Below are positions 1-64,000 of a DNA stretch of 64,000 bases, piece after piece. The DNA lies in contig NZ_WUCC01000001.1 in assembly GCF_009807095.1 (NCBI RefSeq), forward strand, positions 310,001 through 374,000, read 5' to 3'. The notes under the pieces are model-generated. The model made no database searches. It was not told where the DNA came from and saw only the letters and a list, made by a program, of their open reading frames with translations. The number at the start of each line of letters is the position of its first letter. The stretch's first letter is position 1. Source of the stretch: Rathayibacter sp. VKM Ac-2754 (GTDB lineage: Bacteria > Actinomycetota > Actinomycetes > Actinomycetales > Microbacteriaceae). The position numbers and the translations under genes are program-made.

Positions 1-128
1 CCCAGCGCGGGGTCGTAGACCGGGGAGGTGCGGCCCGACGACGACGCCGACGGCGCCCCGTCGATCCAGTGGCCGACGACGGACAGGCCGTCGGTGGACG
101 GAGTGGTGCGGGGCTCGGCGATGCTCAT
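1..128 (-). CDS. mmsA: N-terminal part of a CoA-acylating methylmalonate-semialdehyde dehydrogenase-like protein (runs off the left edge)
   Basis: The gene begins at the ATG at 128-126 and leaves the window at base 1, so only about 42 residues are visible. They contain VVGHWIDGAP followed by a Ser-rich stretch and VYDPALG. This is the usual opening of MmsA/aldehyde dehydrogenase family proteins ('hwIdG...g.r..pVydPatG'). MmsA converts methylmalonate or malonate semialdehyde to propionyl- or acetyl-CoA in valine, beta-alanine and inositol breakdown. The catalytic Cys is outside the window, so another aldehyde dehydrogenase is possible. An inverted repeat lies 45-73 nt upstream. Confidence 0.7.
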   Translation of the reverse strand, partial: MSIAEPRTTPSTDGLSVVGHWIDGAPSASSSGRTSPVYDPAL

Positions 129-172
129 GGGGTCGACTGTAGGCGGGGCGGGGCAGGGCGGTGTGACGGATT

Positions 173-201
173 CGTCCAATGCGGTGGGGGTTCGTTGGAC
201 G
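173..201. promoter_or_regulatory. Inverted repeat upstream of the mmsA-like gene, possible operator
   Basis: CGTCCAA at 173-179 is mirrored by TTGGACG at 195-201 with a 15-nt spacer. It lies 45 to 73 nt upstream of the mmsA-like start, in the only gene-free stretch before the repeat element. The symmetry and position suggest a repressor or activator site. The cognate regulator is not visible in the window. Confidence 0.35.
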
Positions 202-219
202 GATCCGCGCTGGGGACGG

Positions 220-286
220 ATCTCGATACGCACGCTGCGCGCGCTACTCGATCAGCAGGCTTGTCGGCGCGCTACTCGATCAGCGA
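220..286. repeat. Degenerate copy of the CTCGATACG/CTACTCGA palindromic repeat
   Basis: One element, TCTCGATACG followed by a GC-rich stem and CTACTCGATCAGC (about 220-255), is followed by a second half element, CTACTCGATCAGCG (272-285). The same palindrome family recurs at 34562-34686 and three times at 46053-46606. The second half element overlaps the 3' end of the PP2C gene and supplies its last codons (Leu-Ile-Glu) and TAG stop. The hairpin may also act as a terminator for the operon ending at 272. Confidence 0.75.
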
Positions 287-1333
287 GCTCGCGGGCTGCT
301 CGGTCGGCAGGTTCGCACCCGGGACCTCCGGCGCGAAGCGCGCCAGCGCCGCCGTGATGTTGTCGTGGCCGCCGCGCTCGTTCGCCCAGGCGACCAGCGC
401 CTCCGCCAGCGTCACCGGATCGCTGCCGACCCGGGCCTCGGCCTCGTGCAGCACGCGGGCGAGGTCGTCGGCGGGCGAGGCGTAGTTCCAGAGCCCGTCC
501 GAGCACGCGAGCACCCAGCCGGGCTCGTCGAGCACGGTGGAGGCGATGGTCGGCGACTCGTCGTGCGCGTCGGCGCCCAGCCACTTGGTGATGGCGTGCG
601 CGTCGGGAGCCGACTCCGCCTCCTCCCGGCTCGTGCCCGAGGCGATCTGCTCCTGCGCCCACGAGTCGTCGACGGTCAGCTGCCGGGGCTCCCCGGCGTC
701 GGGGATCCAGTAGCTGCGGCTGTCGCCGACATTGCCGGTGACGAGCAGAGCTCCGTCGAGGATCGCGGCCGTGAAGGTGCACGACGGAGGGTTCTCGCGC
801 TTCTCCGGCACGGCGGCGTCGATCGCTCCGGCCGCGCGGGCGACCGCCATCTGCAGCAGCGCGCCCCAGCGCTCGGCCCCGCGGGCCTCCTCGGCGACCT
901 CGGCCTGCAGAGCGCTGAGCGCGGCGCGTGCCGCGGCGAGCGAGGCGCGATCGGAGTCGGGAGTCGACGAGACGCCGTCGCAGACGACCAGCAGAGCGGT
1001 ACGCAGGGCACCCTCCGCGTCGACCGCGCCGAGTGCCATCGCGTCCTCGTTCGCCGCGTGGCGGATCCCGCGGTCGCAGACTCCGCCGACCAGCGGGTGC
1101 GGCGCCTCGGCCCAGTGCTCGCGCTCGGTCGGCGCCCGCTGCCCGCACTGCTCGCAGTAGCCGTCGTCGGCCACCGCTCCCCCGCAGTAGACGCACGGGG
1201 CCGCCGCGGCGGCGGGCGCCGGCGGCTCGGGCGCGCGCACGATCAGCGCGCTCCCGCAGGCCTCGCAGAAGGCGTCGCCGGTGGTCACCGGCTCGCCGCA
1301 GACCGGGCAGGCGGTCGCGAGCTCGCCGCTCAC
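272..1333 (-). CDS. PP2C-family protein serine/threonine phosphatase with N-terminal double zinc ribbon
   Basis: A 353-aa protein, predicted to be cytosolic because it has no signal peptide or membrane segment. Two zinc-ribbon-like Cys pairs come first (CPVC at 9-12 with CEAC at 23-26, then CVYC at 47-50 with CEQC at 60-63). The PP2C catalytic domain follows: Asp97 in NED, CDG at 118-120, GNVGDSR at 200-206, SDG at 278-280 and GGHDN at 321-325, all metal-binding or core motifs of the family. It should remove phosphate from Ser/Thr. The GTG start at 1333 overlaps the stop of pknG (GTGA), so kinase and phosphatase are translationally coupled. The C-terminal residues and stop come from a genomic palindromic repeat. 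The natural substrate is inferred to be a PknG target or PknG itself. Confidence 0.92.
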   Translation of the reverse strand: MSGELATACPVCGEPVTTGDAFCEACGSALIVRAPEPPAPAAAAAPCVYCGGAVADDGYCEQCGQRAPTEREHWAEAPHPLVGGVCDRGIRHAANEDAMALGAVDAEGALRTALLVVCDGVSSTPDSDRASLAAARAALSALQAEVAEEARGAERWGALLQMAVARAAGAIDAAVPEKRENPPSCTFTAAILDGALLVTGNVGDSRSYWIPDAGEPRQLTVDDSWAQEQIASGTSREEAESAPDAHAITKWLGADAHDESPTIASTVLDEPGWVLACSDGLWNYASPADDLARVLHEAEARVGSDPVTLAEALVAWANERGGHDNITAALARFAPEVPGANLPTEQPASSLIE

Positions 1334-3660
1334 GTGAGCGTCCAGCGGCGGACGTCGTTGGCCCGGTCGACGAGTCGGAGCCGCTCGTCCTTCTCGCGCG
1401 TCGAGCTCGCGAGGGCGCGGTACGACGCCTCGAGGCCGTCGCGGATCGCGGCCTCGTTCGCCTCGACTCCGCCGATCGACGCGCCCTCGGCGGGCCCGTC
1501 GCGGCGGACGAGCTCGAGGGCCGACTCGAGCACGCCCGTCGTCAGCTCGAGCCGGGTGCGCTGGTCGATCGCGACCGAGTCGATGCTCGACAGCGCCGCC
1601 GAGAGCGACGGGAGACCGCGTCCCGAGCCCGCGAGCAGCTCGGCCCGGCGGCGGCGCGCGTCGACGTAGGAGGAGCGCGTCGGAGTCACGATGTCGAGGG
1701 CGTCGAGCGCCCCGTCGAGATCGGCGCGGTGCTGCCGCACGCGGGCGAGGCCGAAGGCGGCCGGAGCCGTGTAGTTCGCATCCGCTCGCGCGCAGATCAC
1801 GTAGAGCGACTCCGCGACCTCGGGCTCGCCGCTCGCCTCGCACGCCGCGGCGAGCGCGAGCTTGGGCGCGAGCTCGCCGGGCACTTGGCCGTACACGGTG
1901 TTGAACGAGGCCCGGGCACCGACGGAGTCGCCCCGCGCCAGCTGGGCGAGCCCGCTCATCCACACGGCGCGCCACTCCCACGGGTCCTCGGTGAGGATCT
2001 CGCCGGTCGCCCGCGCGACGTCGTCCCAGCGCTCGGCCTCGATCGCCGCGCGGGCGCGCGAGAGGCGCACCTCGACGGTGACCGTCGGTGCCAGCGCGAG
2101 CGCACGGAGGCGGACGATCGGGTCGGCGACGTTCACGCCGGCCAGCCACGCCTTCGCCGCGTCCGACTCGTCGATCTTGAGCAGCGGCAGCGCGTCCCAC
2201 GGCAGCGGCCGGTCGACGACGTCGGCCACCGGCGCCTCGAAGAGCGCCGACTCGGTCGAGTGCAGTGCGGGGTGCCCCGGCCCGCGGTCGGTCGCGACGA
2301 CCTCGCGCAGCACGCCGAGCAGCTGCCCGCGCATCTCGTCGACGGTGGCGAAGCGGTCCTGCGGGTCCGGCGCGCACGCCTTGGCGACCAGGCGGTAGAA
2401 GGAGTCGTAGCGCTGGAACAGCGGCGTCTCGGACACGGGCGGCAGCGAGGCGACGTAGGTGGTCTGGTTCCCGCGGAAGTCGAGCACGAGCGAGGCGATG
2501 GTGCGCCCGATCGTGTAGACGTCCGAGGCGATCGACGGCCCGACCTCCGGCACCTCCGGCGCCTGGTAGCCGATGGTGCCGTAGATGGCCGACTCCTCGT
2601 CGTCGCTCCGCCGCACTCCACCGAGGTCGATCAGCTTCACCTGGTCGCCGACCTGGATCATGTTGTCGGGCTTGAAGTCGCAGTAGAGCATCCCGTGGTC
2701 GTGCAGGTAGGCGAACGCGGGCATCACCTCGAGCACGAAGGCCAGCGCCTGGTCGACGGGCAGCGGGTCGGCCGCTCCCCCGTTGGCGTCGAGCCGCTCC
2801 TTCAGGATCTGCTTGAGGCTCGGGCCGCCGACGTACTCCATCACGATGTAGCCGGCGCCGTCGTGCATCACGAAGTTGTAGATCTCGACGATCAGCGGAT
2901 GCTCCACCTCGGCGAGGAACTGCCGCTCGGTGATCGCGGCCGCGTACGCGTCGGGGTCGCCGGAGTTGAGCAGGCCCTTGAGCACGACGAAGCGGCCCGA
3001 GACGTTCTGGTCGCGGGCGAGGTAGATCCAGCCGAGTCCGCCGTAGGCGAGGCAGCCGGCGACCTCGTACTGACCGCCGACCACGTCGCCCTGCTTCAGC
3101 TGCGGGGTGAACGAGAACGGCGTGCGGCAGTTGGGGCAGAAGCCCTCGGTGCGCCCCGGCTTGCCGTCGCGGCCGCGGCCGACGGCGGTGCCGCAGTTCG
3201 AGCAGAAGCGCTTGCGCTCGGGGAGCACCGCCTCGCTCATCAGCGCCGCCATCGGGTCGGCGGCGGGGCGCGAGGGGACGGTGGTGAGTCCGGCGCCCAG
3301 GCGCGGTCCGCGCAGGCGCGTCGACGTCGTGCCGACCCGTCGGGTCACCTTCGAGCCGGTCTGGGCGGTGCGGGCCGAGCCGAGCGCGGCGGTCGCGAGG
3401 CGGGCGGAGGAGGTGCGTCCGCTCCGGGCGGTCGCCGCCTCCTCGGCGTCCGGTGCGGCCGAGGCGTCGGGCGTGCCCTCGACGAAGCCGGTGCCGAACG
3501 CGGCGGAGGCGGTCGCGGGAGCCGGAGCGGAGCGGCGGGCGGTCGGAGCCGAGGCGGCGGGTGCCGTGCCCGTCTCGGGCGGCAGCCCGCAGACGTTGCA
3601 GTAGCCGTCCTCGATGACTCCGGTGCAGCCCGGGGTCGAGGTGCAGGGTGCGCCGTTCAT
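1330..3660 (-). CDS. pknG: PknG-type serine/threonine protein kinase
   Basis: A 776-aa protein with the PknG architecture. It has a short N-terminal zinc ribbon (Cys6-Cys24), a disordered Ala/Thr-rich linker, a rubredoxin-like module with CxxC pairs at 153-156 and 175-178, and a kinase domain from about 198. The C-terminal region of helical repeats (about 480-776) is consistent with TPRs. Kinase signatures are the glycine loop AYGGLG (205-210), Lys228, catalytic YCDFKPDN (326-333, lacking the usual HRD arginine) and DLG instead of DFG (345-347). The last two variants are typical of PknG. In mycobacteria and corynebacteria PknG phosphorylates the FHA protein GarA/OdhI to control 2-oxoglutarate dehydrogenase; no garA homologue is in this window. 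The start overlaps the upstream gene by ATGA. Confidence 0.95.
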   Translation of the reverse strand: MNGAPCTSTPGCTGVIEDGYCNVCGLPPETGTAPAASAPTARRSAPAPATASAAFGTGFVEGTPDASAAPDAEEAATARSGRTSSARLATAALGSARTAQTGSKVTRRVGTTSTRLRGPRLGAGLTTVPSRPAADPMAALMSEAVLPERKRFCSNCGTAVGRGRDGKPGRTEGFCPNCRTPFSFTPQLKQGDVVGGQYEVAGCLAYGGLGWIYLARDQNVSGRFVVLKGLLNSGDPDAYAAAITERQFLAEVEHPLIVEIYNFVMHDGAGYIVMEYVGGPSLKQILKERLDANGGAADPLPVDQALAFVLEVMPAFAYLHDHGMLYCDFKPDNMIQVGDQVKLIDLGGVRRSDDEESAIYGTIGYQAPEVPEVGPSIASDVYTIGRTIASLVLDFRGNQTTYVASLPPVSETPLFQRYDSFYRLVAKACAPDPQDRFATVDEMRGQLLGVLREVVATDRGPGHPALHSTESALFEAPVADVVDRPLPWDALPLLKIDESDAAKAWLAGVNVADPIVRLRALALAPTVTVEVRLSRARAAIEAERWDDVARATGEILTEDPWEWRAVWMSGLAQLARGDSVGARASFNTVYGQVPGELAPKLALAAACEASGEPEVAESLYVICARADANYTAPAAFGLARVRQHRADLDGALDALDIVTPTRSSYVDARRRRAELLAGSGRGLPSLSAALSSIDSVAIDQRTRLELTTGVLESALELVRRDGPAEGASIGGVEANEAAIRDGLEASYRALASSTREKDERLRLVDRANDVRRWTLT

Positions 3661-4805
3661 GGGGTGGCCTTCCGGGTGGGAGTGGGGCTCGGCAGATCGC
3701 GGGTGACGACGTCGTACTGCTCGACGAGATGGCGGGCGAGCGGCACCGAGCAGGGCACGGCGTCGAGGGCGGCGCGCACCTCCTCGTCGGCGGCGACTCC
3801 CACCGCAGAGGCGGCGCGGCCGTTCGCGGCGGCCCGCTCGCGGAGGGCGCGGAGGCGGAACCCGAGGGCCGCCCGCTCGCGCAGCGGCGAGGTGTACGCG
3901 GCCTCGACGGCGTCGAAGGCGCGCCCCACCGCGGTGAGCCGAGCGAGGTGCGCGTCGAGCGCCTGCCGGTTCGAGGGCGGCTCGCCGAGTCTCGAGACAT
4001 CGGGCACCGCGAGCCGCGGGGGGTCGGCGATCTCGCGCCGGCAGCGCGCGACGAGCTCGCGCAGCGGGGCCTCGCGCCTCTCGGCCGCCTCGGCCAGCTC
4101 GATCGCGCGCCGGCGGTCGCGGTCGAGGCCGCGCCGCTCGGAGGCGGCGATGATCAGGTCGCGCTCGAGGCGGGCGGAGTCGCTCTCGAGCTGCCCGAGC
4201 GGGCCGGACACATCCGCTCCCCTGCCGGCCTTCTCGGCCAGGGCGTCGAGGCGCGAGCGCAGCACGGCGACGCGCTTCGCGGCGTCCTGGTCGACGGTCC
4301 CCCGGTTGTCGCGGGTGAGGTCGCGGCAGCGCTCGATCTCGGCGCGCACCCCGACGATCCGCCCCGCCACATCGGTGCCGCTGGGATCGAGCTCGAGGCG
4401 CGACTTCAGCTGCCCGACGACGGCGTCGCAGAGCCGCACCGCCTCGACGAGCGAGACCGCGGCGCTCGCGCCCGAGCCGGACGAATCGAGCCGGCCCCAG
4501 ATCAGCTGCGACATCCGCTCGCGGGCGACGACGTCGACCCGCCCCGAGTCCCAGACGACCTCGAGCTCGGCGAGGCGTCGCGTCACGGCCTCGCGCAGCG
4601 ACTGCGCGAGCACGACGTCGGAGGTGTAGCTGTCGGCCTGCGGGGACGCGAGCGCGGCCGCATCCAGGCGCGAGAGCTCACGGGTGGTGCGGTCGAGCCA
4701 GCGCCCGAGCGCGGCGAGGTACTCGAACAGCTCGCGCTGCGGGACCGCCTCACCGAGACGCCCCGGCGCGACCGGGCTCCCCTCGGCGGTTCCGGTGACG
4801 CTCAT
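3657..4805 (-). CDS. Coiled-coil protein of unknown function in the pknG operon
   Basis: A 382-aa protein rich in Arg, Glu, Leu and Ala, with long predicted helices and heptad-like Leu/Val spacing over most of its length (for example around 60-120 and 150-260). It has no signal peptide, membrane segment or motif I recognise. It starts at an ATG overlapping the glnH stop (ATGA) and its own stop overlaps the pknG start the same way. It is therefore made in step with GlnH and PknG. A scaffold or adaptor between the membrane sensor and the kinase is an inference from position only. Confidence 0.85.
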   Translation of the reverse strand: MSVTGTAEGSPVAPGRLGEAVPQRELFEYLAALGRWLDRTTRELSRLDAAALASPQADSYTSDVVLAQSLREAVTRRLAELEVVWDSGRVDVVARERMSQLIWGRLDSSGSGASAAVSLVEAVRLCDAVVGQLKSRLELDPSGTDVAGRIVGVRAEIERCRDLTRDNRGTVDQDAAKRVAVLRSRLDALAEKAGRGADVSGPLGQLESDSARLERDLIIAASERRGLDRDRRRAIELAEAAERREAPLRELVARCRREIADPPRLAVPDVSRLGEPPSNRQALDAHLARLTAVGRAFDAVEAAYTSPLRERAALGFRLRALRERAAANGRAASAVGVAADEEVRAALDAVPCSVPLARHLVEQYDVVTRDLPSPTPTRKATP

Positions 4806-5782
4806 CGCCCGTAGGTCGCCGCGGGAGGGGACGCCGCCCCGAGCTCGCCCAGCCAGCGGTCGTAGATGCTCTGCCAGCGCCCGTCGGCGCGGAGGCTCTC
4901 GAGCGCGGCGTTCACGAACCGCACGTAGTCGGGGTCGTCGGCCGGCATGCCGAGGCCGTACGGCTCGGAGCTGAGGGGCTCGCCGATGACCTTCGCGTAC
5001 GGGTCCTGCGCGACGAAGCCCGCCAGGATCGTGTCGTCGCCGGCGATGGCGTCGACCGATCCCTCCTGGAACTGCGCGAGGCACTGGGTGTGGGTGTCGG
5101 CGGCGACGGCCTCGACATCGGGGTAGTCGTTCTCGAGGCGGCTGAGCGTCGTGGTGCTGCGCGGGGCGCAGACCTTCTGATCGGCGAGCCCGTCGATGCT
5201 CGTGGCGTCGCTGTCCTCTGACACCAGGACCTTCAGCCCCGCGTCGTAGTACTCGGAGGAGAAGGCGATGCTGCTCCAGCGGTCGCAGGTCATCGTGAGG
5301 GTGCGCGCGACCATGTCGACCTGCGGTGCTCCCTCGCCGCCGGTCAGCGCGGGCAGGCGCTGGGCCGAGGTGATCACGACGAAGGTGATCGCGTCGGGGT
5401 TCCCGAGGATCGCGCGGGCCATCTCGCGGGCGATGTCGATGTCGAAGCCCTCGATCGTGCCGGTGAGCGGATTGCGCGCGCTCATCAGCAGCGTGTCGGC
5501 CGAGACTCCGACCCGGAGGGCGCCGTTGGCGCGGATCTCGGCGAGCCGCGTGCTGTCGGTGACGCCGGTGGGCGCGTAGGAGGTGACCGCCGACGGCGAG
5601 CACTCGGTGGCTGCCGGCGCGGCGCTCGCGGTCGCAGTGGGTGCCGCGGTCGGAGTCGCGGTGCCGACCGCGACCGCGCCGAGGTCGTCGGCGCCGGTCG
5701 TGCAGCCCGAGACGGCGAGGGTCGCGCCGAGCACGAGGGCCAGGGTGGCGGTGCGCAGTCGCGTGAGGCTCGGGCGGTTCAT
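4802..5782 (-). CDS. glnH: GlnH-like amino-acid-binding lipoprotein
   Basis: A 326-aa secreted lipoprotein. The signal peptide ends in a lipobox (LAVSGC, Cys27), then comes an Ala/Thr-rich linker and a family-3 extracellular solute-binding domain (LRVGVSADT near 93, GFDIDIAREMA, later a QEGSVDAI-like segment). In Mycobacterium the orthologue binds Asp, Glu and Gln and passes the signal through GlnX to PknG. No ABC permease or ATPase gene is beside it, which supports sensing rather than transport. ATGA overlaps join it to glnX upstream and the coiled-coil gene downstream. Confidence 0.92.
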   Translation of the reverse strand: MNRPSLTRLRTATLALVLGATLAVSGCTTGADDLGAVAVGTATPTAAPTATASAAPAATECSPSAVTSYAPTGVTDSTRLAEIRANGALRVGVSADTLLMSARNPLTGTIEGFDIDIAREMARAILGNPDAITFVVITSAQRLPALTGGEGAPQVDMVARTLTMTCDRWSSIAFSSEYYDAGLKVLVSEDSDATSIDGLADQKVCAPRSTTTLSRLENDYPDVEAVAADTHTQCLAQFQEGSVDAIAGDDTILAGFVAQDPYAKVIGEPLSSEPYGLGMPADDPDYVRFVNAALESLRADGRWQSIYDRWLGELGAASPPAATYGR

Positions 5783-7113
5783 CGGTACTCCTCCAGTCGC
5801 TGCGAGACCCCGCGCCAGGCGAGGCCGGCGCCCACGAGGCCGGCGGCCAGCAGGATCCACGAGGCGATCGACGAGATCGCCCCCCACGTGCCGAGCGTGG
5901 CGCGGGTGGTGGTGGCGCCGTCCTCGACGGCCTTCTTCGCGTCCTCCTGGAAGGCCGCGAAGGCGACGTTCGCCGAGTCGGGTTCGGTGGACACGGCGAG
6001 CTGCACGGCCCTCTCCCAGGTCCCCCCGTCGTCCGCGTCCCGGATCGCCCTGTGCAGCTCGAGCCACGCCTCGAGCTCGGTGACCAGCGCGGTGTCGACG
6101 ATGCCCTCATCGACGCCGTCCTGGAGCTTCGTCGTCGCCTCCGTCGCCGACGCCTGGAACTGCGCCTCGAGAGCCGCCCCCGAACCGCGCTTGATCAGGG
6201 TGAAGCTCTCGAGCGACTTCGCCTCGCTCGCCGCGGTGAGCGCCTGCGAGACCGCGAGGGTCGCGCGGTAGGAGTCGCCGCGCACGGCCGCGGCGTTCGA
6301 GGAGGTCGTGCCGAAGGCGACTCCGCCGGCGATGCCGAGCACGAGCAGCAGGACGGTGGCCGTCGCCAGCGAGCGGTTGAGGTAGCGGTGCGTGCGCCGG
6401 GCCAGCCAGATCTGCGCGCCGACCATCAGCAGCAGCATCGCCAGGGAGCCGACGAGCAGCAGCACGCTCCAGCGCACGGTGTCGTAGGCGCTCGCCACGC
6501 GGTCGGCGCCCGTCTCGACCAGCTCGTTGAGGTCGGCGAGCACACCGTCTTCGGCCGTGAGCACGGCCGACGCCTGGTCGAGGTACGCGGAGCCGACCGG
6601 GAAGCCCTGGCGGTTGTTCGCCCGGGCCTGCTCGATCAGGCCGCTGTAGGTGGTCAGGTCGCGCGCGACGGCGGCGAGGGCCTCGGCGTCGCGGGGCTCC
6701 GACGACGAGAGCGTCGCCAGCTGCGCGGCCGCGGCCTGGACGGAGCTCGTGAACTCCTCCCGCTGATCGGCCGGCTCGAGCCCGCCGACGAGGAAGGTGT
6801 TGGCCGCGATCGCGTTCGCGTCGACCAGGAGGTTCCGCACCTCCTGCACGCCGACGATCTGCGCCGACTGCTCGCGCGCCTCGGCGGCGGCGCGGGCCTG
6901 CAGCGCGCCCGCCTGCTGGGCGAACAGGCCGAAGAGCACCGCGGCGACGGCCGTCAGCACGAGCAGGAGGCGGAGGGTGCGCGGCGTGGTCGACGTCGCG
7001 CGGGCGAGCAGGGTCGGCTTCCCGGCCCGGGCCGGGGGCTGCGCGGCGGACTGCTGCGCGGCGGCGGGCGCGGGCGGCGCGGCGGTCGCCGTCGCGACGG
7101 GAGCGGTGCTCAT
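5779..7113 (-). CDS. glnX: GlnX-like four-helix membrane signal transducer
   Basis: A 444-aa integral membrane protein with four membrane segments near 47-66, 214-236, 248-268 and 412-434. Two large mainly helical extracytoplasmic loops lie between segments 1-2 and 3-4. The N-terminal 45 residues are Ala/Pro-rich and cytoplasmic. Size, topology and position directly before glnH and close to pknG match mycobacterial GlnX, which relays GlnH ligand binding across the membrane to PknG. It starts at an ATG overlapping the AAA+ gene stop. Sequence-level identity to GlnX was judged from topology and synteny only. Confidence 0.85.
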   Translation of the reverse strand: MSTAPVATATAAPPAPAAAQQSAAQPPARAGKPTLLARATSTTPRTLRLLLVLTAVAAVLFGLFAQQAGALQARAAAEAREQSAQIVGVQEVRNLLVDANAIAANTFLVGGLEPADQREEFTSSVQAAAAQLATLSSSEPRDAEALAAVARDLTTYSGLIEQARANNRQGFPVGSAYLDQASAVLTAEDGVLADLNELVETGADRVASAYDTVRWSVLLLVGSLAMLLLMVGAQIWLARRTHRYLNRSLATATVLLLVLGIAGGVAFGTTSSNAAAVRGDSYRATLAVSQALTAASEAKSLESFTLIKRGSGAALEAQFQASATEATTKLQDGVDEGIVDTALVTELEAWLELHRAIRDADDGGTWERAVQLAVSTEPDSANVAFAAFQEDAKKAVEDGATTTRATLGTWGAISSIASWILLAAGLVGAGLAWRGVSQRLEEYR

Positions 7114-8579
7114 GCGGTCTCCTCCGTGGGGGCGATCCCGGGCGCGGACTCGGACTCGGGCTCCTCCGGCTCGGCCTCGACCACGTCCTCCGGCTCGAGG
7201 ATGCGCAGCTCGTCGAGCGTCGGCTCCTCCGTGTCGCGCAGGCGCCAGGCGTGGCGGGCGATGGAGGCGTCGAGCACGTTGCGCACCCAGCGGCCGTTGC
7301 CGAACGCCTCGGTGCGCTGCTGGGCCGCGGCGAGCTCGGCGAAGGCGGCGAGCGCCTCCTCGGTCGGCTCGAAATCGGCGGAGGCGGCGAGGCGCCCGAA
7401 GATCGCCGACAGCTCGTCGTCGGAGTAGTCGGCGAAGTCGATCGTCGTCGAGAAGCGGCTCGCGAGACCAGGGTTCGTGTCGAGGAAGCCCTGCATCGGG
7501 CCGGAGTAGCCGGCGACGATGACGACGAGATCGCCGCGGTGGTCCTCCATGTCCTTGACGAGCGTGGTCACCGCCTCCGCGCCGTACTGGTCGAGCGCCA
7601 GGGCGTAGGCCTCATCGATGAAGAGGACGCCGCCGCGCGCCCTCGCGATGACCTCCGCGGTCTTCATCGAGGTCTGGCCGAGGTAGCCGGCGACCAGCTC
7701 CGAGCGGTCGACCTCGACGAGCACGCCCTTCGAGAGGATGCCGAGCGAGCGGTAGATCCGCGAGACGAGCCGCGCGACCGTGGTCTTGCCGGTGCCCGGG
7801 TTGCCGGTGAAGACGAGGTGGCGGGTGAGCGTGGGCGTCGTGAGGCCGGCGGCCTGCCGCAGCGTGTCGATGCGGAGCAGCTGGGTCTGCCGCTTGATCT
7901 CGCTCTTCACCCGGTCGAGCCCGATCAGCGCGTCGAGCTCGGCGAGGAGGTCCTCGATCGCCTCGGGCGGCGGGAGAGGCTCGGGCTCCTCCTCCGTGGC
8001 GGGCGCGACGGGAGACGCGGCCGCGGGACCGGCCGGGTCGGGCTCGTCCTGCGGTCCGTCGTGCTCGGTGCGGCGCAGTCGCGCCAGGATCTCGTCGACG
8101 CCCGGCACCCCCGCGGGCAGATCGGTCGGGAGCGACGGCGTCGGGAAGGTCGGCGTCGGCGCCGGCGTCCGCGGAGCCGGCGTGCTCGTCGACGGCAGCG
8201 CCCCGAGCTGGGCCGCGGCGGTCGCGGAGGCGGAGGCGATGCCTCCGATGCCGGGTTCGCCCAGCGCGCTCGCGGCCGAGACGACCTCGGTGAGCGCCCG
8301 GGCGTAGGCGGCCGCGTGCTCCGAGCGCACCGCGACGAGCGAGGCGAGCAGATCGGTGGGCGAGCTGCGCCAGCGTCGCCCGCGGGAGGCCGCCGTGAAG
8401 AAGGCCTCGAGACCGCCGGACGTGCCGGTCTGCGCCAGCCAGTCCTGGCCCGCGCCGGTGATCGACTCGGCGACCGCGGCTGCGAGCCGGCCGCCCTCCT
8501 CGCGCACGGCGGCGGCGTCGAGGCCGGCCGCGGATCCGGTGAGCACGAGCGCGTCGAGCGCCGCGGACAGCGCGGTCAC
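7110..8579 (-). CDS. CbxX/CfxQ-type AAA+ ATPase
   Basis: A 489-aa protein. Residues 1-125 are a helical region without known motifs, 126-205 a Pro/Thr/Glu-rich linker, and about 210-470 an AAA+ domain of the CbxX/SpoVK family. Walker A is GNPGTGKT (259-266), Walker B is GGVLFIDEA (316-323), and GYLGQT (298-303) is the usual pore-proximal motif. The C-terminal 25 residues are acidic. CbxX members remodel partner proteins by ATP hydrolysis; EccA of type VII secretion belongs here, but no Esx or EccC genes are nearby. The GTG start at 8579 overlaps the upstream stop. Confidence 0.88.
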   Translation of the reverse strand: MTALSAALDALVLTGSAAGLDAAAVREEGGRLAAAVAESITGAGQDWLAQTGTSGGLEAFFTAASRGRRWRSSPTDLLASLVAVRSEHAAAYARALTEVVSAASALGEPGIGGIASASATAAAQLGALPSTSTPAPRTPAPTPTFPTPSLPTDLPAGVPGVDEILARLRRTEHDGPQDEPDPAGPAAASPVAPATEEEPEPLPPPEAIEDLLAELDALIGLDRVKSEIKRQTQLLRIDTLRQAAGLTTPTLTRHLVFTGNPGTGKTTVARLVSRIYRSLGILSKGVLVEVDRSELVAGYLGQTSMKTAEVIARARGGVLFIDEAYALALDQYGAEAVTTLVKDMEDHRGDLVVIVAGYSGPMQGFLDTNPGLASRFSTTIDFADYSDDELSAIFGRLAASADFEPTEEALAAFAELAAAQQRTEAFGNGRWVRNVLDASIARHAWRLRDTEEPTLDELRILEPEDVVEAEPEEPESESAPGIAPTEETA

Positions 8580-9142
8580 GAGGCGCTCGGCGGCTGGAGG
8601 GAGCCGGGGGTGCTCGGCGCGCCGGGGGTGCCCGACGCGTCCAGCCCGCTCGGCGAGAGCGACGACTCCGTGAACTTCTCGGCGAGGAACTGCCCGTGCG
8701 CGATCAGCGCCGAGGCGTCCTGGCGCGAGACGGCGTCGGAGATGCGGTCGAGCGTCGCCCCGAGCAGGTCGAGCTGGTCGCAGAGGATCATCAGCGAGGT
8801 CTTCCCCTTGTAGACGGCGCGGCGGTCGGCGAAGTCGCGCGGCAGGCGGAGGTAGCCCTCCACCGCCTCGGGCAGGTAGCTGGTGGCCGTCGCGACGACG
8901 GTGTGCCCCTGCTGGCTCATCCCGCCGAGGCGGTCCAGGCGCGGGATCATCTCGCGCACGGTCTCGTCGACCCGGCGGATGCGCGCCGAGACGAGCGGCG
9001 GCACGCGGCCGGCCGTCGTCGCCGCGACCCGGTCGAGGGCGGCGAGGATGTCGTCGCTCGACGGCACGCGCGGGAGGGCCGGCGCGGTCTCCACCGGAGC
9101 GGCCGGCTCGTCGCCGCCGAACAGTCGGGAGAGCCAGCCCAT
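8576..9142 (-). CDS. Small helical protein between telA and the AAA+ gene
   Basis: A 188-aa protein starting MGWLSRLFGG, a short amphipathic N-terminus that could associate with membranes. A helical core follows (about 25-155), then a Ser/Pro/Gly-rich tail. I do not recognise the family. In Firmicutes telA is usually paired with a helical xpaC-like gene; this gene occupies the same position, but I cannot show homology. It is 3 nt downstream of the telA stop and its own stop overlaps the AAA+ start, so it belongs to the operon. Confidence 0.85.
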   Translation of the reverse strand: MGWLSRLFGGDEPAAPVETAPALPRVPSSDDILAALDRVAATTAGRVPPLVSARIRRVDETVREMIPRLDRLGGMSQQGHTVVATATSYLPEAVEGYLRLPRDFADRRAVYKGKTSLMILCDQLDLLGATLDRISDAVSRQDASALIAHGQFLAEKFTESSLSPSGLDASGTPGAPSTPGSLQPPSAS

Positions 9143-9145
9143 CGG

Positions 9146-10348
9146 CTAGCGGCCGAGATCGAGCGCGGAGGTCGCGTCGATGTCGGAGTTGCTGCGGCGA
9201 GCCCGCTCGACGTACTCGCCGGCCTTCGCCGTCTCGGTCTGCAGGACGCCGACCGTCTGGGCCATGCTGTCGAGCGCCTTGATCTTGAAGTCCGAGATCG
9301 AGTCCATCGTCTGGTAGATGTTCGCGAACGCCGCCTGCAGCTGGGGCAGTCCGACCGTGGCCGACGCCGCCTGCGACTGGATGCTCGCGGACTGCTCGGC
9401 GAGCATCCGCGAGGTCGCCTCGATCATGTTCGAGGTGGTCGTGTTGAGCGCCGTGATCTGATCGAGCACCAGGCGCTGGTTGGCGAGCGCCTGCGCGACG
9501 ATGACCGCCGTGCGCAGCGCTGAGACCGTGGTCGTGGTGGCGCGGTCGACGCCCTTGATCAGCTCGACGTTGTTCTTGATCACCACGTCGATCGCGAGGT
9601 AGCCCTGGATCGACACCGCGAGCTGCGTCAGCAGATCCTGGTGCTTCTGGCGGGCGTAGAAGAGGACGTCCTCGCGCAGCGCACGGGCGCGGTCGGGGTC
9701 GGTCGCGTCGAGCTCGGCGATCTTGGCCGAGAGCTTCACGTCGAGCCGCTCGGCGACGTAGATGTACTCGTTGAGACGCGTCATCGTGTCCCACAGGTTC
9801 TGCTTCTCGAGGTTCAGCGCCGCGTTGTCCTTGCGGAGCTCGTCCTGCCCGTCGTACAGCGCCTGGATGATCGCGTTGAGGTGCGACTGCGCGCTCTCGT
9901 ACCGGCGGAAGTAGTCGGTGATCTTGTTGCCGAAGGGGATGAATCCGAGGATCTTCTTCTGGATGTTGTCCTCGGAGGGGTCGAGGTCCTCGACCGTGCG
10001 GCGGAGCTCCAGCAGCGTCTTCCCGATGTTCGAGCCCTCGCTCAGGCCGCCCTCCTGCAGAGCGCGCACCGGAGTTTTGAGCAGCCGGTTCGACGAGTCG
10101 GCGGCCGAGCGGATGTCGGCGTCGCCCATCGTGCGGATGTCGTTGGCCTTCGCCGCGAACTCGGGGCTGCGCGCCTCGGTCGCCATCAGCGAGTCGAGGT
10201 AGCCCTCGACCTTGGCCTCGAGGCCGGGCAGAGCCTGCTCGGGCACCTTCGGCGCGATCGACGGTGCCGACGTCCTCGACACGGCGTCGACCGGGGCCGG
10301 CGGCGTGAGCGAGAGGGCGTTCTGGGGCGGCTGCAGGGCCTCGGTCAT
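9146..10348 (-). CDS. telA: TelA / toxic anion resistance family protein, first gene of the pknG operon
   Basis: A 400-aa soluble, mostly helical protein with the TelA family pattern: LGFIPFGNKITDYFRRY near 120-140, a long helical bundle with LEKQNLW and VDRATTTTVSALRTA, and QALANQRLVLDQI. TelA proteins were named for tellurite resistance but behave as cell-envelope or stress proteins of unclear mechanism. The ATG at 10348 was chosen because GGTGAGGA lies 5 nt upstream. A GTG at 10360 would fall inside that ribosome site. A single promoter-like box lies about 56 nt upstream, and the gene leads the eight-gene operon. Confidence 0.92.
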   Translation of the reverse strand: MTEALQPPQNALSLTPPAPVDAVSRTSAPSIAPKVPEQALPGLEAKVEGYLDSLMATEARSPEFAAKANDIRTMGDADIRSAADSSNRLLKTPVRALQEGGLSEGSNIGKTLLELRRTVEDLDPSEDNIQKKILGFIPFGNKITDYFRRYESAQSHLNAIIQALYDGQDELRKDNAALNLEKQNLWDTMTRLNEYIYVAERLDVKLSAKIAELDATDPDRARALREDVLFYARQKHQDLLTQLAVSIQGYLAIDVVIKNNVELIKGVDRATTTTVSALRTAVIVAQALANQRLVLDQITALNTTTSNMIEATSRMLAEQSASIQSQAASATVGLPQLQAAFANIYQTMDSISDFKIKALDSMAQTVGVLQTETAKAGEYVERARRSNSDIDATSALDLGR

Positions 10349-10403
10349 CGGGATCCTCACCGTTCTGTGGCGCTCGGCGCCGACTGCGGATGAACGTCGG
10401 GAC

Positions 10404-10409
10404 AGTGTA
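10404..10409 (-). promoter_or_regulatory. -10-like box for the telA-to-PP2C operon
   Basis: Read on the minus strand the sequence is TACACT, a TANNNT actinobacterial -10 hexamer. It lies 56 nt upstream of the telA ATG in the only non-coding gap before the operon. No convincing -35 is visible. Below it the eight genes are nearly contiguous, so this may be the main promoter. Confidence 0.45.
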
Positions 10410-10436
10410 TCCCGAGGCGGTGCGAGCGGGCCCCGG

Positions 10437-11357
10437 TCAGCGACGACGCAGGGTCGCGACGGCGACGCCTCCGAGCGCGATCACGCCTCCGATCAGAGCG
10501 GCGAGCGGTGGAGTCTCGGCGAGCACGAGCCACGACAGCAGCACGACCACCGCGGGCACGGCGTAGGTCGTCGCCGCGGTGCGTCCCGCGCTGGTGCGGG
10601 TGAGGACGTAGCCCCAGGTCGTGAAGGCGATCGCGGTCGGGAAGACGCCGAGGTAGACGACGGCGAGGATCGAGGCGACCGGGGCGTCCGCGAGCGACTG
10701 GACGAGCTCCGGCGCGAACGGCAGGCACGCGACCGTGGCGGCGAGGCAGCCGATCCAGGTCATGGTCGGCGCGTCGATCCGCCCGAGCAGCCGCTTCTGG
10801 AGGGTCGCGGCGCCGCCGTAGAGCACGGCCGCCGCGAGCGCCAGGACGACCCCGATCGCGTCGAACTGCCCGGTGGAGGTCGAGATCGCGATGACGGCGA
10901 CGCCGACGAGCGCCACGAGCATCCCGCCGAGCAGTCGCCGGGGGAAGCCCTCGCCGAGGAGGAGGCCGGCCAGGACCGCGGTGATCATCGGGGCGATGTT
11001 GACGATCAGCGCGGCGGTGCCCGCGTCGACGTGCTGCTCCGCGGCGTTGAGGGCGAGGTTGTAGAGCCCGAACCAGGCGACTCCCCAGACGATCACGAGG
11101 GCGAGGAGGCGCCCGCGCGGGAGGGGTCGGCGCTCCTCCGCCGACCTGCGCGCCGTGAGCACGAGGTGCACGATCGTGAGCGCCACCGAGCCGATCGCGA
11201 TCCGGCCGAGCGTGAGGGCGCCGGCGCCGAAGTGCTCGCCCGCGATCCGGATGCCGACGAACGCCGACGCCCAGAGGATCACGGTGGTCGCGATCGCGAG
11301 CCAGAGGAGCGTGGCGCCGTGCAGGGAGGAGCTGGAGCGGGTCGTGGTGCTGGTCAC
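10437..11357 (-). CDS. DMT-superfamily (EamA) transporter
   Basis: A 306-aa membrane protein with about ten hydrophobic helices in two EamA repeats. The first begins near 18 (LWASAFVGIRIAG), the second near 157. Tail residues are basic (LRRR). EamA proteins are small-metabolite exporters or permeases; the substrate cannot be told from sequence. I chose the GTG at 11357 because the protein then begins VTSTTTRSSS, a typical short hydrophilic lead before helix 1. The gene stands alone between the telA operon promoter and the divergent DUF2071 gene. Confidence 0.88.
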   Translation of the reverse strand: MTSTTTRSSSSLHGATLLWLAIATTVILWASAFVGIRIAGEHFGAGALTLGRIAIGSVALTIVHLVLTARRSAEERRPLPRGRLLALVIVWGVAWFGLYNLALNAAEQHVDAGTAALIVNIAPMITAVLAGLLLGEGFPRRLLGGMLVALVGVAVIAISTSTGQFDAIGVVLALAAAVLYGGAATLQKRLLGRIDAPTMTWIGCLAATVACLPFAPELVQSLADAPVASILAVVYLGVFPTAIAFTTWGYVLTRTSAGRTAATTYAVPAVVVLLSWLVLAETPPLAALIGGVIALGGVAVATLRRR

Positions 11358-11438
11358 GTCCCTATCGTCTCGTGCCCGCGGCCCCGCGTTCCGCGCCCGC
11401 CCAGGTGTCCTCGCAGCAGCGCGGAGCACGATGAGCCG

Positions 11439-12233
11439 GTGACCTCCGTCGATCCGGTGCCCCCTGTCGAGCCGCTGACCCCTGTCGAGCCGCTGACCCC
11501 TGTCGAGCCGCTGACCCGCACCGCGCCCGCGCTCGGCGGGCCGCGCATCCTCCGTCAGCGCTGGACCGAGGCGTCCTTCCTGCACTGGCGCGTGGACCCG
11601 TCGCTGGTCGCGCCGCACCTCCCCCGCGGCGTGCGACCCGACGAGCACGACGGCTCGTCCTGGGTCGGCCTGATCCCCTTCCGGCTCTCACGCACGGCCT
11701 TCCTCGGCGGCCCCCGGGTGCCGTGGCTCGGCACCTTCCCCGAGGTCAACGTGCGGCTCTACTCCGTCGACGAGCAGGGGCGCCGCGGAGTGGTGTTCGT
11801 CTCGCTCGACGCCTCGCACCTGCTGCCCGTGCTCACCGCGCAGGCCGTCTTCGGGCTGCCCTACCGCTGGGCGCGGATGGGCATCGAGCACCGCCACGGC
11901 GCCGTCGTCTACTCCACCGAGCGCATCGGCGACCCGGCCGCCCGCTCGCGCATCGTGGTGCGCCCCACCCCGGGCAGCGACGCGTCGGAGGATCCGCTCG
12001 CCTCGTTCCTGACCTCGCGATGGGCCTACCACGAGACCCACCTGGGCTCGACCTGGTACGGCCGCAACCTGCACCGCCCGTGGCCGCTGCAGCGCGCGTC
12101 CCTCCTGGCGCTCGACGACGGCCTGCTCGACGCGGCCGGGTTCCCCGGGCTCGCTGGGCGCGCGCCCGACTCGGTGCTGTACTCCGCGGGCGTCGAGACG
12201 GTCTTCACGGTGCCGCGGCGAGTGGCCTCGTAG
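11439..12233 (+). CDS. DUF2071 (YqjF-like) protein
   Basis: A 264-aa soluble protein. After a repetitive N-terminus (PVEPLT three times) the DUF2071 domain begins at ILRQRWTEASFLHWRVDP, followed by GLIPFRL, FPEVNVRLYS and a C-terminal VFTVPR, all typical of the family. DUF2071 proteins resemble the acetoacetate decarboxylase fold, but no activity is established for this group. The GTG at 11439 is the best start because no other in-frame start precedes the domain. The N-terminal repeat is encoded by an 18-bp tandem repeat. The TAG stop at 12231 also begins the -10 box of the next gene. Confidence 0.85.
   Translation: MTSVDPVPPVEPLTPVEPLTPVEPLTRTAPALGGPRILRQRWTEASFLHWRVDPSLVAPHLPRGVRPDEHDGSSWVGLIPFRLSRTAFLGGPRVPWLGTFPEVNVRLYSVDEQGRRGVVFVSLDASHLLPVLTAQAVFGLPYRWARMGIEHRHGAVVYSTERIGDPAARSRIVVRPTPGSDASEDPLASFLTSRWAYHETHLGSTWYGRNLHRPWPLQRASLLALDDGLLDAAGFPGLAGRAPDSVLYSAGVETVFTVPRRVAS
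11461..11514 (+). repeat. 18-bp in-frame tandem repeat, three units
   Basis: Three perfect copies of an 18-bp unit (11461-11478, 11479-11496, 11497-11514), each beginning CCCCTGTCGAG, encode Pro-Val-Glu-Pro-Leu-Thr-type hexapeptides at the DUF2071 N-terminus. A partial degenerate copy precedes them. Unit length is a multiple of 3, so copy-number change would keep the frame. Confidence 0.9.
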
Positions 12234-12236
12234 CCT
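12231..12236 (+). promoter_or_regulatory. TANNNT -10 box, probable leaderless promoter of the 12243 lipoprotein
   Basis: TAGCCT begins with the stop codon of the DUF2071 gene and ends exactly 6 nt before the ATG at 12243. That spacing places the transcription start at or next to the initiator codon, as in leaderless actinobacterial mRNAs. No ribosome-binding site precedes the ATG. Confidence 0.45.
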
Positions 12237-12242
12237 GGGACG

Positions 12243-12665
12243 ATGCGGAGTCGCGCGGATGTCCGGGTGCTGGGCCTGCTCGCCTGCACGCTGATGCTCG
12301 GAGGGTGCGCGACGTCCTCGCCACCGGTCGATGACGCCGGGGCGGCGGCGTGCGTGCCGCTCGTGCGGATCGAGCCGCGGGTCGCCTCTCCGGGCGACAC
12401 GGTGACGGTGATCGTCGACGATGACTGCGATCTCGAGGCGCCGGAGGGTGGGTGGGAGGTGATGGTCGCACCGGTGGGGCGGTTCGAGTCCGCGATCCGG
12501 AGCACCGTCGCGGCGGACCTGGACGAGGGCTTCTCTGTCGCCATCCCGCTGCCGCCCGGCTTCCCCGCCGGAGAGGCGTTCGGCGGGATCGACGGGTGGG
12601 ACTTCTCGCACTGCCCCGACTCGGCGAGTTGCGCGAGCCCGACGGGGGACTTCTCGGTGCGCTGA
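12243..12665 (+). CDS. Small secreted lipoprotein of unknown function
   Basis: A 140-aa protein with a basic N-terminus, a hydrophobic stretch and the lipobox LMLGGC (Cys22). The mature part has four further Cys that could form disulfides and an Ig-like beta pattern (RIEPRVASPGDTVTV, then WEVMVAPV). I do not recognise the family. The start is supported by the complete signal peptide and a TAGCCT box 6 nt upstream. It is followed by the unrelated HNH gene after about 107 nt. Confidence 0.8.
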   Translation: MRSRADVRVLGLLACTLMLGGCATSSPPVDDAGAAACVPLVRIEPRVASPGDTVTVIVDDDCDLEAPEGGWEVMVAPVGRFESAIRSTVAADLDEGFSVAIPLPPGFPAGEAFGGIDGWDFSHCPDSASCASPTGDFSVR

Positions 12666-12744
12666 CGAGCGCGAGCGGGCGGTCGTCCTCCACAGACTCG
12701 ACTCATCGGAATCATGCACCGGTCGATCTGTGCGGTCGGTCCAG

Positions 12745-12768
12745 TGTCAGTGGTCCGTGGTGTCATCC
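12745..12768 (+). promoter_or_regulatory. PafBC/RecA-NDp-like promoter before the first HNH gene
   Basis: TGTCAGTGG at 12745-12753 matches the -35 type element of the LexA-independent DNA-damage promoter known from mycobacteria (TTGTCRGTG, 8 nt, TANNNT). The -10 here (TCATCC at 12763-12768) is weak. The same nonamer occurs at 58530 before the third HNH gene, at the same distance from the ATG. Confidence 0.5.
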
Positions 12769-12772
12769 TCGT

Positions 12773-14155
12773 ATGGTTCTTCTGGATGTGGATGCGAGAC
12801 CGCCGGGCGGGGTGTCGGTGCGCGAGCGCTTCGACGACGCGCTCGTGTCGGCGGTGGGTGCGGCCTGCGCGGTGGACGCGTTCCTGTCGCAGGCCCAGGC
12901 GCAGCGCTACGAGCTGGTCGAGCTCGCGCGGCTGGCGGCGGTCGCGCTGCCCGAGGCGCTCGTCGATCCGAGCGTGCAGAGGCATGTCGAGGTGATGGAG
13001 GCGGCGCAGCGTGCGCTGGTCGCGGAGATCGCGACGGGCATGCGGATGACGGAGGCCGACGCCGCCGCACTCATCGAGGAGAGCGCGCTGCTCGTGAACG
13101 AGCTGCCCGACACCTTGACCGCGCTGCGGGAGGGGCGCTGCACCCCGCAGCACGTCCGGGTGATCGTGAAGGCCGCGTGGGACGTCCCCGCGGAGGTCCG
13201 CGAGCGCCTCGATGAGGAGGCGGCGGTGCTGGCGGTGGCGTTCACCGCCGGGCAGGTGCGGCGCCGGCTCCGCACGGTCCGGGAGCGGCTGCATCCGGAG
13301 TCGGCGACGGCGCGGCACCGGCGGTGCGCGGAACGCCGAGGAGTGTGGCTCGGTGGGGAGGCCGACGGGATGGCGACCCTCCACCTCCACCTGCCGGCCC
13401 CGGAGGCGCACGGCGCGTTCGACCGCGTCGATCGGGCAGCACGTGCGCTCGCAGCGGCGCCGGCGGAGGCGCGGACGGTCGGACAGTTGCGGGCAGACAT
13501 CGCGGCTTCGCTCCTGCTGGACGGCGAGACCTCGTCCGACGACGAGCACCGCACCACCATCACGTCCGTGCCGGCGGGGATCCGACCTCGCGTGTCGGTC
13601 ACGGTTCCCGTGCTGACTCTCCTCGGGCGCTCGGAGGAGCCGGGCACCCTTGACGGGTACGGGCCGATCGACCCCGGGACCGCACGCCGGCTCGCAGCGG
13701 ACGCTCCCTCGTTCACCCGGATCCTCACGCACCCCGAGTCCGGGGCGGTGCTCTCCGTGGGGCGCGACTCCTACCGCGTCCCCGCGGATCTCCGGCGGCA
13801 CCTGCAGCACCGCGACGGGACCTGCCGCTTCCCGGGCTGCGTCCGCTCGGCGGCGGACAGCGACGTCGACCACGGCATCGAGTGGCAGAACGGCGGCGGG
13901 ACCGACGTCGAGAACCTCGCCCACCTCTGCCGGCACCACCACCGCCTCCGTCACACGACCACCTGGACGCTTCGGCATCGGCCCGGAGGGGTCCTGGAGT
14001 GGACCAGCCCCACCGGCCGGAGGCACCTCACCCGCCCGGTCGAGCCGGAGCAGCCGTTCGCGCGAGAAGGAGAACCGGAAGGAGGACGAGAACCGAAAGG
14101 AGGAAGGGAAATGGAGCGAGACCGGCCCGGAGCGGAGGGGCCGCCGCCGTTCTGA
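12773..14155 (+). CDS. DUF222 / 13E12-family HNH endonuclease-like protein (copy 1)
   Basis: A 460-aa protein with an N-terminal and central DUF222 helical domain (about 20-330) and a C-terminal HNH module: CRFPGC, DVDHGIEWQNGG, then LCRHHHRLRH with the final zinc and metal ligands. The tail is rich in Glu, Arg and Gly. These proteins are multi-copy in Actinobacteria and related to the mycobacterial 13E12 repeat family; the cellular role is not established. The ATG at 12773 sits just after a PafBC-like promoter, which supports this start. It is more diverged than the other two copies in the window, which resemble each other closely. Confidence 0.9.
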   Translation: MVLLDVDARPPGGVSVRERFDDALVSAVGAACAVDAFLSQAQAQRYELVELARLAAVALPEALVDPSVQRHVEVMEAAQRALVAEIATGMRMTEADAAALIEESALLVNELPDTLTALREGRCTPQHVRVIVKAAWDVPAEVRERLDEEAAVLAVAFTAGQVRRRLRTVRERLHPESATARHRRCAERRGVWLGGEADGMATLHLHLPAPEAHGAFDRVDRAARALAAAPAEARTVGQLRADIAASLLLDGETSSDDEHRTTITSVPAGIRPRVSVTVPVLTLLGRSEEPGTLDGYGPIDPGTARRLAADAPSFTRILTHPESGAVLSVGRDSYRVPADLRRHLQHRDGTCRFPGCVRSAADSDVDHGIEWQNGGGTDVENLAHLCRHHHRLRHTTTWTLRHRPGGVLEWTSPTGRRHLTRPVEPEQPFAREGEPEGGREPKGGREMERDRPGAEGPPPF

Positions 14156-14193
14156 CGGAGAAGGTTCTGCCGGAGAAGGTTCTGCCGGAGAGG
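14149..14193 (+). repeat. 15-bp tandem repeat starting in the HNH stop codon
   Basis: Three 15-bp units of the type GTTCTGCCGGAGAAG (14149-14163, 14164-14178, 14179-14193). The first unit reads GACGG instead of GCCGG and contains the TGA stop of the HNH gene; the later units have lost the stop. It looks like tandem duplication of the gene's 3' end. Confidence 0.85.
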
Positions 14194-14291
14194 GAGTCGC
14201 ACAGCGGTGCTTCCGCAAGGGCCGATGGAAGGATCGAAGCGAGAACGGAGTCCGGGGAACGGAGTCCGGAGCCGGCCAAGGGGGGAGGACG

Positions 14292-15087
14292 GTGACGATC
14301 GAGACCACGCGACTGATCGAGGTCGAGCTCGAGGGCTGGTCGCTGGACTGCTGCGGGCAGCCGTTCCAGGTCGGCGACGAGGTCACCTGGATACTGGCGA
14401 CCCTCCCGCAGCGCACGGCCGGCCCGATCCGATACCTCGAGGAACGGCACGGATCCTCGCTTCCCGTCCTCGAGGTGACAGGGGTCGTGAGGTCGCTCGT
14501 AGGGCTGCTGGTCACCGGCAGGCGGCTCGCGATCGGCGAAGGCGTGCAGACGTCCGACCGGTCGGAGCGGATCCTGAGGCGGTTCGACGGGTTCGACGGA
14601 TCGCGCGGCAGCTGGACCCTGCGCGCCGCCCTCGAGATCGGCGCGGACGAGGAGCTGCCCCCGCCTCGGGAGCCGCGCACACCGGCGATTGGGCAGGTGC
14701 CCCCGCCGGCGCCCGGGGAGGTGGTCGCCGGTCTGCATGCGCTGCTGGGTGCGCTCCACTCCGAGTACGGCGACCGTGCGCATCCGACCGGTGGAAGGCG
14801 GCAGGAAGGCGAGCCTCCTCCCCGTGGCGACCGGAGCCGGGGCCGTGCACTGGGCCGCGGGATCCGAGCAGATCGTCGTGAACCTCGAGTACGCGAGGGT
14901 GATCCTGCCCGCGGATCCCACCGGCGTCCTGCGGGTGGCGGCGCTCGTCCGCGGGCTCGCGCGAGGTACCCCTCCGGATACGGGCGACGCGACTCCGCCC
15001 GTCGACGGGCGTCATCCCATCGAACGCCGTCAAGGGGGTCCTGTGCCATTGGGGCGACGGCGTAGCGTTCCCACTTCGGCCTGGTGA
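14292..15087 (+). pseudogene. DUF6578-like gene with an apparent frameshift
   Basis: From the GTG at 14292 the frame encodes WSLDCCGQPFQVGDEVTW, close to the opening of DUF6578 proteins ('W..dCCG.pf.vGd.V.W'), and continues sensibly to about HSEYGDR near 14775. After that the frame turns into Arg/Gly-rich nonsense. The frame that ends at 15087 continues coherently with VRIRPVEGG and VVNLEYARVILPADPTG. A single indel near 14765-14780 would join the two into one protein of about 265 aa. Either the gene is broken or there is a sequencing error. Family assignment is from remembered motifs. The gap before it (14156-14291) is low-complexity and purine-rich. Confidence 0.6.
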
Positions 15088-15117
15088 CGGCGGGCACCGA
15101 CGAAGAGAGGAACACTC

Positions 15118-15813
15118 ATGACAGCAGACTCGACCGGCGTCGCGACGGCCACCGCCGTGCTCTTCGACATCGACGGGACTCTCGCCGACTCGAACTTCCT
15201 GCACATCGAGGCGTGGGCGCGGGCGTTCTGGCAGTGCGACCTCGAGGTCGCGTCGTGGCGGATCCAGCGCGCGATCGGCGCCGACGCGGGCGAACTCCTC
15301 GGGATGCTCGTCGAGGACGACGTGGACGAGACGACGCGCGCCCAGCTGAAGGCCCTGCACACCAAGAACTACGCCGAGCTGTCGGCGCGCATCGAACCGC
15401 TGCCCGGAGGCCGCGCACTGATCGCGGCGATCGCCGACCGCGGCGCCCGTGTGGTGCTCGCGACCTCGGCGCCGCAAGCGGAGCTCGACGTGCTGCTGCG
15501 CGTCCTCGACCTCGGCGACTCGGTGCACGCGATCACCAGTGGCGAGGACGTCGAGACGGCCAAGCCGAGCCCCGACCTCCTCAACATCGCTCTCGAGCGA
15601 GCCGGAGTCACGACCGACCACGCGATCATGGTCGGCGACGCGACATGGGACGTCATCGCCGCCGAGCGGGCCGGGCTCGCCACGGTGGCCGTGATGTCCG
15701 GCGGGACCGGGGAGCACGAGTTGCGCGAGGCGGGCGCCGTCGCGGTCTACGAGGACGCCGCAGCGGTCCTCGCCGACCTCGACTCCGGGCCGCTCGCGAG
15801 CCTCCTGAGCTGA
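15118..15813 (+). CDS. HAD-superfamily phosphatase, phosphoglycolate/beta-phosphoglucomutase-like
   Basis: A 231-aa soluble enzyme. Motif I is LFDIDGTLADS (15-25, nucleophile Asp and acid/base Asp), motif II is LATSAPQ, motif III Lys is in AKPSPD, and motif IV is GDATWD. A helical cap lies between motifs I and II. This is the pattern of subclass I HAD phosphatases acting on small phosphorylated metabolites; the exact substrate is unknown. AGAGAGGAA lies 6 nt before the ATG as a good ribosome site. A terminator hairpin covers the stop codon. Confidence 0.9.
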   Translation: MTADSTGVATATAVLFDIDGTLADSNFLHIEAWARAFWQCDLEVASWRIQRAIGADAGELLGMLVEDDVDETTRAQLKALHTKNYAELSARIEPLPGGRALIAAIADRGARVVLATSAPQAELDVLLRVLDLGDSVHAITSGEDVETAKPSPDLLNIALERAGVTTDHAIMVGDATWDVIAAERAGLATVAVMSGGTGEHELREAGAVAVYEDAAAVLADLDSGPLASLLS

Positions 15814-15827
15814 CGCGCTCAGGAGGC
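15800..15827. terminator. Bidirectional terminator hairpin between the HAD gene and copC
   Basis: A perfect 11-bp stem (GCCTCCTGAGC at 15800-15810 with GCTCAGGAGGC at 15817-15827) and a 6-nt loop. The TGA stop of the HAD gene lies at the start of the loop. It sits between two convergent genes. Confidence 0.75.
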
Positions 15828-15837
15828 CCGCGGCGCC

Positions 15838-16458
15838 TCAGCCCTGCGGTCGGCGGCGGAGCACCAGAAGCGTGACTCCCACGGCCGCGACGACCGCGAC
15901 CAGCGCGCCGCCGATCCAGAGCACGTCGCCCAGCAGTGCCGGGTCCGCCGCCGAGGCGCTCGCGGAGTCGTCGGAGCCCTCGGCCGACTGGTTCGACACG
16001 TCGACCGTGCCGTTGCAGTCGGGGACCGACTCCGATCCCTCCGCGAGTGCGACGCCGGCACCGGGCTGCCAGTCGAACGAGTACTCCCCCGAGACGGGGT
16101 GGCCGTCGGTCGAGACGACCTGCCAGGTCACCTCGTACGAGCCGGCGGCGCCGAGCTCGAGCGGCATGGACGCCTCCGGCCCGCGCACGGTGACGCAGCC
16201 GTCGCCGTAGAACAGACCGTCGGGTCCGACCACGCGCAGCGCCGCCGCCGAGCCGTCGGTGCCGAGCACGAGCAGGTCGTCGTTCGTCGTGAGGGACAGC
16301 GTCTCGGGCTGCTCCGTGACGGTGGAGTCCGCCGCCGGGGTGCTCGAGACGAGGTAGTTGTGCGCGCTCGCCGGCGTCGCCACCGCGACCGAGCCGAGCA
16401 GGCCGATCGCGGTGGCGGCGAGGAGCAGGCGGCCGCGCGTCCGGGGACTGCGCGTCAC
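15838..16458 (-). CDS. copC: CopC-domain copper-binding protein with C-terminal membrane anchor
   Basis: A 206-aa exported protein. A signal peptide ends at ATPASAH, so the mature protein starts with His, the expected N-terminal copper ligand of CopC. The CopC beta-barrel follows, with SSTPAADSTV and VVSTDGHPVSGEYSF (the DGHPVSG motif includes a ligand His). A Ser/Ala linker, one membrane helix (about 178-200) and a basic tail end the protein. CopC proteins bind Cu(II) outside the membrane. Its ATG overlaps the ycnI stop. Confidence 0.92.
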   Translation of the reverse strand: MTRSPRTRGRLLLAATAIGLLGSVAVATPASAHNYLVSSTPAADSTVTEQPETLSLTTNDDLLVLGTDGSAAALRVVGPDGLFYGDGCVTVRGPEASMPLELGAAGSYEVTWQVVSTDGHPVSGEYSFDWQPGAGVALAEGSESVPDCNGTVDVSNQSAEGSDDSASASAADPALLGDVLWIGGALVAVVAAVGVTLLVLRRRPQG

Positions 16459-17210
16459 GCGGACGCCTTCGGGCCCCGGCGACGCGAGGCGAGCGCCACG
16501 GCGACGCCCACGGCTCCGACCACCAGACCGCCGACGCCGAGGACGCGCGCGACGACGTCGTCACCGGAGGACACGGCGGTCGTGGCGGAGGCGGCGGTCG
16601 CCACCGCGTCGTCCCCGTCGCCGTCGTCGTCGTGGTGGCCGGCACCCTCCTCCGCGGCAGTCACGACGACGGCCGGCGCGGGCAGCTCGGGCTCGTCCTC
16701 ACCCTCGACGGTCGGCTGGTCCCAAGCGGTCGAGCCGGTCTCGCAGGTCTGCAGCACGGGGAACTCGAGGGTCTGCCCGGCGGCGTCCTCGGGGATCTGC
16801 AGCTGCAGCGAGACCGTGTCGCGGTAGCCGTCGGCGAGCGGGGTCCTGGCCGTGTAGACGACGTCCGAGACGCGCTCGGTCGCGGTGTTGCCGTGCGAGT
16901 CGGTCACCGGGTCGGCGATCGCGACCTCGTTCTTGACGACGTCCCAGTTGGGGTTGACGGTCGGGCTGACCGAGTCGACGCCGTCGGGCATCGTGATCGT
17001 CAGCCCGGTGGTGGGCGAGCCGTCGCAGCCGTGCGCGAGCGAGAAGGTGACGACGGTGTACGACCCCGCGGCCGTGCTGCTCGCCGCGGCGGTGACGTGG
17101 GCGTTCGCGGCGGCGGGGGCCGAGAGCGCGACGGCGAGTGCACCGGCTGCGGCGAGCGAGCCGCCACCGACGAGGCGCAGACGGGAGAGGGAGGAGGAAG
17201 ACGTGGTCAT
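16455..17210 (-). CDS. ycnI: YcnI-family (DUF1775) copper-binding membrane protein
   Basis: A 251-aa protein. The signal peptide is followed by an N-terminal His after Ala-Asn-Ala (HVTAAASS), which with a Trp (NPNWDVVK) forms the Cu(II) 'histidine brace' described for B. subtilis YcnI. After the DUF1775 domain comes a His/Asp-rich stretch (HHDDDGDGDD), then one membrane helix and a basic tail. Its stop overlaps the copC start, and it lies 111 nt after a small His-containing membrane gene. This makes a copper acquisition or handling unit. Confidence 0.92.
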   Translation of the reverse strand: MTTSSSSLSRLRLVGGGSLAAAGALAVALSAPAAANAHVTAAASSTAAGSYTVVTFSLAHGCDGSPTTGLTITMPDGVDSVSPTVNPNWDVVKNEVAIADPVTDSHGNTATERVSDVVYTARTPLADGYRDTVSLQLQIPEDAAGQTLEFPVLQTCETGSTAWDQPTVEGEDEPELPAPAVVVTAAEEGAGHHDDDGDGDDAVATAASATTAVSSGDDVVARVLGVGGLVVGAVGVAVALASRRRGPKASA

Positions 17211-17321
17211 GAGTGCGGAGTCCTTGAAGAGAGACCGGCGGGTCGCCGGAGAGGAGGACGCAGCGCGGGATCGCGGTGCGCGCGGGAACGCCGACCGGAG
17301 TCGTCCCGCGCGGGAGCGACG

Positions 17322-17921
17322 TCAGGCGGCGAGCAGTGCGCGCGCGGGCGGGCCGCGGTGCCGCAGCAGAGACAGGACCGCGTCGAGGGCGCGGGGAGCG
17401 CGCGGCTCTGGCGTGCCGACGAGGGCGATCGACGGGGAGGCAGGAGCGAGGAGGGCCGAGGCGCGCGCGACGATCCGCACCACGGCGCGGAGGAGGCCCG
17501 CGCCGAGCGTCCAGAAGAGGCGCTCGCCGCGCCGGAGGGCGGCGATGGTGAGCACGGCCGCGATCAGGTGCGCGCCCAGCATGCCGGGCGAGTGCGCCGC
17601 GTGGCCGCCGCCCGCCGCGATCAGCTCGACGGTGCCGCCGTCGTGGAAGTGCGCGCCCGTCGACGTGGAGCCCGCGACGCTGACGTCTCCGCTGCCGCCC
17701 GTCATCAGGAAGAGGCCGTGATAGGCGAGCTGGCTGAGCAGCACCGAGACGGCCAGGCGGGTCAGCGAGAGGCGCCGACCCGAGAGGAGCACGCAGACGA
17801 CGGCCGAGAAGGCGATCGCGAGGGCGAGGATCGCGAGAGAGGGAGCCTCGGCCCCGGCGAGCGTGTGGGAGGCGGCGGCCGTAGCGGTCGCCGTGAGGGC
17901 CGCGACGGAGCCGCGTGCCAC
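17322..17921 (-). CDS. Small multi-pass membrane protein at the head of the copC/ycnI operon
   Basis: A 199-aa protein with about four hydrophobic helices and a loop carrying GAHFHDGG and [11 protein letters not shown], six His in total around position 80-115, which could bind metal. Neighbouring ycnI and copC suggest a copper role, perhaps filling the place of the missing CopD-type protein. I do not recognise the family by motif. The GTG at 17921 was chosen because GAGGAG lies 5 nt before it; another GTG at 17942 lacks that site. About 111 nt separate it from ycnI. Confidence 0.7.
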
Positions 17922-18054
17922 TCGTGCTCCTCGCGTCTGCACCTGCCCGCCTCCTGCGTCCGACGGCCGATGAGCGCACCGTGCGCAGGCCTTCTCCCAG
18001 GGTAATCGACGCCGGGGCAGACCCGGACCCGCGTCTTTCCGGGGATCCGGCCGC

Positions 18055-18070
18055 GTTACGAAGCCGTTAC
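18055..18070. promoter_or_regulatory. GTTAC-N6-GTTAC direct repeat, MtrA-box-like
   Basis: GTTAC at 18055-18059 is repeated at 18066-18070, an 11-bp period (on the other strand GTAAC-N6-GTAAC). This resembles the direct repeat bound by the actinobacterial response regulator MtrA. It lies 130 nt upstream of the fasciclin gene and 134 nt upstream of the divergent membrane gene. The rest of the 278-nt gap (17922-18199) shows no clear feature. Confidence 0.35.
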
Positions 18071-18199
18071 CTAGATGAACGAGCGAATTCCAAACCCCCT
18101 CACGGAGGGCTCCGAAGACATGACAACGGCCGCGAAACGGTCCACACAGTTCAGGTCCTCCGCTCCCCCGTGGAGACCGTCTCACGAAGGAGAAACCCC

Positions 18200-18868
18200 A
18201 TGCGATCCACCAAGCGCACCATGCTCGCCGCATTCGCCCTGCTGGGCACCGCCACCCTCGGCCTCACCGCCTGCTCGAGCGGCAGCGGAAGCACCACCGA
18301 GTCCTCCGACGCCGCTACCGAGATGTCGACCCCCATGGCGACCTCGTCGGCCACGATGGACCCGGCCGCCAACCTCGTCGGCTCCGGCTGCGCCGCCTAT
18401 GCCGAGCAGGTCCCGGACGGCTCCGGCTCGGTCGCCGGCATGGCCCTCGACCCGGTGGCCACCGCCGCGTCGAACAACCCGCTGCTCACCACGCTGACCG
18501 CTGCGGTCTCGGGTGCGCTCAACCCCGACGTCAACCTCGTCGACACGCTGAACGGCAGCGAGTTCACCGTCTTCGCCCCCGTCGACGACGCGTTCGCCAA
18601 GCTCGACGCCGCGACCCTCGAGACGCTGAAGACCCCCGAGGGCGCTGCGACGCTCTCGTCGATCCTCACCTACCACGTCGTCCCCGGCCAGATCGCCCCT
18701 GACGACATCGACGGCACGCACACCACCGTCCAGGGCGGCGACGTCACCGTCACCGGTTCCGGCGACGACATCAAGGTCAACGACGCCTCGGTCATCTGCG
18801 GAGGCGTCCAGACCGCCAACGCGACCGTGTACCTCATCGACACGGTGCTGACCCCCCCGGCCAGCTAG
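18200..18868 (+). CDS. Fasciclin-domain lipoprotein
   Basis: A 222-aa secreted lipoprotein: signal peptide with lipobox LGLTAC (Cys25), a Ser/Thr-rich linker to about 60, and one FAS1 domain with H1 motif [14 protein letters not shown] (about 115-128) and the H2-type YHVVPGQI (about 156-163). FAS1 domains mediate adhesion; MPT70/MPT83 of mycobacteria are relatives. GAAGGAG lies 6 nt before the ATG. A strong terminator follows directly, so it is probably a single-gene unit with a long leader. Confidence 0.93.
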
Positions 18869-18890
18869 TCACCACGGCAGTAACACCGAC

Positions 18891-18919
18891 AGGGGCGGGC
18901 GCGCAAGCGTCCGCCCCTT
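18891..18919 (+). terminator. Intrinsic terminator after the fasciclin gene
   Basis: GGGGCGGGCGC (18892-18902) pairs with GCGTCCGCCCC (18907-18917) with one G-T pair and a GCAA tetraloop, followed by TTCC. It begins 24 nt after the fasciclin stop. Confidence 0.8.
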
Positions 18920-18944
18920 CCGTGTGCCCGGGGCCGCACCGCCC

Positions 18945-18950
18945 TACGGT
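18945..18950 (+). promoter_or_regulatory. TANNNT -10 box, probable leaderless promoter of PAP2
   Basis: TACGGT lies exactly 6 nt before the ATG at 18957, and no ribosome site is present. It follows the fasciclin terminator, so PAP2 needs its own promoter. Confidence 0.45.
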
Positions 18951-18956
18951 GTGCGG

Positions 18957-19727
18957 ATGCAGTCCCCCGACTCCGCCCTCTCGCGCCGCACCCGGTTCCA
19001 CCAGCGCTTCATCGTCGAGGAGCGGTACATGCCCGCCCCGGCGCGGAGGCGGCTGAACAGGTCCGCCGGATCGCTGATCGCCGTCGGGCTGCTCGCCTTC
19101 GCGGCCCTCACCGCCCAGGTGATGACCCGCTCCGGGCTGGCCGCCCTCGATGTCCCGATCGCCGAGTGGTTCCGCGAGCGGCGGTTCGCCGAGGGCACCG
19201 TCGTGATGGACGTGCTCGCCACGGTCTTCGGGCCGGTCTACCTGCCGGGGATCATCGCCGTCGTGCTCGTGCTGTGGATCGCCCTCGCGCGCCACCTCTG
19301 GCGACCGGTGCTCCTCGCCGTCTTCATGCTCGTCGGCGTGATCAGCGTGCAGCTCGCCGCGTTCCTCGTCGAGCGCTCCCGCCCGCCGATCGCGACCATG
19401 CTGCTCGGGCCCGACCTGACCTTCTCGTACCCGTCGGGACACGTGATGGGCGTCTGCGACTTCTTCCTGATCACGACGTTCCTGCTCGCCTCGCGACGCT
19501 CGTCGCCCCTCTGGGCGATCGGAGGGTACGCGCTCGCCCTCGGGATGATCGTCTGCCAGATCGTCAGCCGCCTCTACCTGGGCTACCACTGGCTGACCGA
19601 CACCCTCGCGTCGTTCTCGCTGTCGCTCGTGATGCTCGGATCGGTCATCGCGATCGACACCTGGCGGACGGCGCGGGTGCCGGGCGAGGACGTCTCGGGA
19701 GAGCTGTCGCAGGTCGAGCGCGGCTAG
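18957..19727 (+). CDS. PAP2-family membrane phosphatase
   Basis: A 256-aa protein with about six membrane helices. The phosphatase signature is split as usual: VERSRPP (138-144), YPSGH (158-162, with the catalytic His) and SRLYLGYHWLTD (204-215, with His211 and Asp215). PAP2 enzymes remove phosphate from phosphatidic acid, undecaprenyl pyrophosphate or similar lipids at the outer face of the membrane. Substrate here is unknown. The ATG at 18957 is supported by the TACGGT box 6 nt upstream. Confidence 0.9.
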   Translation: MQSPDSALSRRTRFHQRFIVEERYMPAPARRRLNRSAGSLIAVGLLAFAALTAQVMTRSGLAALDVPIAEWFRERRFAEGTVVMDVLATVFGPVYLPGIIAVVLVLWIALARHLWRPVLLAVFMLVGVISVQLAAFLVERSRPPIATMLLGPDLTFSYPSGHVMGVCDFFLITTFLLASRRSSPLWAIGGYALALGMIVCQIVSRLYLGYHWLTDTLASFSLSLVMLGSVIAIDTWRTARVPGEDVSGELSQVERG

Positions 19728-19790
19728 GGCGCCCGGACTCCTCCACAGGCACGATGCGAGGGCGAGTCGTCCCGTTCGGAGCCGGCGGCC

Positions 19791-19814
19791 GGTCCGGTGG
19801 CGGACCTCTCTGAT
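19791..19814 (+). promoter_or_regulatory. Possible degenerate PafBC-like promoter of the second HNH gene
   Basis: CCGGTGG (19794-19800) followed after 8 nt by TCTGAT (19809-19814) resembles the promoter of the other two HNH genes (TGTCAGTGG, 8 nt, TANNNT). The first part of the element is not conserved. It ends 11 nt before the ATG. Confidence 0.3.
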
Positions 19815-19825
19815 TCGATGTCCAC

Positions 19826-21163
19826 ATGGAGAGAACAGGCAAGGAAGCAGCGGCGGAGGTGACGCCCGACACGGTCAGAGCGCTCACCGACGTCGCCGTC
19901 GCCGCGGGCGTCATGTCGTCTCTCGCATCCCTCACCCGCGCCACAGGGCTGTACGCGGCGTACCGGGCGGCGCGGTTGATCCCGGAGGCGTTCGCGCTCG
20001 GTACCCGCCTGCCCCGCAGGGGATCCGATGATCTGTTCGAGAGGTCGATCAGGGCGGATCTGGCGGTCGCGATGCGGACCACCGAACGGCTCATCACGCG
20101 CACTCTCGCTCATGCGCAGCTGCTGACCGAGGAGCTCCCGCGCACCCGCGCCGCTCTCGCGGCCGGCGCGATCCTGTGGGAGGCGAGCGAGGTGATCTGC
20201 GACACCGCACTCACCCTCCCGCAGGCGTCGCTGATCGAGTTCGACGAGCGCGCGGCCGAGGTGGCGCTGACCGCGACTCCCTCGCAGCTGCAGAGGGCTG
20301 TCATGCGGATGCGGGACGAGCTGCACGACGAACCGCTCGCCGCCCGGCACGTGCGCGCCCGCGCCGATCGGAGCGTGTGGGTGAGCCCGAGGATCGACGG
20401 GATGGCGACATTCTGCGCCGTGCTGCCGGCCACGGTCACGATGGGCGCCTTCGACCGCATCGACCGCATCGACCGCATCGCCAGAACCCTCCGCGACCAC
20501 ACCGACAGCGAAGAGCGGACACTTGCACACCTGCGCGCCGACGCGCTCGCCGATCTGCTGACCGACGGCGACATCGCCGGCACGACCCCCGTGAGCGGGC
20601 CCGAGACCGCCGCTGCAACGTTCGTGTCCGGAGTGCGCGCCGAGGTGCGGCTGACGCTCGCCGCGAGCACCGCCACCACTGCCGACGACGCGCCGGCCGA
20701 CCTCGACGGCTACGGACTGATCCCCGCCGACGTCGCCCGCGACCTCGTCGGAGTCGGTGCCTCCTTCACCCGCATCCTGACCGACCCGGACACCGGGACC
20801 GTCACCTCCGTCGGCCGGACCCACCGGGTCCCTCCGCCGCGCATGCGACTGCACCTGCAGCTCCGCGATCAGACCTGCCGCTTCCCCGGCTGCACCCGAC
20901 CCGCCTCCACCGCGGAGGCCGATCACACGATCGAATGGCGCAACGGAGGCGAGACCGCCCTGCAGAACGTGGCCTCGCTCTGCACCGGACATCACCACGT
21001 CCGCCACGGCGATCGCTGGACGTACGTCCTCCATCCCGACGGCGTCGCGGACTGGACGACACCGACCGGGAGACGCGTGACGACCCGGCCGACCGTGCTT
21101 CTCGGGAAGGCGCCGGGGCCACCGCCGCGACCGAGCTTCGACGAGACACCGCCGGCGGTCTGA
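19826..21163 (+). CDS. DUF222 / 13E12-family HNH endonuclease-like protein (copy 2)
   Basis: A 445-aa protein: a DUF222 helical domain (about 15-330) and a C-terminal HNH module with CRFPGCTRPAS, ADHTIEWRNGGET and SLCTGHHHVRH. It closely resembles the third copy at 58558 (the region around CRFPGC is almost the same residue for residue) and less closely the first copy. A 9-bp triplication near 20455 gives IDRIDRIDRIAR, which is IDRIAR alone in the relative YHRLDRIAR. A hairpin ends the gene before the convergent helicase. Confidence 0.9.
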   Translation: MERTGKEAAAEVTPDTVRALTDVAVAAGVMSSLASLTRATGLYAAYRAARLIPEAFALGTRLPRRGSDDLFERSIRADLAVAMRTTERLITRTLAHAQLLTEELPRTRAALAAGAILWEASEVICDTALTLPQASLIEFDERAAEVALTATPSQLQRAVMRMRDELHDEPLAARHVRARADRSVWVSPRIDGMATFCAVLPATVTMGAFDRIDRIDRIARTLRDHTDSEERTLAHLRADALADLLTDGDIAGTTPVSGPETAAATFVSGVRAEVRLTLAASTATTADDAPADLDGYGLIPADVARDLVGVGASFTRILTDPDTGTVTSVGRTHRVPPPRMRLHLQLRDQTCRFPGCTRPASTAEADHTIEWRNGGETALQNVASLCTGHHHVRHGDRWTYVLHPDGVADWTTPTGRRVTTRPTVLLGKAPGPPPRPSFDETPPAV

Positions 21164-21191
21164 GACCGGGCCCCAGCGTCGGCGAGACGAC

Positions 21192-21225
21192 GAACGGCGC
21201 GAATCCCGCAGGATCCGCGCCGTTC
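21192..21225. terminator. Bidirectional terminator between HNH copy 2 and the helicase
   Basis: GAACGGCGCG (21192-21201) pairs perfectly with CGCGCCGTTC (21216-21225). An inner ATCC/GGAT stem narrows the loop to CGCA. It lies between two convergent genes. Confidence 0.75.
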
Positions 21226-21241
21226 ACCGTGCCTGTCGCCC

Positions 21242-23137
21242 TTACTCGGCGGGCGCGCTGATCTCGGCCAGCACGCGATCGCCCGGGAACGCGGAGACCA
21301 TGTCGGCCTCGATCTCGGCGCGCTCGAGCAACTCCTCCATGCGGTGGCGGCGGTTGCGCGTGATGAGCGTCACGACCGTGCCCTTCTTGCCCGCGCGGCC
21401 GGTGCGGCCGGAGCGGTGCAGGTAGGTCTTGTACTCGTCCGGCGCGTCGGCCTGGATGACCAAGTCGATGTCGTCGACGTGGATGCCGCGAGCCGCGACG
21501 TCGGTCGCCACGAGGACGTCGACGCGACCGCTCGTGAGCAATGCGAGGTTGCGCGTGCGACGCGACTGGTTGAGGTCGCCGTGCAGGCTCGTCGCGGGGA
21601 TGTCGGCGTGCTCGAGCTGCTCAGCGAGCTGCTCCGCGAACGCGCGCGTGCGGGCGAAGATCAGCGTCTTGCCTGCGCGAGCGGCGAGCTCCTCGATGAT
21701 CCGGCCCTTGTCTCGGTGCTCGATCAGCAGGACGCGGTGGTCGATGGTCGAGGACGCCTGGTCCTCGCCCGCGACCTCGTGCACGCTCGGCGTCACGAGG
21801 AACTCCTCGACGAGCGTCGCGACGCCCTTGTCGAGGGTCGCCGAGAACAGCAGGCGCTGGCCGCCGGTCGCCGTGCCGCGGAGGATGCGCTGCACCGGCT
21901 CGAGGAAGCCGAGGTCGCACATGTGGTCGGCCTCGTCGAGCACCGTGATCGTGATGCTCGAGAGGTCGAGGCGACCCTGCTCGATGAGGTCCTCGAGGCG
22001 ACCCGGCGTCGCGATGATGATGTCGACCCCGCGCTGGAGGGCGCCGACCTGCTTGTACTGAGGGACGCCGCCGTAGATGGTCGCCGTGAAGAGGCCGACG
22101 GAGCGCGCGATCGGCTGGATCGTGCGGTCGATCTGCATGGCCAGTTCACGGGTGGGCGCGAGGATCAGCGCGCGGGGTGCGCGGCCGGGCTTGCGACCCT
22201 TGGCTCCGTTGTTCTCCATGAGGCGCTCGACGACGGGGGCGCCGAACGCGATCGTCTTGCCCGAGCCGGTCTTTCCGCGGCCGAGGACGTCCTTGCCGGC
22301 GAGCACCTCGGGGATGGTCGCGGCCTGGATCGGGAACGGCGCGGCCGCCCCCATCTCGGTCAGCTGACGAACGATGTTGGCACCCAGGCCGAGGTCGCCG
22401 AAGGTGACGCCCTCGACGTCGACCGCGAGGGTCGAGGTCGCCTCGAGGCGCTCGAGCACGACGTCGTCGGCCTGGTGGCCCGGGCGCGAGGTGCGGCTCG
22501 GGTAGAAGTCCGAACCGGAGTCGCGGCGCGAGGGCTTGTCGTGACGGTCGAAGCTCCGCGTCGGGCGGTCGCCGCGATCGTGCGAGCGGGCGGGACGGGT
22601 GTCGCGGTCGAACGAGCGGGCGGGCCGCTCATCACGGTCGTTGGAGCGCGCCGGGCGGGCATCGCGATCGTACGAGCGGGCCGGGCGCTCATCACGGTAG
22701 TTCGAACGCGCCGGACGGGCGTCACGGTCGTAGCCGCGCGCCGGACGCTCGGTGCGGTCGGAGCTTCGCGCGGGGCGCTCGTCGCGGTCGAACGAGCGCC
22801 CAGGACGCTCGCTGCGGTCGAACGAGCGCGCGGGCCGGGCGTCGCGGTCGAACGAGCGCGCCGGGCGCTCGCTGCGGTCGTAGCTGCGGCGCTCCTCGGG
22901 GCGCTCGCTCCGCTCGGACGCGCGCTCGGCGCGCTCGTCGGCGTTCCAGCGCGCCTTCTTGGGCGCGTTCTCGTCGACGGGGCGGTAGCCGCGGTGGCCC
23001 TCGCTGCGCGCACCGGGCTTCGCGGCGGGGAAGCGAGAGCGGCCTCCGAGCTGCGACTTGCCGCTGGACGCGCCGAAGCGGTTGGGCTCGAAGTTCTTGG
23101 CGGGGCGCCCGCCGGCGGGCTTCTTGTTCTTGGGCAT
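21242..23137 (-). CDS. DEAD-box RNA helicase with an Arg/Asp repeat N-terminus
   Basis: A 631-aa protein. Residues 1-85 are basic; 91-200 are eleven copies of a decapeptide RPARSFDRDE-like repeat. The helicase core runs from about 245: Q motif FPIQ (268-271), motif I GKTGSGKT, Ia PTRELA, Ib TPGR, II DEAD (401-404), III SAT, V ATDVAARGIHV and VI HRSGRTGR. It unwinds RNA with ATP, probably in ribosome assembly or cold adaptation as in RhlE/CsdA relatives. The placement of the repeat at the N-terminus is unusual; RNA-binding tails are more often C-terminal. Confidence 0.93.
   Translation of the reverse strand: MPKNKKPAGGRPAKNFEPNRFGASSGKSQLGGRSRFPAAKPGARSEGHRGYRPVDENAPKKARWNADERAERASERSERPEERRSYDRSERPARSFDRDARPARSFDRSERPGRSFDRDERPARSSDRTERPARGYDRDARPARSNYRDERPARSYDRDARPARSNDRDERPARSFDRDTRPARSHDRGDRPTRSFDRHDKPSRRDSGSDFYPSRTSRPGHQADDVVLERLEATSTLAVDVEGVTFGDLGLGANIVRQLTEMGAAAPFPIQAATIPEVLAGKDVLGRGKTGSGKTIAFGAPVVERLMENNGAKGRKPGRAPRALILAPTRELAMQIDRTIQPIARSVGLFTATIYGGVPQYKQVGALQRGVDIIIATPGRLEDLIEQGRLDLSSITITVLDEADHMCDLGFLEPVQRILRGTATGGQRLLFSATLDKGVATLVEEFLVTPSVHEVAGEDQASSTIDHRVLLIEHRDKGRIIEELAARAGKTLIFARTRAFAEQLAEQLEHADIPATSLHGDLNQSRRTRNLALLTSGRVDVLVATDVAARGIHVDDIDLVIQADAPDEYKTYLHRSGRTGRAGKKGTVVTLITRNRRHRMEELLERAEIEADMVSAFPGDRVLAEISAPAE
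22538..22867 (-). repeat. 30-bp tandem repeat inside the helicase gene, eleven units
   Basis: Eleven 30-bp units encode decapeptides of the form RPARS-(F/Y/N/H)-DRD-(E/A/T) at residues 91-200. Units are imperfect at third positions and at residues 6 and 10, so the array is not freshly amplified throughout, although neighbouring units are very alike. Confidence 0.9.
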
Positions 23138-23434
23138 GACTGCTGCTTCCTGGGTTCAGGTCGTGCGCGAGCAGACTGCGGCGATCAGCACCCTCGTGGG
23201 GGCGTTCGAGCGCAGGCCTGCGAGAACCCGGGCGACAGGCCGCTCCTGCTCTCGTGGACGAGAGTGCCGAGCGGGCGATCGCTGATCGGGGCCGATTCAC
23301 ACATGTGATTTATCCGACGACGACTGTCGTGGATCCGGCCCGCTTGACTGACAAACCCATCCGCGCGTCAGCGCACGGAGTCAAGAGCCGACCGCAGGAG
23401 TATACAGGCGCACGCTGCCGCTGGCTAGGTCCCG
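23138..23434. other. Gene-free stretch upstream of the helicase (probable long 5' leader)
   Basis: This 297-nt region lies between the helicase start (minus strand) and the end of the CGNR gene. It has local AT enrichment around 23295-23350 (CACATGTG palindrome at 23300-23307, then TTTATCC, and TTGACTGACAAACC further on). A promoter for the helicase in this AT-richer part would give a 160-200 nt leader. I see no gene, riboswitch or terminator I can name. Confidence 0.4.
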
Positions 23435-23992
23435 CTACTCCGAGGCTCGCCGCGCCCGGTACGCCGCGACGTTCGCGCGGTTGCCGCAGTTGCCGGTGTC
23501 GCAGTAGCGCTTGGAGCGGTTGCGGGAGAGGTCGACGAGCACGGCCTCGCAGTCGTCGGCGGCGCAGAGGCGGATGCGGTCGCGCTCGTCGCCGCGGACG
23601 ACGTCGACGAACGCCATGGCCGCCTCGACGACGATGCGCGTGGCGAGGGGGCTCTCGTCGCGGGTGGCGTGCAGGTGCCAGCCGTAGATGCCGTGGCGGA
23701 CGAGCTGCGGAAGGGCCGGCGCGTCCTCGAGCATCGCGTTGACGAGGGCGACGAGGTCCTCCTCGGCCCGGCTCAGCCAGAGCGCCCGGAGCGGCGCACG
23801 GACTCCGCGGACCGCCTCGAGTTCGTCGGGCGAGTGCTCGCGACTGCCTGTGTAGCGGTTGTCGAGCACGAAGTCCTCGAGCTGCTCGAGGGTGACCAGT
23901 TCGTCCTCGCCCGACGGCGAGAGCTCGGGGAGGGTGTTGACGAGGACGGCGGTCGCGGTGAGGGCCGCTTCGACGTCATGAGCGAAGACCAT
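23435..23992 (-). CDS. CGNR zinc-finger / ABATE-domain regulator
   Basis: A 185-aa protein: an N-terminal ABATE (stress-induced, formerly DUF1470) domain followed by a C-terminal CGNR zinc finger with CAADDC (144-149), then RSKRYCDTGNCGNRANVAAYRAR. The four Cys should bind zinc and the basic helix DNA. ABATE-CGNR proteins are putative transcription regulators that sense small molecules. CAGGAG lies 5 nt before the ATG. It is divergent from a DMT exporter with only 86 nt between starts, which suggests it controls that gene. Confidence 0.9.
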   Translation of the reverse strand: MVFAHDVEAALTATAVLVNTLPELSPSGEDELVTLEQLEDFVLDNRYTGSREHSPDELEAVRGVRAPLRALWLSRAEEDLVALVNAMLEDAPALPQLVRHGIYGWHLHATRDESPLATRIVVEAAMAFVDVVRGDERDRIRLCAADDCEAVLVDLSRNRSKRYCDTGNCGNRANVAAYRARRASE

Positions 23993-24020
23993 GTTGACTC
24001 CTGACAGCGCGGGCGGTTAG

Positions 24021-24044
24021 TGTCACGAGCATACCGCTTGTCAC
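24021..24044. promoter_or_regulatory. Direct TGTCAC repeats between CGNR regulator and DMT gene
   Basis: TGTCAC occurs at 24021-24026 and 24039-24044, 18 bp apart, in the divergent intergenic region. TTGACTC is also repeated near both starts. These are candidate binding sites for the CGNR regulator. Confidence 0.3.
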
Positions 24045-24078
24045 CGGCAAACCGGCTTTGACTCATGAAGGGCCAGCC

Positions 24079-25053
24079 ATGACCACCACAGCGCAGCCAC
24101 GCCGCCTCGGTTCGGGCCTCGTGCTCGCACTGGCGGCCGCCGCCGCTTTCGGGCTCGGCGGCCCCTTCGTGAAGCCGCTGCTCGAGGCGGGCTGGACCCC
24201 GGCGGCCGCCGTGCTCTGGCGAGCGGGAGGCGCGGCGCTGATCCTCGCGGTCCCCGCGGTCCTCTCCCTCCGGGGCCGCTGGCACGTGCTGCGCCGCAAC
24301 GTCGGCACGATCGGGCTCTACGGAGTGTTCGCCGTCATCGCCGCGCAGCTCTGCTTCTACAGCGCGATCGAGCACATGTCGGTCGGCGTCGCCCTGCTGA
24401 TCGAGTACCTCGCTCCGGTGTTCCTCGTGCTCTTCGCCTGGGCGCGGACGCGCCGGCACCCAGGACGGTTCACCCTAGCGGGCTCCGCGCTCGCCCTGCT
24501 GGGGCTGGTGCTCGTGCTCGACCTGTCGGGCCAGGCCACTCCCGAACTCGTCGGCGTCGCGTGGGCGCTCACCGCCTCGCTCGGCCTCTGCGTCTACTAC
24601 GTGATCGCCGGGCGGATCGATCCGGAGCTTCCGCCGATCGCCCTGACGGCCGGCGCGATGGCGGTGGGCGCGGTGCTCCTCCTGGCCCTCGGAGCCATCG
24701 GGATCGTGCCGCTGCGGGCGAGCTTCGGCGACGTGCTGTTCGTGGGCTCGGAGGTGTCGTGGCTGCTGCCCGCCGCCGTGATCCTGGGCATGTCGACGGT
24801 CACCGCGTACCTGCTCGGCATCGCCGGCGGATCGCGGCTCGGCACGCGGATCGCCTCGTTCGTCGGGCTCACCGAGGTGCTGTTCTCGATCGTCGCGGCC
24901 TGGGCGCTGCTGGGGGAGCTCCCCGCGCCGATCCAGTTCGCGGGCGGGGCGCTGATCCTCGTCGGCGTGGTGCTGGTGCGGCTGCAGTCGGAGGCGCCGA
25001 GTGCGGCTCCGATAGAGGAGCGCGAGCCGGTCGAGCCGCTGTACACCCCCTGA
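24079..25053 (+). CDS. DMT-superfamily (EamA) exporter
   Basis: A 324-aa membrane protein with about ten helices and two EamA repeats (from about 12 and 158), ending in an acidic tail EEREPVEPLY. It is similar to RhtA/YdcZ-like small-molecule exporters; the substrate is unknown. The ATG at 24079 has AAGGG 6 nt upstream; a TTG further up has no ribosome site. It is divergent from the CGNR regulator. Confidence 0.88.
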   Translation: MTTTAQPRRLGSGLVLALAAAAAFGLGGPFVKPLLEAGWTPAAAVLWRAGGAALILAVPAVLSLRGRWHVLRRNVGTIGLYGVFAVIAAQLCFYSAIEHMSVGVALLIEYLAPVFLVLFAWARTRRHPGRFTLAGSALALLGLVLVLDLSGQATPELVGVAWALTASLGLCVYYVIAGRIDPELPPIALTAGAMAVGAVLLLALGAIGIVPLRASFGDVLFVGSEVSWLLPAAVILGMSTVTAYLLGIAGGSRLGTRIASFVGLTEVLFSIVAAWALLGELPAPIQFAGGALILVGVVLVRLQSEAPSAAPIEEREPVEPLYTP

Positions 25054-25107
25054 TCACGGGGTTGCTCTAGGCGCAGGGGGTTCACGGCGCATACGCTCGT
25101 CTCACCC

Positions 25108-26082
25108 ATGCGCGAGCCTCTCCGACCCACGCGATCCTTCGCCCTGTCTGCGGCGATCCTGGCGCTCACCGCGGGGCTGCTCGCCGGATGCTCGAGCACT
25201 CCCGTGTCGGAGCCGATCGCGCAGGCCCCCGGGGCGGCTCCGGTCGCCGCGTACCCGGATGTCCCGGTCGAGGCCGACCTGGTCTACGACGAGGCGACGG
25301 GCCAGGCGCTCGACGTCTGCTCGCCGGTCGACGCCGGCGCCTCGCCCCTCCCCGCGGTGCTCGTGGTGCACGGCGGGAGCTGGGCGCGCGGCGACAAGGC
25401 CGACGTCAACTGGCGGCCGCTCTGCCAGTGGCTCGCCTCGGAGGGCTTCGTCGCGGTCTCGGTGAACTACCGCCTCGCTCCCGACGCCGTGTTCCCCGCG
25501 CAGATCGACGACGTGTCGGCCGCTCTCGACTGGATCCTCGATCCTGCGCAGACCGAGCGCTTCGGCATCGACCCCGATCGGGTGGCGGCGTTCGGCGGCT
25601 CGGCCGGCGGCAATCTCGTCTCGCTCCTCGGCACTCGGGAGTCGACCTCGTCCCGCCTGGCCGCGGTGGTCGACCTCAGCGGCCCCTCCGATCTGACCGC
25701 GGCCGGCCTCGCCGACGACGACCCGGTCGTGGGGGTCGCCGGTGCTGTGCGCACGTATCTCGACTGCGCCGACCTCGCCGCGTGCCCCGCGGCGGCGGAG
25801 GCGTCGCCGCTCGCCCATGTCGACGGCACGGAGCCCGCCTTCCTGATCGCGCACTCGGCCGAGGAGCGGATCGCGCTCTCGCAGTCGAGCGCGTTCGCCG
25901 ACGCTCTCGACGCGGCGGGCGCGAGCGTCGACTTCGTGGTCGTCCCCGGAGCGGCGCACTCGATCGCCATGCTCGACGAGTCCCTGCGCGGCACGATCGT
26001 CGAGTTCCTGCACGCGCAGCTCGACGCCCCGGCCGAGCAGACCCTGTCACTCGACGCCGGAGCGACGGACCCCGAGTCGTGA
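25108..26082 (+). CDS. Alpha/beta-hydrolase lipoprotein (carboxylesterase-like)
   Basis: A 324-aa exported lipoprotein with lipobox GLLAGC (Cys28). The alpha/beta-hydrolase domain has the oxyanion-hole HGGSW (88-92), the nucleophile elbow GGSAGG (163-168, Ser165) and a late His in GAAHSIAM. This is the arrangement of the hormone-sensitive-lipase/BD-FAE group acting on acylated small molecules. Substrate is unknown. TACGCT lies 10 nt before the ATG and no ribosome site is visible. The stop overlaps the next start (GTGA). Confidence 0.9.
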   Translation: MREPLRPTRSFALSAAILALTAGLLAGCSSTPVSEPIAQAPGAAPVAAYPDVPVEADLVYDEATGQALDVCSPVDAGASPLPAVLVVHGGSWARGDKADVNWRPLCQWLASEGFVAVSVNYRLAPDAVFPAQIDDVSAALDWILDPAQTERFGIDPDRVAAFGGSAGGNLVSLLGTRESTSSRLAAVVDLSGPSDLTAAGLADDDPVVGVAGAVRTYLDCADLAACPAAAEASPLAHVDGTEPAFLIAHSAEERIALSQSSAFADALDAAGASVDFVVVPGAAHSIAMLDESLRGTIVEFLHAQLDAPAEQTLSLDAGATDPES

Positions 26083-26480
26083 CGGCCGGCATCGTCGTCC
26101 GACTCGAGCGCGGGGACGCGGCCGATCTCGCGGCGCTGCTGACGCCGCCTCCCCCGCGGCACGCCCGCGCCTTCGCGGCGCGCGACTCCGGCGGGCAGCT
26201 GCTCGGTGCGCTCGCGCTCGCGCCGGGGCCCGACGACTTCGCCGAGCTGCTCGCGGCGACGGTGCTGCCCGCGGCGCGACGCGCGGGAGTCGCCCGGCGA
26301 CTGGTCACCGCGGCCGAGGCCTGGGCGAGGGTCCAGCGGATCCGCACGATGCGGTTCCGCGTCCCCGTCGGGGCGACCGAGGCGATCGCCACCGCCTCCG
26401 CACTGGGCTTCATCGAGATCGACGGATTCGGGGCCCACGTCGGCGATGTCTCGGGCGTCTGCTTCGCGAAGGCGATCTGA
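26079..26480 (+). CDS. GNAT-like acyltransferase, small
   Basis: A 133-aa protein whose GTG start overlaps the esterase stop. It opens IVVRLERGDAADLAALL, a normal first strand and helix of GNAT proteins, and contains ARRAGVARRLVTAAEAWA near 65-82, which fits the acetyl-CoA binding motif (R/Q-x-x-G-x-G/A) and its helix. The C-terminal ALGFIEIDGF also fits GNAT. The protein is short and some strands are unclear, so the call is tentative. Coupling to the esterase suggests linked acyl chemistry. Confidence 0.6.
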   Translation: MTAGIVVRLERGDAADLAALLTPPPPRHARAFAARDSGGQLLGALALAPGPDDFAELLAATVLPAARRAGVARRLVTAAEAWARVQRIRTMRFRVPVGATEAIATASALGFIEIDGFGAHVGDVSGVCFAKAI

Positions 26481-26505
26481 CCGGCAGCACCGGGGTGACG
26501 CGCAA

Positions 26506-26814
26506 TCACCACCGCAGCAGCGCGGTCACCAGTGCCGCCGTCAGCACGACGACGACGAGCGGCGCGCGCAGCAGCGCGGCCGCCACTCCTGCCGCGACGC
26601 CGACCGCCCGGGAGGCGGGGGCCGGCTCGGTGCCGTCGGCAAGGGTCGAGACGAGGGCGACGGCGACGAGCAGCACCACCGTGCCGCGGTCGAGGAGGCG
26701 CCCGGTCGCCTCACCGAGGTCGACCCGGTCGCCGAGCGCGGCGCCGCCCGCGCGGAGTGCGAAGCTTCCGACGGCGAGGACCGCGATGCCGAGGGTGACC
26801 GCCGCGGTGCTCAC
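26506..26814 (-). CDS. azlD: AzlD-like branched-chain amino-acid exporter subunit
   Basis: A 102-aa protein with three or four membrane helices, FALRAGGAALGDR near 18-30 being the AzlD opening. AzlD is the small partner of AzlC in exporting branched-chain amino acids or analogues. The GTG start at 26814 overlaps the azlC stop (GTGA), as usual for azlCD pairs. Confidence 0.88.
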   Translation of the reverse strand: MSTAAVTLGIAVLAVGSFALRAGGAALGDRVDLGEATGRLLDRGTVVLLVAVALVSTLADGTEPAPASRAVGVAAGVAAALLRAPLVVVVLTAALVTALLRW

Positions 26815-27494
26815 GCGCGCCTCCCCGCGACGACGAGGCCGGTGAGGGCCAGCACGGGCGCGAGGCCGAGCGGAGCGATCGGCAGGACCGCGAGCGCGAC
26901 CACTCCCCCGGCCGTCGCTGCGGCAGCGGTCCGCGCCCGCCGCAGGGACGGAAGCGCGAGGGCGAGCAGGACGGCGGGGAACACGGCGTCGAGCCCGAGC
27001 ACCGCCGGGTCGGCGACCACGGCGCCGAGCAGGGCTCCGACGAGAGCGCCGAGCGGCCAGGCGAGCGCGACGACCGCGCCCGACGTCCAGAACAGCGCGC
27101 GGCGGCGCTCGCGCGTCCCGCCCGACATCGCCAGCGCGACGGTCTCGTCGTTCGCCAGGTGCGCGCCGACGAGGCGGAGGGGACCGCTCGGCAGGAAGGC
27201 GCCCACTGTCATCCCGTAGGGCAGGGCGCGCGCGTTGACGAGCAGCGCGGCGAGCGCGGCGGCGAGCGGTGCGCCTCCGGCGGCGATCACTCCGACGAAC
27301 AGGATCTCGGCGGATGCGCCGAAGACCGCCACGGCGAGCAGCAGGATCTGCCAGAGCGGGAAGCCCGCGCCGGCCGCGCCGAGCCCGTACGAGACGCCGA
27401 CCACCGCGACGGAGGCACCGACGAGGGCGATGGCGCGCCGATCGGCGACTGTGAGTGTTCGGAGGAGCGAACGCGCGGCGCATATGGTGGACAT
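26811..27494 (-). CDS. azlC: AzlC-like branched-chain amino-acid exporter subunit
   Basis: A 227-aa membrane protein with about six helices. GVSYGLGAAGAGFPLWQ and the segment NARALPYGMTVGAFLP (about 87-102) match AzlC. Together with AzlD it forms a branched-chain amino-acid exporter. A TTGACG/CACGAT promoter with 17-nt spacing ends 6 nt before the ATG at 27494, so the mRNA is probably leaderless. It is divergent from an XRE-cupin regulator. Confidence 0.9.
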   Translation of the reverse strand: MSTICAARSLLRTLTVADRRAIALVGASVAVVGVSYGLGAAGAGFPLWQILLLAVAVFGASAEILFVGVIAAGGAPLAAALAALLVNARALPYGMTVGAFLPSGPLRLVGAHLANDETVALAMSGGTRERRRALFWTSGAVVALAWPLGALVGALLGAVVADPAVLGLDAVFPAVLLALALPSLRRARTAAAATAGGVVALAVLPIAPLGLAPVLALTGLVVAGRRA

Positions 27495-27500
27495 GCGGCC

Positions 27501-27537
27501 ATCGTGCCGTCGCCCCTTGCGTTCGTCAAGTCGAACG
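27501..27537 (-). promoter_or_regulatory. azlCD promoter with overlapping CGTTCG-N6-CGAACG operator
   Basis: On the minus strand, TTGACG (27529-27524) and CACGAT (27506-27501) are separated by 17 nt, and CACGAT ends 6 nt before the azlC ATG. The perfect inverted repeat CGTTCG (27520-27525) / CGAACG (27532-27537) overlaps the -35. A further CGAACGAAG lies at 27552-27560. This is the expected place for repression by the divergent XRE protein. Confidence 0.6.
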
Positions 27538-27559
27538 CTCGATCAGGAAGCCGAACGAA

Positions 27560-28111
27560 GTGACCGAATCCCCCCGCGACCTGGTGGCCGCCGCCCTCCG
27601 CCGCGAGCGCGGCCGCCTCGGCCTGAGCATCTCCGAGATCGCGCGCCGCGCCGGCATCGCGAAGTCGACCCTCTCGCAGCTGGAGGCGGGCGAGGGAAAC
27701 CCGAACCTCGAGACGCTCTGGGCGCTCGGCGGCGCCCTCGGAGTCCCGTTCTCGCACCTCGTCGAGCCGCCGCGGCGCACCGTCCAGCTGATCCGCGCGG
27801 GCGACGGGCCGCGCATCGCCTCCGCGACGGCCGACTACGTCGCGACCCTGCTCAGCGCCTGCCCGCCCGGAGCGCGCCGCGACGTCTACCTCGTCGCGGG
27901 CGGGCCCGGCACCGCGCGCGACTCCGCCCCGCACGCCCGCGGCACCGTCGAGCACGTCGTGCTCTCGACCGGCCGCGCCCGCGTCGGCCCGGCCGACGAG
28001 CCGGTCGAGCTCGGGCCGGGCGACTACCTCTCGTACCCGGGCGACGAGCAGCACGTGTTCGACGCCCTCGAGCCGGGCACGACCGCGGTGCTCGTGTCGG
28101 AGCACGTCTGA
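27560..28111 (+). CDS. XRE-family regulator with cupin domain (next to azlCD)
   Basis: A 183-aa protein. The helix-turn-helix spans about 9-63 (RRERGRLGLSISEIARRAG, STLSQLEAGEGNPNLETLW) and a cupin barrel about 100-183 (HARGTVEHVVLSTGRARVG, GDYLSYPGDEQHVF). The cupin probably binds an amino acid or analogue. The GTG at 27560 is the start nearest the HTH; AGGAAG lies about 10 nt upstream. Only 65 nt separate it from azlC, with a palindromic operator between, so control of amino-acid export is the likely job. Confidence 0.88.
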   Translation: MTESPRDLVAAALRRERGRLGLSISEIARRAGIAKSTLSQLEAGEGNPNLETLWALGGALGVPFSHLVEPPRRTVQLIRAGDGPRIASATADYVATLLSACPPGARRDVYLVAGGPGTARDSAPHARGTVEHVVLSTGRARVGPADEPVELGPGDYLSYPGDEQHVFDALEPGTTAVLVSEHV

Positions 28112-28133
28112 CGCGGTCGAGCCGCACGACGAA

Positions 28134-28158
28134 GGCTCGAGCCCTGTCGGCTCGAGCC
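28134..28158. terminator. Hairpin between the XRE-cupin and Nudix genes
   Basis: GGCTCGAGCC occurs at 28134-28143 and 28149-28158 around CTGTC; the unit is itself a palindrome, so a 10-bp stem with a 5-nt loop forms. It lies between convergent genes (stops at 28111 and 28169). Confidence 0.65.
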
Positions 28159-28168
28159 GCCTCGCGCC

Positions 28169-28633
28169 TCAGTCGAGCGCGCACTCCCCCGAGTCCGACA
28201 GCGCCCGCGCGATCCGCTCGCGGTGGTCCGCCGACATCGGCGGCAGCGCGTCGAGCGCGAACCAGCCGACCTCGCTCGACTCCTCGTCGGCGACGTGCGC
28301 CTCGCCCGAGACGTAGCGGGCGCGGACGGTGTGGTCGAGGTACTGCGCGCGGTCGCCGTTGGGGTACTGCATCGGCGCGAGGGTGTGCACCCAGACGAGG
28401 CGCTCGACCTCGATGACGACGCCCGTCTCCTCCAGCGCCTCGCGCACGGCGGTCGCGGCGACGGTCTCACCCGGGTCGATGACGCCGGTCACCGGGGTCC
28501 ACGCGCCGGTGTCGGAGCGGCGGACGAGCAGCACGTGATCCTCGCGGAGGATCACCGCGGTGACGCCCGTCAGCCAGAGCAGCTCGGTGCCGATCCGCTC
28601 GCGCAGCCGCAGGATGAACTCGGGGGTCGCCAT
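28169..28633 (-). CDS. Nudix hydrolase
   Basis: A 154-aa soluble protein with the Nudix box GVIDPGETVAATAVREALEE-T-G (about 49-71), the magnesium-binding core that cleaves nucleoside diphosphates linked to another group. TAVILREDHVLLVRR before it and the C-terminal WFALDALP are normal for ADP-ribose or NTP pyrophosphohydrolases; the substrate is not evident. The ATG at 28633 is only a few bases from the Dabb stop at 28639. Confidence 0.92.
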   Translation of the reverse strand: MATPEFILRLRERIGTELLWLTGVTAVILREDHVLLVRRSDTGAWTPVTGVIDPGETVAATAVREALEETGVVIEVERLVWVHTLAPMQYPNGDRAQYLDHTVRARYVSGEAHVADEESSEVGWFALDALPPMSADHRERIARALSDSGECALD

Positions 28634-28638
28634 CCGAG

Positions 28639-29130
28639 TCAGTCCAGGCGCGACTCGGGCCGGAAGTCGAACGCCACGACGCCCGCCGTGTCGAGGAACG
28701 GCCCGACGAACGCCTTGAAGGCGTCGTGCGCCGGATCGAACAGGCCGGGGCCGTCGACCGCCGGGCGGCCGAGGTAGTAGTTGAGGTCGCCCTCCGACGC
28801 GAAGGTCAGCAGGAACGCGCGGTCGAAGCCCTCGCCCGCGCCCTCGGAGCTGAGCTGCGGACCGGTCTCGAGCGAGACGATGTACGGCTTCCCGTCGCGG
28901 ACGCACTCATCGGCGAGCGCCACGAAGCGCTCCGTCACCGCGTCGACCTCGGAGACGAGCGCCGTCGGCCGGAAGCGGAAGAGCACGATGTGCCGGAGGG
29001 TGCCGGGGCGGAAGTCGGGATCGACGAAGCGCTCGGGGCCCACCTCGGCCAGGACCGCAGCGGCCCGCTCGGGACCGCTCTTCCAGCGGGAGCCGATCGT
29101 GGTCGTGTCGGCCGTGCTCATGCGACTCAT
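28639..29130 (-). CDS. Dabb-family (stress-responsive A/B barrel) protein
   Basis: A 163-aa soluble protein. After about 45 leading residues the Dabb domain begins with LRHIVLFRFRP and ends with the conserved DAFKAFVGPFLDTAGVVAFDF. Dabb domains form dimeric ferredoxin-like barrels; some act in heat or salt stress, others are enzymes, and no catalytic residues are evident here. The ATG at 29130 overlaps the stop of the RND transporter gene (ATGA), which ties its expression to that transporter. Confidence 0.85.
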   Translation of the reverse strand: MSRMSTADTTTIGSRWKSGPERAAAVLAEVGPERFVDPDFRPGTLRHIVLFRFRPTALVSEVDAVTERFVALADECVRDGKPYIVSLETGPQLSSEGAGEGFDRAFLLTFASEGDLNYYLGRPAVDGPGLFDPAHDAFKAFVGPFLDTAGVVAFDFRPESRLD

Positions 29131-32100
29131 GCCGATGCCCCCTCGGCGCGAGCGGCACGCCGCCGCTCACGATACCCCTCGACCAGGTTGTAGACGACGG
29201 GCAGCACGACGAGGGTCAGCACGGTCGAGGACACGAGTCCGCCGATCACGACGATCGCCAGCGGTTGCGAGATGAAGCCGCCGTGACCGGTGATCCCGAG
29301 CGCCATCGGCAGCAGGGCGAAGATCGTCGCGAGGGCGGTCATCAGGATGGGGCGGAGCCGCCGCTCGGTGCCGTGCAGCAGCGCCTCCCGCACCGGCATC
29401 CCGCGCTCGCGGTACTGGTTCACCAGGTCGACGAGCACGATCGCGTTGGTCACCACGATGCCGATCAGCATCAGCACGCCGATCAGCGACGGCACGCCGA
29501 GCGGCACGCCCGTGATGACCTGCAGGGCGATAGCCCCGGTCGCCGCGAACGGCACCGACACCAGCAGGAGCAGCGGCTGCAGCAGCGAGCGGAAGGTCGC
29601 GACCATCACCACGTAGACGATCAGGATCGCCACCAGCAGCGCGATCCCGAGCTGCGAGAACGCGTCGCTCTGGTCGGCGGTGACGCCGCCGAGCGAGGCC
29701 GAGACGCCGGCCGGCAGGTCGGTGTCGTCGATCGCCGACTGCACGGCGACGTTCGCGGAGGCGAGGTCGTCGCCCTCGGGGGTCACGGTGATCGTCGCCG
29801 TGCGCTGCCCGCGCTCGGTGGTGATGCTCGCGGGGCCGTTCGTCTGCTCGACCGTGGCGAGCGTCGAGAGCGCCACCTCGCCGGCGCGGGTCGGGATCGG
29901 CAGGGCCGACAGTGCGTCGAGGGTCGCCGGAGGCTGCGCGTCGGCCAGGTAGACCGAGAGCGTCCGGTCGTCGATCACGACACTGCCGACCTGGGTGGGC
30001 TGCAGGGCCTGACTGACGAGCGTGCCGACCGCGACCTCGCTGAGTCCCGCCTCCGCCGCCGCCGCCCGGTCGACGCGGACCGCGATGTAGGGCAGCGAGG
30101 AGGAGAGGTTGCTCTCGGCCTGGCTGATGCCGTCGGTGCCGCGCAGCGCCTCGAGCAGGGTGTCGTTCGCGCCCTGCAGATCGCTCTGCGACGCGCTCGA
30201 GAGGTCGACCTCGATGTCCGAGGAGGCGCCGAAGCCGGACGAGGCGGCGACGCTGATGTCGTCGGGCGAGGCGATCGCGCCGAGCGCGTCGCGGACGTCG
30301 GACTGCACGACCTCCTGATCAGCCGACTCGTCGGTGGTGACCGAGTAGCGGATGGAGGAGCCGCCTCCGCCGCCGCCGAAGGCGCTCTGCAGGCCGCCGC
30401 CGGACGAGCCGATCGAGAGCTGCACGGTCTCGACCCCGCCGACGTCGAGGATCGCGGCGCTCGCCTGCTGGGCGGTCACATCCTGCGCGTCGAGGCTCTG
30501 CCCGACCGGGACGGTCTGGGTGACGGTGAAGGTGTTCTGGCCGCTGGAGCCGAGGAAGTTCGTCTTCATCAGCGGGTAGAGCGCGCCGGTGCCCACGAGC
30601 ACGAGCAGGGCGAGCAGCACCGTCGTGACGGAGTGGCGCAGCGTCCAGCCGATGACCGGTCCGTAGACGCGCTGCAGCGCGGAGCCGCGGCGGGGGGCGG
30701 CGTGGGCACCGTGGCGCGGCGGTGCCTCCTCGTGCGCGGTCTGCTCGCCCGCCGCGCTGCGCTCCTCGGCGAGCGCCGCCTGGGCCGCCTCGCGCACTCC
30801 GGCGCGCTTGGAGGGGCGGAGGAACCAGTAGGCCAGCACCGGCACGATCGTCAGCGCGACGACCAGGGAGGCGAGCAGCGCGATCGTGACGGTCAGGGCG
30901 AAGGGCCGGAACAGCTCGCCCGTGGTGCCGCCGACGAACGAGATCGGCAGGAACACGGCGACGGTCGTGATGGTGGAGGCGGTGATCGCTCCGGCGACCT
31001 CGCGCACGGCGACGGCGATCGTGGCCGCGCGCTCCTCCCCCGCGTCGAGGTGCCGCTTGATGTTCTCGATGACCACGATGGAGTCGTCGACCACGCGTCC
31101 GATCGCGATCGTCAGGGCGCCGAGCGTGAGGATGTTGAGCGTGTAGCCCGCGGTCTGCAAGCCGATGAAGGTGATCAGCACCGAGGTCGGGATCGAGATC
31201 GCGGTGACGAGCGTCGAGCGCACCGACAGCAGGAACACGAGGATCACCAGCACGGCGAAGACGAGGCCGAGCGCCCCCTCCTGCGCGAGCGACTCGATCG
31301 AGTCCTGGATGTAGGGGGCCTGGTCGAAGACCGAGGTGAATGTCGCTCCGTCGCCGAGGGAGGCCTCGAGGTCGGGCAGCAGCGCGGTGACGCCGGTCGA
31401 CACGTCGACGGTGTTCGCGGCGGGCAGCTTCGTGATCGAGAGCGTGAGCGCGGGCTGGCCGTTGACCCGCGAGATCGAGGTGATCGGGGCGTCCGTCAGG
31501 GCGACCGCGGCGACGGCGCCGACGGTCGTGACGGTGGGCACGGCCTGCAGCCCGGAGGCCCCGGTGAGCGAGGGCAGCAGCGGGAGGGAGGCGATGTCGT
31601 CCGTCGAGCCGAGCTTGACGCCCGACTGCACCGAGAAGGTCGAGCCGTCCTGGGTGATCTCGCCACCGGCGACGAGCACGCCGTTCTGCTGCAGGGCGGT
31701 GCGGATGTCGTTCACCGTGAGTCCGGCCGCGGCCAGCTGCGCATCGTCGGGAGTGATGGTGACGCGCTGGGCGCTCTCACCGACCAGCGCGACCTCGCGC
31801 ACTCCGTCGACCTTCTCGAGATCGGGGATGACGGAGGTGCGCAGAGTGCTCGCGAGCTCCTTCGCGTCTCCGTCGCTCGAGACCGCGAGCTGCAGCACGG
31901 GCAGGTCGTCGAACGAGCCGGTGACGACCTGCGGGTCGACTCCCTCGGGCAGCGTGCTCTTGATGCGGTTGATCGCCTGCAGGATCTTCTGCTCGGCGGT
32001 CGCGAGATCGGTGCCGTAGACGAAGGACGCCGAGATCAGCGACGAGTTCGTCGACGAGGTCGCGCTGGTCGTCTCGAGCCCCGGCACACCCTGGATCGCG

Positions 32101-32309
32101 GTCTCGATCGGAGTCGAGACGTCGTCGTTGACCACCTCCGGCGCGGCACCCGGGTAGCTCGAGATCACCGCGAGCTGCGGGAACGAGATCGACGGAGCGA
32201 GCTCCTGCTTCAGACCGGTGAGGGCGACACCGCCGAACACGGCGATGACGACGGTGACGAGGGCGATGAGCGCCCGGTTCTTCATGCTCAGGACGGCGAG
32301 GAGATGCAC
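29127..32309 (-). CDS. HAE1-type RND efflux transporter (AcrB-like, single-gene actinobacterial form)
   Basis: A 1060-aa membrane protein with the full duplicated RND fold: helix 1 at about 10-30 (LSMKNRALIALVTVVIAVFG), a large porter domain, and GRVVDDSIVVIENIKRHL near 400 with the paired Asp of the proton relay. The second half repeats the pattern (AIVLVDLVNQYRERGM near 980). No outer-membrane or adaptor partner is adjacent. A GTG at 32309 gives the usual MHxLAxLSxKNRAL start of such proteins. The Thr/Ser-rich porter loops and Ala/Glu-rich cytoplasmic loop (about 515-545) are unremarkable. Drug or lipid export is inferred. Confidence 0.93.
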   Translation of the reverse strand: MHLLAVLSMKNRALIALVTVVIAVFGGVALTGLKQELAPSISFPQLAVISSYPGAAPEVVNDDVSTPIETAIQGVPGLETTSATSSTNSSLISASFVYGTDLATAEQKILQAINRIKSTLPEGVDPQVVTGSFDDLPVLQLAVSSDGDAKELASTLRTSVIPDLEKVDGVREVALVGESAQRVTITPDDAQLAAAGLTVNDIRTALQQNGVLVAGGEITQDGSTFSVQSGVKLGSTDDIASLPLLPSLTGASGLQAVPTVTTVGAVAAVALTDAPITSISRVNGQPALTLSITKLPAANTVDVSTGVTALLPDLEASLGDGATFTSVFDQAPYIQDSIESLAQEGALGLVFAVLVILVFLLSVRSTLVTAISIPTSVLITFIGLQTAGYTLNILTLGALTIAIGRVVDDSIVVIENIKRHLDAGEERAATIAVAVREVAGAITASTITTVAVFLPISFVGGTTGELFRPFALTVTIALLASLVVALTIVPVLAYWFLRPSKRAGVREAAQAALAEERSAAGEQTAHEEAPPRHGAHAAPRRGSALQRVYGPVIGWTLRHSVTTVLLALLVLVGTGALYPLMKTNFLGSSGQNTFTVTQTVPVGQSLDAQDVTAQQASAAILDVGGVETVQLSIGSSGGGLQSAFGGGGGGSSIRYSVTTDESADQEVVQSDVRDALGAIASPDDISVAASSGFGASSDIEVDLSSASQSDLQGANDTLLEALRGTDGISQAESNLSSSLPYIAVRVDRAAAAEAGLSEVAVGTLVSQALQPTQVGSVVIDDRTLSVYLADAQPPATLDALSALPIPTRAGEVALSTLATVEQTNGPASITTERGQRTATITVTPEGDDLASANVAVQSAIDDTDLPAGVSASLGGVTADQSDAFSQLGIALLVAILIVYVVMVATFRSLLQPLLLLVSVPFAATGAIALQVITGVPLGVPSLIGVLMLIGIVVTNAIVLVDLVNQYRERGMPVREALLHGTERRLRPILMTALATIFALLPMALGITGHGGFISQPLAIVVIGGLVSSTVLTLVVLPVVYNLVEGYRERRRAARAEGASA

Positions 32310-32366
32310 GCTAAGAGTCTTCCATCAGCCAGCTGAGTATTCGTCGACCCGGGGGATGATCGCCGA

Positions 32367-33803
32367 CTAGACGACGTCCGCCAGGTACCCCACTTCGGCC
32401 GCCGGGTGCCGGGCGACCTGCGCCCACGCGGCGGCGAGCGCCTCGACCGCGCGGTCGGTCGTCTCGGGCGAGTAGCCGATCGGGATGCGGAGGAAGCGCT
32501 CGAAGGCTCCGTCGATCCCGAACCGCGGACCCGCCGTGATCAGCAGGCCAGAGGTGCGGGCGGCGAGCGCCAGCTGCGAGCTGGCGGGGCGGCCGAGGCC
32601 GACCCAGGTCGAGAGGCCGCCAGAGACCCGCGGGACGCTCCACTCCGGGATCGCGCGCGAGAGCGCCTCCTCGAGGTGGTCGCGGCCGGCGCGGAGCTGG
32701 GCGCGGCGCAGCTCGAGCACGCCGTCCATCCGCCCGAGCATGTCGGCGACCAGCAGCTGCTCGAGGACGGGGCTGCCGAGATCCCCCGCACTGCGCGCAG
32801 CGACGAGCTTGCGGATGACGCTGCGCTCGGCGCGGATCCAGCCGATGCGGATGCCGCCCCAGAGGGTCTTGCCCACCGAGCCGATCGAGAGGACCGTGCC
32901 CTCCGGCCCGTAGGCCGCGAAGGGCAGCGGAGTCATCCGCCGGTCGATGTCGAGCTCGGCCGTCGTCTCGTCGGCGATGATCAGCGTGCCCTGGCGCGCC
33001 GCCGCGGCGATCGCGCGCTCGCGCAGCTCCGGAGCCATCGAGCGGCCCGTCGGGTTGTGGAAGTCGGGCATCAGGTAGGCGAGCGAGGGGCTGGTGCCGC
33101 GGAGCGCGGCGATCAGGCCCTCGCCGTCCCAGCCGTCGGCGCCGTCGACGTTGACCGGCACGAGCCGGGCACCCGCGAGACGCAGCGCCTCGTAGGCGTG
33201 CGGGTAGGTTGGCGCCTCGATCAGGGCGCGGTCGCCGCGGGCGAGCAGGGTCCGGGCGACGAGGGCGATGGCGTGCTGGGCGCCGATCGTCACCATGATC
33301 TGGCCGGGCTCGGTGCGGAGCCCCCGCTGCGTGTAGCGGTCGGCGATCGCGCGACGGAGGATCGGCAGGCCGACGGTGTCGTAGGAGCCGGCGTCGAAGT
33401 GCTCCGCCATCCGATCGGCCGCGCGGCCGTAGGCCTCGGCGAGCTCGGGAACGGCGGGGAGCGCCGCCTTGGTGAAGTCGAGGAAGTCGGGCGCGAGCGA
33501 GGGCACCGCGTGGACGGCCGCCCCCGGGAGGCGGGTCACACTGCCGGAGCCGCGGACGCTGACCAGGTAGCCGCTCTCGCGGAGCTCCCGGTAGGCGGCC
33601 GCCACCGTGGTGCGGCTGACGCCGAGCCGGGTCGACAGCTCGCGCTCGGCGGGCAGCCGGCTGTCGGTCGGGATCCGCCCGTCGATGCTCAGGAGGCGGA
33701 TGCGGTCGGCGAGCGCGAGGTACGCGGGTCGCGTGCCGCGCTGCTCGCGCCAGTCGCCGAGGAGGGTCTGCAGGGCGCGCACGCCGAAGTGGACATCAGC
33801 CAT
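32367..33803 (-). CDS. MocR-type regulator (GntR HTH fused to aminotransferase fold)
   Basis: A 478-aa protein. A winged helix at about 25-92 (LPAERELSTRLGVSRTTVAAAYRELRESGYL) is followed by a fold-type I PLP domain with Asp278 in IIADE and Lys312 in SIGSVGKTLWGG, the Schiff-base lysine. MocR proteins use PLP or PLP-derived signals to switch divergent genes. The partner here is yczE, as in the B. subtilis YczR-YczE pair, so this is probably a YczR orthologue. Half-sites ATTGG/CCAAT lie between the two starts. Confidence 0.92.
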   Translation of the reverse strand: MADVHFGVRALQTLLGDWREQRGTRPAYLALADRIRLLSIDGRIPTDSRLPAERELSTRLGVSRTTVAAAYRELRESGYLVSVRGSGSVTRLPGAAVHAVPSLAPDFLDFTKAALPAVPELAEAYGRAADRMAEHFDAGSYDTVGLPILRRAIADRYTQRGLRTEPGQIMVTIGAQHAIALVARTLLARGDRALIEAPTYPHAYEALRLAGARLVPVNVDGADGWDGEGLIAALRGTSPSLAYLMPDFHNPTGRSMAPELRERAIAAAARQGTLIIADETTAELDIDRRMTPLPFAAYGPEGTVLSIGSVGKTLWGGIRIGWIRAERSVIRKLVAARSAGDLGSPVLEQLLVADMLGRMDGVLELRRAQLRAGRDHLEEALSRAIPEWSVPRVSGGLSTWVGLGRPASSQLALAARTSGLLITAGPRFGIDGAFERFLRIPIGYSPETTDRAVEALAAAWAQVARHPAAEVGYLADVV

Positions 33804-33806
33804 GCG

Positions 33807-33845
33807 TCCAAGGTAGCCGGATTGGACCGCGCGGGGAAGGCCAAT
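33807..33845. promoter_or_regulatory. Probable MocR operator: TCCAA / ATTGGACC / GGCCAAT half-sites
   Basis: Between the divergent mocR and yczE starts (61 nt) are TCCAA (33807-33811), ATTGG (33821-33825, within ATTGGACC) and CCAAT (33841-33845, within GGCCAAT). They make overlapping inverted repeats spaced by one to two helix turns, a usual arrangement for MocR sites. Confidence 0.55.
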
Positions 33846-33864
33846 CGTGGGGTGGGATGGGGCC

Positions 33865-34497
33865 ATGACCGCCAGCACCGCCCCGACGCTCGTCGCCGCC
33901 CCTCCCCTGAGCCAGTGGCGCTGGCGACCCGTCCCGCGGCTGCTGATCGGGCTGATGCTCTACGGGTTCGCCGACGCGATGATGATCCGCGCCGGAATCG
34001 GAGTGGACCCGTGGACCGTCTTCTCGCAGGGCCTCTCACGCCAGACCGGACTGGGGATCGGACTGCTCACCAACGTGATCGGCCTGCTCGTGCTGCTGCT
34101 GTGGATCCCTCTCCGGCAGCGGCCGGGGCTCGGCACGGTGCTCAACGTGCTGGTCGTCGGGACGATGATCGACGTCGGGATCGCCGTGCTCCCCGCGCCG
34201 GAGCTGTGGTGGGGCCGCGCGCTGATGTTCGCCGGCGGACTGCTGCTGCTCGCGATCGCCAGCGGCATCTACATCGGCGCGCGCCTCGGGCCCGGCCCGC
34301 GCGACGGTCTGATGACCGGGCTGCACGCGCGCACCGGGCTGCCGATCTGGATCGCGCGCTCGGGCGTCGAGGTCACCGTGCTGCTCACCGGCTGGGCACT
34401 CGGCGGCGACGTCGGCCTCGGCACGCTGCTCTTCGCGGCCCTGATCGGCCCGCTCTGCTCGGTCACCCTGCCGCTGTTCGGGGTGCGGCGGCACTGA
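33865..34497 (+). CDS. yczE: YczE-family membrane protein
   Basis: A 210-aa protein with about five membrane helices and the YczE/YitT family features GIGVDPWTVFSQGLS and GPGPRDGLMTGLHARTG. The role of YczE is not firmly known; it influences antibiotic synthesis in Bacillus and may be a vitamin or metabolite permease. It is divergent from a MocR regulator. The ATG at 33865 is the start nearest the first helix. Confidence 0.9.
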   Translation: MTASTAPTLVAAPPLSQWRWRPVPRLLIGLMLYGFADAMMIRAGIGVDPWTVFSQGLSRQTGLGIGLLTNVIGLLVLLLWIPLRQRPGLGTVLNVLVVGTMIDVGIAVLPAPELWWGRALMFAGGLLLLAIASGIYIGARLGPGPRDGLMTGLHARTGLPIWIARSGVEVTVLLTGWALGGDVGLGTLLFAALIGPLCSVTLPLFGVRRH

Positions 34498-34561
34498 GTG
34501 ACCGCGGACGCCCCGGCCAGACCGCCGATCGACCGAGCCTGCAAGCCCGCGTCCCCCCGCT

Positions 34562-34686
34562 GCTGATCGAGTAGCCCGCGCAGCGGGCGTATCGAGATCC
34601 ACGTCCGTCAGAAGCGCAGGGCTCAGGCCTGATCTGCTGACGCTGGTGGGTCTCGATACGCCGCCTGCGGCGGCTACTCGACCAGC
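34562..34686. repeat. Paired palindromic repeats (same family as 46053-46606)
   Basis: CTGATCGAGTAGCCCGCGCAGCGGGCGTATCGAGATC (described here by its ends and centre: CTGATCGAGTAG and CGTATCGAGATC around a CCCGC/GCGGG stem) is followed after about 50 nt by its mirror, TCTCGATACG...CTACTCGACCAGC. The pair can fold as two hairpins or one long imperfect inverted repeat. It occupies most of the 291-nt gap after yczE. Confidence 0.85.
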
Positions 34687-34688
34687 AT

Positions 34689-34698
34689 GGGGGGGGGG
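34689..34698. repeat. Run of ten G residues
   Basis: A homopolymeric G10 tract directly after the palindromic repeat and before the dctA terminator. It lies outside any gene. Confidence 0.85.
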
Positions 34699-34732
34699 AC
34701 GCGGGCGCAGCCGGCTCCTCCCGCTGACGCCC

Positions 34733-34785
34733 ACACGCACGAAGGCCCCGCCGGGGAGTTCCGGCGGGGCCTTCGTCGTGCGTGT
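34733..34785 (-). terminator. Strong terminator after the dctA-like gene
   Basis: A 22-bp stem (34733-34754 with 34761-34785) with a 3-nt bulge and a 6-nt loop, centred on GGCCCCGCCGG/CCGGCGGGGCC. It begins 3 nt after the symporter stop codon on the minus strand. It is the longest perfect stem in the window. Confidence 0.85.
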
Positions 34786-34788
34786 CGG

Positions 34789-36252
34789 CTAGCGCTTGGC
34801 CGCCAGCTCGGCGCGGGTGCGGCCGGCCTCGTCCGAGTCCTGGATCGAGGCGATGCCCTCGGTGATCGAGGTGCCGGAGGCGGGCGCACCGTGCCCGTCG
34901 GAGCCGTGGTCGTCGGCGCCGAGGGTGGCCTCGTCGAACGGCAGGCGGCCGCCGAGCACCTCGCGGACCTGCACCATGTCGATCTGCTTGGTCCAGGTGC
35001 CGACCAGCAGGGTGGCGACCGCGTTGCCGGTGAAGTTGGTGACGGCGCGCGCCTCCGACATGAACCGGTCGATGCCGACGATGACGCCGACTCCGTTGAC
35101 GAGGTCGGGGCGGAAGGACTGCAGGCCGCCCGCGAGGGTGGCGAGGCCGGCTCCGGTGACGCCGGCGGCGCCCTTGGACGCGATCATCATGAAGAGGAGG
35201 AGGCCGATCTGCTCCGGGATCGACATCGGCGCACCGGTGGCGGAGGCGATGAAGAGCGAGGCCATCGTCAGGTAGATCGCGGTGCCGTCGAGGTTGAACG
35301 AGTAGCCGGTCGGGACGGTGATGCCGACGACGGGCTTGGAGACGCCGAGGTGCTCCATCTTGGCGATCAGGCGGGGCAGAGCCGCCTCGGAGGAGGAGGT
35401 GCCGACGATCAGGAGGTACTCGCGGGCCAGGTACTTCATCAGCGAGAAGATGCTGACGCCGGTGACCAGGCGCAGCAGCAGGCCGAGGATGACGACCACG
35501 AAGATCGCGCAGGTGAGGTAGAAGCCGATCATCAGCGTGGCGAGGGCGACGACCGCGCCCCAGCCGGTCTTGCCGACGACCGCCGCGATCGCACCGAAGG
35601 CGCCGATCGGGGCGACCCAGAGCACCATCGAGAGGATGCGGAAGACGAGCACCTGCAGCTGCTTGATCGCTCCGAGGATCGGCTGGCCCTTGGGGCCCAT
35701 CTTCTGCAGGGCGAAGCCGACCAGGAGGGCGACGAAGAGGGTCTGCAGGATGCTGCCGTCGACCAGCGAGGAGAAGAGCGAGACGGGGATGATGCCGAGG
35801 ATGAACTCGGACGTCGTCTCGGCCTTCAGGTCGCTCGTGTCGTACTGGGCGTTGGAGATGTCGAGGCCCTCGCCCGGGTGCAGCAGGTTGCCGACGACGA
35901 GGCCGATCGCGAGCGCGAAGGTCGACATCACGATGAAGTAGCCGAGCGCGAGCCCGCCGACCTTGCCGACCGTGGCGGCCTTCGCGATCGATCCGATGCC
36001 GATCACGATCGTGCAGAAGATGATCGGCGCGATCATCATCTTGATCAGGCCGACGAAGGCCTTGCCGACGGGCTCGAGCGTCGCGGCGAAGGCGGGGGCG
36101 ACGAGCCCGACGACGACGCCCGCGACCACGGCGATGATGACCGCGATGTAGAGCCAGTGATTGCGGTCGATCCGCCTGCGGGTCTTCGCGGGGGTGACCG
36201 CGGGACTGAGCCGATCGGTGCGGGGCCTGGGGCTGCCGGGCGTCTTCGCCAT
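34789..36252 (-). CDS. dctA: DctA/GltP-type dicarboxylate or amino-acid symporter
   Basis: A 487-aa membrane protein with the DAACS family core: GLIKMMIAPIIFCTIV (about 67-82), a GTSSSEAALPR serine-rich hairpin (about 290-300), TVPTGYSFNLDGTAIY and the C-terminal VGIDRFMSEARAVTNFTGN with the conserved Asp/Arg. It imports C4-dicarboxylates such as succinate, malate or fumarate with sodium or protons. The ATG at 36252 has AGGA about 8 nt upstream. It is divergent from a CitA/DcuS-like kinase, which argues for dicarboxylates over glutamate. Confidence 0.92.
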   Translation of the reverse strand: MAKTPGSPRPRTDRLSPAVTPAKTRRRIDRNHWLYIAVIIAVVAGVVVGLVAPAFAATLEPVGKAFVGLIKMMIAPIIFCTIVIGIGSIAKAATVGKVGGLALGYFIVMSTFALAIGLVVGNLLHPGEGLDISNAQYDTSDLKAETTSEFILGIIPVSLFSSLVDGSILQTLFVALLVGFALQKMGPKGQPILGAIKQLQVLVFRILSMVLWVAPIGAFGAIAAVVGKTGWGAVVALATLMIGFYLTCAIFVVVILGLLLRLVTGVSIFSLMKYLAREYLLIVGTSSSEAALPRLIAKMEHLGVSKPVVGITVPTGYSFNLDGTAIYLTMASLFIASATGAPMSIPEQIGLLLFMMIASKGAAGVTGAGLATLAGGLQSFRPDLVNGVGVIVGIDRFMSEARAVTNFTGNAVATLLVGTWTKQIDMVQVREVLGGRLPFDEATLGADDHGSDGHGAPASGTSITEGIASIQDSDEAGRTRAELAAKR

Positions 36253-36374
36253 GAGCGTGTCCTGTCTCTTCGTCGAGTCGGCGGAGCGGGGGCTCCGGCA
36301 CAGGACGATGCTGGACCCGCCGCGGTCGGGGTCGGAGGTTGCGTTCATACTGTTCACGGACGAGGAGGTTCGCG

Positions 36375-37985
36375 ATGGTCAGGCCGGTCGCCGCGCGCGG
36401 TCCCCGCGGGAGCATCGCCGCGCGGCTGTTCGTGATCCAGCTCCTCTGCATCCTGCTGGTCGGCGCCGCCGCCGTAGTTGTGCTCGCGATCGACGCCCGC
36501 GGCCGCTCGGGCGAGGAGGCGGCCCAGCGGAGTCTGGTGGTGGCCCGCACCGTCGCCGACAACCCGTTCGTGCTCGAGGCGACCGAGGAGGCGGATCCGT
36601 CGGCATCGCTCCAGCCGTACGCCGAGGAGATCATGGCCGACACCGGCGTCGACTTCCTCACGATCATGGATCCCGACCGCACCCGCCTCACGCATCGCGA
36701 CCGCGACCAGATCGGCCTCCCCTTCCTCGGCACGATCGCGCCCGCGCTCGAGGGGCGCACGTTCACCGAGACCTACACGGGAACGCTCGGCCCGTCGGTG
36801 CGCGCGGTCGCGCCGATCCTCGATGCCGACGGGACCGTCGTGGCGCTGGTCTCGGCGGGCGTGACGCTCTCGGCGGTCGACGCCTCCTTCGTCTCGCGCG
36901 TGCAGGTCGTGGCCTGGGGCGTGCTCGGCGCGGTCGCGCTCGGCGGCGTCGGCTCGTGGCTGCTCGCCCGGTACCTCCGCCGGGTCACGGGCGGGCGCGG
37001 GCCGGAGCAGATGAGCCAGGTCTTCGCGTACTACGAGTCGGTGCTGCACTCGGTCCGCGAGGGGCTGCTGCTGGTCGACGATCGCGGGCGGCTCGTGCTC
37101 GCCAACGACCACGCGCTCGAGCTGCTCGGGCTCGAGGGCGTCCAGACGCCGATCCCGGTCGCCGATCTCGACATCCCCGAGGCGCTGCGCGAGCTGCTGC
37201 AGGCCGACGAGCCGATCGCCGACCGCCTGGTCGTCGCGCACGAGCGCATCCTCGTCGTCAACGAGCGGCCGGCCGCCTCGCCGGGCGCCCGGCCGCTCGG
37301 CACGGTCACGACCCTCCGCGACCGCACGGAGCTGCAGCGGGTCAGCGGCGAGCTGGAGTCGATGCGCACCCTCTCGGATGCGCTGCGCTCGCAGACCCAC
37401 GAGTTCTCGAACCGCCTGCACACGATCGCGTCGCTGATCGAGCTCGGCCGCCCCCAGGAGGCGCTCGCCTTCGCGGCCGGCGAGCTCAACCTGAGTCAGC
37501 GGCTCGCCGACCGGGTGCTGAGCTCGGTGCAGGAGCCGGTGATCGCCGCGCTGCTGCTCGGCAAGGCGGCGCAGGCCCGCGAGCGCGGCGTCGAGCTGCA
37601 CCTCGAGACGCACCTCGAGCCCGGCACCCAGGGCTTCGAGCCGGGCGACCTGGTGACCGTGCTCGGCAATCTGATCGACAACGCGCTCGACGCGGCCGCC
37701 TCCTCCGCGCTCGACCGCGAACCGTGGGTCGAGGTCTACCTGGGTCTCGGCGACGGCGGGGACCTGGTGCTGCAGGTCTCGGACAGCGGCCCCGGAGTCG
37801 AGGAGGCCGCCGACGTGTTCGCCCGCGGCTACTCGACGAAGGAGTCGGACGCGTTCGGCCGCGGGATCGGCCTGGCCCTCGTGCAGCAGGTGGTCGAGCG
37901 GCTCGGCGGGAGCATCGAGGTGTCGCGGCACGTCGGTGCGGTGTTCACGGTGCAGCTGCCGCTGCGCGAGGGAGCGACGCGATGA
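36375..37985 (+). CDS. CitA/DcuS-type sensor histidine kinase
   Basis: A 536-aa membrane kinase: helix 1 at 18-40, an extracytoplasmic PAS-like (PDC) sensor at 41-172 containing FLTIMDPDRTRLTHRD (typical of citrate and C4-dicarboxylate sensors), helix 2 at 178-198, a cytoplasmic PAS at about 215-320, and a Spo0B-like H box QTHEFSNRLHT with His342. The ATPase has NLIDNALDA and GRGIGLALVQQV. GAGGAGG lies 7 nt before the ATG. Its stop overlaps the response regulator start, and it is divergent from the dctA-like symporter. Confidence 0.93.
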   Translation: MVRPVAARGPRGSIAARLFVIQLLCILLVGAAAVVVLAIDARGRSGEEAAQRSLVVARTVADNPFVLEATEEADPSASLQPYAEEIMADTGVDFLTIMDPDRTRLTHRDRDQIGLPFLGTIAPALEGRTFTETYTGTLGPSVRAVAPILDADGTVVALVSAGVTLSAVDASFVSRVQVVAWGVLGAVALGGVGSWLLARYLRRVTGGRGPEQMSQVFAYYESVLHSVREGLLLVDDRGRLVLANDHALELLGLEGVQTPIPVADLDIPEALRELLQADEPIADRLVVAHERILVVNERPAASPGARPLGTVTTLRDRTELQRVSGELESMRTLSDALRSQTHEFSNRLHTIASLIELGRPQEALAFAAGELNLSQRLADRVLSSVQEPVIAALLLGKAAQARERGVELHLETHLEPGTQGFEPGDLVTVLGNLIDNALDAAASSALDREPWVEVYLGLGDGGDLVLQVSDSGPGVEEAADVFARGYSTKESDAFGRGIGLALVQQVVERLGGSIEVSRHVGAVFTVQLPLREGATR

Positions 37986-38650
37986 GCATCCGCGTGCTGG
38001 TGGTGGAGGACGAGCCGCTGACCGCGAGCGCGCACGCCGACTACGTGCGCCGGGTCGACGGGTTCGAGGTCGCCGCGGTGGCCGGCAGCGGGGCGGAGGC
38101 GATCCGCGCGCTGCGGGCGGACCCGGCGATCGCGCTGATCCTCCTCGACATGAACCTGCCCGACATGGGCGGGCTCGACCTCTGCCGGGCGGTCCGCACG
38201 GCGGGGCTCGACGTCGACGTGATCGCGATCACGGCCGTGCGCGACGCGGCCGTGGTGCGCGCCTCCGTCTCGGCCGGGATCGTGCAGTACCTGATCAAGC
38301 CGTTCGTCTTCAGCGTCTTCGCGGCGAAGCTCGCGAGCTACCGCTCCTATCGGGAACGCATGCACGGCGCGGACGTCGCGAGCCAGCTCGAGGTCGACGG
38401 TGCGTTCGCGGCGCTGCGGACCTCGAACGCGCCGGGCCTGGCGAAGGGGCTCTCGGCCGAGACCCTCGAGGCGGTCACCGGACTGCTCGGGCCCGTCGGC
38501 CTCTCGGCGGGCGAGCTCGCGACCCGCCTCGACATCTCGCGGGTGACGGCCCGGCGCTACCTCGAGCACCTCGCCGACACCGGAGTCGCCGAGCGCGCCC
38601 CGCGCTACGGCTCCCCCGGGCGCCCGGAGCTGGAGTACCGGCGGCGCTAG
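37982..38650 (+). CDS. CitB/DcuR-type response regulator
   Basis: A 222-aa protein. The receiver domain has Glu9-Asp10, the phosphoacceptor Asp56 (LLDMNLPDMGG), Thr84 and Lys106 (YLIKPF). The C-terminal helix-turn-helix is at about 180-205 (LSAGELATRLDISRVTARRYLEHL), the CitB-family type. It pairs with the overlapping kinase gene (ATGA) and most likely activates the divergent dicarboxylate symporter. Confidence 0.93.
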   Translation: MSIRVLVVEDEPLTASAHADYVRRVDGFEVAAVAGSGAEAIRALRADPAIALILLDMNLPDMGGLDLCRAVRTAGLDVDVIAITAVRDAAVVRASVSAGIVQYLIKPFVFSVFAAKLASYRSYRERMHGADVASQLEVDGAFAALRTSNAPGLAKGLSAETLEAVTGLLGPVGLSAGELATRLDISRVTARRYLEHLADTGVAERAPRYGSPGRPELEYRRR

Positions 38651-38651
38651 C

Positions 38652-39590
38652 TCAGGCCGCGGCTGCGCCGAGCGCCGCGGCGATCTCCTCCTCGATCAGG
38701 TCGTAATTGATCGCGGCGGCGACGCGCAGGCCGTCGGCGGCCGAGGCCATCACCTGCGCCATCGGCTCGACGACGGAGCCGGCGGCGAAGACGCGGGGCA
38801 CTCCGGTGCGGCCCATCGGGTCGACGGCGAGGTGGCGGGCGGCTCCGGACGGGTGGTCGACGAGCTCGAGGCCGAGACCCTCGGGCAGGACGGCCTCGAC
38901 GCGCGGGCCGACGACGAGCGCGTCGAGGGGGTGCAGGCGGCCGTCGATCAGGACGCCGACGAGGCGGTCGTCCTCGACGACGACCTGCTCGACGACGCCG
39001 GGGACGAGCTCGATGCCCCGTGCAGCGAGGGCCTCGGCCTCCTCCGCCGAGGGCACGCACACGCCGTTCGACAGGATCGAGGTGCGGTCGCTCAGCTGCC
39101 GGAACATCTGCGCCTGGTGGCCCGAGAAGGAGCTGCCGAGCACGCCGATCCGCTGCCCGCGGACCTCGAAGCCGTGGCAGTAGGGGCAGTGCAGCGCGTC
39201 GCGTCCCCAGCGCTCGGCGAGGCCGGGGATCGCGGGCAGGTGGTCGCGGACGCCGGTCGCGAGCAGGAGGCGGCGGGCGCGCAGCACGGTGCCGTCCTCG
39301 AGGGTGGCGGAGACGCCGGCGCCGGAGGCGGAGGCGCTGATCACGCGGCCGGTCACGACCCGGGCGCCGTAGCCCTCGGCCTCGAGGCGGCCGAGGCGGG
39401 CCAGCTCGACGGGCGGGGTGCCGTCGCGGGTCAGCACGTTGTGGGCGCCGGGAGAGGGCGCGTTGCGGGGCGCGCCGCCGTCGACGACGACCACGTCGCG
39501 CAGGCTCCGGCCGAGCGCGGTGGCGGCGGCGAGGCCGGCGAACGAGGCGCCGATGGTGAGGACGTCGGAGGGGGTGCTGGTGTCGGTCAT
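38652..39590 (-). CDS. Thioredoxin-reductase-like FAD/NAD(P) oxidoreductase
   Basis: A 312-aa protein with an FAD-binding start (LTIGASFAGLAAATAL), a CPYC redox pair at 135-138 (HCPYCHGFE), an NAD(P) site GVLGSSFSGHQ (a degenerate GxGxxG) and the C-terminal GVPRVFAAGSV. The CPYC site is typical of the reductase-like proteins that accept electrons in small-molecule or disulfide reactions rather than of housekeeping TrxB (CATC/CAVC). No thioredoxin gene is adjacent. It is divergent from an XRE-cupin regulator. Confidence 0.9.
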   Translation of the reverse strand: MTDTSTPSDVLTIGASFAGLAAATALGRSLRDVVVVDGGAPRNAPSPGAHNVLTRDGTPPVELARLGRLEAEGYGARVVTGRVISASASGAGVSATLEDGTVLRARRLLLATGVRDHLPAIPGLAERWGRDALHCPYCHGFEVRGQRIGVLGSSFSGHQAQMFRQLSDRTSILSNGVCVPSAEEAEALAARGIELVPGVVEQVVVEDDRLVGVLIDGRLHPLDALVVGPRVEAVLPEGLGLELVDHPSGAARHLAVDPMGRTGVPRVFAAGSVVEPMAQVMASAADGLRVAAAINYDLIEEEIAAALGAAAA

Positions 39591-39632
39591 GACTCGAGAG
39601 TGCGCGAGACGGCATCCGAGGGCGAGGATCCG

Positions 39633-39645
39633 TGCCGTAATGGCA
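39633..39645. promoter_or_regulatory. TGCC-N5-GGCA inverted repeat, candidate operator
   Basis: TGCC at 39633-39636 and GGCA at 39642-39645 with a 5-nt AT-richer centre. It is in the 87-nt gap between the oxidoreductase and the XRE-cupin gene. Confidence 0.35.
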
Positions 39646-39677
39646 TGACCACGCCCCGAGCGTGGGAGGCTCGCAGC

Positions 39678-40268
39678 ATGGATCCCGCGCACTCCCCCTC
39701 CGACGACGAGATCGTGGCGGCCGTCGGTGCGCGGCTGCGGCGCCTCCGCACCCGGCGCGACCGCACCCTGGCGTCGCTCGCCGCCGAGACGGGGATCTCG
39801 GCGAGCACGCTCTCGCGCCTCGAGAGCGGCGGGCGACGCGCGACGCTCGAGCTGCTCCTGCCGATCGCGCGGGCCCTCGGCGCCCCGCTCGACGAACTGG
39901 TCGGGGCGGCTCCCGAGGATCCCCGGGTGCACGGCCGGCCCTTCACACGGCACGGGATGGTGATCCAGCCGCTCAGCAGGGACGCCGGCGCGCTGCAGGC
40001 CTTCAAGACCACGATCCCCGCGGGTCCGGTGCCCGCGCCCGAGCAGCAGCGGACCCACGAGGGCTTCGAGTGGCTCTACGTGATCAGCGGGCGGCTGCGT
40101 CTGAGGCTGGGCGAGCACGATCTGGTGCTGCCGCCGGGCGAGGCCGCCGAGTTCGACACCCGGGTGCCGCACTGGTTCGGGCGGGCCGACGAGAGGGCCG
40201 TCGAGTTCCTCAGCCTGTTCGGCCGCCAGGGCGAGCGGATGCACGTGCGCGCGTCGACCGCGCGCTGA
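39678..40268 (+). CDS. XRE-family regulator with cupin domain (next to the oxidoreductase)
   Basis: A 196-aa protein with a helix-turn-helix at about 12-68 (RLRRLRTRRDRTLASLAAE, STLSRLESGGRRATLELL) and a cupin at about 105-190 (HEGFEWLYVISGRLRLRLGEH, PPGEAAEFDTRVPHWFG). The ATG at 39678 has GGGAGG 8 nt upstream. An in-frame ATG at 39645 lies inside the inverted repeat and lacks a ribosome site. It probably senses a small effector and controls the divergent flavoprotein. Confidence 0.88.
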   Translation: MDPAHSPSDDEIVAAVGARLRRLRTRRDRTLASLAAETGISASTLSRLESGGRRATLELLLPIARALGAPLDELVGAAPEDPRVHGRPFTRHGMVIQPLSRDAGALQAFKTTIPAGPVPAPEQQRTHEGFEWLYVISGRLRLRLGEHDLVLPPGEAAEFDTRVPHWFGRADERAVEFLSLFGRQGERMHVRASTAR

Positions 40269-40288
40269 GCGCCTCCGCCCGCAGTTGC

Positions 40289-40780
40289 TCAGGCCTCGCC
40301 GAGCACCTCGCGGACGAAGCCGGTGGTCTTCGCGCGCAGCGTCGCGATCCGCTCGGCCTTCGCCGCCTCGACGTCGAACCCGACGTAGGCGACCGACGGG
40401 CGGGTGCGGACGTTGACCGAGCACTCGAAGTTCGCGCAGATCAGCGTGCCGAGGGTGTCGCCGGCCCGGCCGGCCGGTCCGGCCTTCTTCGCACCGAAGA
40501 ACACGACGTCGTTGGGCAGGCGGATGTCGCGGCACCACGAGCACTGCGCCCTCGAGCGCGGGTTCGCGTCGGCCTGCCGGAGGACGACGCCGACGAGCCG
40601 CTCCTCGAGCGGAACGACGACGTAGGCACGGCGGCCGATCTTTCGGTCGCGCCAGCCGAGGTGGTCGATCGCCTCCCAGTCGAGAGTGTCGAAGCCGGTG
40701 GGCAGCGAGAGGTCCGAGACCTCCTTGCGGGAGGCGTTCACGAAGGAGTCGCGAATGGTCTGGTCGGTCAGGGGGAGCAT
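40289..40780 (-). CDS. FBP-domain (treble-clef zinc finger) protein
   Basis: A 163-aa soluble protein. It opens MLPLTDQTIRDSFVNASRKE and has CSWCRDIR (about 80-87) and CANFECSVNVRTRP (about 115-128), which together make the four-Cys treble-clef finger of FBP/EF-G-binding C-terminal family proteins. Relatives such as Fbp/FusB bind elongation factor G on the ribosome; whether this form does is unknown. A cysteine-poor flank and the highly conserved N-terminus are normal for actinobacterial members. Confidence 0.88.
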   Translation of the reverse strand: MLPLTDQTIRDSFVNASRKEVSDLSLPTGFDTLDWEAIDHLGWRDRKIGRRAYVVVPLEERLVGVVLRQADANPRSRAQCSWCRDIRLPNDVVFFGAKKAGPAGRAGDTLGTLICANFECSVNVRTRPSVAYVGFDVEAAKAERIATLRAKTTGFVREVLGEA

Positions 40781-40883
40781 GGGAGCACCGTTCGATGGGG
40801 CCCGACGACGCGGGCGGATCCGGAAGTGTGAAGGCGCGACGGAAGAGACCGACCCCGGGGGCCGGGTTCCGAAGGCGCCGCTG

Positions 40884-40908
40884 CCCGGTCGTCCGAGGAC
40901 GGACCGGG
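40884..40908. terminator. GC hairpin downstream of the DHA2 transporter
   Basis: CCCGGTC/GACCGGG with an inner GTCC/GGAC stem and a 2-nt loop (one-base bulge). It sits between the transporter stop (40982, minus strand) and the FBP gene and could end transcription of the former. Confidence 0.45.
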
Positions 40909-40916
40909 AGCGGCTG

Positions 40917-40964
40917 CTACCTGACGACGGCGGTGCGACCGCCGACGACCTCCTGGATGCTCAT
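40917..40964 (-). CDS. Candidate 15-residue open frame after the DHA2 transporter
   Basis: ATG at 40964 to TAG at 40917 encodes MSIQEVVGGRTAVVR. GGAGGA directly precedes the ATG, with a spacing shorter than ideal for a ribosome site. It lies 17 nt after the transporter stop on the same strand and just before a hairpin. It may be a real micropeptide or chance. Confidence 0.25.
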   Translation of the reverse strand: MSIQEVVGGRTAVVR

Positions 40965-40981
40965 TCCTCCAGAGTACGCGT

Positions 40982-42409
40982 TCAGCCCAGGTGGGCGACG
41001 GCCTCCTGGGGAGCCTGCGCGAGGAACTCCTCCTTCTTGATGCGGATCATCGAGAACGCGATGACGGAGGCCAGCACCAGGCCGACCGCGGCCGCGACGA
41101 ACACCGCGGAGTAGCCGTCGACGAACTCGACGGGCGAGCCCTGCTCCCCCGCGACTCCGGCGTAGATCGTGGTGAAGATCGAGAGGCCGATCGAGCCGCC
41201 GATCTGCATCGCGGCGTTCGCGGTCGCTCCGGCGGCGCCGGCGTCGTGCGCGGCGACTCCGGTCAGTGCCACGTTCTGCACGGGCACGAAGATCATGGCC
41301 ATGCCGACGCCGAGCAGGATCAGCGCGGGGAGGACCTGGACGAGGTAGGAGCCGTCGGGGGTGATGCGGCTGAGGTAGACGAGGCCGGCGGCGGCGATCA
41401 GCGGGCCGACGATCATCAGGACGCGGGGGCCGACGCTCGGGAGCAGCTTCGTGGCGATCCCGGCGACGATCATGATCGTGACGGTCATCGGGAGGTTGGC
41501 GAGGCCGGCCTCGAGCGGTGCGAGACCCAGCACCAGCTGCAGGTGCAGCGTGAGGTAGAGGGTCGAGCCGATCATGACGCTGCCGACGATCGCCTGGATG
41601 AGGAACGCGCCTCCGCGGACCCGGTCGGCGACGATGCGCAGCGGCAGCAGGGGGTGGTCGGAGCGCGCCTGGATGCGGACGAAGACCGCGAGCAGCACGA
41701 CGCCGGCGACGAGGAAGCCGAGGGTGTCGATGCGCAGCCAGCCCTGCTCGGCGAGGGTGAAGCCGTAGACGACGCTGGCGAGACCGAGCGCGACGGTGAT
41801 CGTGCCGGCGATGTCGAAGCGGTTGCGGCCCTCGGCGCGGCTCTCGGTCACGAGCAGCGCACCGGCGACGACGCCGACGATCACGACGGGGACGTTGACC
41901 AGGAGGCACCAGCGCCAGTCGGCGAACTCGGTGAGCAGGCCGCCGAGGACGAGGCCGACCGCGGCGCCGGCTCCGGCGACCGAGCCGAACACGGCGAACG
42001 CGGTGTTGCGCTCGCGTCCGCCGGGGAAGGACACGGTCAGGAGGGCCAGGGCGGCGGGGGCGAGGAGCGCGGCGAACGCGCCCTGGAGGCCGCGCGCGGC
42101 GATGAGCTCGGTGCCGGAGGAGGCGACGCCGCCCCAGGCGCTCGCGGCGCCGAAGCCGATCATGCCGATGAGGTAGGTGCGCTTGCGCCCGGTGTAGTCG
42201 GCGATGCGGCCGCCGAGGAGCAGGAGGGCGCCGAAGGCGAGCGCGTACGCGGTGACGACCCACTGGCGCTCGACGTCGGTGAGACCGAGGTCGGCCTGCG
42301 CGGCGGGCAGGGCGATCGTGACGATGGTGCCGTCGAGGACGACGACGAGCTGGGTCATCGCGAGGATCACGAGGACCCACCAGCGGCGGGAGGAGGAGGG
42401 CGCGGGCAT
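40982..42409 (-). CDS. DHA2-type MFS drug exporter
   Basis: A 475-aa membrane protein with about 14 helices. Motif LVVVLDGTIVTIALP near the start and GGRIADYTGRKRT (motif A, about 66-78) mark the DHA2 multidrug exporter family. AAAGG lies before the ATG at 42409. It is divergent from a TetR regulator and separated from it by a 132-nt region with a palindrome, so repression by that TetR is likely. Substrate unknown. Confidence 0.92.
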   Translation of the reverse strand: MPAPSSSRRWWVLVILAMTQLVVVLDGTIVTIALPAAQADLGLTDVERQWVVTAYALAFGALLLLGGRIADYTGRKRTYLIGMIGFGAASAWGGVASSGTELIAARGLQGAFAALLAPAALALLTVSFPGGRERNTAFAVFGSVAGAGAAVGLVLGGLLTEFADWRWCLLVNVPVVIVGVVAGALLVTESRAEGRNRFDIAGTITVALGLASVVYGFTLAEQGWLRIDTLGFLVAGVVLLAVFVRIQARSDHPLLPLRIVADRVRGGAFLIQAIVGSVMIGSTLYLTLHLQLVLGLAPLEAGLANLPMTVTIMIVAGIATKLLPSVGPRVLMIVGPLIAAAGLVYLSRITPDGSYLVQVLPALILLGVGMAMIFVPVQNVALTGVAAHDAGAAGATANAAMQIGGSIGLSIFTTIYAGVAGEQGSPVEFVDGYSAVFVAAAVGLVLASVIAFSMIRIKKEEFLAQAPQEAVAHLG

Positions 42410-42484
42410 TGCAGAGCCTTTCGAAGCGGAGGGAGCGGGACCGGCGGGTCCGGATCCGAGCCGCATCGTTGAGACTGAACCACC

Positions 42485-42496
42485 CCAACTGGTTGG
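42485..42496. promoter_or_regulatory. CCAACTGGTTGG palindrome, probable TetR operator
   Basis: A perfect 12-bp palindrome extended by AACCA/TGGTT flanks (42478-42500) between the divergent DHA2 exporter and TetR genes. Its position 45 nt before the TetR start is typical for a self-regulated pair. Confidence 0.6.
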
Positions 42497-42541
42497 TTGG
42501 GCGTTGACGAGTGTACTGTTCGAGCGCCCGGAGGTGTAAGC

Positions 42542-43114
42542 GTGGATCAGACGAACATCGAGAAGACATCCGCGCGCGAGCGGATCCTGCACGCCGCGAC
42601 CGCCGAGTTCGCGGCGCACGGGTTCGCGGGGGCGCGGGTCGACCGGGTCGCCGCCTCCGCCGGCCTCAACAAGGAGCGGCTCTACGCCTACTACGGCGGC
42701 AAGCGCGGACTGTTCGTCTCGACAGTGGTCGAGGCGCTGAAGGCGCTGGACGACACCCTGCTCGCCGAGGCGGCCGATCTGCCCGACCTCGCCGGGCGGA
42801 TGTTCGACCACGTCTGGGAGCACCCGGAGTTCCTCCGCCTGCTCACCTGGGCACGCCTCGAGGGCTCCGGCTTCTGGGAGGAGGCGGGCGAGCGCCTGGG
42901 CGGCATCCCCGCCCCCGAGGCGCGGGTTCTCGAGTGGCAGCGCTCCGGAGTCGTGGACGCGAGCTGGGCGCCCGACGACCTGTTCATCGCGCTGCTCGGC
43001 CTGTGCGAGATCTGGCACCTGACGCCGTTCGCCGAGCGCGGCGGCGAGGGCACCCGCGACCGGCGGCGCGCCTTCGTGGTGCACGTCGCGGCGGTGCTGG
43101 GGGCGCCGGCCTGA
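42542..43114 (+). CDS. TetR-family regulator
   Basis: A 190-aa protein with an N-terminal HTH (ARERILHAATAEFAAHGF, ARVDRVAASAGLNKERLYAYYGGKRGLF, about 10-60) and a helical ligand domain. YGGKRGLF is the standard end of the DNA-binding unit. The GTG at 42542 has GGAGG 8 nt upstream (GGAGGTGTAAGC). It probably represses the divergent DHA2 exporter. Confidence 0.93.
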   Translation: MDQTNIEKTSARERILHAATAEFAAHGFAGARVDRVAASAGLNKERLYAYYGGKRGLFVSTVVEALKALDDTLLAEAADLPDLAGRMFDHVWEHPEFLRLLTWARLEGSGFWEEAGERLGGIPAPEARVLEWQRSGVVDASWAPDDLFIALLGLCEIWHLTPFAERGGEGTRDRRRAFVVHVAAVLGAPA

Positions 43115-43118
43115 CGGT

Positions 43119-43562
43119 TCAGGCCGAGGTCAGCCGCTCGAGGTAGCCGGCGAACGCCCGCAGGTCGGCCTCGGGCCACGAGCTGAGCGCCTCCTGCATC
43201 CGGCGGCGCTGCAGGCCGCCGAGGTCCGCCATCCGGGCGCGGCCCTCCGCCGTCAGGGCGAGGAAGCGGGCACGCCCGTCGGCGGGATCGGCCGTCATCT
43301 CGACCAGACCCAGCCGGCCGAGCTGCCGGGCCTGGCGGCTGATGGCGCTGCGGTCGACGCCGAGCTGGAGGGCCGCGGCGCTGGAGTGGACGGGCCCGCA
43401 GCGCTCGAGCATCCGGAGGAGCCGGAGCCCGAACGGCGGCAGCGACGGGTCGATCGCCGCCGCCGCGTCGCGGACCGCGGCACGCACCTGGACGGCGAGC
43501 GCGGTGATCTGCTCCTCGACCTCGAGCAGAGCGCTCGCCGGGGCCGGCGCGGTCGACGGCAT
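43119..43562 (-). CDS. MarR-family regulator
   Basis: A 147-aa protein with a winged helix: LRLLRMLERCGPVHSSAAALQLGVDRSAISRQARQLGRLGLVEM and a beta-wing DPADGRARFLALT. Its ATG overlaps the exporter stop (ATGA), so the two are one operon, probably autoregulated through the palindrome at 45430. The C-terminal dimerisation helices are as expected. Confidence 0.92.
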   Translation of the reverse strand: MPSTAPAPASALLEVEEQITALAVQVRAAVRDAAAAIDPSLPPFGLRLLRMLERCGPVHSSAAALQLGVDRSAISRQARQLGRLGLVEMTADPADGRARFLALTAEGRARMADLGGLQRRRMQEALSSWPEADLRAFAGYLERLTSA

Positions 43563-45370
43563 CAGCGTCGCTCGACCACGTCGATCGAGCCGGTCGGTCG
43601 GACGGGTGCCGCGTGACGGGCGTGCCCGACGGGAGCGGCGTGCCGACCCTCTGAGCGCACGCCCTCCGAGCGCACGGCCTCCGGGTGCACGGCCTCGTCG
43701 GTCGCCACGGCCTGGCCGACGGGGCGCAGTCCCGCCTGCCCGTCGGAGGCGCCGATCAGGGCGTCCTCCGCGGCCTCGACGGTGCGCGCGGGCTCCGCCT
43801 TCAGCTGCACGGCGTTCTTGGTGCCGAGGTCGACGTTCGGCAGCAGGGCCACCGCGATCAGCGTGACGATCGCCAGCGGGATGCTGAACAGGAAGACATC
43901 GCCGACGCCGATGCCGTAGGCGCCCTCGACCACGATGCGCACGGCGTCGGGCAGGGTGGAGACCTGCGGGATGGTGCCGCTGCCGAGCGCCTGCGCGGCC
44001 GCGGCCTGGTCGGCCGGGGCGAGTCCCGCGATGCCGCTGGCGGTGCGATCGGCGATGACGGTGCCGAGGATCGAGCCGAGGACCGAGACGCCGATGGTTC
44101 CGCCCAGGCTGCGGAAGAAGGTGACCGCGCTGGTCGCGACTCCGAGGTTCTCGACCTCGATCGAGTTCTGCACCACGAGCACCAGGTTCTGCATGAGCAT
44201 GCCCAGGCCGGCGCCGAGGACCGCCATCGAGATGCCGACGTACACGAAGCTCGTGTCGTAGCGCAGCTGGCTCAGGAGGGCCGTGCCGATGATCGAGAAG
44301 GAGGCGCCGGTGATCATGATCGCCTTCCACTTGCCGGTGCGCGAGATGATGCCGCCGAAGATCGTCGAGGCGATCAGCAGGCCCGCCATCAGCGGGATCG
44401 TCAGCAGGCCCGACTGCGTGGGCGTCGCACCGCGCGAGAGCTGCATGTACTGCGCGAGGAACACGGCGGTGCCGAAGAGCGAGACGCCGACCGAGATGCT
44501 CGCGACGACGGCGAGGCTGAAGGTGCGGTTCTTGAACATGCCCATCGGGATGATCGGCTCGGCGACGGTGAGCTCGGTGATGACGGCCGCGACGAGCAGG
44601 ACGACGGATCCGCCGACCATGACCGCGGTCTCCCACGAGGCCCACTCGAAGTTCTTGCCGGCGAGCGACACCCAGATCAGCAGCAGCGAGACGCCGCCGG
44701 CGATGAGCACGGCGCCGAGGTAGTCGATCCTCACCGTGCGCTTGGGGTGCGCGGGGAGTCGGAGGGTCACCTGCAGCAGGATGATCGCCACGATCGCGAC
44801 GGGGAGCGCGATGAAGAAGTTCCAGCGCCAGCCGAACGCGTCGGTGACGACGCCGCCGAGGAGCGGGCCGCCGACCGTGCCGATCGCCATCACTCCGCCG
44901 AAGAGGCCGGCGTACTTGCCGCGCTCACGGGGGCTGATGATGTCGGCCATGATGATCTGGCTCAGCGCCGCGAGTCCGCCGGCGCCGAGGCCCTGGAAGA
45001 CGCGGAACACGATGAGCATGTTCGTGTCCTGCGAGAAGCCGGCGGCCGCGGATCCGATCACGAAGATCGCGAGGGCGAGCTGGATGAGCAGCTTGCGGTT
45101 GAAGAGGTCGGCGAACTTGCCCCAGAGCGGAGTCGAGACCGTGGTCGCGAGCAGCGTCGCGGTGACGACCCAGGTGTAGGCGTTCTGGTCGCCCTTCAGG
45201 TCCGAGATGATCAGCGGCAGCGAGGTCGACACGACCGTGCCCGCGAGGATCGAGACGAACATGCCGAGCAGCAGTCCGCTGAGGGATTCGAGCACCTGGC
45301 GGTGCGACATGGACCCGTCGGGGCCGGCGGGGGTGCGCTCCACTGTGGCGGCGCGTTCTGGGCGGGACAT
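43562..45370 (-). CDS. MDR-type MFS exporter (DHA2, EmrB/QacA-like)
   Basis: A 602-aa membrane protein with about 14 helices and LLLGMFVSILAGTVVSTSLP, WGKFADLFNRKLL (motif A) and GLGAGGLAALSQII. A hydrophilic tail of about 80 residues (His/Glu/Ala-rich, with EAVRSEGVRSEG) follows the last helix. GAGGAG lies 4 nt before the ATG at 45370. The first gene of a two-gene operon with marR; drug or toxin export is inferred. Confidence 0.92.
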   Translation of the reverse strand: MSRPERAATVERTPAGPDGSMSHRQVLESLSGLLLGMFVSILAGTVVSTSLPLIISDLKGDQNAYTWVVTATLLATTVSTPLWGKFADLFNRKLLIQLALAIFVIGSAAAGFSQDTNMLIVFRVFQGLGAGGLAALSQIIMADIISPRERGKYAGLFGGVMAIGTVGGPLLGGVVTDAFGWRWNFFIALPVAIVAIILLQVTLRLPAHPKRTVRIDYLGAVLIAGGVSLLLIWVSLAGKNFEWASWETAVMVGGSVVLLVAAVITELTVAEPIIPMGMFKNRTFSLAVVASISVGVSLFGTAVFLAQYMQLSRGATPTQSGLLTIPLMAGLLIASTIFGGIISRTGKWKAIMITGASFSIIGTALLSQLRYDTSFVYVGISMAVLGAGLGMLMQNLVLVVQNSIEVENLGVATSAVTFFRSLGGTIGVSVLGSILGTVIADRTASGIAGLAPADQAAAAQALGSGTIPQVSTLPDAVRIVVEGAYGIGVGDVFLFSIPLAIVTLIAVALLPNVDLGTKNAVQLKAEPARTVEAAEDALIGASDGQAGLRPVGQAVATDEAVHPEAVRSEGVRSEGRHAAPVGHARHAAPVRPTGSIDVVERR

Positions 45371-45429
45371 TCTGCTCCTCGTGACGATGCGGTCTGCACC
45401 GGCCGGCTCTGGATGACCGGCGTGCACTG

Positions 45430-45445
45430 GTTGACCTGCGTCAAC
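45430..45445. promoter_or_regulatory. GTTGAC-N4-GTCAAC palindrome, probable MarR operator
   Basis: A perfect inverted repeat (GTTGAC 45430-45435, GTCAAC 45440-45445) 60 nt before the exporter start. It is followed by TTGACC and an AT-rich CTATATAG (45462-45469) that may be part of the promoter. Symmetry and place fit a MarR site. Confidence 0.6.
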
Positions 45446-45474
45446 TATTGACCGAGAGCAACTATATAGCCCGG

Positions 45475-45491
45475 CTCGCCTGTTTGGCGAG
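45475..45491 (-). terminator. Small hairpin after the VTT/DedA gene
   Basis: CTCGCC (45475-45480) pairs with GGCGAG (45486-45491) with a TGTTT loop. It lies 13 nt after the DedA-like stop on the minus strand and before the MarR operator. Confidence 0.45.
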
Positions 45492-45503
45492 GGGTGCGCG
45501 AAG

Positions 45504-45974
45504 TCAGTGCGTCGTGCTGCGGCGGCGGAGCAGCACGACCGCCACGACGACGGCGATCAGCAGCACGACGACTGAGGCGATCCCGAGCGGAGACCCGGCC
45601 GCGGCGCCGATGACGGCCCAGAGCACGGCGAAGCCGACGGTCGCGTAGATCAGCGCCCAGGCCGCGCAGCCGGGCAGCATCGCGAGCAGGTAGACGAGGA
45701 AGCGCATCCGCGAGGCCCCCGCCGCGGCGTTGAGCACCGTCTGGAACCCCACGGTGAGGAAGCTGAGCGTGACGGCCGGGGCGCCGTAGCGCGCGAGAAG
45801 CGCCGAGGCCCGCCGCATCGCCGGCGACTCCAGCCAGCGGCCCCCGCGGCGGGAGGCGGCGCCGGTCACGATCGCGCGCGCCGCCCAGTACGTCGCCTGC
45901 GCGCGGAGGAAGACGATGACGAACAGCGCCGCCAGCAGCTCCACGAAGCCCAGCTCGTCCAGGAACGCGGGCAC
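45504..45974 (-). CDS. VTT/DedA-like small membrane protein
   Basis: A 156-aa membrane protein with about four helices and a basic tail RRRSTTH. FVELLAALFVIVFLRAQATYWAAR and the segment ARYGAPAVTLSFLTVGFQTVLNAAAG (about 60-85) with its reentrant-like Gly/Pro spacing resemble DedA/VTT proteins, which help flip undecaprenyl phosphate and other lipids. The GTG at 45974 has GGAGGGAGG upstream; a TTG 36 nt earlier has none. Family call by shape and partial motifs. Confidence 0.7.
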   Translation of the reverse strand: MPAFLDELGFVELLAALFVIVFLRAQATYWAARAIVTGAASRRGGRWLESPAMRRASALLARYGAPAVTLSFLTVGFQTVLNAAAGASRMRFLVYLLAMLPGCAAWALIYATVGFAVLWAVIGAAAGSPLGIASVVVLLIAVVVAVVLLRRRSTTH

Positions 45975-46052
45975 GCGCCTCCCTCCGGCTCGGTCGGATG
46001 TCTGAGGCAAGGCTACCCTTGCCTCCGAGCGTCGCCCGCTCGCTCACAGCAT

Positions 46053-46606
46053 GCTGGTCGAGTAGCCCCGCAGGGGCGTATCGAGACCCACCAGCGTCAG
46101 ACGAGCGGTCTGCAGACCTCGCCTTCTGACGGAGGTGGATCTCGATACGGCCGCTCCGCGGCCTACTCGATCAGCGAGGAGGGACCCCGCTCAGGAGGTC
46201 GCTTCTCCTGGGCGACCCACCAGCGTCAGGCGGGCAGTCCGCACAGACCTCGCCAGCCAGTCAGCCCGCTGGTCGAGTAGCCCCGCAGGGGCGTATCGAG
46301 ACCCACCAGCGTCAGACGAGCGGTCTGCACACCTCGCCTTCTGACGGAGGTGGATCTCGATACGGCCGCTCCGCGGCCTACTCGATCAGCGAGGAGGGAC
46401 CCCGCTCAGGAGGTCGCTTCTCCTGGGCGACCCACCAGCGTCAGGCGAGGAGTCCGCACAGACCTCGCCAGCCTCCCCATGCTGGTCGAGTAGCCCCACA
46501 GGGGCGTATCGAGACCCACCAGCGTCAGACGAGCGGTCTGCACACCTCGCCTTCTGACGGAGGTGGATCTCGATACGGCCGCTCCGCGGCCTACTCGATC
46601 AGCGAG
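46053..46606. repeat. Tandem array of palindromic repeat units, 2.6 copies of about 214 bp
   Basis: Units begin with GCTGGTCGAGTAGCCCC at 46053, 46268 and 46481. Each contains GTCGAGTAGCCCCGCAGGGG then CGTATCGAGACCCACC, a spacer of about 40 nt (AGCGTCAGACGAGCGGTCTG), and GGTGGATCTCGATACGGCCG to CTACTCGATCAGC, the mirror of the first half. Unit 1 and 2 then add about 85 nt with AGGAGGTCGCTTCTCCTGG; unit 3 lacks it. Copies are nearly identical. This fills the 670-nt gap between DedA (45974) and Lrp (46645) and holds no gene. Confidence 0.9.
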
Positions 46607-46632
46607 CAAGGCGTCCGCCGACCCTCCCCGCC

Positions 46633-46638
46633 TATCCT
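46633..46638 (+). promoter_or_regulatory. TATCCT -10 box, probable leaderless promoter of the Lrp gene
   Basis: TATCCT is 6 nt before the ATG at 46645, immediately after the repeat array. No ribosome site is present. The -35 would lie near the end of the last repeat unit (around 46606-46615). Confidence 0.5.
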
Positions 46639-46644
46639 CGAGCC

Positions 46645-47082
46645 ATGGACAACATCGATCGGAAGATCCTCGATCTGCTGCGCCTGAACGCCCGCGCGGG
46701 CTACGGCGACATCGGCGGGGTGGTCGGTCTGTCCGCCTCCGCCGTGAAGCGCCGCGTCGACCGCCTCGTGGCCGACGGCGTGATCCGCGGCTTCACGATC
46801 AAGGTCGACCCGGCGGTCGACGGCATGAGCACCGAGGCGTACGTCGAGCTGTTCTGCCGGGGCACCGTCGCGCCCGACGAGCTGCGCCGCATCCTCTCGG
46901 CCGTGCCAGAGGTCGTCTACGCCGGAACGGTCACCGGCTCGGCCGATGCGATCGTGCACATCCGCTCGCGCGACATCCCGAGCCTCGAGCTCGCGCTCGA
47001 GAAGGTGCGCATCGCCCCCAACGTCGACCACACCCGCTCGGCGATCGTGCTGTCGCGGCTCGTCCAGCGCGGGGAGTCGTGA
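46645..47082 (+). CDS. Lrp/AsnC-family regulator
   Basis: A 145-aa protein: HTH at about 2-50 (DNIDRKILDLLRLNARAGYGDIGG, SASAVKRRVDRLVADGVIRGFT) and a ligand-binding RAM domain (EVVYAGTVTGSADAIVHIRSRDI). It faces the stop of the FAD oxidase with only 4 nt between, so it may regulate the polyamine-type operon, perhaps in answer to an amino acid or amine. Start is supported by the -10 box. Confidence 0.93.
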   Translation: MDNIDRKILDLLRLNARAGYGDIGGVVGLSASAVKRRVDRLVADGVIRGFTIKVDPAVDGMSTEAYVELFCRGTVAPDELRRILSAVPEVVYAGTVTGSADAIVHIRSRDIPSLELALEKVRIAPNVDHTRSAIVLSRLVQRGES

Positions 47083-47086
47083 CGCC

Positions 47087-48484
47087 CTAGTGCGAGCGCC
47101 CCGCGACCACGTCGGCGAGGCTCGCGAGCGGTGACGTCGTCGGCCGGCCCCGCTCCTCCGCCCGGTCGGCGAGGCCGTACGCGGTGTAGAGCGTCTTCAC
47201 GGCCAGCCAGCGCAGCGGCTCGGGCTCCCACCGGCGGACGCGGTGGTCGACCCAGGGCAGCTCCGTGAGCGGCGTCCGCTCCCCCGGGCCGAGCTCCTGC
47301 AGAACCAGGTCCCGGAGGGTCCGCCCCGCCAGGTTGGTCGCCGTCACACCGGTGCCGACGAACCCGCCCGCCCAGCCGAGGCCGGTGGCGCGGTCGAGTC
47401 CGACCGTCGCGTGCCAGTCGCGCGGCACGCCGAGCACCCCCGACCAGACGTGCTCGATGCCGACTCCGCGCAGCACCGGGAAGAAGCGCTCGAGGATCTC
47501 GCGCAGCATCCCGACCGTGCGCGGATCGGTCGCACCGTCGTCGTCGATCCCCGAGCCGAAGCGGTAGGGCACTCCGCGCCCGCCGATGGCGATGCGGTCG
47601 TCGGCGGTGCGCTGCGCGTACATGTAGGCGTGCGCGAAGTCGCCGAGCGTCTCGCGCCCCGCCCAGCCGATGGCGTCCCAGACCTCGGCCCCGAGGGGCT
47701 CCGTCGCGACCAGCGACGAGTTCATCGGCAGCCACTCCCGCTCGTGGCCGGCCAGCCGGGCGGTGAACCCCTCCGTCGCGCGCAGCACGAATCGGGCGCG
47801 CACGCTCCCCCGCGCGGTGACCGCCACCCCGGCCCGGATCTCGTCGACCCGGGTGTCCTCGTAGATCTCGACCCCGAGCGCCTCGACCGCGCGGGCGAGC
47901 CCTGCTGCGAGCTTCGCCGGGTGGATGCGCGCGCAGTGCGGGTGCCACATGCCGGCGGAGGTGCCGCTCACCGCGATCCGCGCCGACGCCTCCCGCGCGT
48001 CGAGCAGCTCGACGTCGGTGTGCGCCCGGGCGCGGGCGGCCGCCACCGTCGCCTCGAGGCGGGCCTTCTGCGCGTCGCCGCGGGCGACCTGGAACTCGCC
48101 GCCCTTCACGATGTCGGCATCGATCCCCTCGGCGAGCGCGACGGCGATCACCTCGTCGACCGTCTCGTTCACCGCGACCTGGAAGCGGCCGACCGTCTCG
48201 GGACCGTGGCTGCGGGCGTAGGAGGAGACGCCTCCGGTGATCTCGTTGGTCAGCCAGCCGCCGTTCCGGCCGGAGGCTCCGAAGCCCGCGAAGCGCTCCT
48301 CGAGGATCACGACGCGCAGCTCGGGCGCCGCCCTCTTCAGGTAGTACGCCGTCCAGAGGCCGGTGTAGCCGGCGCCGACGACGCAGACGTCGACGTCGAT
48401 CGACTCGGGGAGCGACGGGCGCGGCTCCGGTCGCCCGAGGGAGGACCACCAGAACGAGACGTCGCCGTTCGTGAGCTCCGTCAC
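47087..48484 (-). CDS. FAD-dependent oxidase (DadA/PuuB-like)
   Basis: A 465-aa protein: FAD-binding VDVCVVGAGYTGLWTAYYL (about 31-49) with GFGASGRNGGW, the DAO family fold, and FVGTGVTATNLAG near the end. Such enzymes oxidise amines, for example gamma-glutamylputrescine (PuuB) or glycine/sarcosine. The flavin-linked oxidation fits the adjacent polyamine-type uptake system. The GTG at 48484 overlaps the stop of the binding-protein gene. It is the last gene of the operon. Confidence 0.9.
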   Translation of the reverse strand: MTELTNGDVSFWWSSLGRPEPRPSLPESIDVDVCVVGAGYTGLWTAYYLKRAAPELRVVILEERFAGFGASGRNGGWLTNEITGGVSSYARSHGPETVGRFQVAVNETVDEVIAVALAEGIDADIVKGGEFQVARGDAQKARLEATVAAARARAHTDVELLDAREASARIAVSGTSAGMWHPHCARIHPAKLAAGLARAVEALGVEIYEDTRVDEIRAGVAVTARGSVRARFVLRATEGFTARLAGHEREWLPMNSSLVATEPLGAEVWDAIGWAGRETLGDFAHAYMYAQRTADDRIAIGGRGVPYRFGSGIDDDGATDPRTVGMLREILERFFPVLRGVGIEHVWSGVLGVPRDWHATVGLDRATGLGWAGGFVGTGVTATNLAGRTLRDLVLQELGPGERTPLTELPWVDHRVRRWEPEPLRWLAVKTLYTAYGLADRAEERGRPTTSPLASLADVVAGRSH

Positions 48485-49626
48485 TGCCCCGCCTTCGCCT
48501 TGATCTCGTCGAAGATCGCGATGACGTCCTGCGTCGCGCTCGTCATCTGGCTGTAGACGAGCTTCGACATCCGCTCGTCGTCGATGAAGATCAGATCGGG
48601 ACGCTCCACTCCCGCCGCGGTCGCCGCCTCCTCGATGCCCTCGACGCCGGTGTTGTAGCCGATGTAGGCCAGCTCCTTCAGCGACGCGTCGGGCTCGAGC
48701 ACGTAGTCGATGAAGGCGTAGGAGGCGTCCTCGTTCTCGGCGCCCTCGACGATGGCCCAGTTGTCCTGCCAGAGGTTCGCGCCCTCCGACGGCCAGACGA
48801 AGCGGTAGCGCTCGGGGTCGGGGTTGCTCAGGATGCCCAGGCGCGCATCGCCGTTCCAGGCGTGCATCAGCGTGCGCGCCGACGCGCTGACCGACTGGCT
48901 CGAGTACGACTCGAAGGCCTGCACGTGCTGGGCGATGTTGTCGAGGTAGTAGCTGCGGAACGCGGCGAGGTCGTCGGGGTCGGTGGTGTTCGGATCGATC
49001 CCGTTCGCGAAGAAGTAGGTGTACGAGACCTCGCCCTGGTCCTCCATCAGCGAGAAGCTGCCCGAGGCCTCGTTCTGCGCGGCGTCGAGGAAGTCGGCCC
49101 ACGAGGTCAGCTCGCGGGTGATGACGCTGGTGTCGTAGACGTAGCCGGTCGAGCCCCAGTCCTTGCAGACGCTGTATTTATTACCCGGGTCGAAGGGGGT
49201 GTCGACGACCGCGGAACTGAGGTTGGCGAAGTTCGGGATGCGCGAGAGGTCGAGCTCCTTGATCAGCCCGGCCGCGCCCATCTCTGCCACGTACGAGTGC
49301 GTGGGCACGCAGATGTCGTAGCCGCTGGTGCCGCGGGCGGTGCCGAGCTTCGCGGCGAGCTCGGAGTTGGAGCTGTACGAGTCGACGATCACCGACGGGC
49401 CCTGCGCGGCCGTGAAGTCGGTCAGCGTCGCCGGATCGTCGTACTCGCCCCAGGTGTAGATGCTGAGGCTGCCGCCTCCGGAATCGCCGCCGCCGCCGGA
49501 CGGGCTCGCGCACGCCGCGAGGCCGAGGGTCGCGGCCGCGACCGAGCCGCCGAGGAAGGTGCGCCGCGCGAGACGGGACTCGAGGGCGGAGGGGACGAGC
49601 GCGCGCAGGGGTCGTGAGGAGGACAT
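48481..49626 (-). CDS. PotD-like substrate-binding lipoprotein (second copy in operon)
   Basis: A 381-aa protein with a Tat-like motif RRTFLGG (21-27) and lipobox LAAC (Cys39), then a Gly/Ser linker and LSIYTWGEYDDP, the usual start of PotD/PotF polyamine-binding domains. SGYDICVPTHSYV and WNGDARLGILSNPDPE also fit. It resembles the other binding protein of the operon (54768-55943) along its length, so a duplication is likely. It overlaps the oxidase gene but is far from the permease genes. Confidence 0.9.
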   Translation of the reverse strand: MSSSRPLRALVPSALESRLARRTFLGGSVAAATLGLAACASPSGGGGDSGGGSLSIYTWGEYDDPATLTDFTAAQGPSVIVDSYSSNSELAAKLGTARGTSGYDICVPTHSYVAEMGAAGLIKELDLSRIPNFANLSSAVVDTPFDPGNKYSVCKDWGSTGYVYDTSVITRELTSWADFLDAAQNEASGSFSLMEDQGEVSYTYFFANGIDPNTTDPDDLAAFRSYYLDNIAQHVQAFESYSSQSVSASARTLMHAWNGDARLGILSNPDPERYRFVWPSEGANLWQDNWAIVEGAENEDASYAFIDYVLEPDASLKELAYIGYNTGVEGIEEAATAAGVERPDLIFIDDERMSKLVYSQMTSATQDVIAIFDEIKAKAGQ

Positions 49627-49666
49627 CGCTTCTCTTCTCGGTAGGCGGTGCGGGGAGGTGCGGGAA

Positions 49667-51283
49667 TCAGGCTCGGTGCACGATCTCGCCGCCGACGATC
49701 GTCGCGCTGACCCGGGCCAGCCCGATCTCGCTCATCGGCCGCTCGAACGGGTCGCGGTCGAGCACGACGACATCGGCCGCGAGCCCGGGAGCGAGGGTGC
49801 CGGAGGCGTCCTCGTCGTGGTTGAGGTACGCCGTGCCGGCGGTGTGCGCGGCCAGCGCATCGGCGAGCGAGAGGGCCTGCTCGCCGAGGAACGGACAGCG
49901 GAAGCTCCCGTCGGCGGAGACGTTGGCGCGGTTGACCGCCGTGTGCACGATCTCGAGCGGGTCGGCGGTGCTGACCGGCCAGTCGCTCCCGGAGGCGAGG
50001 GCGGCACCCGCGCGCGACAGCGACCCGAACGGGTACTGCCGCCGCGCGCGCTGCGCCCCGAGGAAGGGGATCGTCAGCTCGTCCATCTGGCGCTCGTGCC
50101 GCGCCCACAGCGGCTGCATGTTGGCCACGACGCCGAGCTCGGCGAAGCGCGGCACGTCGTCGGGGTGGATCACCTGGATGTGCGCGAGCGTGTGCCGCAG
50201 GTCGGAGTCTCCGTTGGCGGCGCGCGCGGCGGCGATCGCGTCGAGCGCCTCCCGCACGGCCCGGTCGCCGAGCGCGTGGTAGTGGATCTGGAAGCCGAGC
50301 GCGTCCAACCGGATCGAGATCTCCTGCAGCGACGTCGGGTCGACGAAGCTCTTGCCCGCGTTGCGGGTCGGGCAGCCGCACTCGTCGAGGTAGGGCTCGA
50401 GCATCCCGGCCGTGAAGTTCTCGGCGACGCCGTCCTGCATGATCTTGACGCTCGTCGCGCGGAACCCCGCGGCCGCCGCCCGCTCGCGCTTGGCGACCAG
50501 CTCGTCGATCTGCTCGATCCCGCGCCCGCGGTCCCACCACAGCGCGCCGACGACGCGGGCCTTCAGCGCCCCGGAGGCGGTGAGCCGCAGGTAGGAGTCG
50601 AGCGTGTCCGGCACGTCGTTGGTCGCTCCGACGATCGCGTCCTGCCAGCCGGTGACGCCCCAGGCGAAGAGGCGCTCCTGCGCGACCAGCATGGCGTCGT
50701 CGAGGTCGTCCTCGGTGGGGAGCTCGATGTGCCGCGCGACGATCTGCATCGCCCCCTCCTGCAGCGTGCCGAGCGCGTGCCCGTCGCCGTCGCGCTCGAT
50801 GCGGCCGTCGGAGGGGTCGGGAGTGGAGTCGTCGATCCCGCCGATCGCGAGCGCCCGCGAGTTCACCCAGGCGCCGTGGCCGTCGCGGTTGGGGAAGTAC
50901 GCCGGGCGATCGGGCACGATCTCGTCGAGCTCGGCCGCGGTCGCCAGTCCGCCGGGGAACGAGTCCATCGACCAGCCACCGCCGACGATCCACTCGAGGT
51001 CGGGATTCGCCGCCGAGTACGCGGCGATCGCCCCGCGGTACTCCTCGCGCGTCGTGTAGGGCGTGAGGTCGCACGAGAGGATGTCGAGGCCCGCGTGGTG
51101 CGGGTGCACGTGGCTGTCCTGGAAGCCGGGCAGCACGAGCCCGCCCGCGGCGTCGAGCGTCTCGACGCCCTCCGGAGCCTCGCCGCCGATCGCGGCGATC
51201 AGGCCGTCGACGAGCAGCACCGGCTCCTCGACGACGCCGGCCGGGGTGAGCACGTGCCCGCCGGTGATCAGGAGGGAGGTCAT
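49667..51283 (-). CDS. YtcJ-like metal-dependent amidohydrolase (copy 1)
   Basis: A 538-aa soluble enzyme of the amidohydrolase superfamily. Metal motifs: GFQDSHVHPHH (about 53-63, HxH), the KIMQDGVAENF segment (about 281-291), YHALGDRAV and HIQVIHPDDVP, and a late GSDWPVSTADP. YtcJ-like proteins hydrolyse N-acyl or cyclic amide bonds of mostly unknown substrates. The ATG at 51283 overlaps the stop of the paralogue. About 40 nt separate it from the following binding-protein gene. Confidence 0.9.
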   Translation of the reverse strand: MTSLLITGGHVLTPAGVVEEPVLLVDGLIAAIGGEAPEGVETLDAAGGLVLPGFQDSHVHPHHAGLDILSCDLTPYTTREEYRGAIAAYSAANPDLEWIVGGGWSMDSFPGGLATAAELDEIVPDRPAYFPNRDGHGAWVNSRALAIGGIDDSTPDPSDGRIERDGDGHALGTLQEGAMQIVARHIELPTEDDLDDAMLVAQERLFAWGVTGWQDAIVGATNDVPDTLDSYLRLTASGALKARVVGALWWDRGRGIEQIDELVAKRERAAAAGFRATSVKIMQDGVAENFTAGMLEPYLDECGCPTRNAGKSFVDPTSLQEISIRLDALGFQIHYHALGDRAVREALDAIAAARAANGDSDLRHTLAHIQVIHPDDVPRFAELGVVANMQPLWARHERQMDELTIPFLGAQRARRQYPFGSLSRAGAALASGSDWPVSTADPLEIVHTAVNRANVSADGSFRCPFLGEQALSLADALAAHTAGTAYLNHDEDASGTLAPGLAADVVVLDRDPFERPMSEIGLARVSATIVGGEIVHRA

Positions 51284-52947
51284 GAGGTCGTCCTCTCGGA
51301 GGTGCTGTAGACACGGGTCCCGCCGACGAAGGTCTCGAGCACGCGGGTCTCGCCGATCTCGAGCGGGTCGTGCGCGAAGGGGTCGCGGTCGAGCACCGCG
51401 AAGTCCGCGTCCTTGCCGACCTCGATCGAGCCGCTCACCGCCTCCGCGCCGTTCACCCAGGCCGAGCCGGCGGTGTACGCGGTGAGGGCCGTCGCGAGGT
51501 CGATCCGCTGCTCCGGGAGGAACACGTCGTACTTCCCGGCCGCCCCGCGCTCCGAGGGGGCCGAGAGCCGGTTCACGGCGACGTGCATCGCCGCGAGCGG
51601 GTCCGGGGTCGACACCGACCAGTCGCTGCCCGCCGCGAGCACCGCGCCCGAGCGCTGCAGGTCGCCGAACGGGTACTGCCACGCCGCGCGCTCCTCGCCG
51701 AGGAACGGCAGGGTCAGCTCGACCATCTGCGGCTCGAGCGCCGCCCACAGCATCTGCAGGTTCGCCGCGACGCCGAGCCGCCGGAACCGCGGCACGTCCT
51801 CGGGGTGCACGACCTGCAGGTGCGCGAGGTGGTGCCGGTTGCCGCTGGGGCCGTTCGCGGCGATCGCGTGCTCGACCGCGTCGAGGCACTCGCGCACCGC
51901 CCGGTCGCCGATCGCGTGGAAGTGCACCTGGAACCCCGCCGCGTCCAGCAGCGGCACGGCCTCGTTCAGCACCGCCGGGTCGACCATCGAGAGCCCGTCG
52001 TTGTGCGTGTGCGCCCCGTGGCCGTCCAGGTAGGGGTCGAGCATCGCCGCGGTGAAGTTCTCGGCGACGCCGTCCTGCATGATCTTGATGCTCGTCGCGG
52101 CGAAGCGGCCCGCCGTCCACTGCTCGCGCTTCTCGATCAGCTCCGGGATCTGCTCGACGCCGCGCGCACGGTCCCACCAGATCGCGCCGCGGACCCGCGC
52201 GGTCAGCTCCCCCGCCTCCGCCGCCCGCACGTACGCCGGGCCCGGGTCGCCGACGTCGCCGTAGGAGCCGATGATCGCGTCCTGCCAGCCGGTCACTCCG
52301 TGCGAGTGCAGGTAGCGCTGCCCGAGCAGCAGCGCCTGGCGCATCTGCTCGTCGGTCGAGGCGGGCAGGAGGCGCCGCACCGCCTCCATCGCCCCTTCGT
52401 GCAGGGTGCCGGACGGAGTGCCGTCGGGGAGCCGCTCGATGCGCCCGTCGGCGGGATCGGGGGTGTCGCGGTCGATACCGGCGAGTCGCAGGGCGGCGGA
52501 GTTGACCCACGCGCCGTGCCCGTCGGCGTTGGTCAGGAAGGCGGGGCGGTCGGCCACGACCGCGTCGAGCGCCGCCGCGGTCGGGGTGCCGCCGGGGAAC
52601 GCCGACATGCTCCAGCCGCCGCCGAGGATCCACTCCTCGTCGGGGTTCCGCGCCGAGTAGTCCGCGATCGTCGCGAGGTAGTCGCCCGATGTCGCTCCGT
52701 CGCCGACCCAGCAGCGCATCATGTCGAACCCGCCCCAGACCGGGTGCACGTGCGCGTCCTGGAAGCCGGGGACGAGCATCCGCCCGCCGAGGTCGACCAC
52801 CTCGGTGCGCCGGCCGATCCAGTCGGAGGCGTCGTGTCCGACGGCCGCGATCCTCCCCCCGACGACGGCGACCGCGCTCGCGCGGCTGCGCACCGCGTCG
52901 GCGGTGAAGACGGGGCCTCCGGAGAGGACGAGGTCGGCGTGGGGCAT
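51280..52947 (-). CDS. YtcJ-like metal-dependent amidohydrolase (copy 2)
   Basis: A 555-aa paralogue of the neighbouring enzyme, with the same motifs at similar spacing: GFQDAHVHPVW, KIMQDGVAENF, HFHAIGDRAV, HLQVVHPEDVP, GSDWSVSTPDP. Both contain GGGWSM and GVTGWQDAI. The two genes probably arose by tandem duplication and may act on different amides. It lies between the permease and copy 1 in the operon. Confidence 0.9.
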   Translation of the reverse strand: MPHADLVLSGGPVFTADAVRSRASAVAVVGGRIAAVGHDASDWIGRRTEVVDLGGRMLVPGFQDAHVHPVWGGFDMMRCWVGDGATSGDYLATIADYSARNPDEEWILGGGWSMSAFPGGTPTAAALDAVVADRPAFLTNADGHGAWVNSAALRLAGIDRDTPDPADGRIERLPDGTPSGTLHEGAMEAVRRLLPASTDEQMRQALLLGQRYLHSHGVTGWQDAIIGSYGDVGDPGPAYVRAAEAGELTARVRGAIWWDRARGVEQIPELIEKREQWTAGRFAATSIKIMQDGVAENFTAAMLDPYLDGHGAHTHNDGLSMVDPAVLNEAVPLLDAAGFQVHFHAIGDRAVRECLDAVEHAIAANGPSGNRHHLAHLQVVHPEDVPRFRRLGVAANLQMLWAALEPQMVELTLPFLGEERAAWQYPFGDLQRSGAVLAAGSDWSVSTPDPLAAMHVAVNRLSAPSERGAAGKYDVFLPEQRIDLATALTAYTAGSAWVNGAEAVSGSIEVGKDADFAVLDRDPFAHDPLEIGETRVLETFVGGTRVYSTSERTTS

Positions 52948-52972
52948 GGCGGTTCCTTGTCGAGAGAGGGGT

Positions 52973-53836
52973 TCAGCCGCCCGCGAGCGTCTTGGCGATC
53001 TGCGAGGCGGAGTCGCCGGCGCGGCGCAGCACGAGCGCGACGGCGGCGAGGGCGATCAGGGTCAGCAGCAGCATCACGGTCGACACCGCCGCGATCTCGG
53101 GCCTGAGCCCGCTGCGCACGGCGCTCAGCACGTAGACCGGCCACGGGGTCGACCCCGACACCTGCACGAACGCCGCGATCACCGTGTTGTCGAGACTGAA
53201 GGTGAAGGCGAGCAGGCCGCCCGCGAGCACCGCGGGCATGGCCAGCGGGAAGGTGACGCGCCAGAAGGTGCGCATCGGCGTCGCGTAGAGGTCGGCCGAC
53301 GCCTCCTCGAGCTTCTCGTCGAGGCCGATCAGGCGGGCGCGAACGAGGTACGAGACGACCGCCACGGCGAAGAGCGAGTGCCCGACGACCAGGCGCGCGG
53401 TGCCGTCGTTGAAGACCGACAGCCCGAGATCCTGCCCGAGGAACACCAGCCACGGCAGCAGCGCCACCGCGTCGACGATCTCGGGCGTGACCGAGACCAG
53501 CAGCAGCAGGGTGATGAACCAGACCGCCCAGCGGCCGGGCCGTCGGGCGAGGGCGATGCCGGCGAGCGTGCCGAGCAGCGTGGCCAGCAGGGCCGCGATG
53601 AGCCCCGTCCGGATCGACACGATCACCGCGCTCTGCACCGCCGGCTTGTTCAGGATCGTCGCGAAGGCGTCGAACCCGAAGCCCTCCCACGCCACGAGCA
53701 GCCGCCCGGTGTTGAAGGACGAGATCACGATCACGATGATCGGGAGGAAGAGGAAGACGAAGACCGCGGTGCTCCAGACCGCGAGGCCGACGTCGATCGG
53801 CGAGCGGCGCCTCCGGTGCACCTTCACGTCGCTCAT
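52973..53836 (-). CDS. potC: PotC-like ABC permease
   Basis: A 287-aa membrane protein with about six helices and the EAA-loop segment EKLEEASADLYATPMRTFWRVTFPLAMPAVLAGGLLAF (around 175-210, typical EAA---G----F-I-LP). It opens with a basic patch HRRRRSPIDVG. The ATG at 53836 overlaps the potB stop. It forms the membrane channel with PotB. Confidence 0.92.
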   Translation of the reverse strand: MSDVKVHRRRRSPIDVGLAVWSTAVFVFLFLPIIVIVISSFNTGRLLVAWEGFGFDAFATILNKPAVQSAVIVSIRTGLIAALLATLLGTLAGIALARRPGRWAVWFITLLLLVSVTPEIVDAVALLPWLVFLGQDLGLSVFNDGTARLVVGHSLFAVAVVSYLVRARLIGLDEKLEEASADLYATPMRTFWRVTFPLAMPAVLAGGLLAFTFSLDNTVIAAFVQVSGSTPWPVYVLSAVRSGLRPEIAAVSTVMLLLTLIALAAVALVLRRAGDSASQIAKTLAGG

Positions 53837-54771
53837 GCGCCGTCCCCCAGTCGGAGGCGCGCACTGCGCCGCAGCGGCAGCGTCACGGCCCACACCAGCA
53901 CGCCCGCGAGGGCCGCCGTCACCAGGATCACGACGATCAGCAGCACCGCCATCGCCGAGCCGAGCGCCCAGTTCTGGCCGACCTGGAACTGGCTCGCCAC
54001 CATCTGGCCGACCATGTTGCCCTTCGCGCCGCCGAGCACGGTGGCCGTGATGTAGTCGCCCATCAGCGGGATGTAGACGAGGAGCGTGCCGACGATGATG
54101 CCGGGACGCGCCAGCGGCAGGGTGATGTCGCGGAAGGTGCGCCAGCTCGACGCCCCGAGATCCCCGCTCGCCTCGCGCAGCGCCGGCGCCACCCGGTCGA
54201 AGGCGACGTAGAGCGGCAGGATCATCAGCGGCAGGTAGTTGTAGACCACGCCGAGCAGCACCGCCGGTCGCGTGTAGAGCAGGTCGATCGGGCCGGGGAT
54301 GACGCCGATGGCCTGCAGCGCCTGCGAGAGCACGCCCTCGGGAGCGAGGATCACCTGCCAGCCGATCGTGCGGACGAGGAAGTTCGTCCAGTACGGCACC
54401 ATGACCAGCGCGATCAGCAGACCGCGGCGGTTCGGAGCGGCCTTGACCGCCATCCAGTAGGCGACCGGCAGCCCGATCACGAGGCAGAGCACCGTGCCGA
54501 GGACGCCCACCCAGAGGGTGTTGGCGAAGGTCTGGAAGAAGGTCGGCGAGAACGCCTCGACGTAGCGGTCGAACGAGAGCACATCGTTGGCGTGCGTCCC
54601 GAAGACGCCCGGCTTGTAGCCGAAGCTGAACCAGACGACCTGCAGGACGGGCGCCACGAAGAACACCACGAGCCAGAGCCAGGCCGGCACCGCGAGGGCG
54701 AAGGGCAACCGCGGCCCGCGCCGCCGGGCGGGGAAGTCGATCGGGCGGGTCGCCGTGCTGAGTGCGCTCAC
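53833..54771 (-). CDS. potB: PotB-like ABC permease
   Basis: A 312-aa membrane protein with about six helices, opening after RRGPRLP with FALAVPAWLWLVVFFVAPVLQ, and the EAA loop PALREASGDLGASSWRTFRDITLPLARPGIIVG. The GTG at 54771 overlaps the stop of the binding-protein gene. This is the normal potA-potD-potB-potC type order for an importer operon. Confidence 0.92.
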   Translation of the reverse strand: MSALSTATRPIDFPARRRGPRLPFALAVPAWLWLVVFFVAPVLQVVWFSFGYKPGVFGTHANDVLSFDRYVEAFSPTFFQTFANTLWVGVLGTVLCLVIGLPVAYWMAVKAAPNRRGLLIALVMVPYWTNFLVRTIGWQVILAPEGVLSQALQAIGVIPGPIDLLYTRPAVLLGVVYNYLPLMILPLYVAFDRVAPALREASGDLGASSWRTFRDITLPLARPGIIVGTLLVYIPLMGDYITATVLGGAKGNMVGQMVASQFQVGQNWALGSAMAVLLIVVILVTAALAGVLVWAVTLPLRRSARLRLGDGA

Positions 54772-55943
54772 GCCCCCGCGGCCGCCTTGACCTTGTTGTA
54801 GACGTCGAGCGTCATCTGATTGGTGACGGTGCCGGTCTGCATCGTGGCGACCGTCTCCTCCGGATAGAAGATGTAGCCGTCGAGGAACTCGAGCTGGGCG
54901 TCGCGGGCGAGCGTCTCGATGTCGAGGGTGCCCGTGTTGTACCCGATGTAGTCGAGCTCCTGGATCGCGTTCGCGGGGTCGAGCACGTAGTCGATGAACG
55001 CGTGCGCCGCCTCCGGGTGCGGGGCGCCGGCGGCGATGGCCCAGTTGTCCATCCAGAGCTCGGTGGTCGGCGAGCCGAGCACCCACTTCCAGCGCTCCGG
55101 GTCCTCGCTGTTGAGCTTGCCCAGGCGCGCGTCGCCGTTCCACGACTGCACGAGCACCTGCGTGTTCTGGGGGATGATCGAACCGCCCGGGTACGACTCG
55201 AAGGCCGCGATGTGCGGAGCGATCTTCTCGACCATGAAGGTCTCGGCCGCCGCGTAGTCGTCCTCGGACTCGGTCGTGTAGTCGATGCCGTTCGCCCAGA
55301 AGTACGGCGCCACGATCTCGATCGGGTCGTCGAGGAACGACGTCTTGCCGCTGCCCTCGTTCTGCACCGCGTCGAGGAAGTCGCTCCAGGTGACGAGGTC
55401 GCGGGTGATCACGGTGGTGTCGTAGGCGAAGCCGGTGGTGCCCCAGTTCTTGCAGACCGTGTACTCGTTGTCGGGGTCCCAGGCCTGCCCGAGGAACTGC
55501 GGGTCGACCTTCGAGAGGTTCGGGATCAGGTCCTTCGAGAACTTGGTCAGCAGGCCGTTCTCGATCATCCCGGGGACGAAGATGCCGGTCGGCACCACGA
55601 TGTCGTAGCCGCTGGTGCCCTTCGAGGCGCCGAGCTTCGAGAGCAGCTCCTCGTTCGAGCTGTAGGAGTCGAGGGTGATCTGCGGGCCCTGATCGCTCGT
55701 GAACGCGGCGATGACGTCGGGCGAGTCGTAGTCGCCCCAGGTGTAGATCGAGAGGTCGCCCTCGAGCGCGCCGCCCGTCGCCTCGGGAGCGGAGCCCGCA
55801 CCGGGCGAGGAGCACGCGGCGAGGAACGCGGTGGCGCCCACGCCGCCGGCCACGCCGAAGAGGCGACGGCGCGAGAGCTCCCGCCGGATGATCGGCACAG
55901 CCTGGGCGGGAGCGAGGATGTTCACGGGGTGCTTCGCGGTCAT
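54768..55943 (-). CDS. potD: PotD-like substrate-binding lipoprotein (first copy)
   Basis: A 391-aa protein with Tat motif SRRRLFG (24-30) and lipobox AFLAAC (Cys44), then LSIYTWGDYDSPDV and SGYDIVVPTGIFVPGM, typical of polyamine-binding PotD/PotF proteins. The WNGDARLGKLNSEDPE segment matches the second binding protein. Its stop overlaps potB and its start overlaps potA, so it is the binding protein built into the transporter. Confidence 0.92.
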   Translation of the reverse strand: MTAKHPVNILAPAQAVPIIRRELSRRRLFGVAGGVGATAFLAACSSPGAGSAPEATGGALEGDLSIYTWGDYDSPDVIAAFTSDQGPQITLDSYSSNEELLSKLGASKGTSGYDIVVPTGIFVPGMIENGLLTKFSKDLIPNLSKVDPQFLGQAWDPDNEYTVCKNWGTTGFAYDTTVITRDLVTWSDFLDAVQNEGSGKTSFLDDPIEIVAPYFWANGIDYTTESEDDYAAAETFMVEKIAPHIAAFESYPGGSIIPQNTQVLVQSWNGDARLGKLNSEDPERWKWVLGSPTTELWMDNWAIAAGAPHPEAAHAFIDYVLDPANAIQELDYIGYNTGTLDIETLARDAQLEFLDGYIFYPEETVATMQTGTVTNQMTLDVYNKVKAAAGA

Positions 55944-57130
55944 GATGTCTCCGAGCTGCTCGAGGGTACGGTCGGCGGCTCGACGTAGCCGGCCGCGCGG
56001 GCCGCCTCGTCGAGGGGGAAGAACAGGGTGCTCGCGCTGGTCCAGCTGAGCGTGACGGCGGAGTGGACGGAGAGCGCCGGGGCGTCGGGGGCGGGCCTGC
56101 GCACGAGGACGGAGTGCTCGGGGTCGAGGTGCACGAGGTACTGCACCGTCTCGCCGAGGTTCGCGATCGAGAGCACGCGCCCGCTCGCGGTGTCGACGCC
56201 GCCGGCCTCCCGCTCGGACGCCGCGTGGATCCGGATCGACTCGGGCCGGATCGCCGCCTGCCGCTTCTCGCCGGGCCGCCCGGCCGCCTCCGTCCCGCTG
56301 ATCGTCGCGACGGGGGTGACCAGGGCACCGGAGTCGCCGACGACTCCCGCGAGGAAGTTCTGCTGCCCGACGAACGCGGCCACGTAGGCCGAGGCGGGAC
56401 GGTGGTAGACGGTGTTCGCGTCGGCGAGCTGCTCGATGCGACCGTCGCGCATCACCGCGATCCTGTCGCTCATCGACATGGCCTCGCCCTGGTCGTGCGT
56501 GACGAAGACGAAGGTGATGCCGAGCCGCGTCTGCAGCAGCTTCAGCTCCATCTGCATCTCCTCGCGCAGCTGCCGGTCGAGGGCGCCGAGCGGCTCGTCG
56601 AGCAGCAGTACGGAGGGGCGGTTCACCAGGGCGCGCGCGAGGGCGATCCGCTGCTGCTGCCCGCCCGAGAGCTGGGTGGGCTTGCGGTCGGCGAAGCCGC
56701 GCATCCGCACCATGTCGAGGGCGTCGCTGACGCGTCCGCGGATCTCGCTCTTCGGAGTGCGGCGCTGACGCAGCCCGTAGGCGACGTTCTCGGCGATCGT
56801 CATGTGCGGGAACAGCGCGTAGGCCTGGAACACGGTGTTGACGTCGCGCTGGTGCGGGGCCCGGCGCAGCACCGACTGCCCCGAGATGCGGATGTCGCCC
56901 GCATCGGGGTGCTCGAAGCCGGCGATCATCCGCAGCGTCGTGGTCTTGCCGCAGCCGGAGGGGCCGAGCAGCGAGAGGAATTCACCCGGCTCCACGCGCA
57001 GGTCGACGCCGTCGACGGCGACCGAGGTGCCGTAGAGCTTGCGGACGCCCTCGAGGACGACCGAGCCGGCCACGCCGGCGGGCGCCGCCGAGCCGGTCGT
57101 GGGCGGAGTGATGAGCGGGGTCGCTGACAC
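55940..57130 (-). CDS. potA: PotA-like ABC ATPase
   Basis: A 396-aa ATPase: Walker A GPSGCGKT (56-63), signature LSGGQ (154-158), Walker B LLLDEP (175-180), then a C-terminal TOBE-like regulatory domain (about 250-390, with [12 protein letters not shown]). The GTG at 57130 is the start nearest the domain; a weak GGGAG precedes it. It is the first gene of the operon and should drive import of the polyamine-type substrate. Confidence 0.92.
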
Positions 57131-57203
57131 CGGAGAGGGCTCCCATCGGTCGGACGCGCGCGATCGCACGTCGAACTGTGCTTCGCATTCAAGCGCAGAT
57201 CGG

Positions 57204-57248
57204 GCGATAAGCAATGGAAACCGTTGTAAACAACGCGTTACGGTTCCC
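57204..57248 (-). promoter_or_regulatory. potA operon promoter region with nested inverted repeats
   Basis: GGAAACCGT (57216-57224) faces ACGGTTCC (57240-57247), and within them GTTGTAAACAAC (57223-57234) is a perfect palindrome. On the minus strand TTGTTT (57233-57228) and TATCGC (57209-57204) are 18 nt apart and could be -35 and -10. The palindrome would then overlap the -35, a normal repressor position. The gap has no gene. Confidence 0.5.
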
Positions 57249-57303
57249 AAAGGGTCCGTGAGTGCCACGGGTCGGCAGCGCTGCGCCGTCCGGTCCGACG
57301 ACG

Positions 57304-57338
57304 GAGGGGCCCGGGAGCGTCGGCTCCACGGGCCCCTC
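57304..57338 (-). terminator. Strong terminator after the DUF2510 gene
   Basis: GAGGGGCCCGGGAGC (57304-57318) pairs with GCTCC-A-CGGGCCCCTC (57323-57338), with a GTCG tetraloop and one bulged A. It lies 34 nt after the DUF2510 stop. Confidence 0.8.
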
Positions 57339-57371
57339 GGGGTCGTGCGGGTGGTGCGGTGGTGCTGCGGG

Positions 57372-58373
57372 TCAGAGCCCCGCGGTCGGGAAGGCCTGCA
57401 TCATCTCCGAGAACACCGCGGCAAACCACGCGATCGCGATGATGAAGCTGACGACGACGACGCCGATGAAGATCCAGAGCGGCAGCAGGCCGCCTCCGGT
57501 CACGCGCTTGACGACCACGCTGCGGCCGATGACGTAGACGTACGGCGCGGCGAGGAAGGCCCAGGCCCAGTGGAACGGCTTCTGCACGCCGGCGTTCTTG
57601 AGCTGGCGGTAGTCGAGGAACGCGAAGACGACCTCGCCCGCGTAGATCAGGAAGCCGAGGACCTGCACGGCGCCGAGCCCGAGGAGGTAGCCGGTCGACA
57701 TGCCCATCGACGCCTGCGGTCCGTAGGTGGAGGCCATCGAGGAGTCGACGATGGCGCTCGGCGAGAGCAGGAAGAGCGACAGCGCCGAGAGCAGAGGGAG
57801 GAGCACGACGACCCAGATCCACGGGGTGGAGCTGGAGATGCTCGGGTCGCGCTGCTGCGCGGCGGCGGCGGGCGCGGGCTGGGCGGCGTAGGGCTGCTGG
57901 GGCTGCTGGCCGTAGGGGTTCTGGGCCTGCTGGCCGTAGGGGTTCTGCGCGCTGGGCTGCTGCGTGTTGGCCTGCTGGCCGTAGGCGCTCTGCTGGGGCT
58001 GCGGCGCGTACGGGTTCTGGGGCGCGTAGGGATTCTGCTGCTGCGGGGCCTGCTGCTCCGGAGCCGACTGGCCCGACGCGGACTGGCCGTAGCTGGTCGC
58101 CTGCCCGCTCGAGGTCTCGCCGTAGGCGGGGCGCGCGGGAGCGGCGGGCGGCGTGGGGGCCTCAGCCGGAGGCGTGGGGGCGACCGGCGCAGCGGAGGTG
58201 ACGGGGGCGACGGGCGTGGTCGCGGCAGGGGCGTCGCGGAGCGAGTCCGTCCACCCGGAGCCGTCCCACCAGCGCTGGCGCGGGGACCCCGCAGGGTCGG
58301 GGTACCAGCCCGCTCGCGGGCCCGAGGGTGCGCCGCCGCTGCCGGTCGGATCGGTCTGGTTCTCGTCGGTCAT
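57372..58373 (-). CDS. DUF2510 membrane protein with Gln/Pro-rich linker
   Basis: A 333-aa protein. DUF2510 at about 20-45 (AGWYPDPAGSPRQRWWDGSGW) is a short module common in actinobacterial membrane proteins. A long linker (about 50-185) is rich in Ala, Pro, Gln and Tyr with NPYGQQ-type repeats. Four hydrophobic segments follow between about 190 and 325. It is probably a membrane protein with a disordered cytoplasmic tail. Function unknown. GAGG lies 5 nt before the ATG at 58373. Confidence 0.88.
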   Translation of the reverse strand: MTDENQTDPTGSGGAPSGPRAGWYPDPAGSPRQRWWDGSGWTDSLRDAPAATTPVAPVTSAAPVAPTPPAEAPTPPAAPARPAYGETSSGQATSYGQSASGQSAPEQQAPQQQNPYAPQNPYAPQPQQSAYGQQANTQQPSAQNPYGQQAQNPYGQQPQQPYAAQPAPAAAAQQRDPSISSSTPWIWVVVLLPLLSALSLFLLSPSAIVDSSMASTYGPQASMGMSTGYLLGLGAVQVLGFLIYAGEVVFAFLDYRQLKNAGVQKPFHWAWAFLAAPYVYVIGRSVVVKRVTGGGLLPLWIFIGVVVVSFIIAIAWFAAVFSEMMQAFPTAGL

Positions 58374-58529
58374 CGCGTCCTCTGCTCCCCTCCGAGCGCT
58401 CTGCCCGTGATCACCGTGAAGCGTATCGCCGCGACCTCGCGCGACGCCTGAGCGTCGGCGAAGAGCCTCCGATGAGCCCGCCGTGCGCGCGCCGAGGGCC
58501 ATGCGGGGCGTGGCACGAACGTGAGCGAA

Positions 58530-58552
58530 TGTCAGTGGTCGCTGATTAGCTT
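58530..58552 (+). promoter_or_regulatory. PafBC/RecA-NDp-like promoter of the third HNH gene
   Basis: TGTCAGTGG (58530-58538), 8 nt, TAGCTT (58547-58552), ATG 5 nt later at 58558. It matches the LexA-independent DNA-damage promoter pattern of Actinobacteria (TTGTCRGTG, 8 nt, TANNNT) at nearly all positions. The -10 to ATG distance suggests a leaderless mRNA. Confidence 0.65.
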
Positions 58553-58557
58553 CTCGT

Positions 58558-59871
58558 ATGGAGATGATCGGAAGAGCGGACGCGGTACTCGCGGAGGTGC
58601 GGGAGTGCGGTGACGGTGTTGCGGGCGAGGACCGGGCGATGGCGCCGCGGCTGCTCGCGACGGCCGAGCGCCTCTACGCGGGGCATCGCAGGGCGCTCGA
58701 GGCTCAGGAGTCGTTCGCGCGGGGGCTGCGCCTCTCGCGGAGCGAGGCGAACGACCTCGCCGAGCGCTCGATCCGGGCCGAGCTGGCCGTCGCCCTCGGC
58801 ACGTCGGAGTGGGCCGTGTCGCGCCGACTCGAGCACGCGCAGCTGCTCGTCGAGGACCTCCCGCTCACCCGCGCCGCTCTGGCGGGCGCGCGGATCCTCT
58901 GGCAGTCCGGCGAGCTGATCTGCCGGACCGCCTCGACCCTCCCGCCCGAATCGCGCGCCACGCTCGACGAGCGTGCCGCCGATGCAGCCCTCACGATGAC
59001 GCCGACGCAGCTGCGACGCGCGCTCGCGCGGTGGCGGGAGCAGCTGCACGAGCAGCCGCTCACCCAGCGGCACGCCCGCGCACGCGAGGACCGCGCGGTA
59101 TGGCTGACGCCGGAGGTCGACGGGATGGCGACGCTGACCGCCTGCCTACCCGCTCCGGCCGCTCTCGGCGCCTACCACCGCCTCGACCGCATCGCCCGGA
59201 GTCTCCGCGATGGGGACGACGGGCCTGGGGACGAGCGCACCCTCGCGCAGCTGCGCGCCGACGCCCTCGCAGACCTGCTCTGCGACGGGGACATCCTCGG
59301 CACCACGCCCGTCTCCGACGAGCAGGCCCCCGCGCCGACCTTCGTTCCCGGGGTGCGCGCGGAGGTTCGACTCACGCTGCCCGCGACGACGGCCGCCGGC
59401 CTCGACGACGCCGCCGCCGACCTCGACGGGTACGGCCCGATCCCCGCCGACGTCGCCCGCGCCCTGGTCGATCGCGGCGCGTCCTTCACCCGGGTCCTCA
59501 CCGACCCGCACACACGGACCGTCACGTCCGTCGGGCGCACCCACCGCGTCCCGCCGGCGCAGATGCGGCTGCACCTCCAGCTGCGCGACCAGACCTGCCG
59601 CTTCCCCGGCTGCACCCGCCCCGCCTCCACCGCCGAAGCCGACCACACGATCGAATGGCGCAACGGAGGCGAGACCTCCCTCGAGAACCTCGCGTCGCTC
59701 TGCACTGCCCACCACCACGTCCGCCACGGCGACCGCTGGACCTACGTCCTCCATCCCGACGGCACCGCCGACTGGACCACCCCGACCGGACGCCACGTCA
59801 CCACCCGACCACCCGCGCTCCCCGGCAGCCCACCCGGCCCGAGGTTCACCGACGCACCACCGCCGTTCTGA
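58558..59871 (+). CDS. DUF222 / 13E12-family HNH endonuclease-like protein (copy 3)
   Basis: A 437-aa protein with a DUF222 domain (about 15-325) and a C-terminal HNH module (CRFPGCTRPAS, ADHTIEWRNGGET, LCTAHHHVRH). It resembles copy 2 closely and copy 1 less. The TGTCAGTGG/TAGCTT promoter supports the start at 58558. The DNA target and cellular role are not known. Confidence 0.9.
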   Translation: MEMIGRADAVLAEVRECGDGVAGEDRAMAPRLLATAERLYAGHRRALEAQESFARGLRLSRSEANDLAERSIRAELAVALGTSEWAVSRRLEHAQLLVEDLPLTRAALAGARILWQSGELICRTASTLPPESRATLDERAADAALTMTPTQLRRALARWREQLHEQPLTQRHARAREDRAVWLTPEVDGMATLTACLPAPAALGAYHRLDRIARSLRDGDDGPGDERTLAQLRADALADLLCDGDILGTTPVSDEQAPAPTFVPGVRAEVRLTLPATTAAGLDDAAADLDGYGPIPADVARALVDRGASFTRVLTDPHTRTVTSVGRTHRVPPAQMRLHLQLRDQTCRFPGCTRPASTAEADHTIEWRNGGETSLENLASLCTAHHHVRHGDRWTYVLHPDGTADWTTPTGRHVTTRPPALPGSPPGPRFTDAPPPF

Positions 59872-60022
59872 GTCGGAAGAGCCGGATATCCGCCGAGCTC
59901 CGGAGCGGTCCCGTGAATCACCGGCCGCTGAGCGCGCGCTGCGCCCCGCGCCCGCTCCGCGGACTCCGACCCGCTTCGTCCGGGCGCTCCGTCGACCCCG
60001 CTCCACCCGTCAGGATGGACGC

Positions 60023-60670
60023 ATGCCCCACCTCCTCCGCGCCCGCGCCGTCCTCTTCGACATGGACGGGACGCTCGTCGACTCGACCGCGGTCGTCGAG
60101 ACGATCTGGCGCGACTTCGCCGACCGATTCGAGCTCGACCGCGCGATGGTCCTCGGTGCCGTGCACGGCGTCCGCGCCGAGGACAGCGTCCGCCGCTTCG
60201 CCCCGGCCGGCACCGACGTCGCGGCCGTCGTCGCCGAGCTCAACGCGTACGAGCTCGAGCACACCGAGGGCACCCTCGAGATCCCGGGGGCCGTCGCCTT
60301 CCTCGCGGCACTGCCGCGCGCCTCCGTCGCCCTCGTCACCTCGGCGAGCCCGGCACTCGCGGCCGGCCGCCTCGCCGCGGCGGGCGTCCCCTCCCCCGAC
60401 ACCGTCGTCACCGCCGACGACGTGGCGAACGGCAAGCCGGCTCCCGACGGCTACCTGCTGGCCGCCGAGCGCCTCGGCGCGGCCCCGGCCGACGCGATCG
60501 TCTTCGAGGACGCCGAGGCGGGCATCCGCGCGGGTCTCGCCGCCGGGATGCGCGTGGTCGTCGTCGGCGCGCACGAGAGCGCGACGACCGCCGACCTCCC
60601 CCGCATCGCGCACTACTCCGACGCCCGCGTCGAGATCGACGGCGACGAGCTGGTCATCGCGCTCGGCTGA
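60023..60670 (+). CDS. HAD-superfamily sugar-phosphatase-like protein
   Basis: A 215-aa enzyme with LFDMDGTLVDS (motif I, nucleophile Asp), VTSAS (II), GKPAPDGYLLAAERLG (III Lys) and VFEDAEAGIRAGLAAGM (IV), the hallmark of the subclass that removes phosphate from sugar or polyol phosphates (YfbT/GPP-like). CAGGAT lies 6 nt before the ATG at 60023, consistent with a leaderless start. It is convergent with the FtsX-type permease, with a minisatellite between. Confidence 0.9.
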   Translation: MPHLLRARAVLFDMDGTLVDSTAVVETIWRDFADRFELDRAMVLGAVHGVRAEDSVRRFAPAGTDVAAVVAELNAYELEHTEGTLEIPGAVAFLAALPRASVALVTSASPALAAGRLAAAGVPSPDTVVTADDVANGKPAPDGYLLAAERLGAAPADAIVFEDAEAGIRAGLAAGMRVVVVGAHESATTADLPRIAHYSDARVEIDGDELVIALG

Positions 60671-60691
60671 GCACCCGGGACGCGGAGGACT

Positions 60692-60796
60692 CCGTACGGG
60701 ATCGCCCCGTACTGGATCGTCCCGCACCGGATCACTCAGTACCGGATCGCCCAGTACGGGATCGCCCAGCACCGGATCACTCAGTACCGGATCGCG
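60692..60796. repeat. 15-bp minisatellite, seven units, starting at the end of the permease gene
   Basis: Seven 15-bp units (CAGTACCGGATCGCC-type) tile 60692-60796 exactly. The unit at 60782-60796 is the last codons of the permease, and its TGA stop crosses the next unit boundary (60781-60783). Units differ at the first, fifth, eighth and last positions. It fills the convergent gap after the HAD gene. Confidence 0.9.
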
Positions 60797-62013
60797 TCGA
60801 TCACCTTGACGCGCACGGCGACGATCGCCGGCACGAGTCCCGCGAGAGCGCCGACCAGCGTCGCCGCGCCGAGTCCGAGCAGCGCCGCCTCCACCGGGAA
60901 CGGCGGGATGTCGTCGATCCCGTTCTGCCGGATCCAGTCGACCGTCCACGGATTGGTGACCAGGATCACCGCGAGGGTGACCCCGACGACTCCCGCGACC
61001 ACGGTCGCCACGACGCTCTCCATCATGATCGAGAAGAAGATCCGGCCCGAGGACGCCCCGAAGCTGCGGCGGATGCCGATCTCGCGGATCCGCTGCCGCA
61101 CGGTGACGAGCGCGATGTTGAGCAGCCCGAGGGCGCCGAGCGCGAGCACGAGACCCGCCACCCCGCCGATGACCCAGGTGAGCACGCCGAAGGGGTCGGA
61201 GTCGTAGGTCAGGTAGTCCTGACGATTCACGCTGGCCTCGATGCCCGGCCCGAGCGCGGCGGTGACGTCACGGGTCAGGGCGGCGGCGAGAGGCTCGGCG
61301 ATGTCCAGCGGGACCCACATCTCGTAGTTCGGGGTCTGCGATCCGCCGAGGGCCGGGTCGACCGGCACCTCCAGCTCCGCGTAGGCGTCGGCGAGCATCA
61401 TCATCGTCGGCTCGGTCTCCCACTGCGACACGGGAGTGACGCCGACGATCACCGCCGTCGTGTCGTGCTCTCCGCCGAGGAGGGTGACGACCGGGTGGGT
61501 GCGCAGATCCGGGCTGCCGAGACGCTGCCAGAAGATCTCGCTGACGACCAGGGCGGGGGCGAGGCGGCGCTCGTCGCCCTCGGCGAACCAGCTGCCCTGC
61601 TCCATCTCGAGCCGGTGCATCACCGCGTAGGGCTGGTCGACGGCCGTGACCGGCACGTCGACGGCTCCGTCGGCGAACTGCACGCGCGCGCTCCCGTAGG
61701 TGGTCCGGCTGGCGTAGTCGATGCCGTAGCGCTCGAGCACCGTCTCCCACGCGGTCTGCAGGGCGGCGTTGTCGACGACCCCGTCGGGGCCGGTCGAGTA
61801 GGCGCTCAGGTAGAGGCTCGCCGGGCGTCCGCTCGAGCGCTCGGCCTGCTCGATGCTCGCCTGGCGCGCGATGCCGCCCGCGGCGACGACTCCGGTGAGC
61901 GCGGCGACGGCCACGGCCACGCCGATGAGCGAGAGCAGGACCCGGCCCCGGTGGATCCGCAGCTCGGTCCACGCCTCGACGATCGCACCGGCGATGCCGA
62001 CGAGACCGCCCAT
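60781..62013 (-). CDS. FtsX/MacB-type ABC permease
   Basis: A 410-aa membrane protein: helix 1 at about 25-45, a large extracytoplasmic MacB-type domain (about 50-270), and three C-terminal helices with the FtsX loop RQRIREIGIRRSFGASSGRIFFSIMMESVVAT. MacB-like permeases work without a translocation channel, by mechanotransmission. The ATG overlaps the ATPase stop (TGATG). It ends in a minisatellite. Confidence 0.92.
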   Translation of the reverse strand: MGGLVGIAGAIVEAWTELRIHRGRVLLSLIGVAVAVAALTGVVAAGGIARQASIEQAERSSGRPASLYLSAYSTGPDGVVDNAALQTAWETVLERYGIDYASRTTYGSARVQFADGAVDVPVTAVDQPYAVMHRLEMEQGSWFAEGDERRLAPALVVSEIFWQRLGSPDLRTHPVVTLLGGEHDTTAVIVGVTPVSQWETEPTMMMLADAYAELEVPVDPALGGSQTPNYEMWVPLDIAEPLAAALTRDVTAALGPGIEASVNRQDYLTYDSDPFGVLTWVIGGVAGLVLALGALGLLNIALVTVRQRIREIGIRRSFGASSGRIFFSIMMESVVATVVAGVVGVTLAVILVTNPWTVDWIRQNGIDDIPPFPVEAALLGLGAATLVGALAGLVPAIVAVRVKVIDAIRY

Positions 62014-62750
62014 CAGAGCGCCTCCTCGACGGCCGCGTGGGCGGGGACCCGGGGCTCCGACGTCGATCCGGACGCCGCGCCCAGCCGGCCGCGGTCGAGC
62101 CGGTAGTGCCGCTCGGCGCGGGCCGCGATCGCCGGGTCGTGGGTGATGGTGACGAGCGCGGATCCCGATTCGCGGGCGATCTCGTCGAGCAGGCTCATCA
62201 CGCTCTCTCCCGTGTCGGTGTCGAGGGCGCCGGTGGGCTCGTCGGCGAGGATCAGGCGGGGGCGGCGGACGAGCGCGCGCGCGATGGCGATGCGCTGCTG
62301 CTCGCCTCCGGACATGCGGCCCGGCATCGAGTCGACCCGGTGGCCGAGGCCGACGCGCTCGAGCATGTCGGCCGCGAGCGAGGCGCGCTTCCAGAACTCG
62401 GATCCGGTGGCGTAGAGCAGCGGGGTCATCACGTTCTCGCGCGCCGTCCGCCCCTCGAGCAGGTTGAACTGCTGGAAGATGAAGCCGATGCTCCCGCCGC
62501 GGATCCGCGCTCTGGCGCGGGAGGACAGGGTCTCGGTCGGGCGGCCCTCGAGCAGCATCCGGCCGTCGGTCGGCTCGTCGATGAGACCGAGGATGTTCAG
62601 GAGCGTCGATTTGCCGGAGCCGCTGCGCCCGACGACCGAGACGTGATCGCCCTCGCCCACCTCGAGATCGACCCCGTCGAGGATCGTCAGCGGCGGGGCG
62701 TCGGGCAGGGGGACGACCTTGCGGATGCCCTCGAGCCGGAGGATCGTCAC
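62013..62750 (-). CDS. MacB/LolD-type ABC ATPase
   Basis: A 245-aa ATPase with Walker [10 protein letters not shown] (41-49), signature MSGGEQQR, Walker [13 protein letters not shown] and switch THDP. The GTG start at 62750 overlaps the adaptor stop. It energises the overlapping FtsX-type permease; together with the adaptor it makes a MacAB-like exporter or envelope system. Confidence 0.92.
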
Positions 62751-63784
62751 GAGCAGATGACCGAGCCGTCGGGGTTCGCGATGCAGTCGCCCTCGAGCGG
62801 CACCTCTTCGCCGGCCGCGGCTCCGGGGACGAACTGCAGGAGCAGCGCTCCCTCGTCGATTCCTCCCGTGATCTCGACGTTCACGCCGTCGGTCAGCCCG
62901 AGCGTGACCGGCACCTCCTCGGTCGTCCCGTCGTCGGCCTGGCGGTAGACCACGCCCGACTGCGCCGAGCCCTCGACCGCTGTCGTCGGCACCACGAGCA
63001 CGTTCTCGGCTTTGCCGCCCGCGAGGGTGACGGAGGCGGCGAGGCCCGGGAACACGGTCACCTCGGGAGGCACCTGGCAGCGGAAGCTGGTGCCGCTCCC
63101 CGTCGCACCGGTCGCGCCGTCCCCGGCCGGAGCCTCGCCCTCGCCGGCGAGCGGTGTGGTGATCGTGAGCCCGGTGCAGGTGAAGCCGGCCGGCCCTCCT
63201 GTGATCGAGACCTGCGCCTCGGTCGGCCGGTCCTGGATCCGGTAGAGCTGCTGCGCGTCGATGGAGCCCGTGACCGCGAAGGTGGGCGGCGCGACCTGGC
63301 CGGTGACCTCTCCGACCGTCACGGCCTGGTCGTGGATGACGCCGAGCGCGCTGAGCGTGCCCGAGGTGGGCGCGTAGACGCGCTCGAAGCGCACCGACGG
63401 CTCGGGCTGGGTGACGGTGACCGTGCCGTCGGGGTTCGTGGTCTCGACCGGATCGCGCGGAGTCTCGACGCGGATGTCGTAGACGAGATCGCCCGTCGCC
63501 ACCACGGCACCCTGCGCGATGTAGACGTCGTCGACGGTGCCGGCCGCCGTGGCCTTCATCGGCACGGCCGGGTCGGCGGCGACCGTGCCCTGCAGCGTGA
63601 GGTCGTTCGTGATCGTGCCCCGCCCGACGGCGACGGTCGGCTCGGTCAGCTCACCGGTCGGGACGGTCGGATCGGCGTCGGCGCTGCTGTCGGGGAAGAA
63701 CGCGATCTTCACCAGCGCGATGCTCGCCGCGCCGAGGATGATCATCCACACGATCGGGAACACCCATCGTCGAACCGTGCCCAT
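62747..63784 (-). CDS. MacA/HlyD-like membrane-anchored adaptor
   Basis: A 345-aa protein with an N-terminal membrane helix (about 7-27), then a biotinyl-lipoyl-like split region (GTITNDLTLQGTV, APTSGTLSALGV), a beta-barrel and a C-terminal end [12 protein letters not shown] containing two Cys. GGGGG lies 6 nt before the ATG. Such adaptors in actinobacteria span the cell wall space and work with an FtsX-type permease. Substrate unknown. Confidence 0.88.
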   Translation of the reverse strand: MGTVRRWVFPIVWMIILGAASIALVKIAFFPDSSADADPTVPTGELTEPTVAVGRGTITNDLTLQGTVAADPAVPMKATAAGTVDDVYIAQGAVVATGDLVYDIRVETPRDPVETTNPDGTVTVTQPEPSVRFERVYAPTSGTLSALGVIHDQAVTVGEVTGQVAPPTFAVTGSIDAQQLYRIQDRPTEAQVSITGGPAGFTCTGLTITTPLAGEGEAPAGDGATGATGSGTSFRCQVPPEVTVFPGLAASVTLAGGKAENVLVVPTTAVEGSAQSGVVYRQADDGTTEEVPVTLGLTDGVNVEITGGIDEGALLLQFVPGAAAGEEVPLEGDCIANPDGSVICS

Positions 63785-63922
63785 GCTGTCCCCCGACTCC
63801 GCGCCACGCGTTGCTGGCCTCGCCCCCTGGCGCACCGAACGGCAGCCTATCGAGCAGTCGAGCCGCCCCGCGTCGCTCTCGAGGGGGACGGCTCGTGATG
63901 ACACGGGAGGAGGCGCGCGGGC

Positions 63923-64000
63923 TCAGCCGCCGAGCTTGCCCACGATCGCCGCGATCCGCCGGGTGCGGGTCTCCGGCGTCTTCGCGCCGCCGACCGCCGT
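63923..64000 (-). CDS. C-terminal fragment of a YdeI/OmpD-associated-like protein (runs off the right edge)
   Basis: Only the last 25 codons are visible: GGAKTPETRTRRIAAIVGKLGG-type end before a TGA at 63925-63923. AKxxETRxxRI near the C-terminus is characteristic of YdeI/OmpD-associated proteins. The rest of the gene is outside the window, so the call is tentative. Confidence 0.5.
   Translation of the reverse strand, partial: TAVGGAKTPETRTRRIAAIVGKLGG

What the first reader, a model, noticed from the sequence alone, without database searches (positions are those of the whole stretch)
272..10409. Eight-gene PknG operon joining TelA, AAA+, GlnX/GlnH, kinase and PP2C
telA, a helical protein, a CbxX-type AAA+ ATPase, glnX, glnH, a coiled-coil protein, pknG and a PP2C phosphatase are head-to-tail; every junction after telA is a 3-nt gap or a 4-base overlap, and one -10-like box precedes telA. 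GlnX-GlnH-PknG is a known amino-acid sensing route in mycobacteria. The addition of a dedicated phosphatase, an AAA+ remodeller and TelA in one transcription unit suggests a larger signalling complex than is described for the mycobacterial locus.
Basis: partly seen in the sequence, partly recalled or inferred. Interest (0 to 1): 0.75.

Follow-up and report, generated by a model that had tools for sequence, protein, structure and literature searches.

The report
Ten-gene PknG amino-acid signalling operon
A conserved set of ten genes found in many soil and plant-associated actinobacteria joins a known amino-acid sensor and protein kinase to its own phosphatase, a likely built-in target and reader, and a little-understood TelA module, which suggests that this kinase does more than the metabolic job known from mycobacteria.

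Summary
Observation confirmed. On the minus strand, 272-10348, telA, a helical gene, a CbxX-type AAA+, glnX, glnH, a coiled-coil gene, pknG and a PP2C gene lie head to tail with one 3-nt gap and six 4-nt overlaps. It is no strain oddity: the order is exact in 64 of 70 long-enough named loci (chosen as best TelA matches), and all eight genes occur in 8 of 60 PknG loci fetched from a class-wide sample. Another 28 of 60 loci have pknG, PP2C and vWA without telA, so telA-hel-AAA is an added module. vWA proteins end in a near-invariant Ser/Thr tail (45 of 48) and the FHA protein keeps its phosphothreonine-binding residues. My reading: an amino-acid-gated phospho-switch with its own substrate, reader and phosphatase, driving a TelA/AAA+ assembly. 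Anatomy is shown; phosphorylation and output are inferred. A GarA-like protein is in 96 of 100 family genomes, 3 of which have a PknG match. New variant of the GlnH-GlnX-PknG system.

The parts
10404..10409 (-). -10-like box TACACT upstream of telA
   Evidence: Sequence; TAnnnT box at this place in 13 of 13 genus loci aligned; no full sigma-70 consensus
9146..10348 (-). telA (PF05816), 400 aa; alternative GTG start at 10360
   Evidence: Pfam 308 bits; 62-67% identity to eight copies from other families; no PDB relative at E up to 1
8576..9142 (-). helical protein 'hel', 188 aa; predicted helical bundle, no known family
   Evidence: No Pfam or NCBIfam match at E 0.001; AlphaFold2 mean pLDDT 80.6; no PDB fold match at E 0.001
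7110..8579 (-). CbxX/SpoVK/EccA-type AAA+ ATPase, 489 aa, GTG start
   Evidence: GNPGTGKT in 95 of 95 ten-gene-type copies, LFIDEAY in 80 of 95
5779..7113 (-). glnX, 444 aa, four hydrophobic segments
   Evidence: NF058618 268 bits, cut-off 250; four segments by hydropathy
4802..5782 (-). glnH, amino-acid-binding protein with a lipobox-like N-terminus, 326 aa
   Evidence: SBP_bac_3; best PDB match M. tuberculosis GlnH 6h1u, 208 bits; lipobox read by eye
3657..4805 (-). helical coiled-coil protein 'cc', 382 aa, between GlnH and PknG
   Evidence: No family at E 0.001; AlphaFold2 mean pLDDT 89.1, long helices; profile match over its C-terminal half to the gene in the same slot of core loci, probability 97.8; no PDB fold match at E 0.001
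1330..3660 (-). pknG, 776 aa: N-terminal zinc-ribbon-like motif, rubredoxin, kinase, TPR
   Evidence: DFKPDN or DFKPEN catalytic loop in 93 of 93 and N-terminal cysteine motif in 84 of 93 ten-gene-type copies, by pattern
272..1333 (-). PP2C phosphatase with double zinc ribbon, 353 aa, GTG start
   Evidence: GD[ST]R, [SC][DS]G[LV]W and DN patterns each in 92 of 92 ten-gene-type copies

Best explanation
This is the front part of a conserved ten-gene actinobacterial operon (telA-hel-AAA-glnX-glnH-cc-pknG-pp2c-vWA-FHA) encoding an amino-acid-gated Ser/Thr phosphorylation switch. Shown by sequence: gene order, domains, catalytic and binding motifs, conservation. Inferred: outside the membrane GlnH binds an amino acid; GlnX carries the state across; GlnX and the helical cc protein hold PknG at the membrane through its TPR domain; PknG phosphorylates the conserved Ser/Thr tail of the vWA protein; the zinc-ribbon FHA protein binds the phosphorylated tail; the operon's PP2C resets it. 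In the ten-gene version the output is a TelA/hel assembly at or near the membrane, built or taken apart by the AAA+ ATPase, probably for envelope or chemical stress tolerance matched to nutrient state. In the window's species vWA and FHA are encoded about 17.5 kb away.
For: Order and overlaps. Eight-gene order exact in 64 of 70 named loci with at least 9 kb downstream; an ORF re-check of the other six finds all eight genes in L232 and L241. vWA and FHA follow PP2C in L109-L112, L123, L125, L127, L140-L142 and genus member L159, and lie close in L169. In the class sample 68 of 71 genomes with VWA_3_C have PknG, 56 of them within 8 kb; Fisher p 4e-37, not corrected for phylogeny. vWA: DxSxS metal-site residues invariant except the fourth letter's neighbours, and Ser417/Thr420 of the tail invariant in 19 of 19 aligned; tail motif in 45 of 48. 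FHA: G207, R208, S228 and N250 invariant in 15 of 15. Kinase, phosphatase and AAA+ motifs kept. GlnH amino-acid-binding residues kept: R169 and D250 in 93 of 93, R147 in 92 of 93 (residue roles from PMC6069109). A GarA-like protein in 96 of 100 family genomes, PknG in 7 of 199. TelA+AAA without hel or PknG (L257, L258) and TelA+hel without AAA (L259) suggest a separable effector module.
Against: No phosphorylation, binding or expression data. vWA and FHA are not adjacent in the window's own species, and its FHA has Gln where 13 of 15 aligned copies have the SRxH His. GlnH position 232 (Trp in M. tuberculosis) is His in 68 and Asp in 20 of 93 copies, and position 162 (Thr) is Asn or Ala in 58 of 93, so Asp/Glu specificity is not assured. 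Three divergent PknG-linked vWA proteins lack the tail motif (L126, L138, L139). The tail partly overlaps the Pfam VWA_3_C model, so some of its conservation may be structural. PP2C zinc ribbon by pattern in only 38 of 92 copies. hel and cc have no fold match that would indicate function. L249 has telA and hel only, L213 lacks AAA and pknG hits, L240 lacks a glnH hit. TelA biochemistry is unknown, so the output is a guess. Named loci were chosen by TelA similarity.
Confidence: 0.45

Rival explanations
1. Ordinary GlnH-GlnX-PknG control of GarA/OdhI and 2-oxoglutarate metabolism, as in mycobacteria and Corynebacterium; the operon PP2C is simply the GarA phosphatase and the other genes are accessory.
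For: GlnH is closest to M. tuberculosis GlnH and PknG to 2pzi; a GarA/OdhI-like protein with a Thr-rich N-terminus is in the same genome (L172; best NCBIfam model OdhI, 164 bits, below its cut-off of 200); PMC6069109 reports the linkage across Actinobacteria (passages).
Against: The GarA-like protein occurs in 96 of 100 family genomes although PknG is in 7 of 199, so it is not tied to PknG here; a vWA with a conserved Ser/Thr tail and an FHA protein go with PknG. In Corynebacterium OdhI is dephosphorylated by Ppp (PMC9769921, passages), and this genome has another PP2C beside an FHA pair (L173).
Confidence: 0.3
2. Two independent units share a promoter: telA-hel-AAA, a constitutive stress-resistance module, and glnX-to-pp2c (plus vWA-FHA), a signalling unit. 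No functional or physical link.
For: TelA-hel and TelA-AAA occur without PknG; the core occurs without TelA in 28 of 60 loci. In the class sample TelA lies within 12 kb of PknG in only 9 of 39 genomes that have both.
Against: A 4-nt AAA/glnX overlap is possible in 89 of 91 loci and the order survives across families, more than promoter sharing requires.
Confidence: 0.2
3. A conflict or defence system related to Ter/TelA systems and to kinase-PP2C-vWA triads, guarding against phages or toxic compounds rather than sensing nutrients.
For: PMC7824862 (passages) places TelA and a vWA protein in sub-membrane structures of Ter systems; PMC7159879 (passages) reports actinobacterial active kinase-PP2C-vWA neighbourhoods in conflict systems.
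Against: PADLOC finds no hit for TelA, hel, GlnX, GlnH, cc, PP2C, vWA or FHA; PknG hits 29 models (best PD-T4-6, 122 bits) and AAA+ six (best 31 bits), which I read as generic kinase and AAA matches. PknG is present in 15 of 15 genus members, and a four-protein tree of 67 loci groups copies largely by genus, unlike a mobile defence island. No Ter family among the Pfam matches of the eight proteins.
Confidence: 0.08
4. Chance adjacency or artefact.
For: None found beyond the lack of RNA data.
Against: Recurrence in many genera and conserved possible overlaps.
Confidence: 0.01

Closest known systems
GlnX-GlnH-PknG-GarA/OdhI pathway of Mycobacterium and Corynebacterium (PMC6069109, PMC9769921, PMC8546545; passages seen, figures not held)
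   Same: Same sensor protein, four-segment membrane protein and kinase with TPR domain, in the order glnX-glnH-pknG.
   Different: Further genes: cc, PP2C, vWA, FHA, and in the long form telA, hel, AAA+; an extra N-terminal cysteine motif on PknG; altered GlnH ligand position 232.
Kinase-PP2C-vWA neighbourhoods of actinobacterial conflict systems (PMC7159879; passages seen)
   Same: Active kinase often with a zinc ribbon, active PP2C and stand-alone vWA in linked genes.
   Different: Those are tied to GAP1-N2 GTPases; here the kinase is PknG with rubredoxin and TPR domains, with GlnX, GlnH and an FHA protein.
Ter/TelA stress systems and the Firmicute XpaC-TelA pair (PMC7824862, PMC12791056; passages seen)
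   Same: TelA with a vWA protein, or with a second protein encoded beside it.
   Different: No Ter family among the eight proteins; hel has no XpaC-family match; kinase linkage.
Kinase/phosphatase/FHA/vWA parts in novel type VII secretion clusters (PMC11217815; passages seen)
   Same: Kinase, PPM phosphatase, vWA and FHA proteins occur in such clusters.
   Different: No secretion ATPase or WXG100 family among the eight proteins; flanks not searched for them.

Membership tests
GlnH-GlnX-PknG signalling system | PknG with rubredoxin, kinase and TPR domains | tested here: met
   PF16919, PF00069 and PF16918 over cut-offs; 2pzi best PDB match
GlnH-GlnX-PknG signalling system | Linked GlnX family membrane protein | tested here: met
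   NF058618 over cut-off; the narrower equivalog NF041460 is not met (92 bits against 780)
GlnH-GlnX-PknG signalling system | Linked GlnH with amino-acid-binding residues | tested here: met
   Window protein keeps R147, T162, R169 and D250; S164 is Thr; W232 is His, so ligand specificity is open (residue list from PMC6069109)
GlnH-GlnX-PknG signalling system | Phosphorylation of GarA/OdhI by PknG | not testable with these tools
   A GarA/OdhI-like protein is in the genome; no biochemical data
TelA family | PF05816 match over cut-off | tested here: met
   308 bits, cut-off 30
Ter stress system | TerB/TerC/TerD partners in the locus | tested here: not met
   None among the Pfam matches of the eight proteins; flanks not scanned
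CbbX, SpoVK or EccA AAA+ equivalogs | NCBIfam equivalog cut-off | tested here: not met
   SpoVK 255.5, EccA 232.5 and CbbX 228.3 bits, below cut-offs of 423, 467 and 459
XpaC (partner of TelA in Firmicutes) | hel matches the XpaC Pfam family | tested here: not met
   No XpaC match for the window hel and four relatives at E up to 1; only two weak unrelated matches below cut-off
Type VII secretion cluster | EccC/EssC ATPase and WXG100 gene | tested here: inconclusive
   None among the Pfam matches of the eight proteins; flanks were not searched for these families

The most novel reading that the evidence does not exclude
In most non-mycobacterial actinobacteria PknG is not chiefly a GarA kinase: it is the engine of a self-contained amino-acid-gated phospho-switch whose own substrate is the Ser/Thr tail of the vWA protein, read by the zinc-ribbon FHA protein, and which in several families controls a TelA/AAA+ membrane-remodelling machine. 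The mycobacterial three-gene operon would then be a pared-down form re-aimed at GarA.
Probability: 0.3. Interest if true: 0.8.

Novelty: new variant of a known kind. Interest (0 to 1): 0.6.

Why it matters
PknG is a much-studied kinase known largely through GarA/OdhI and mycobacterial virulence. A conserved operon that supplies it with a phosphatase, a possible adaptor, and a likely substrate and reader gives a directly testable second output, and gives TelA, whose function is unknown, a defined set of partner genes including an AAA+ ATPase.

Tried and rejected
Rejected: 'confined to one strain'; hel as an XpaC member; a known anti-phage system; a class-wide TelA-PknG rule (only 9 of 102 PknG genomes have TelA within 12 kb).

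Led nowhere: PDB fold searches for hel and cc gave no match at E 0.001; TelA has no PDB relative; literature searches for the extended operon listed no paper that describes it in title, abstract start or the passages seen (open-licence PubMed Central only). A 2012 paper on Ter systems, recalled, was not held, so a mention there cannot be excluded; nor can one in the figures of PMC6069109, which are not held.

Limits: gene starts outside the window come from a simple GC-based caller of my own, which misplaces some starts; therefore asks only whether a start is possible. Some species of the window's genus appear twice among the loci. Class and family PknG searches scored only 18 and 27 first-look candidates per genome. 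Two first-draft tallies were mended on checking: class loci are now, and the genus count after pp2c is 12 of 14.
Full report
What is there. Eight genes lie head to tail on the minus strand between 10348 (or 10360) and 272. The telA-hel junction is a 3-nt gap and all later junctions are 4-nt overlaps. Pfam and NCBIfam identify TelA, an AAA+ ATPase with AAA_lid_6, the GlnX family, a family-3 solute-binding protein, PknG (rubredoxin, kinase, TPR) and PP2C with a double zinc ribbon; the helical and coiled-coil genes match nothing at E 0.001. GlnX has four hydrophobic segments. The window lies on contig C2 of a 3.97-Mb genome; the closest named TelA loci are Rathayibacter.

Control region. A TAnnnT box (TACACT at 10409-10404) lies upstream of telA in 13 of 13 genus loci aligned, with a partly conserved leader. 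No full sigma-70 promoter scores, and the one terminator-like site is on the other strand. One transcript is likely but unmeasured.

Distribution. PknG_rubred is found in 102 of 296 genomes of the class, 15 of 15 of the genus, and 7 of 199 of the family, 2 of 85 genera. Searches scored only the top 18 and 27 first-look candidates per genome, so misses are possible. I fetched 60 PknG stretches from the class sample, not every match place. By profile search of open frames: 8 have all eight genes plus vWA and FHA (L107, L109-L112, L123, L125, L127); 28 have pknG, PP2C and vWA without telA, 24 of them with all seven core genes; 12 have glnX, glnH and pknG and no other operon gene detected; 2 have pknG alone; 10 are other or cut-off combinations. 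Of these, 70 have at least 9 kb downstream and 64 show the exact order. An open-frame re-check of the other six finds all eight genes in L232 and L241; L240 lacks a glnH hit, L213 lacks AAA and pknG hits, L195 is fragmentary, and L249 has only telA and hel. Genera with the exact order include Rathayibacter, Agreia, Oerskovia, Cellulosimicrobium, Promicromonospora, Cellulomonas, Pseudactinotalea, Kribbella, Kineosporia and Luteipulveratus.

The missing two genes. Downstream of pp2c, other genera carry a vWA gene and a gene with zinc ribbons and an FHA domain; in L107 an opposite-strand gene lies between. In the window's species the pair is at C2:290630-292797, same strand, about 17.5 kb from pp2c. 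In 12 of the 14 genus loci examined (own genome included) the next gene after pp2c begins like the window's, which is a methylmalonate-semialdehyde dehydrogenase (TIGR01722, 686 bits); in L169 the vWA pair follows within 1 kb. In L159, not among those 14, vWA follows directly. In the class sample 68 of 71 VWA_3_C genomes have PknG, and in 56 the two lie within 8 kb. This statistic ignores phylogeny, and contig breaks hide some linkage.

Likely mechanism. The vWA alignment keeps the metal-site aspartate and serines (D48, S50, S52) and ends in a tail, in the ten-gene loci typically DEMALDTASTKTTR, with Ser417 and Thr420 invariant in 19 of 19. The tail motif is found in 45 of 48 complete copies, the three misses being divergent loci. 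Part of the tail lies inside the Pfam VWA_3_C model. The FHA alignment keeps G207, R208, S228 and N250 in 15 of 15; that such positions bind phosphothreonine is recalled knowledge of FHA domains. Kinase loop, PP2C motifs and Walker A are kept. Hence the inference that PknG marks the vWA tail, FHA reads it and PP2C erases it. GlnH keeps residues for the amino-acid backbone but not Trp232, and often not Thr162, so an amino acid is likely sensed, its identity open.

The TelA module. TelA is strongly conserved (62-67% identity to copies in other families). TelA with an overlapping AAA gene but no hel or PknG occurs in L257 and L258, and TelA with hel alone in L259, so AAA+ and hel look like TelA partners joined to the PknG core. 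Yet TelA and PknG are usually apart: of 39 class genomes with both, 9 have them within 12 kb. In a FastTree of four joined proteins from 67 loci the Rathayibacter and Agreia copies form one branch and copies group largely by genus, consistent with old vertical descent and repeated loss, or one old gain.

GarA. The genome has a GarA/OdhI-like protein (L172; best NCBIfam model OdhI at 164 bits, below its cut-off of 200). Relatives are in 96 of 100 family genomes, of which 3 (G000, G305, G385) had a PknG match.

Known or new. The passages seen of PMC6069109, PMC9769921 and PMC8546545 describe only glnX-glnH-pknG. Kinase-PP2C-vWA triads are known from conflict systems (PMC7159879, passages). No paper listed or 98 appeared to describe the extended PknG operon. 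I judge it a new variant of a known kind.

Noticed in passing
G000:C2:289406-290389 (L176 907-1890): A second Ser/Thr kinase gene (Pkinase 170 bits) sits beside the separated FHA/vWA pair in opposite orientation; kinase-like hits also lie beside FHA in L159, L169 and L170.
   Followed up: partly
L176 2131-3027 (FHA protein): The window species' FHA domain has Gln where 13 of 15 aligned copies have His in the SRxH motif; L107 has Gln too.
   Followed up: no
Upstream of telA, window about 10361-10410: The palindrome TCGGCGCCGA follows the -10 box in 8 of 13 genus loci aligned; it could be an operator.
   Followed up: no
L257, L258: telA and the AAA+ gene overlap by 4 nt without hel or pknG in another family of the order: a minimal TelA-AAA pair.
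   Followed up: partly
L212 and L241: A record titled Sphaerisporangium cinnabarinum ranks among Cellulosimicrobium TelA copies and one titled Streptomyces sp. groups with Kribbella in the tree; the records may be misnamed.
   Followed up: no
PknG, PP2C and FHA proteins: All three carry N-terminal zinc-ribbon-like motifs in the window's species (Pfam for PP2C and FHA; pattern only for PknG); PknG and FHA share a YC-x-VCG signature. By pattern the PP2C ribbon is found in 38 of 92 copies.
   Followed up: partly
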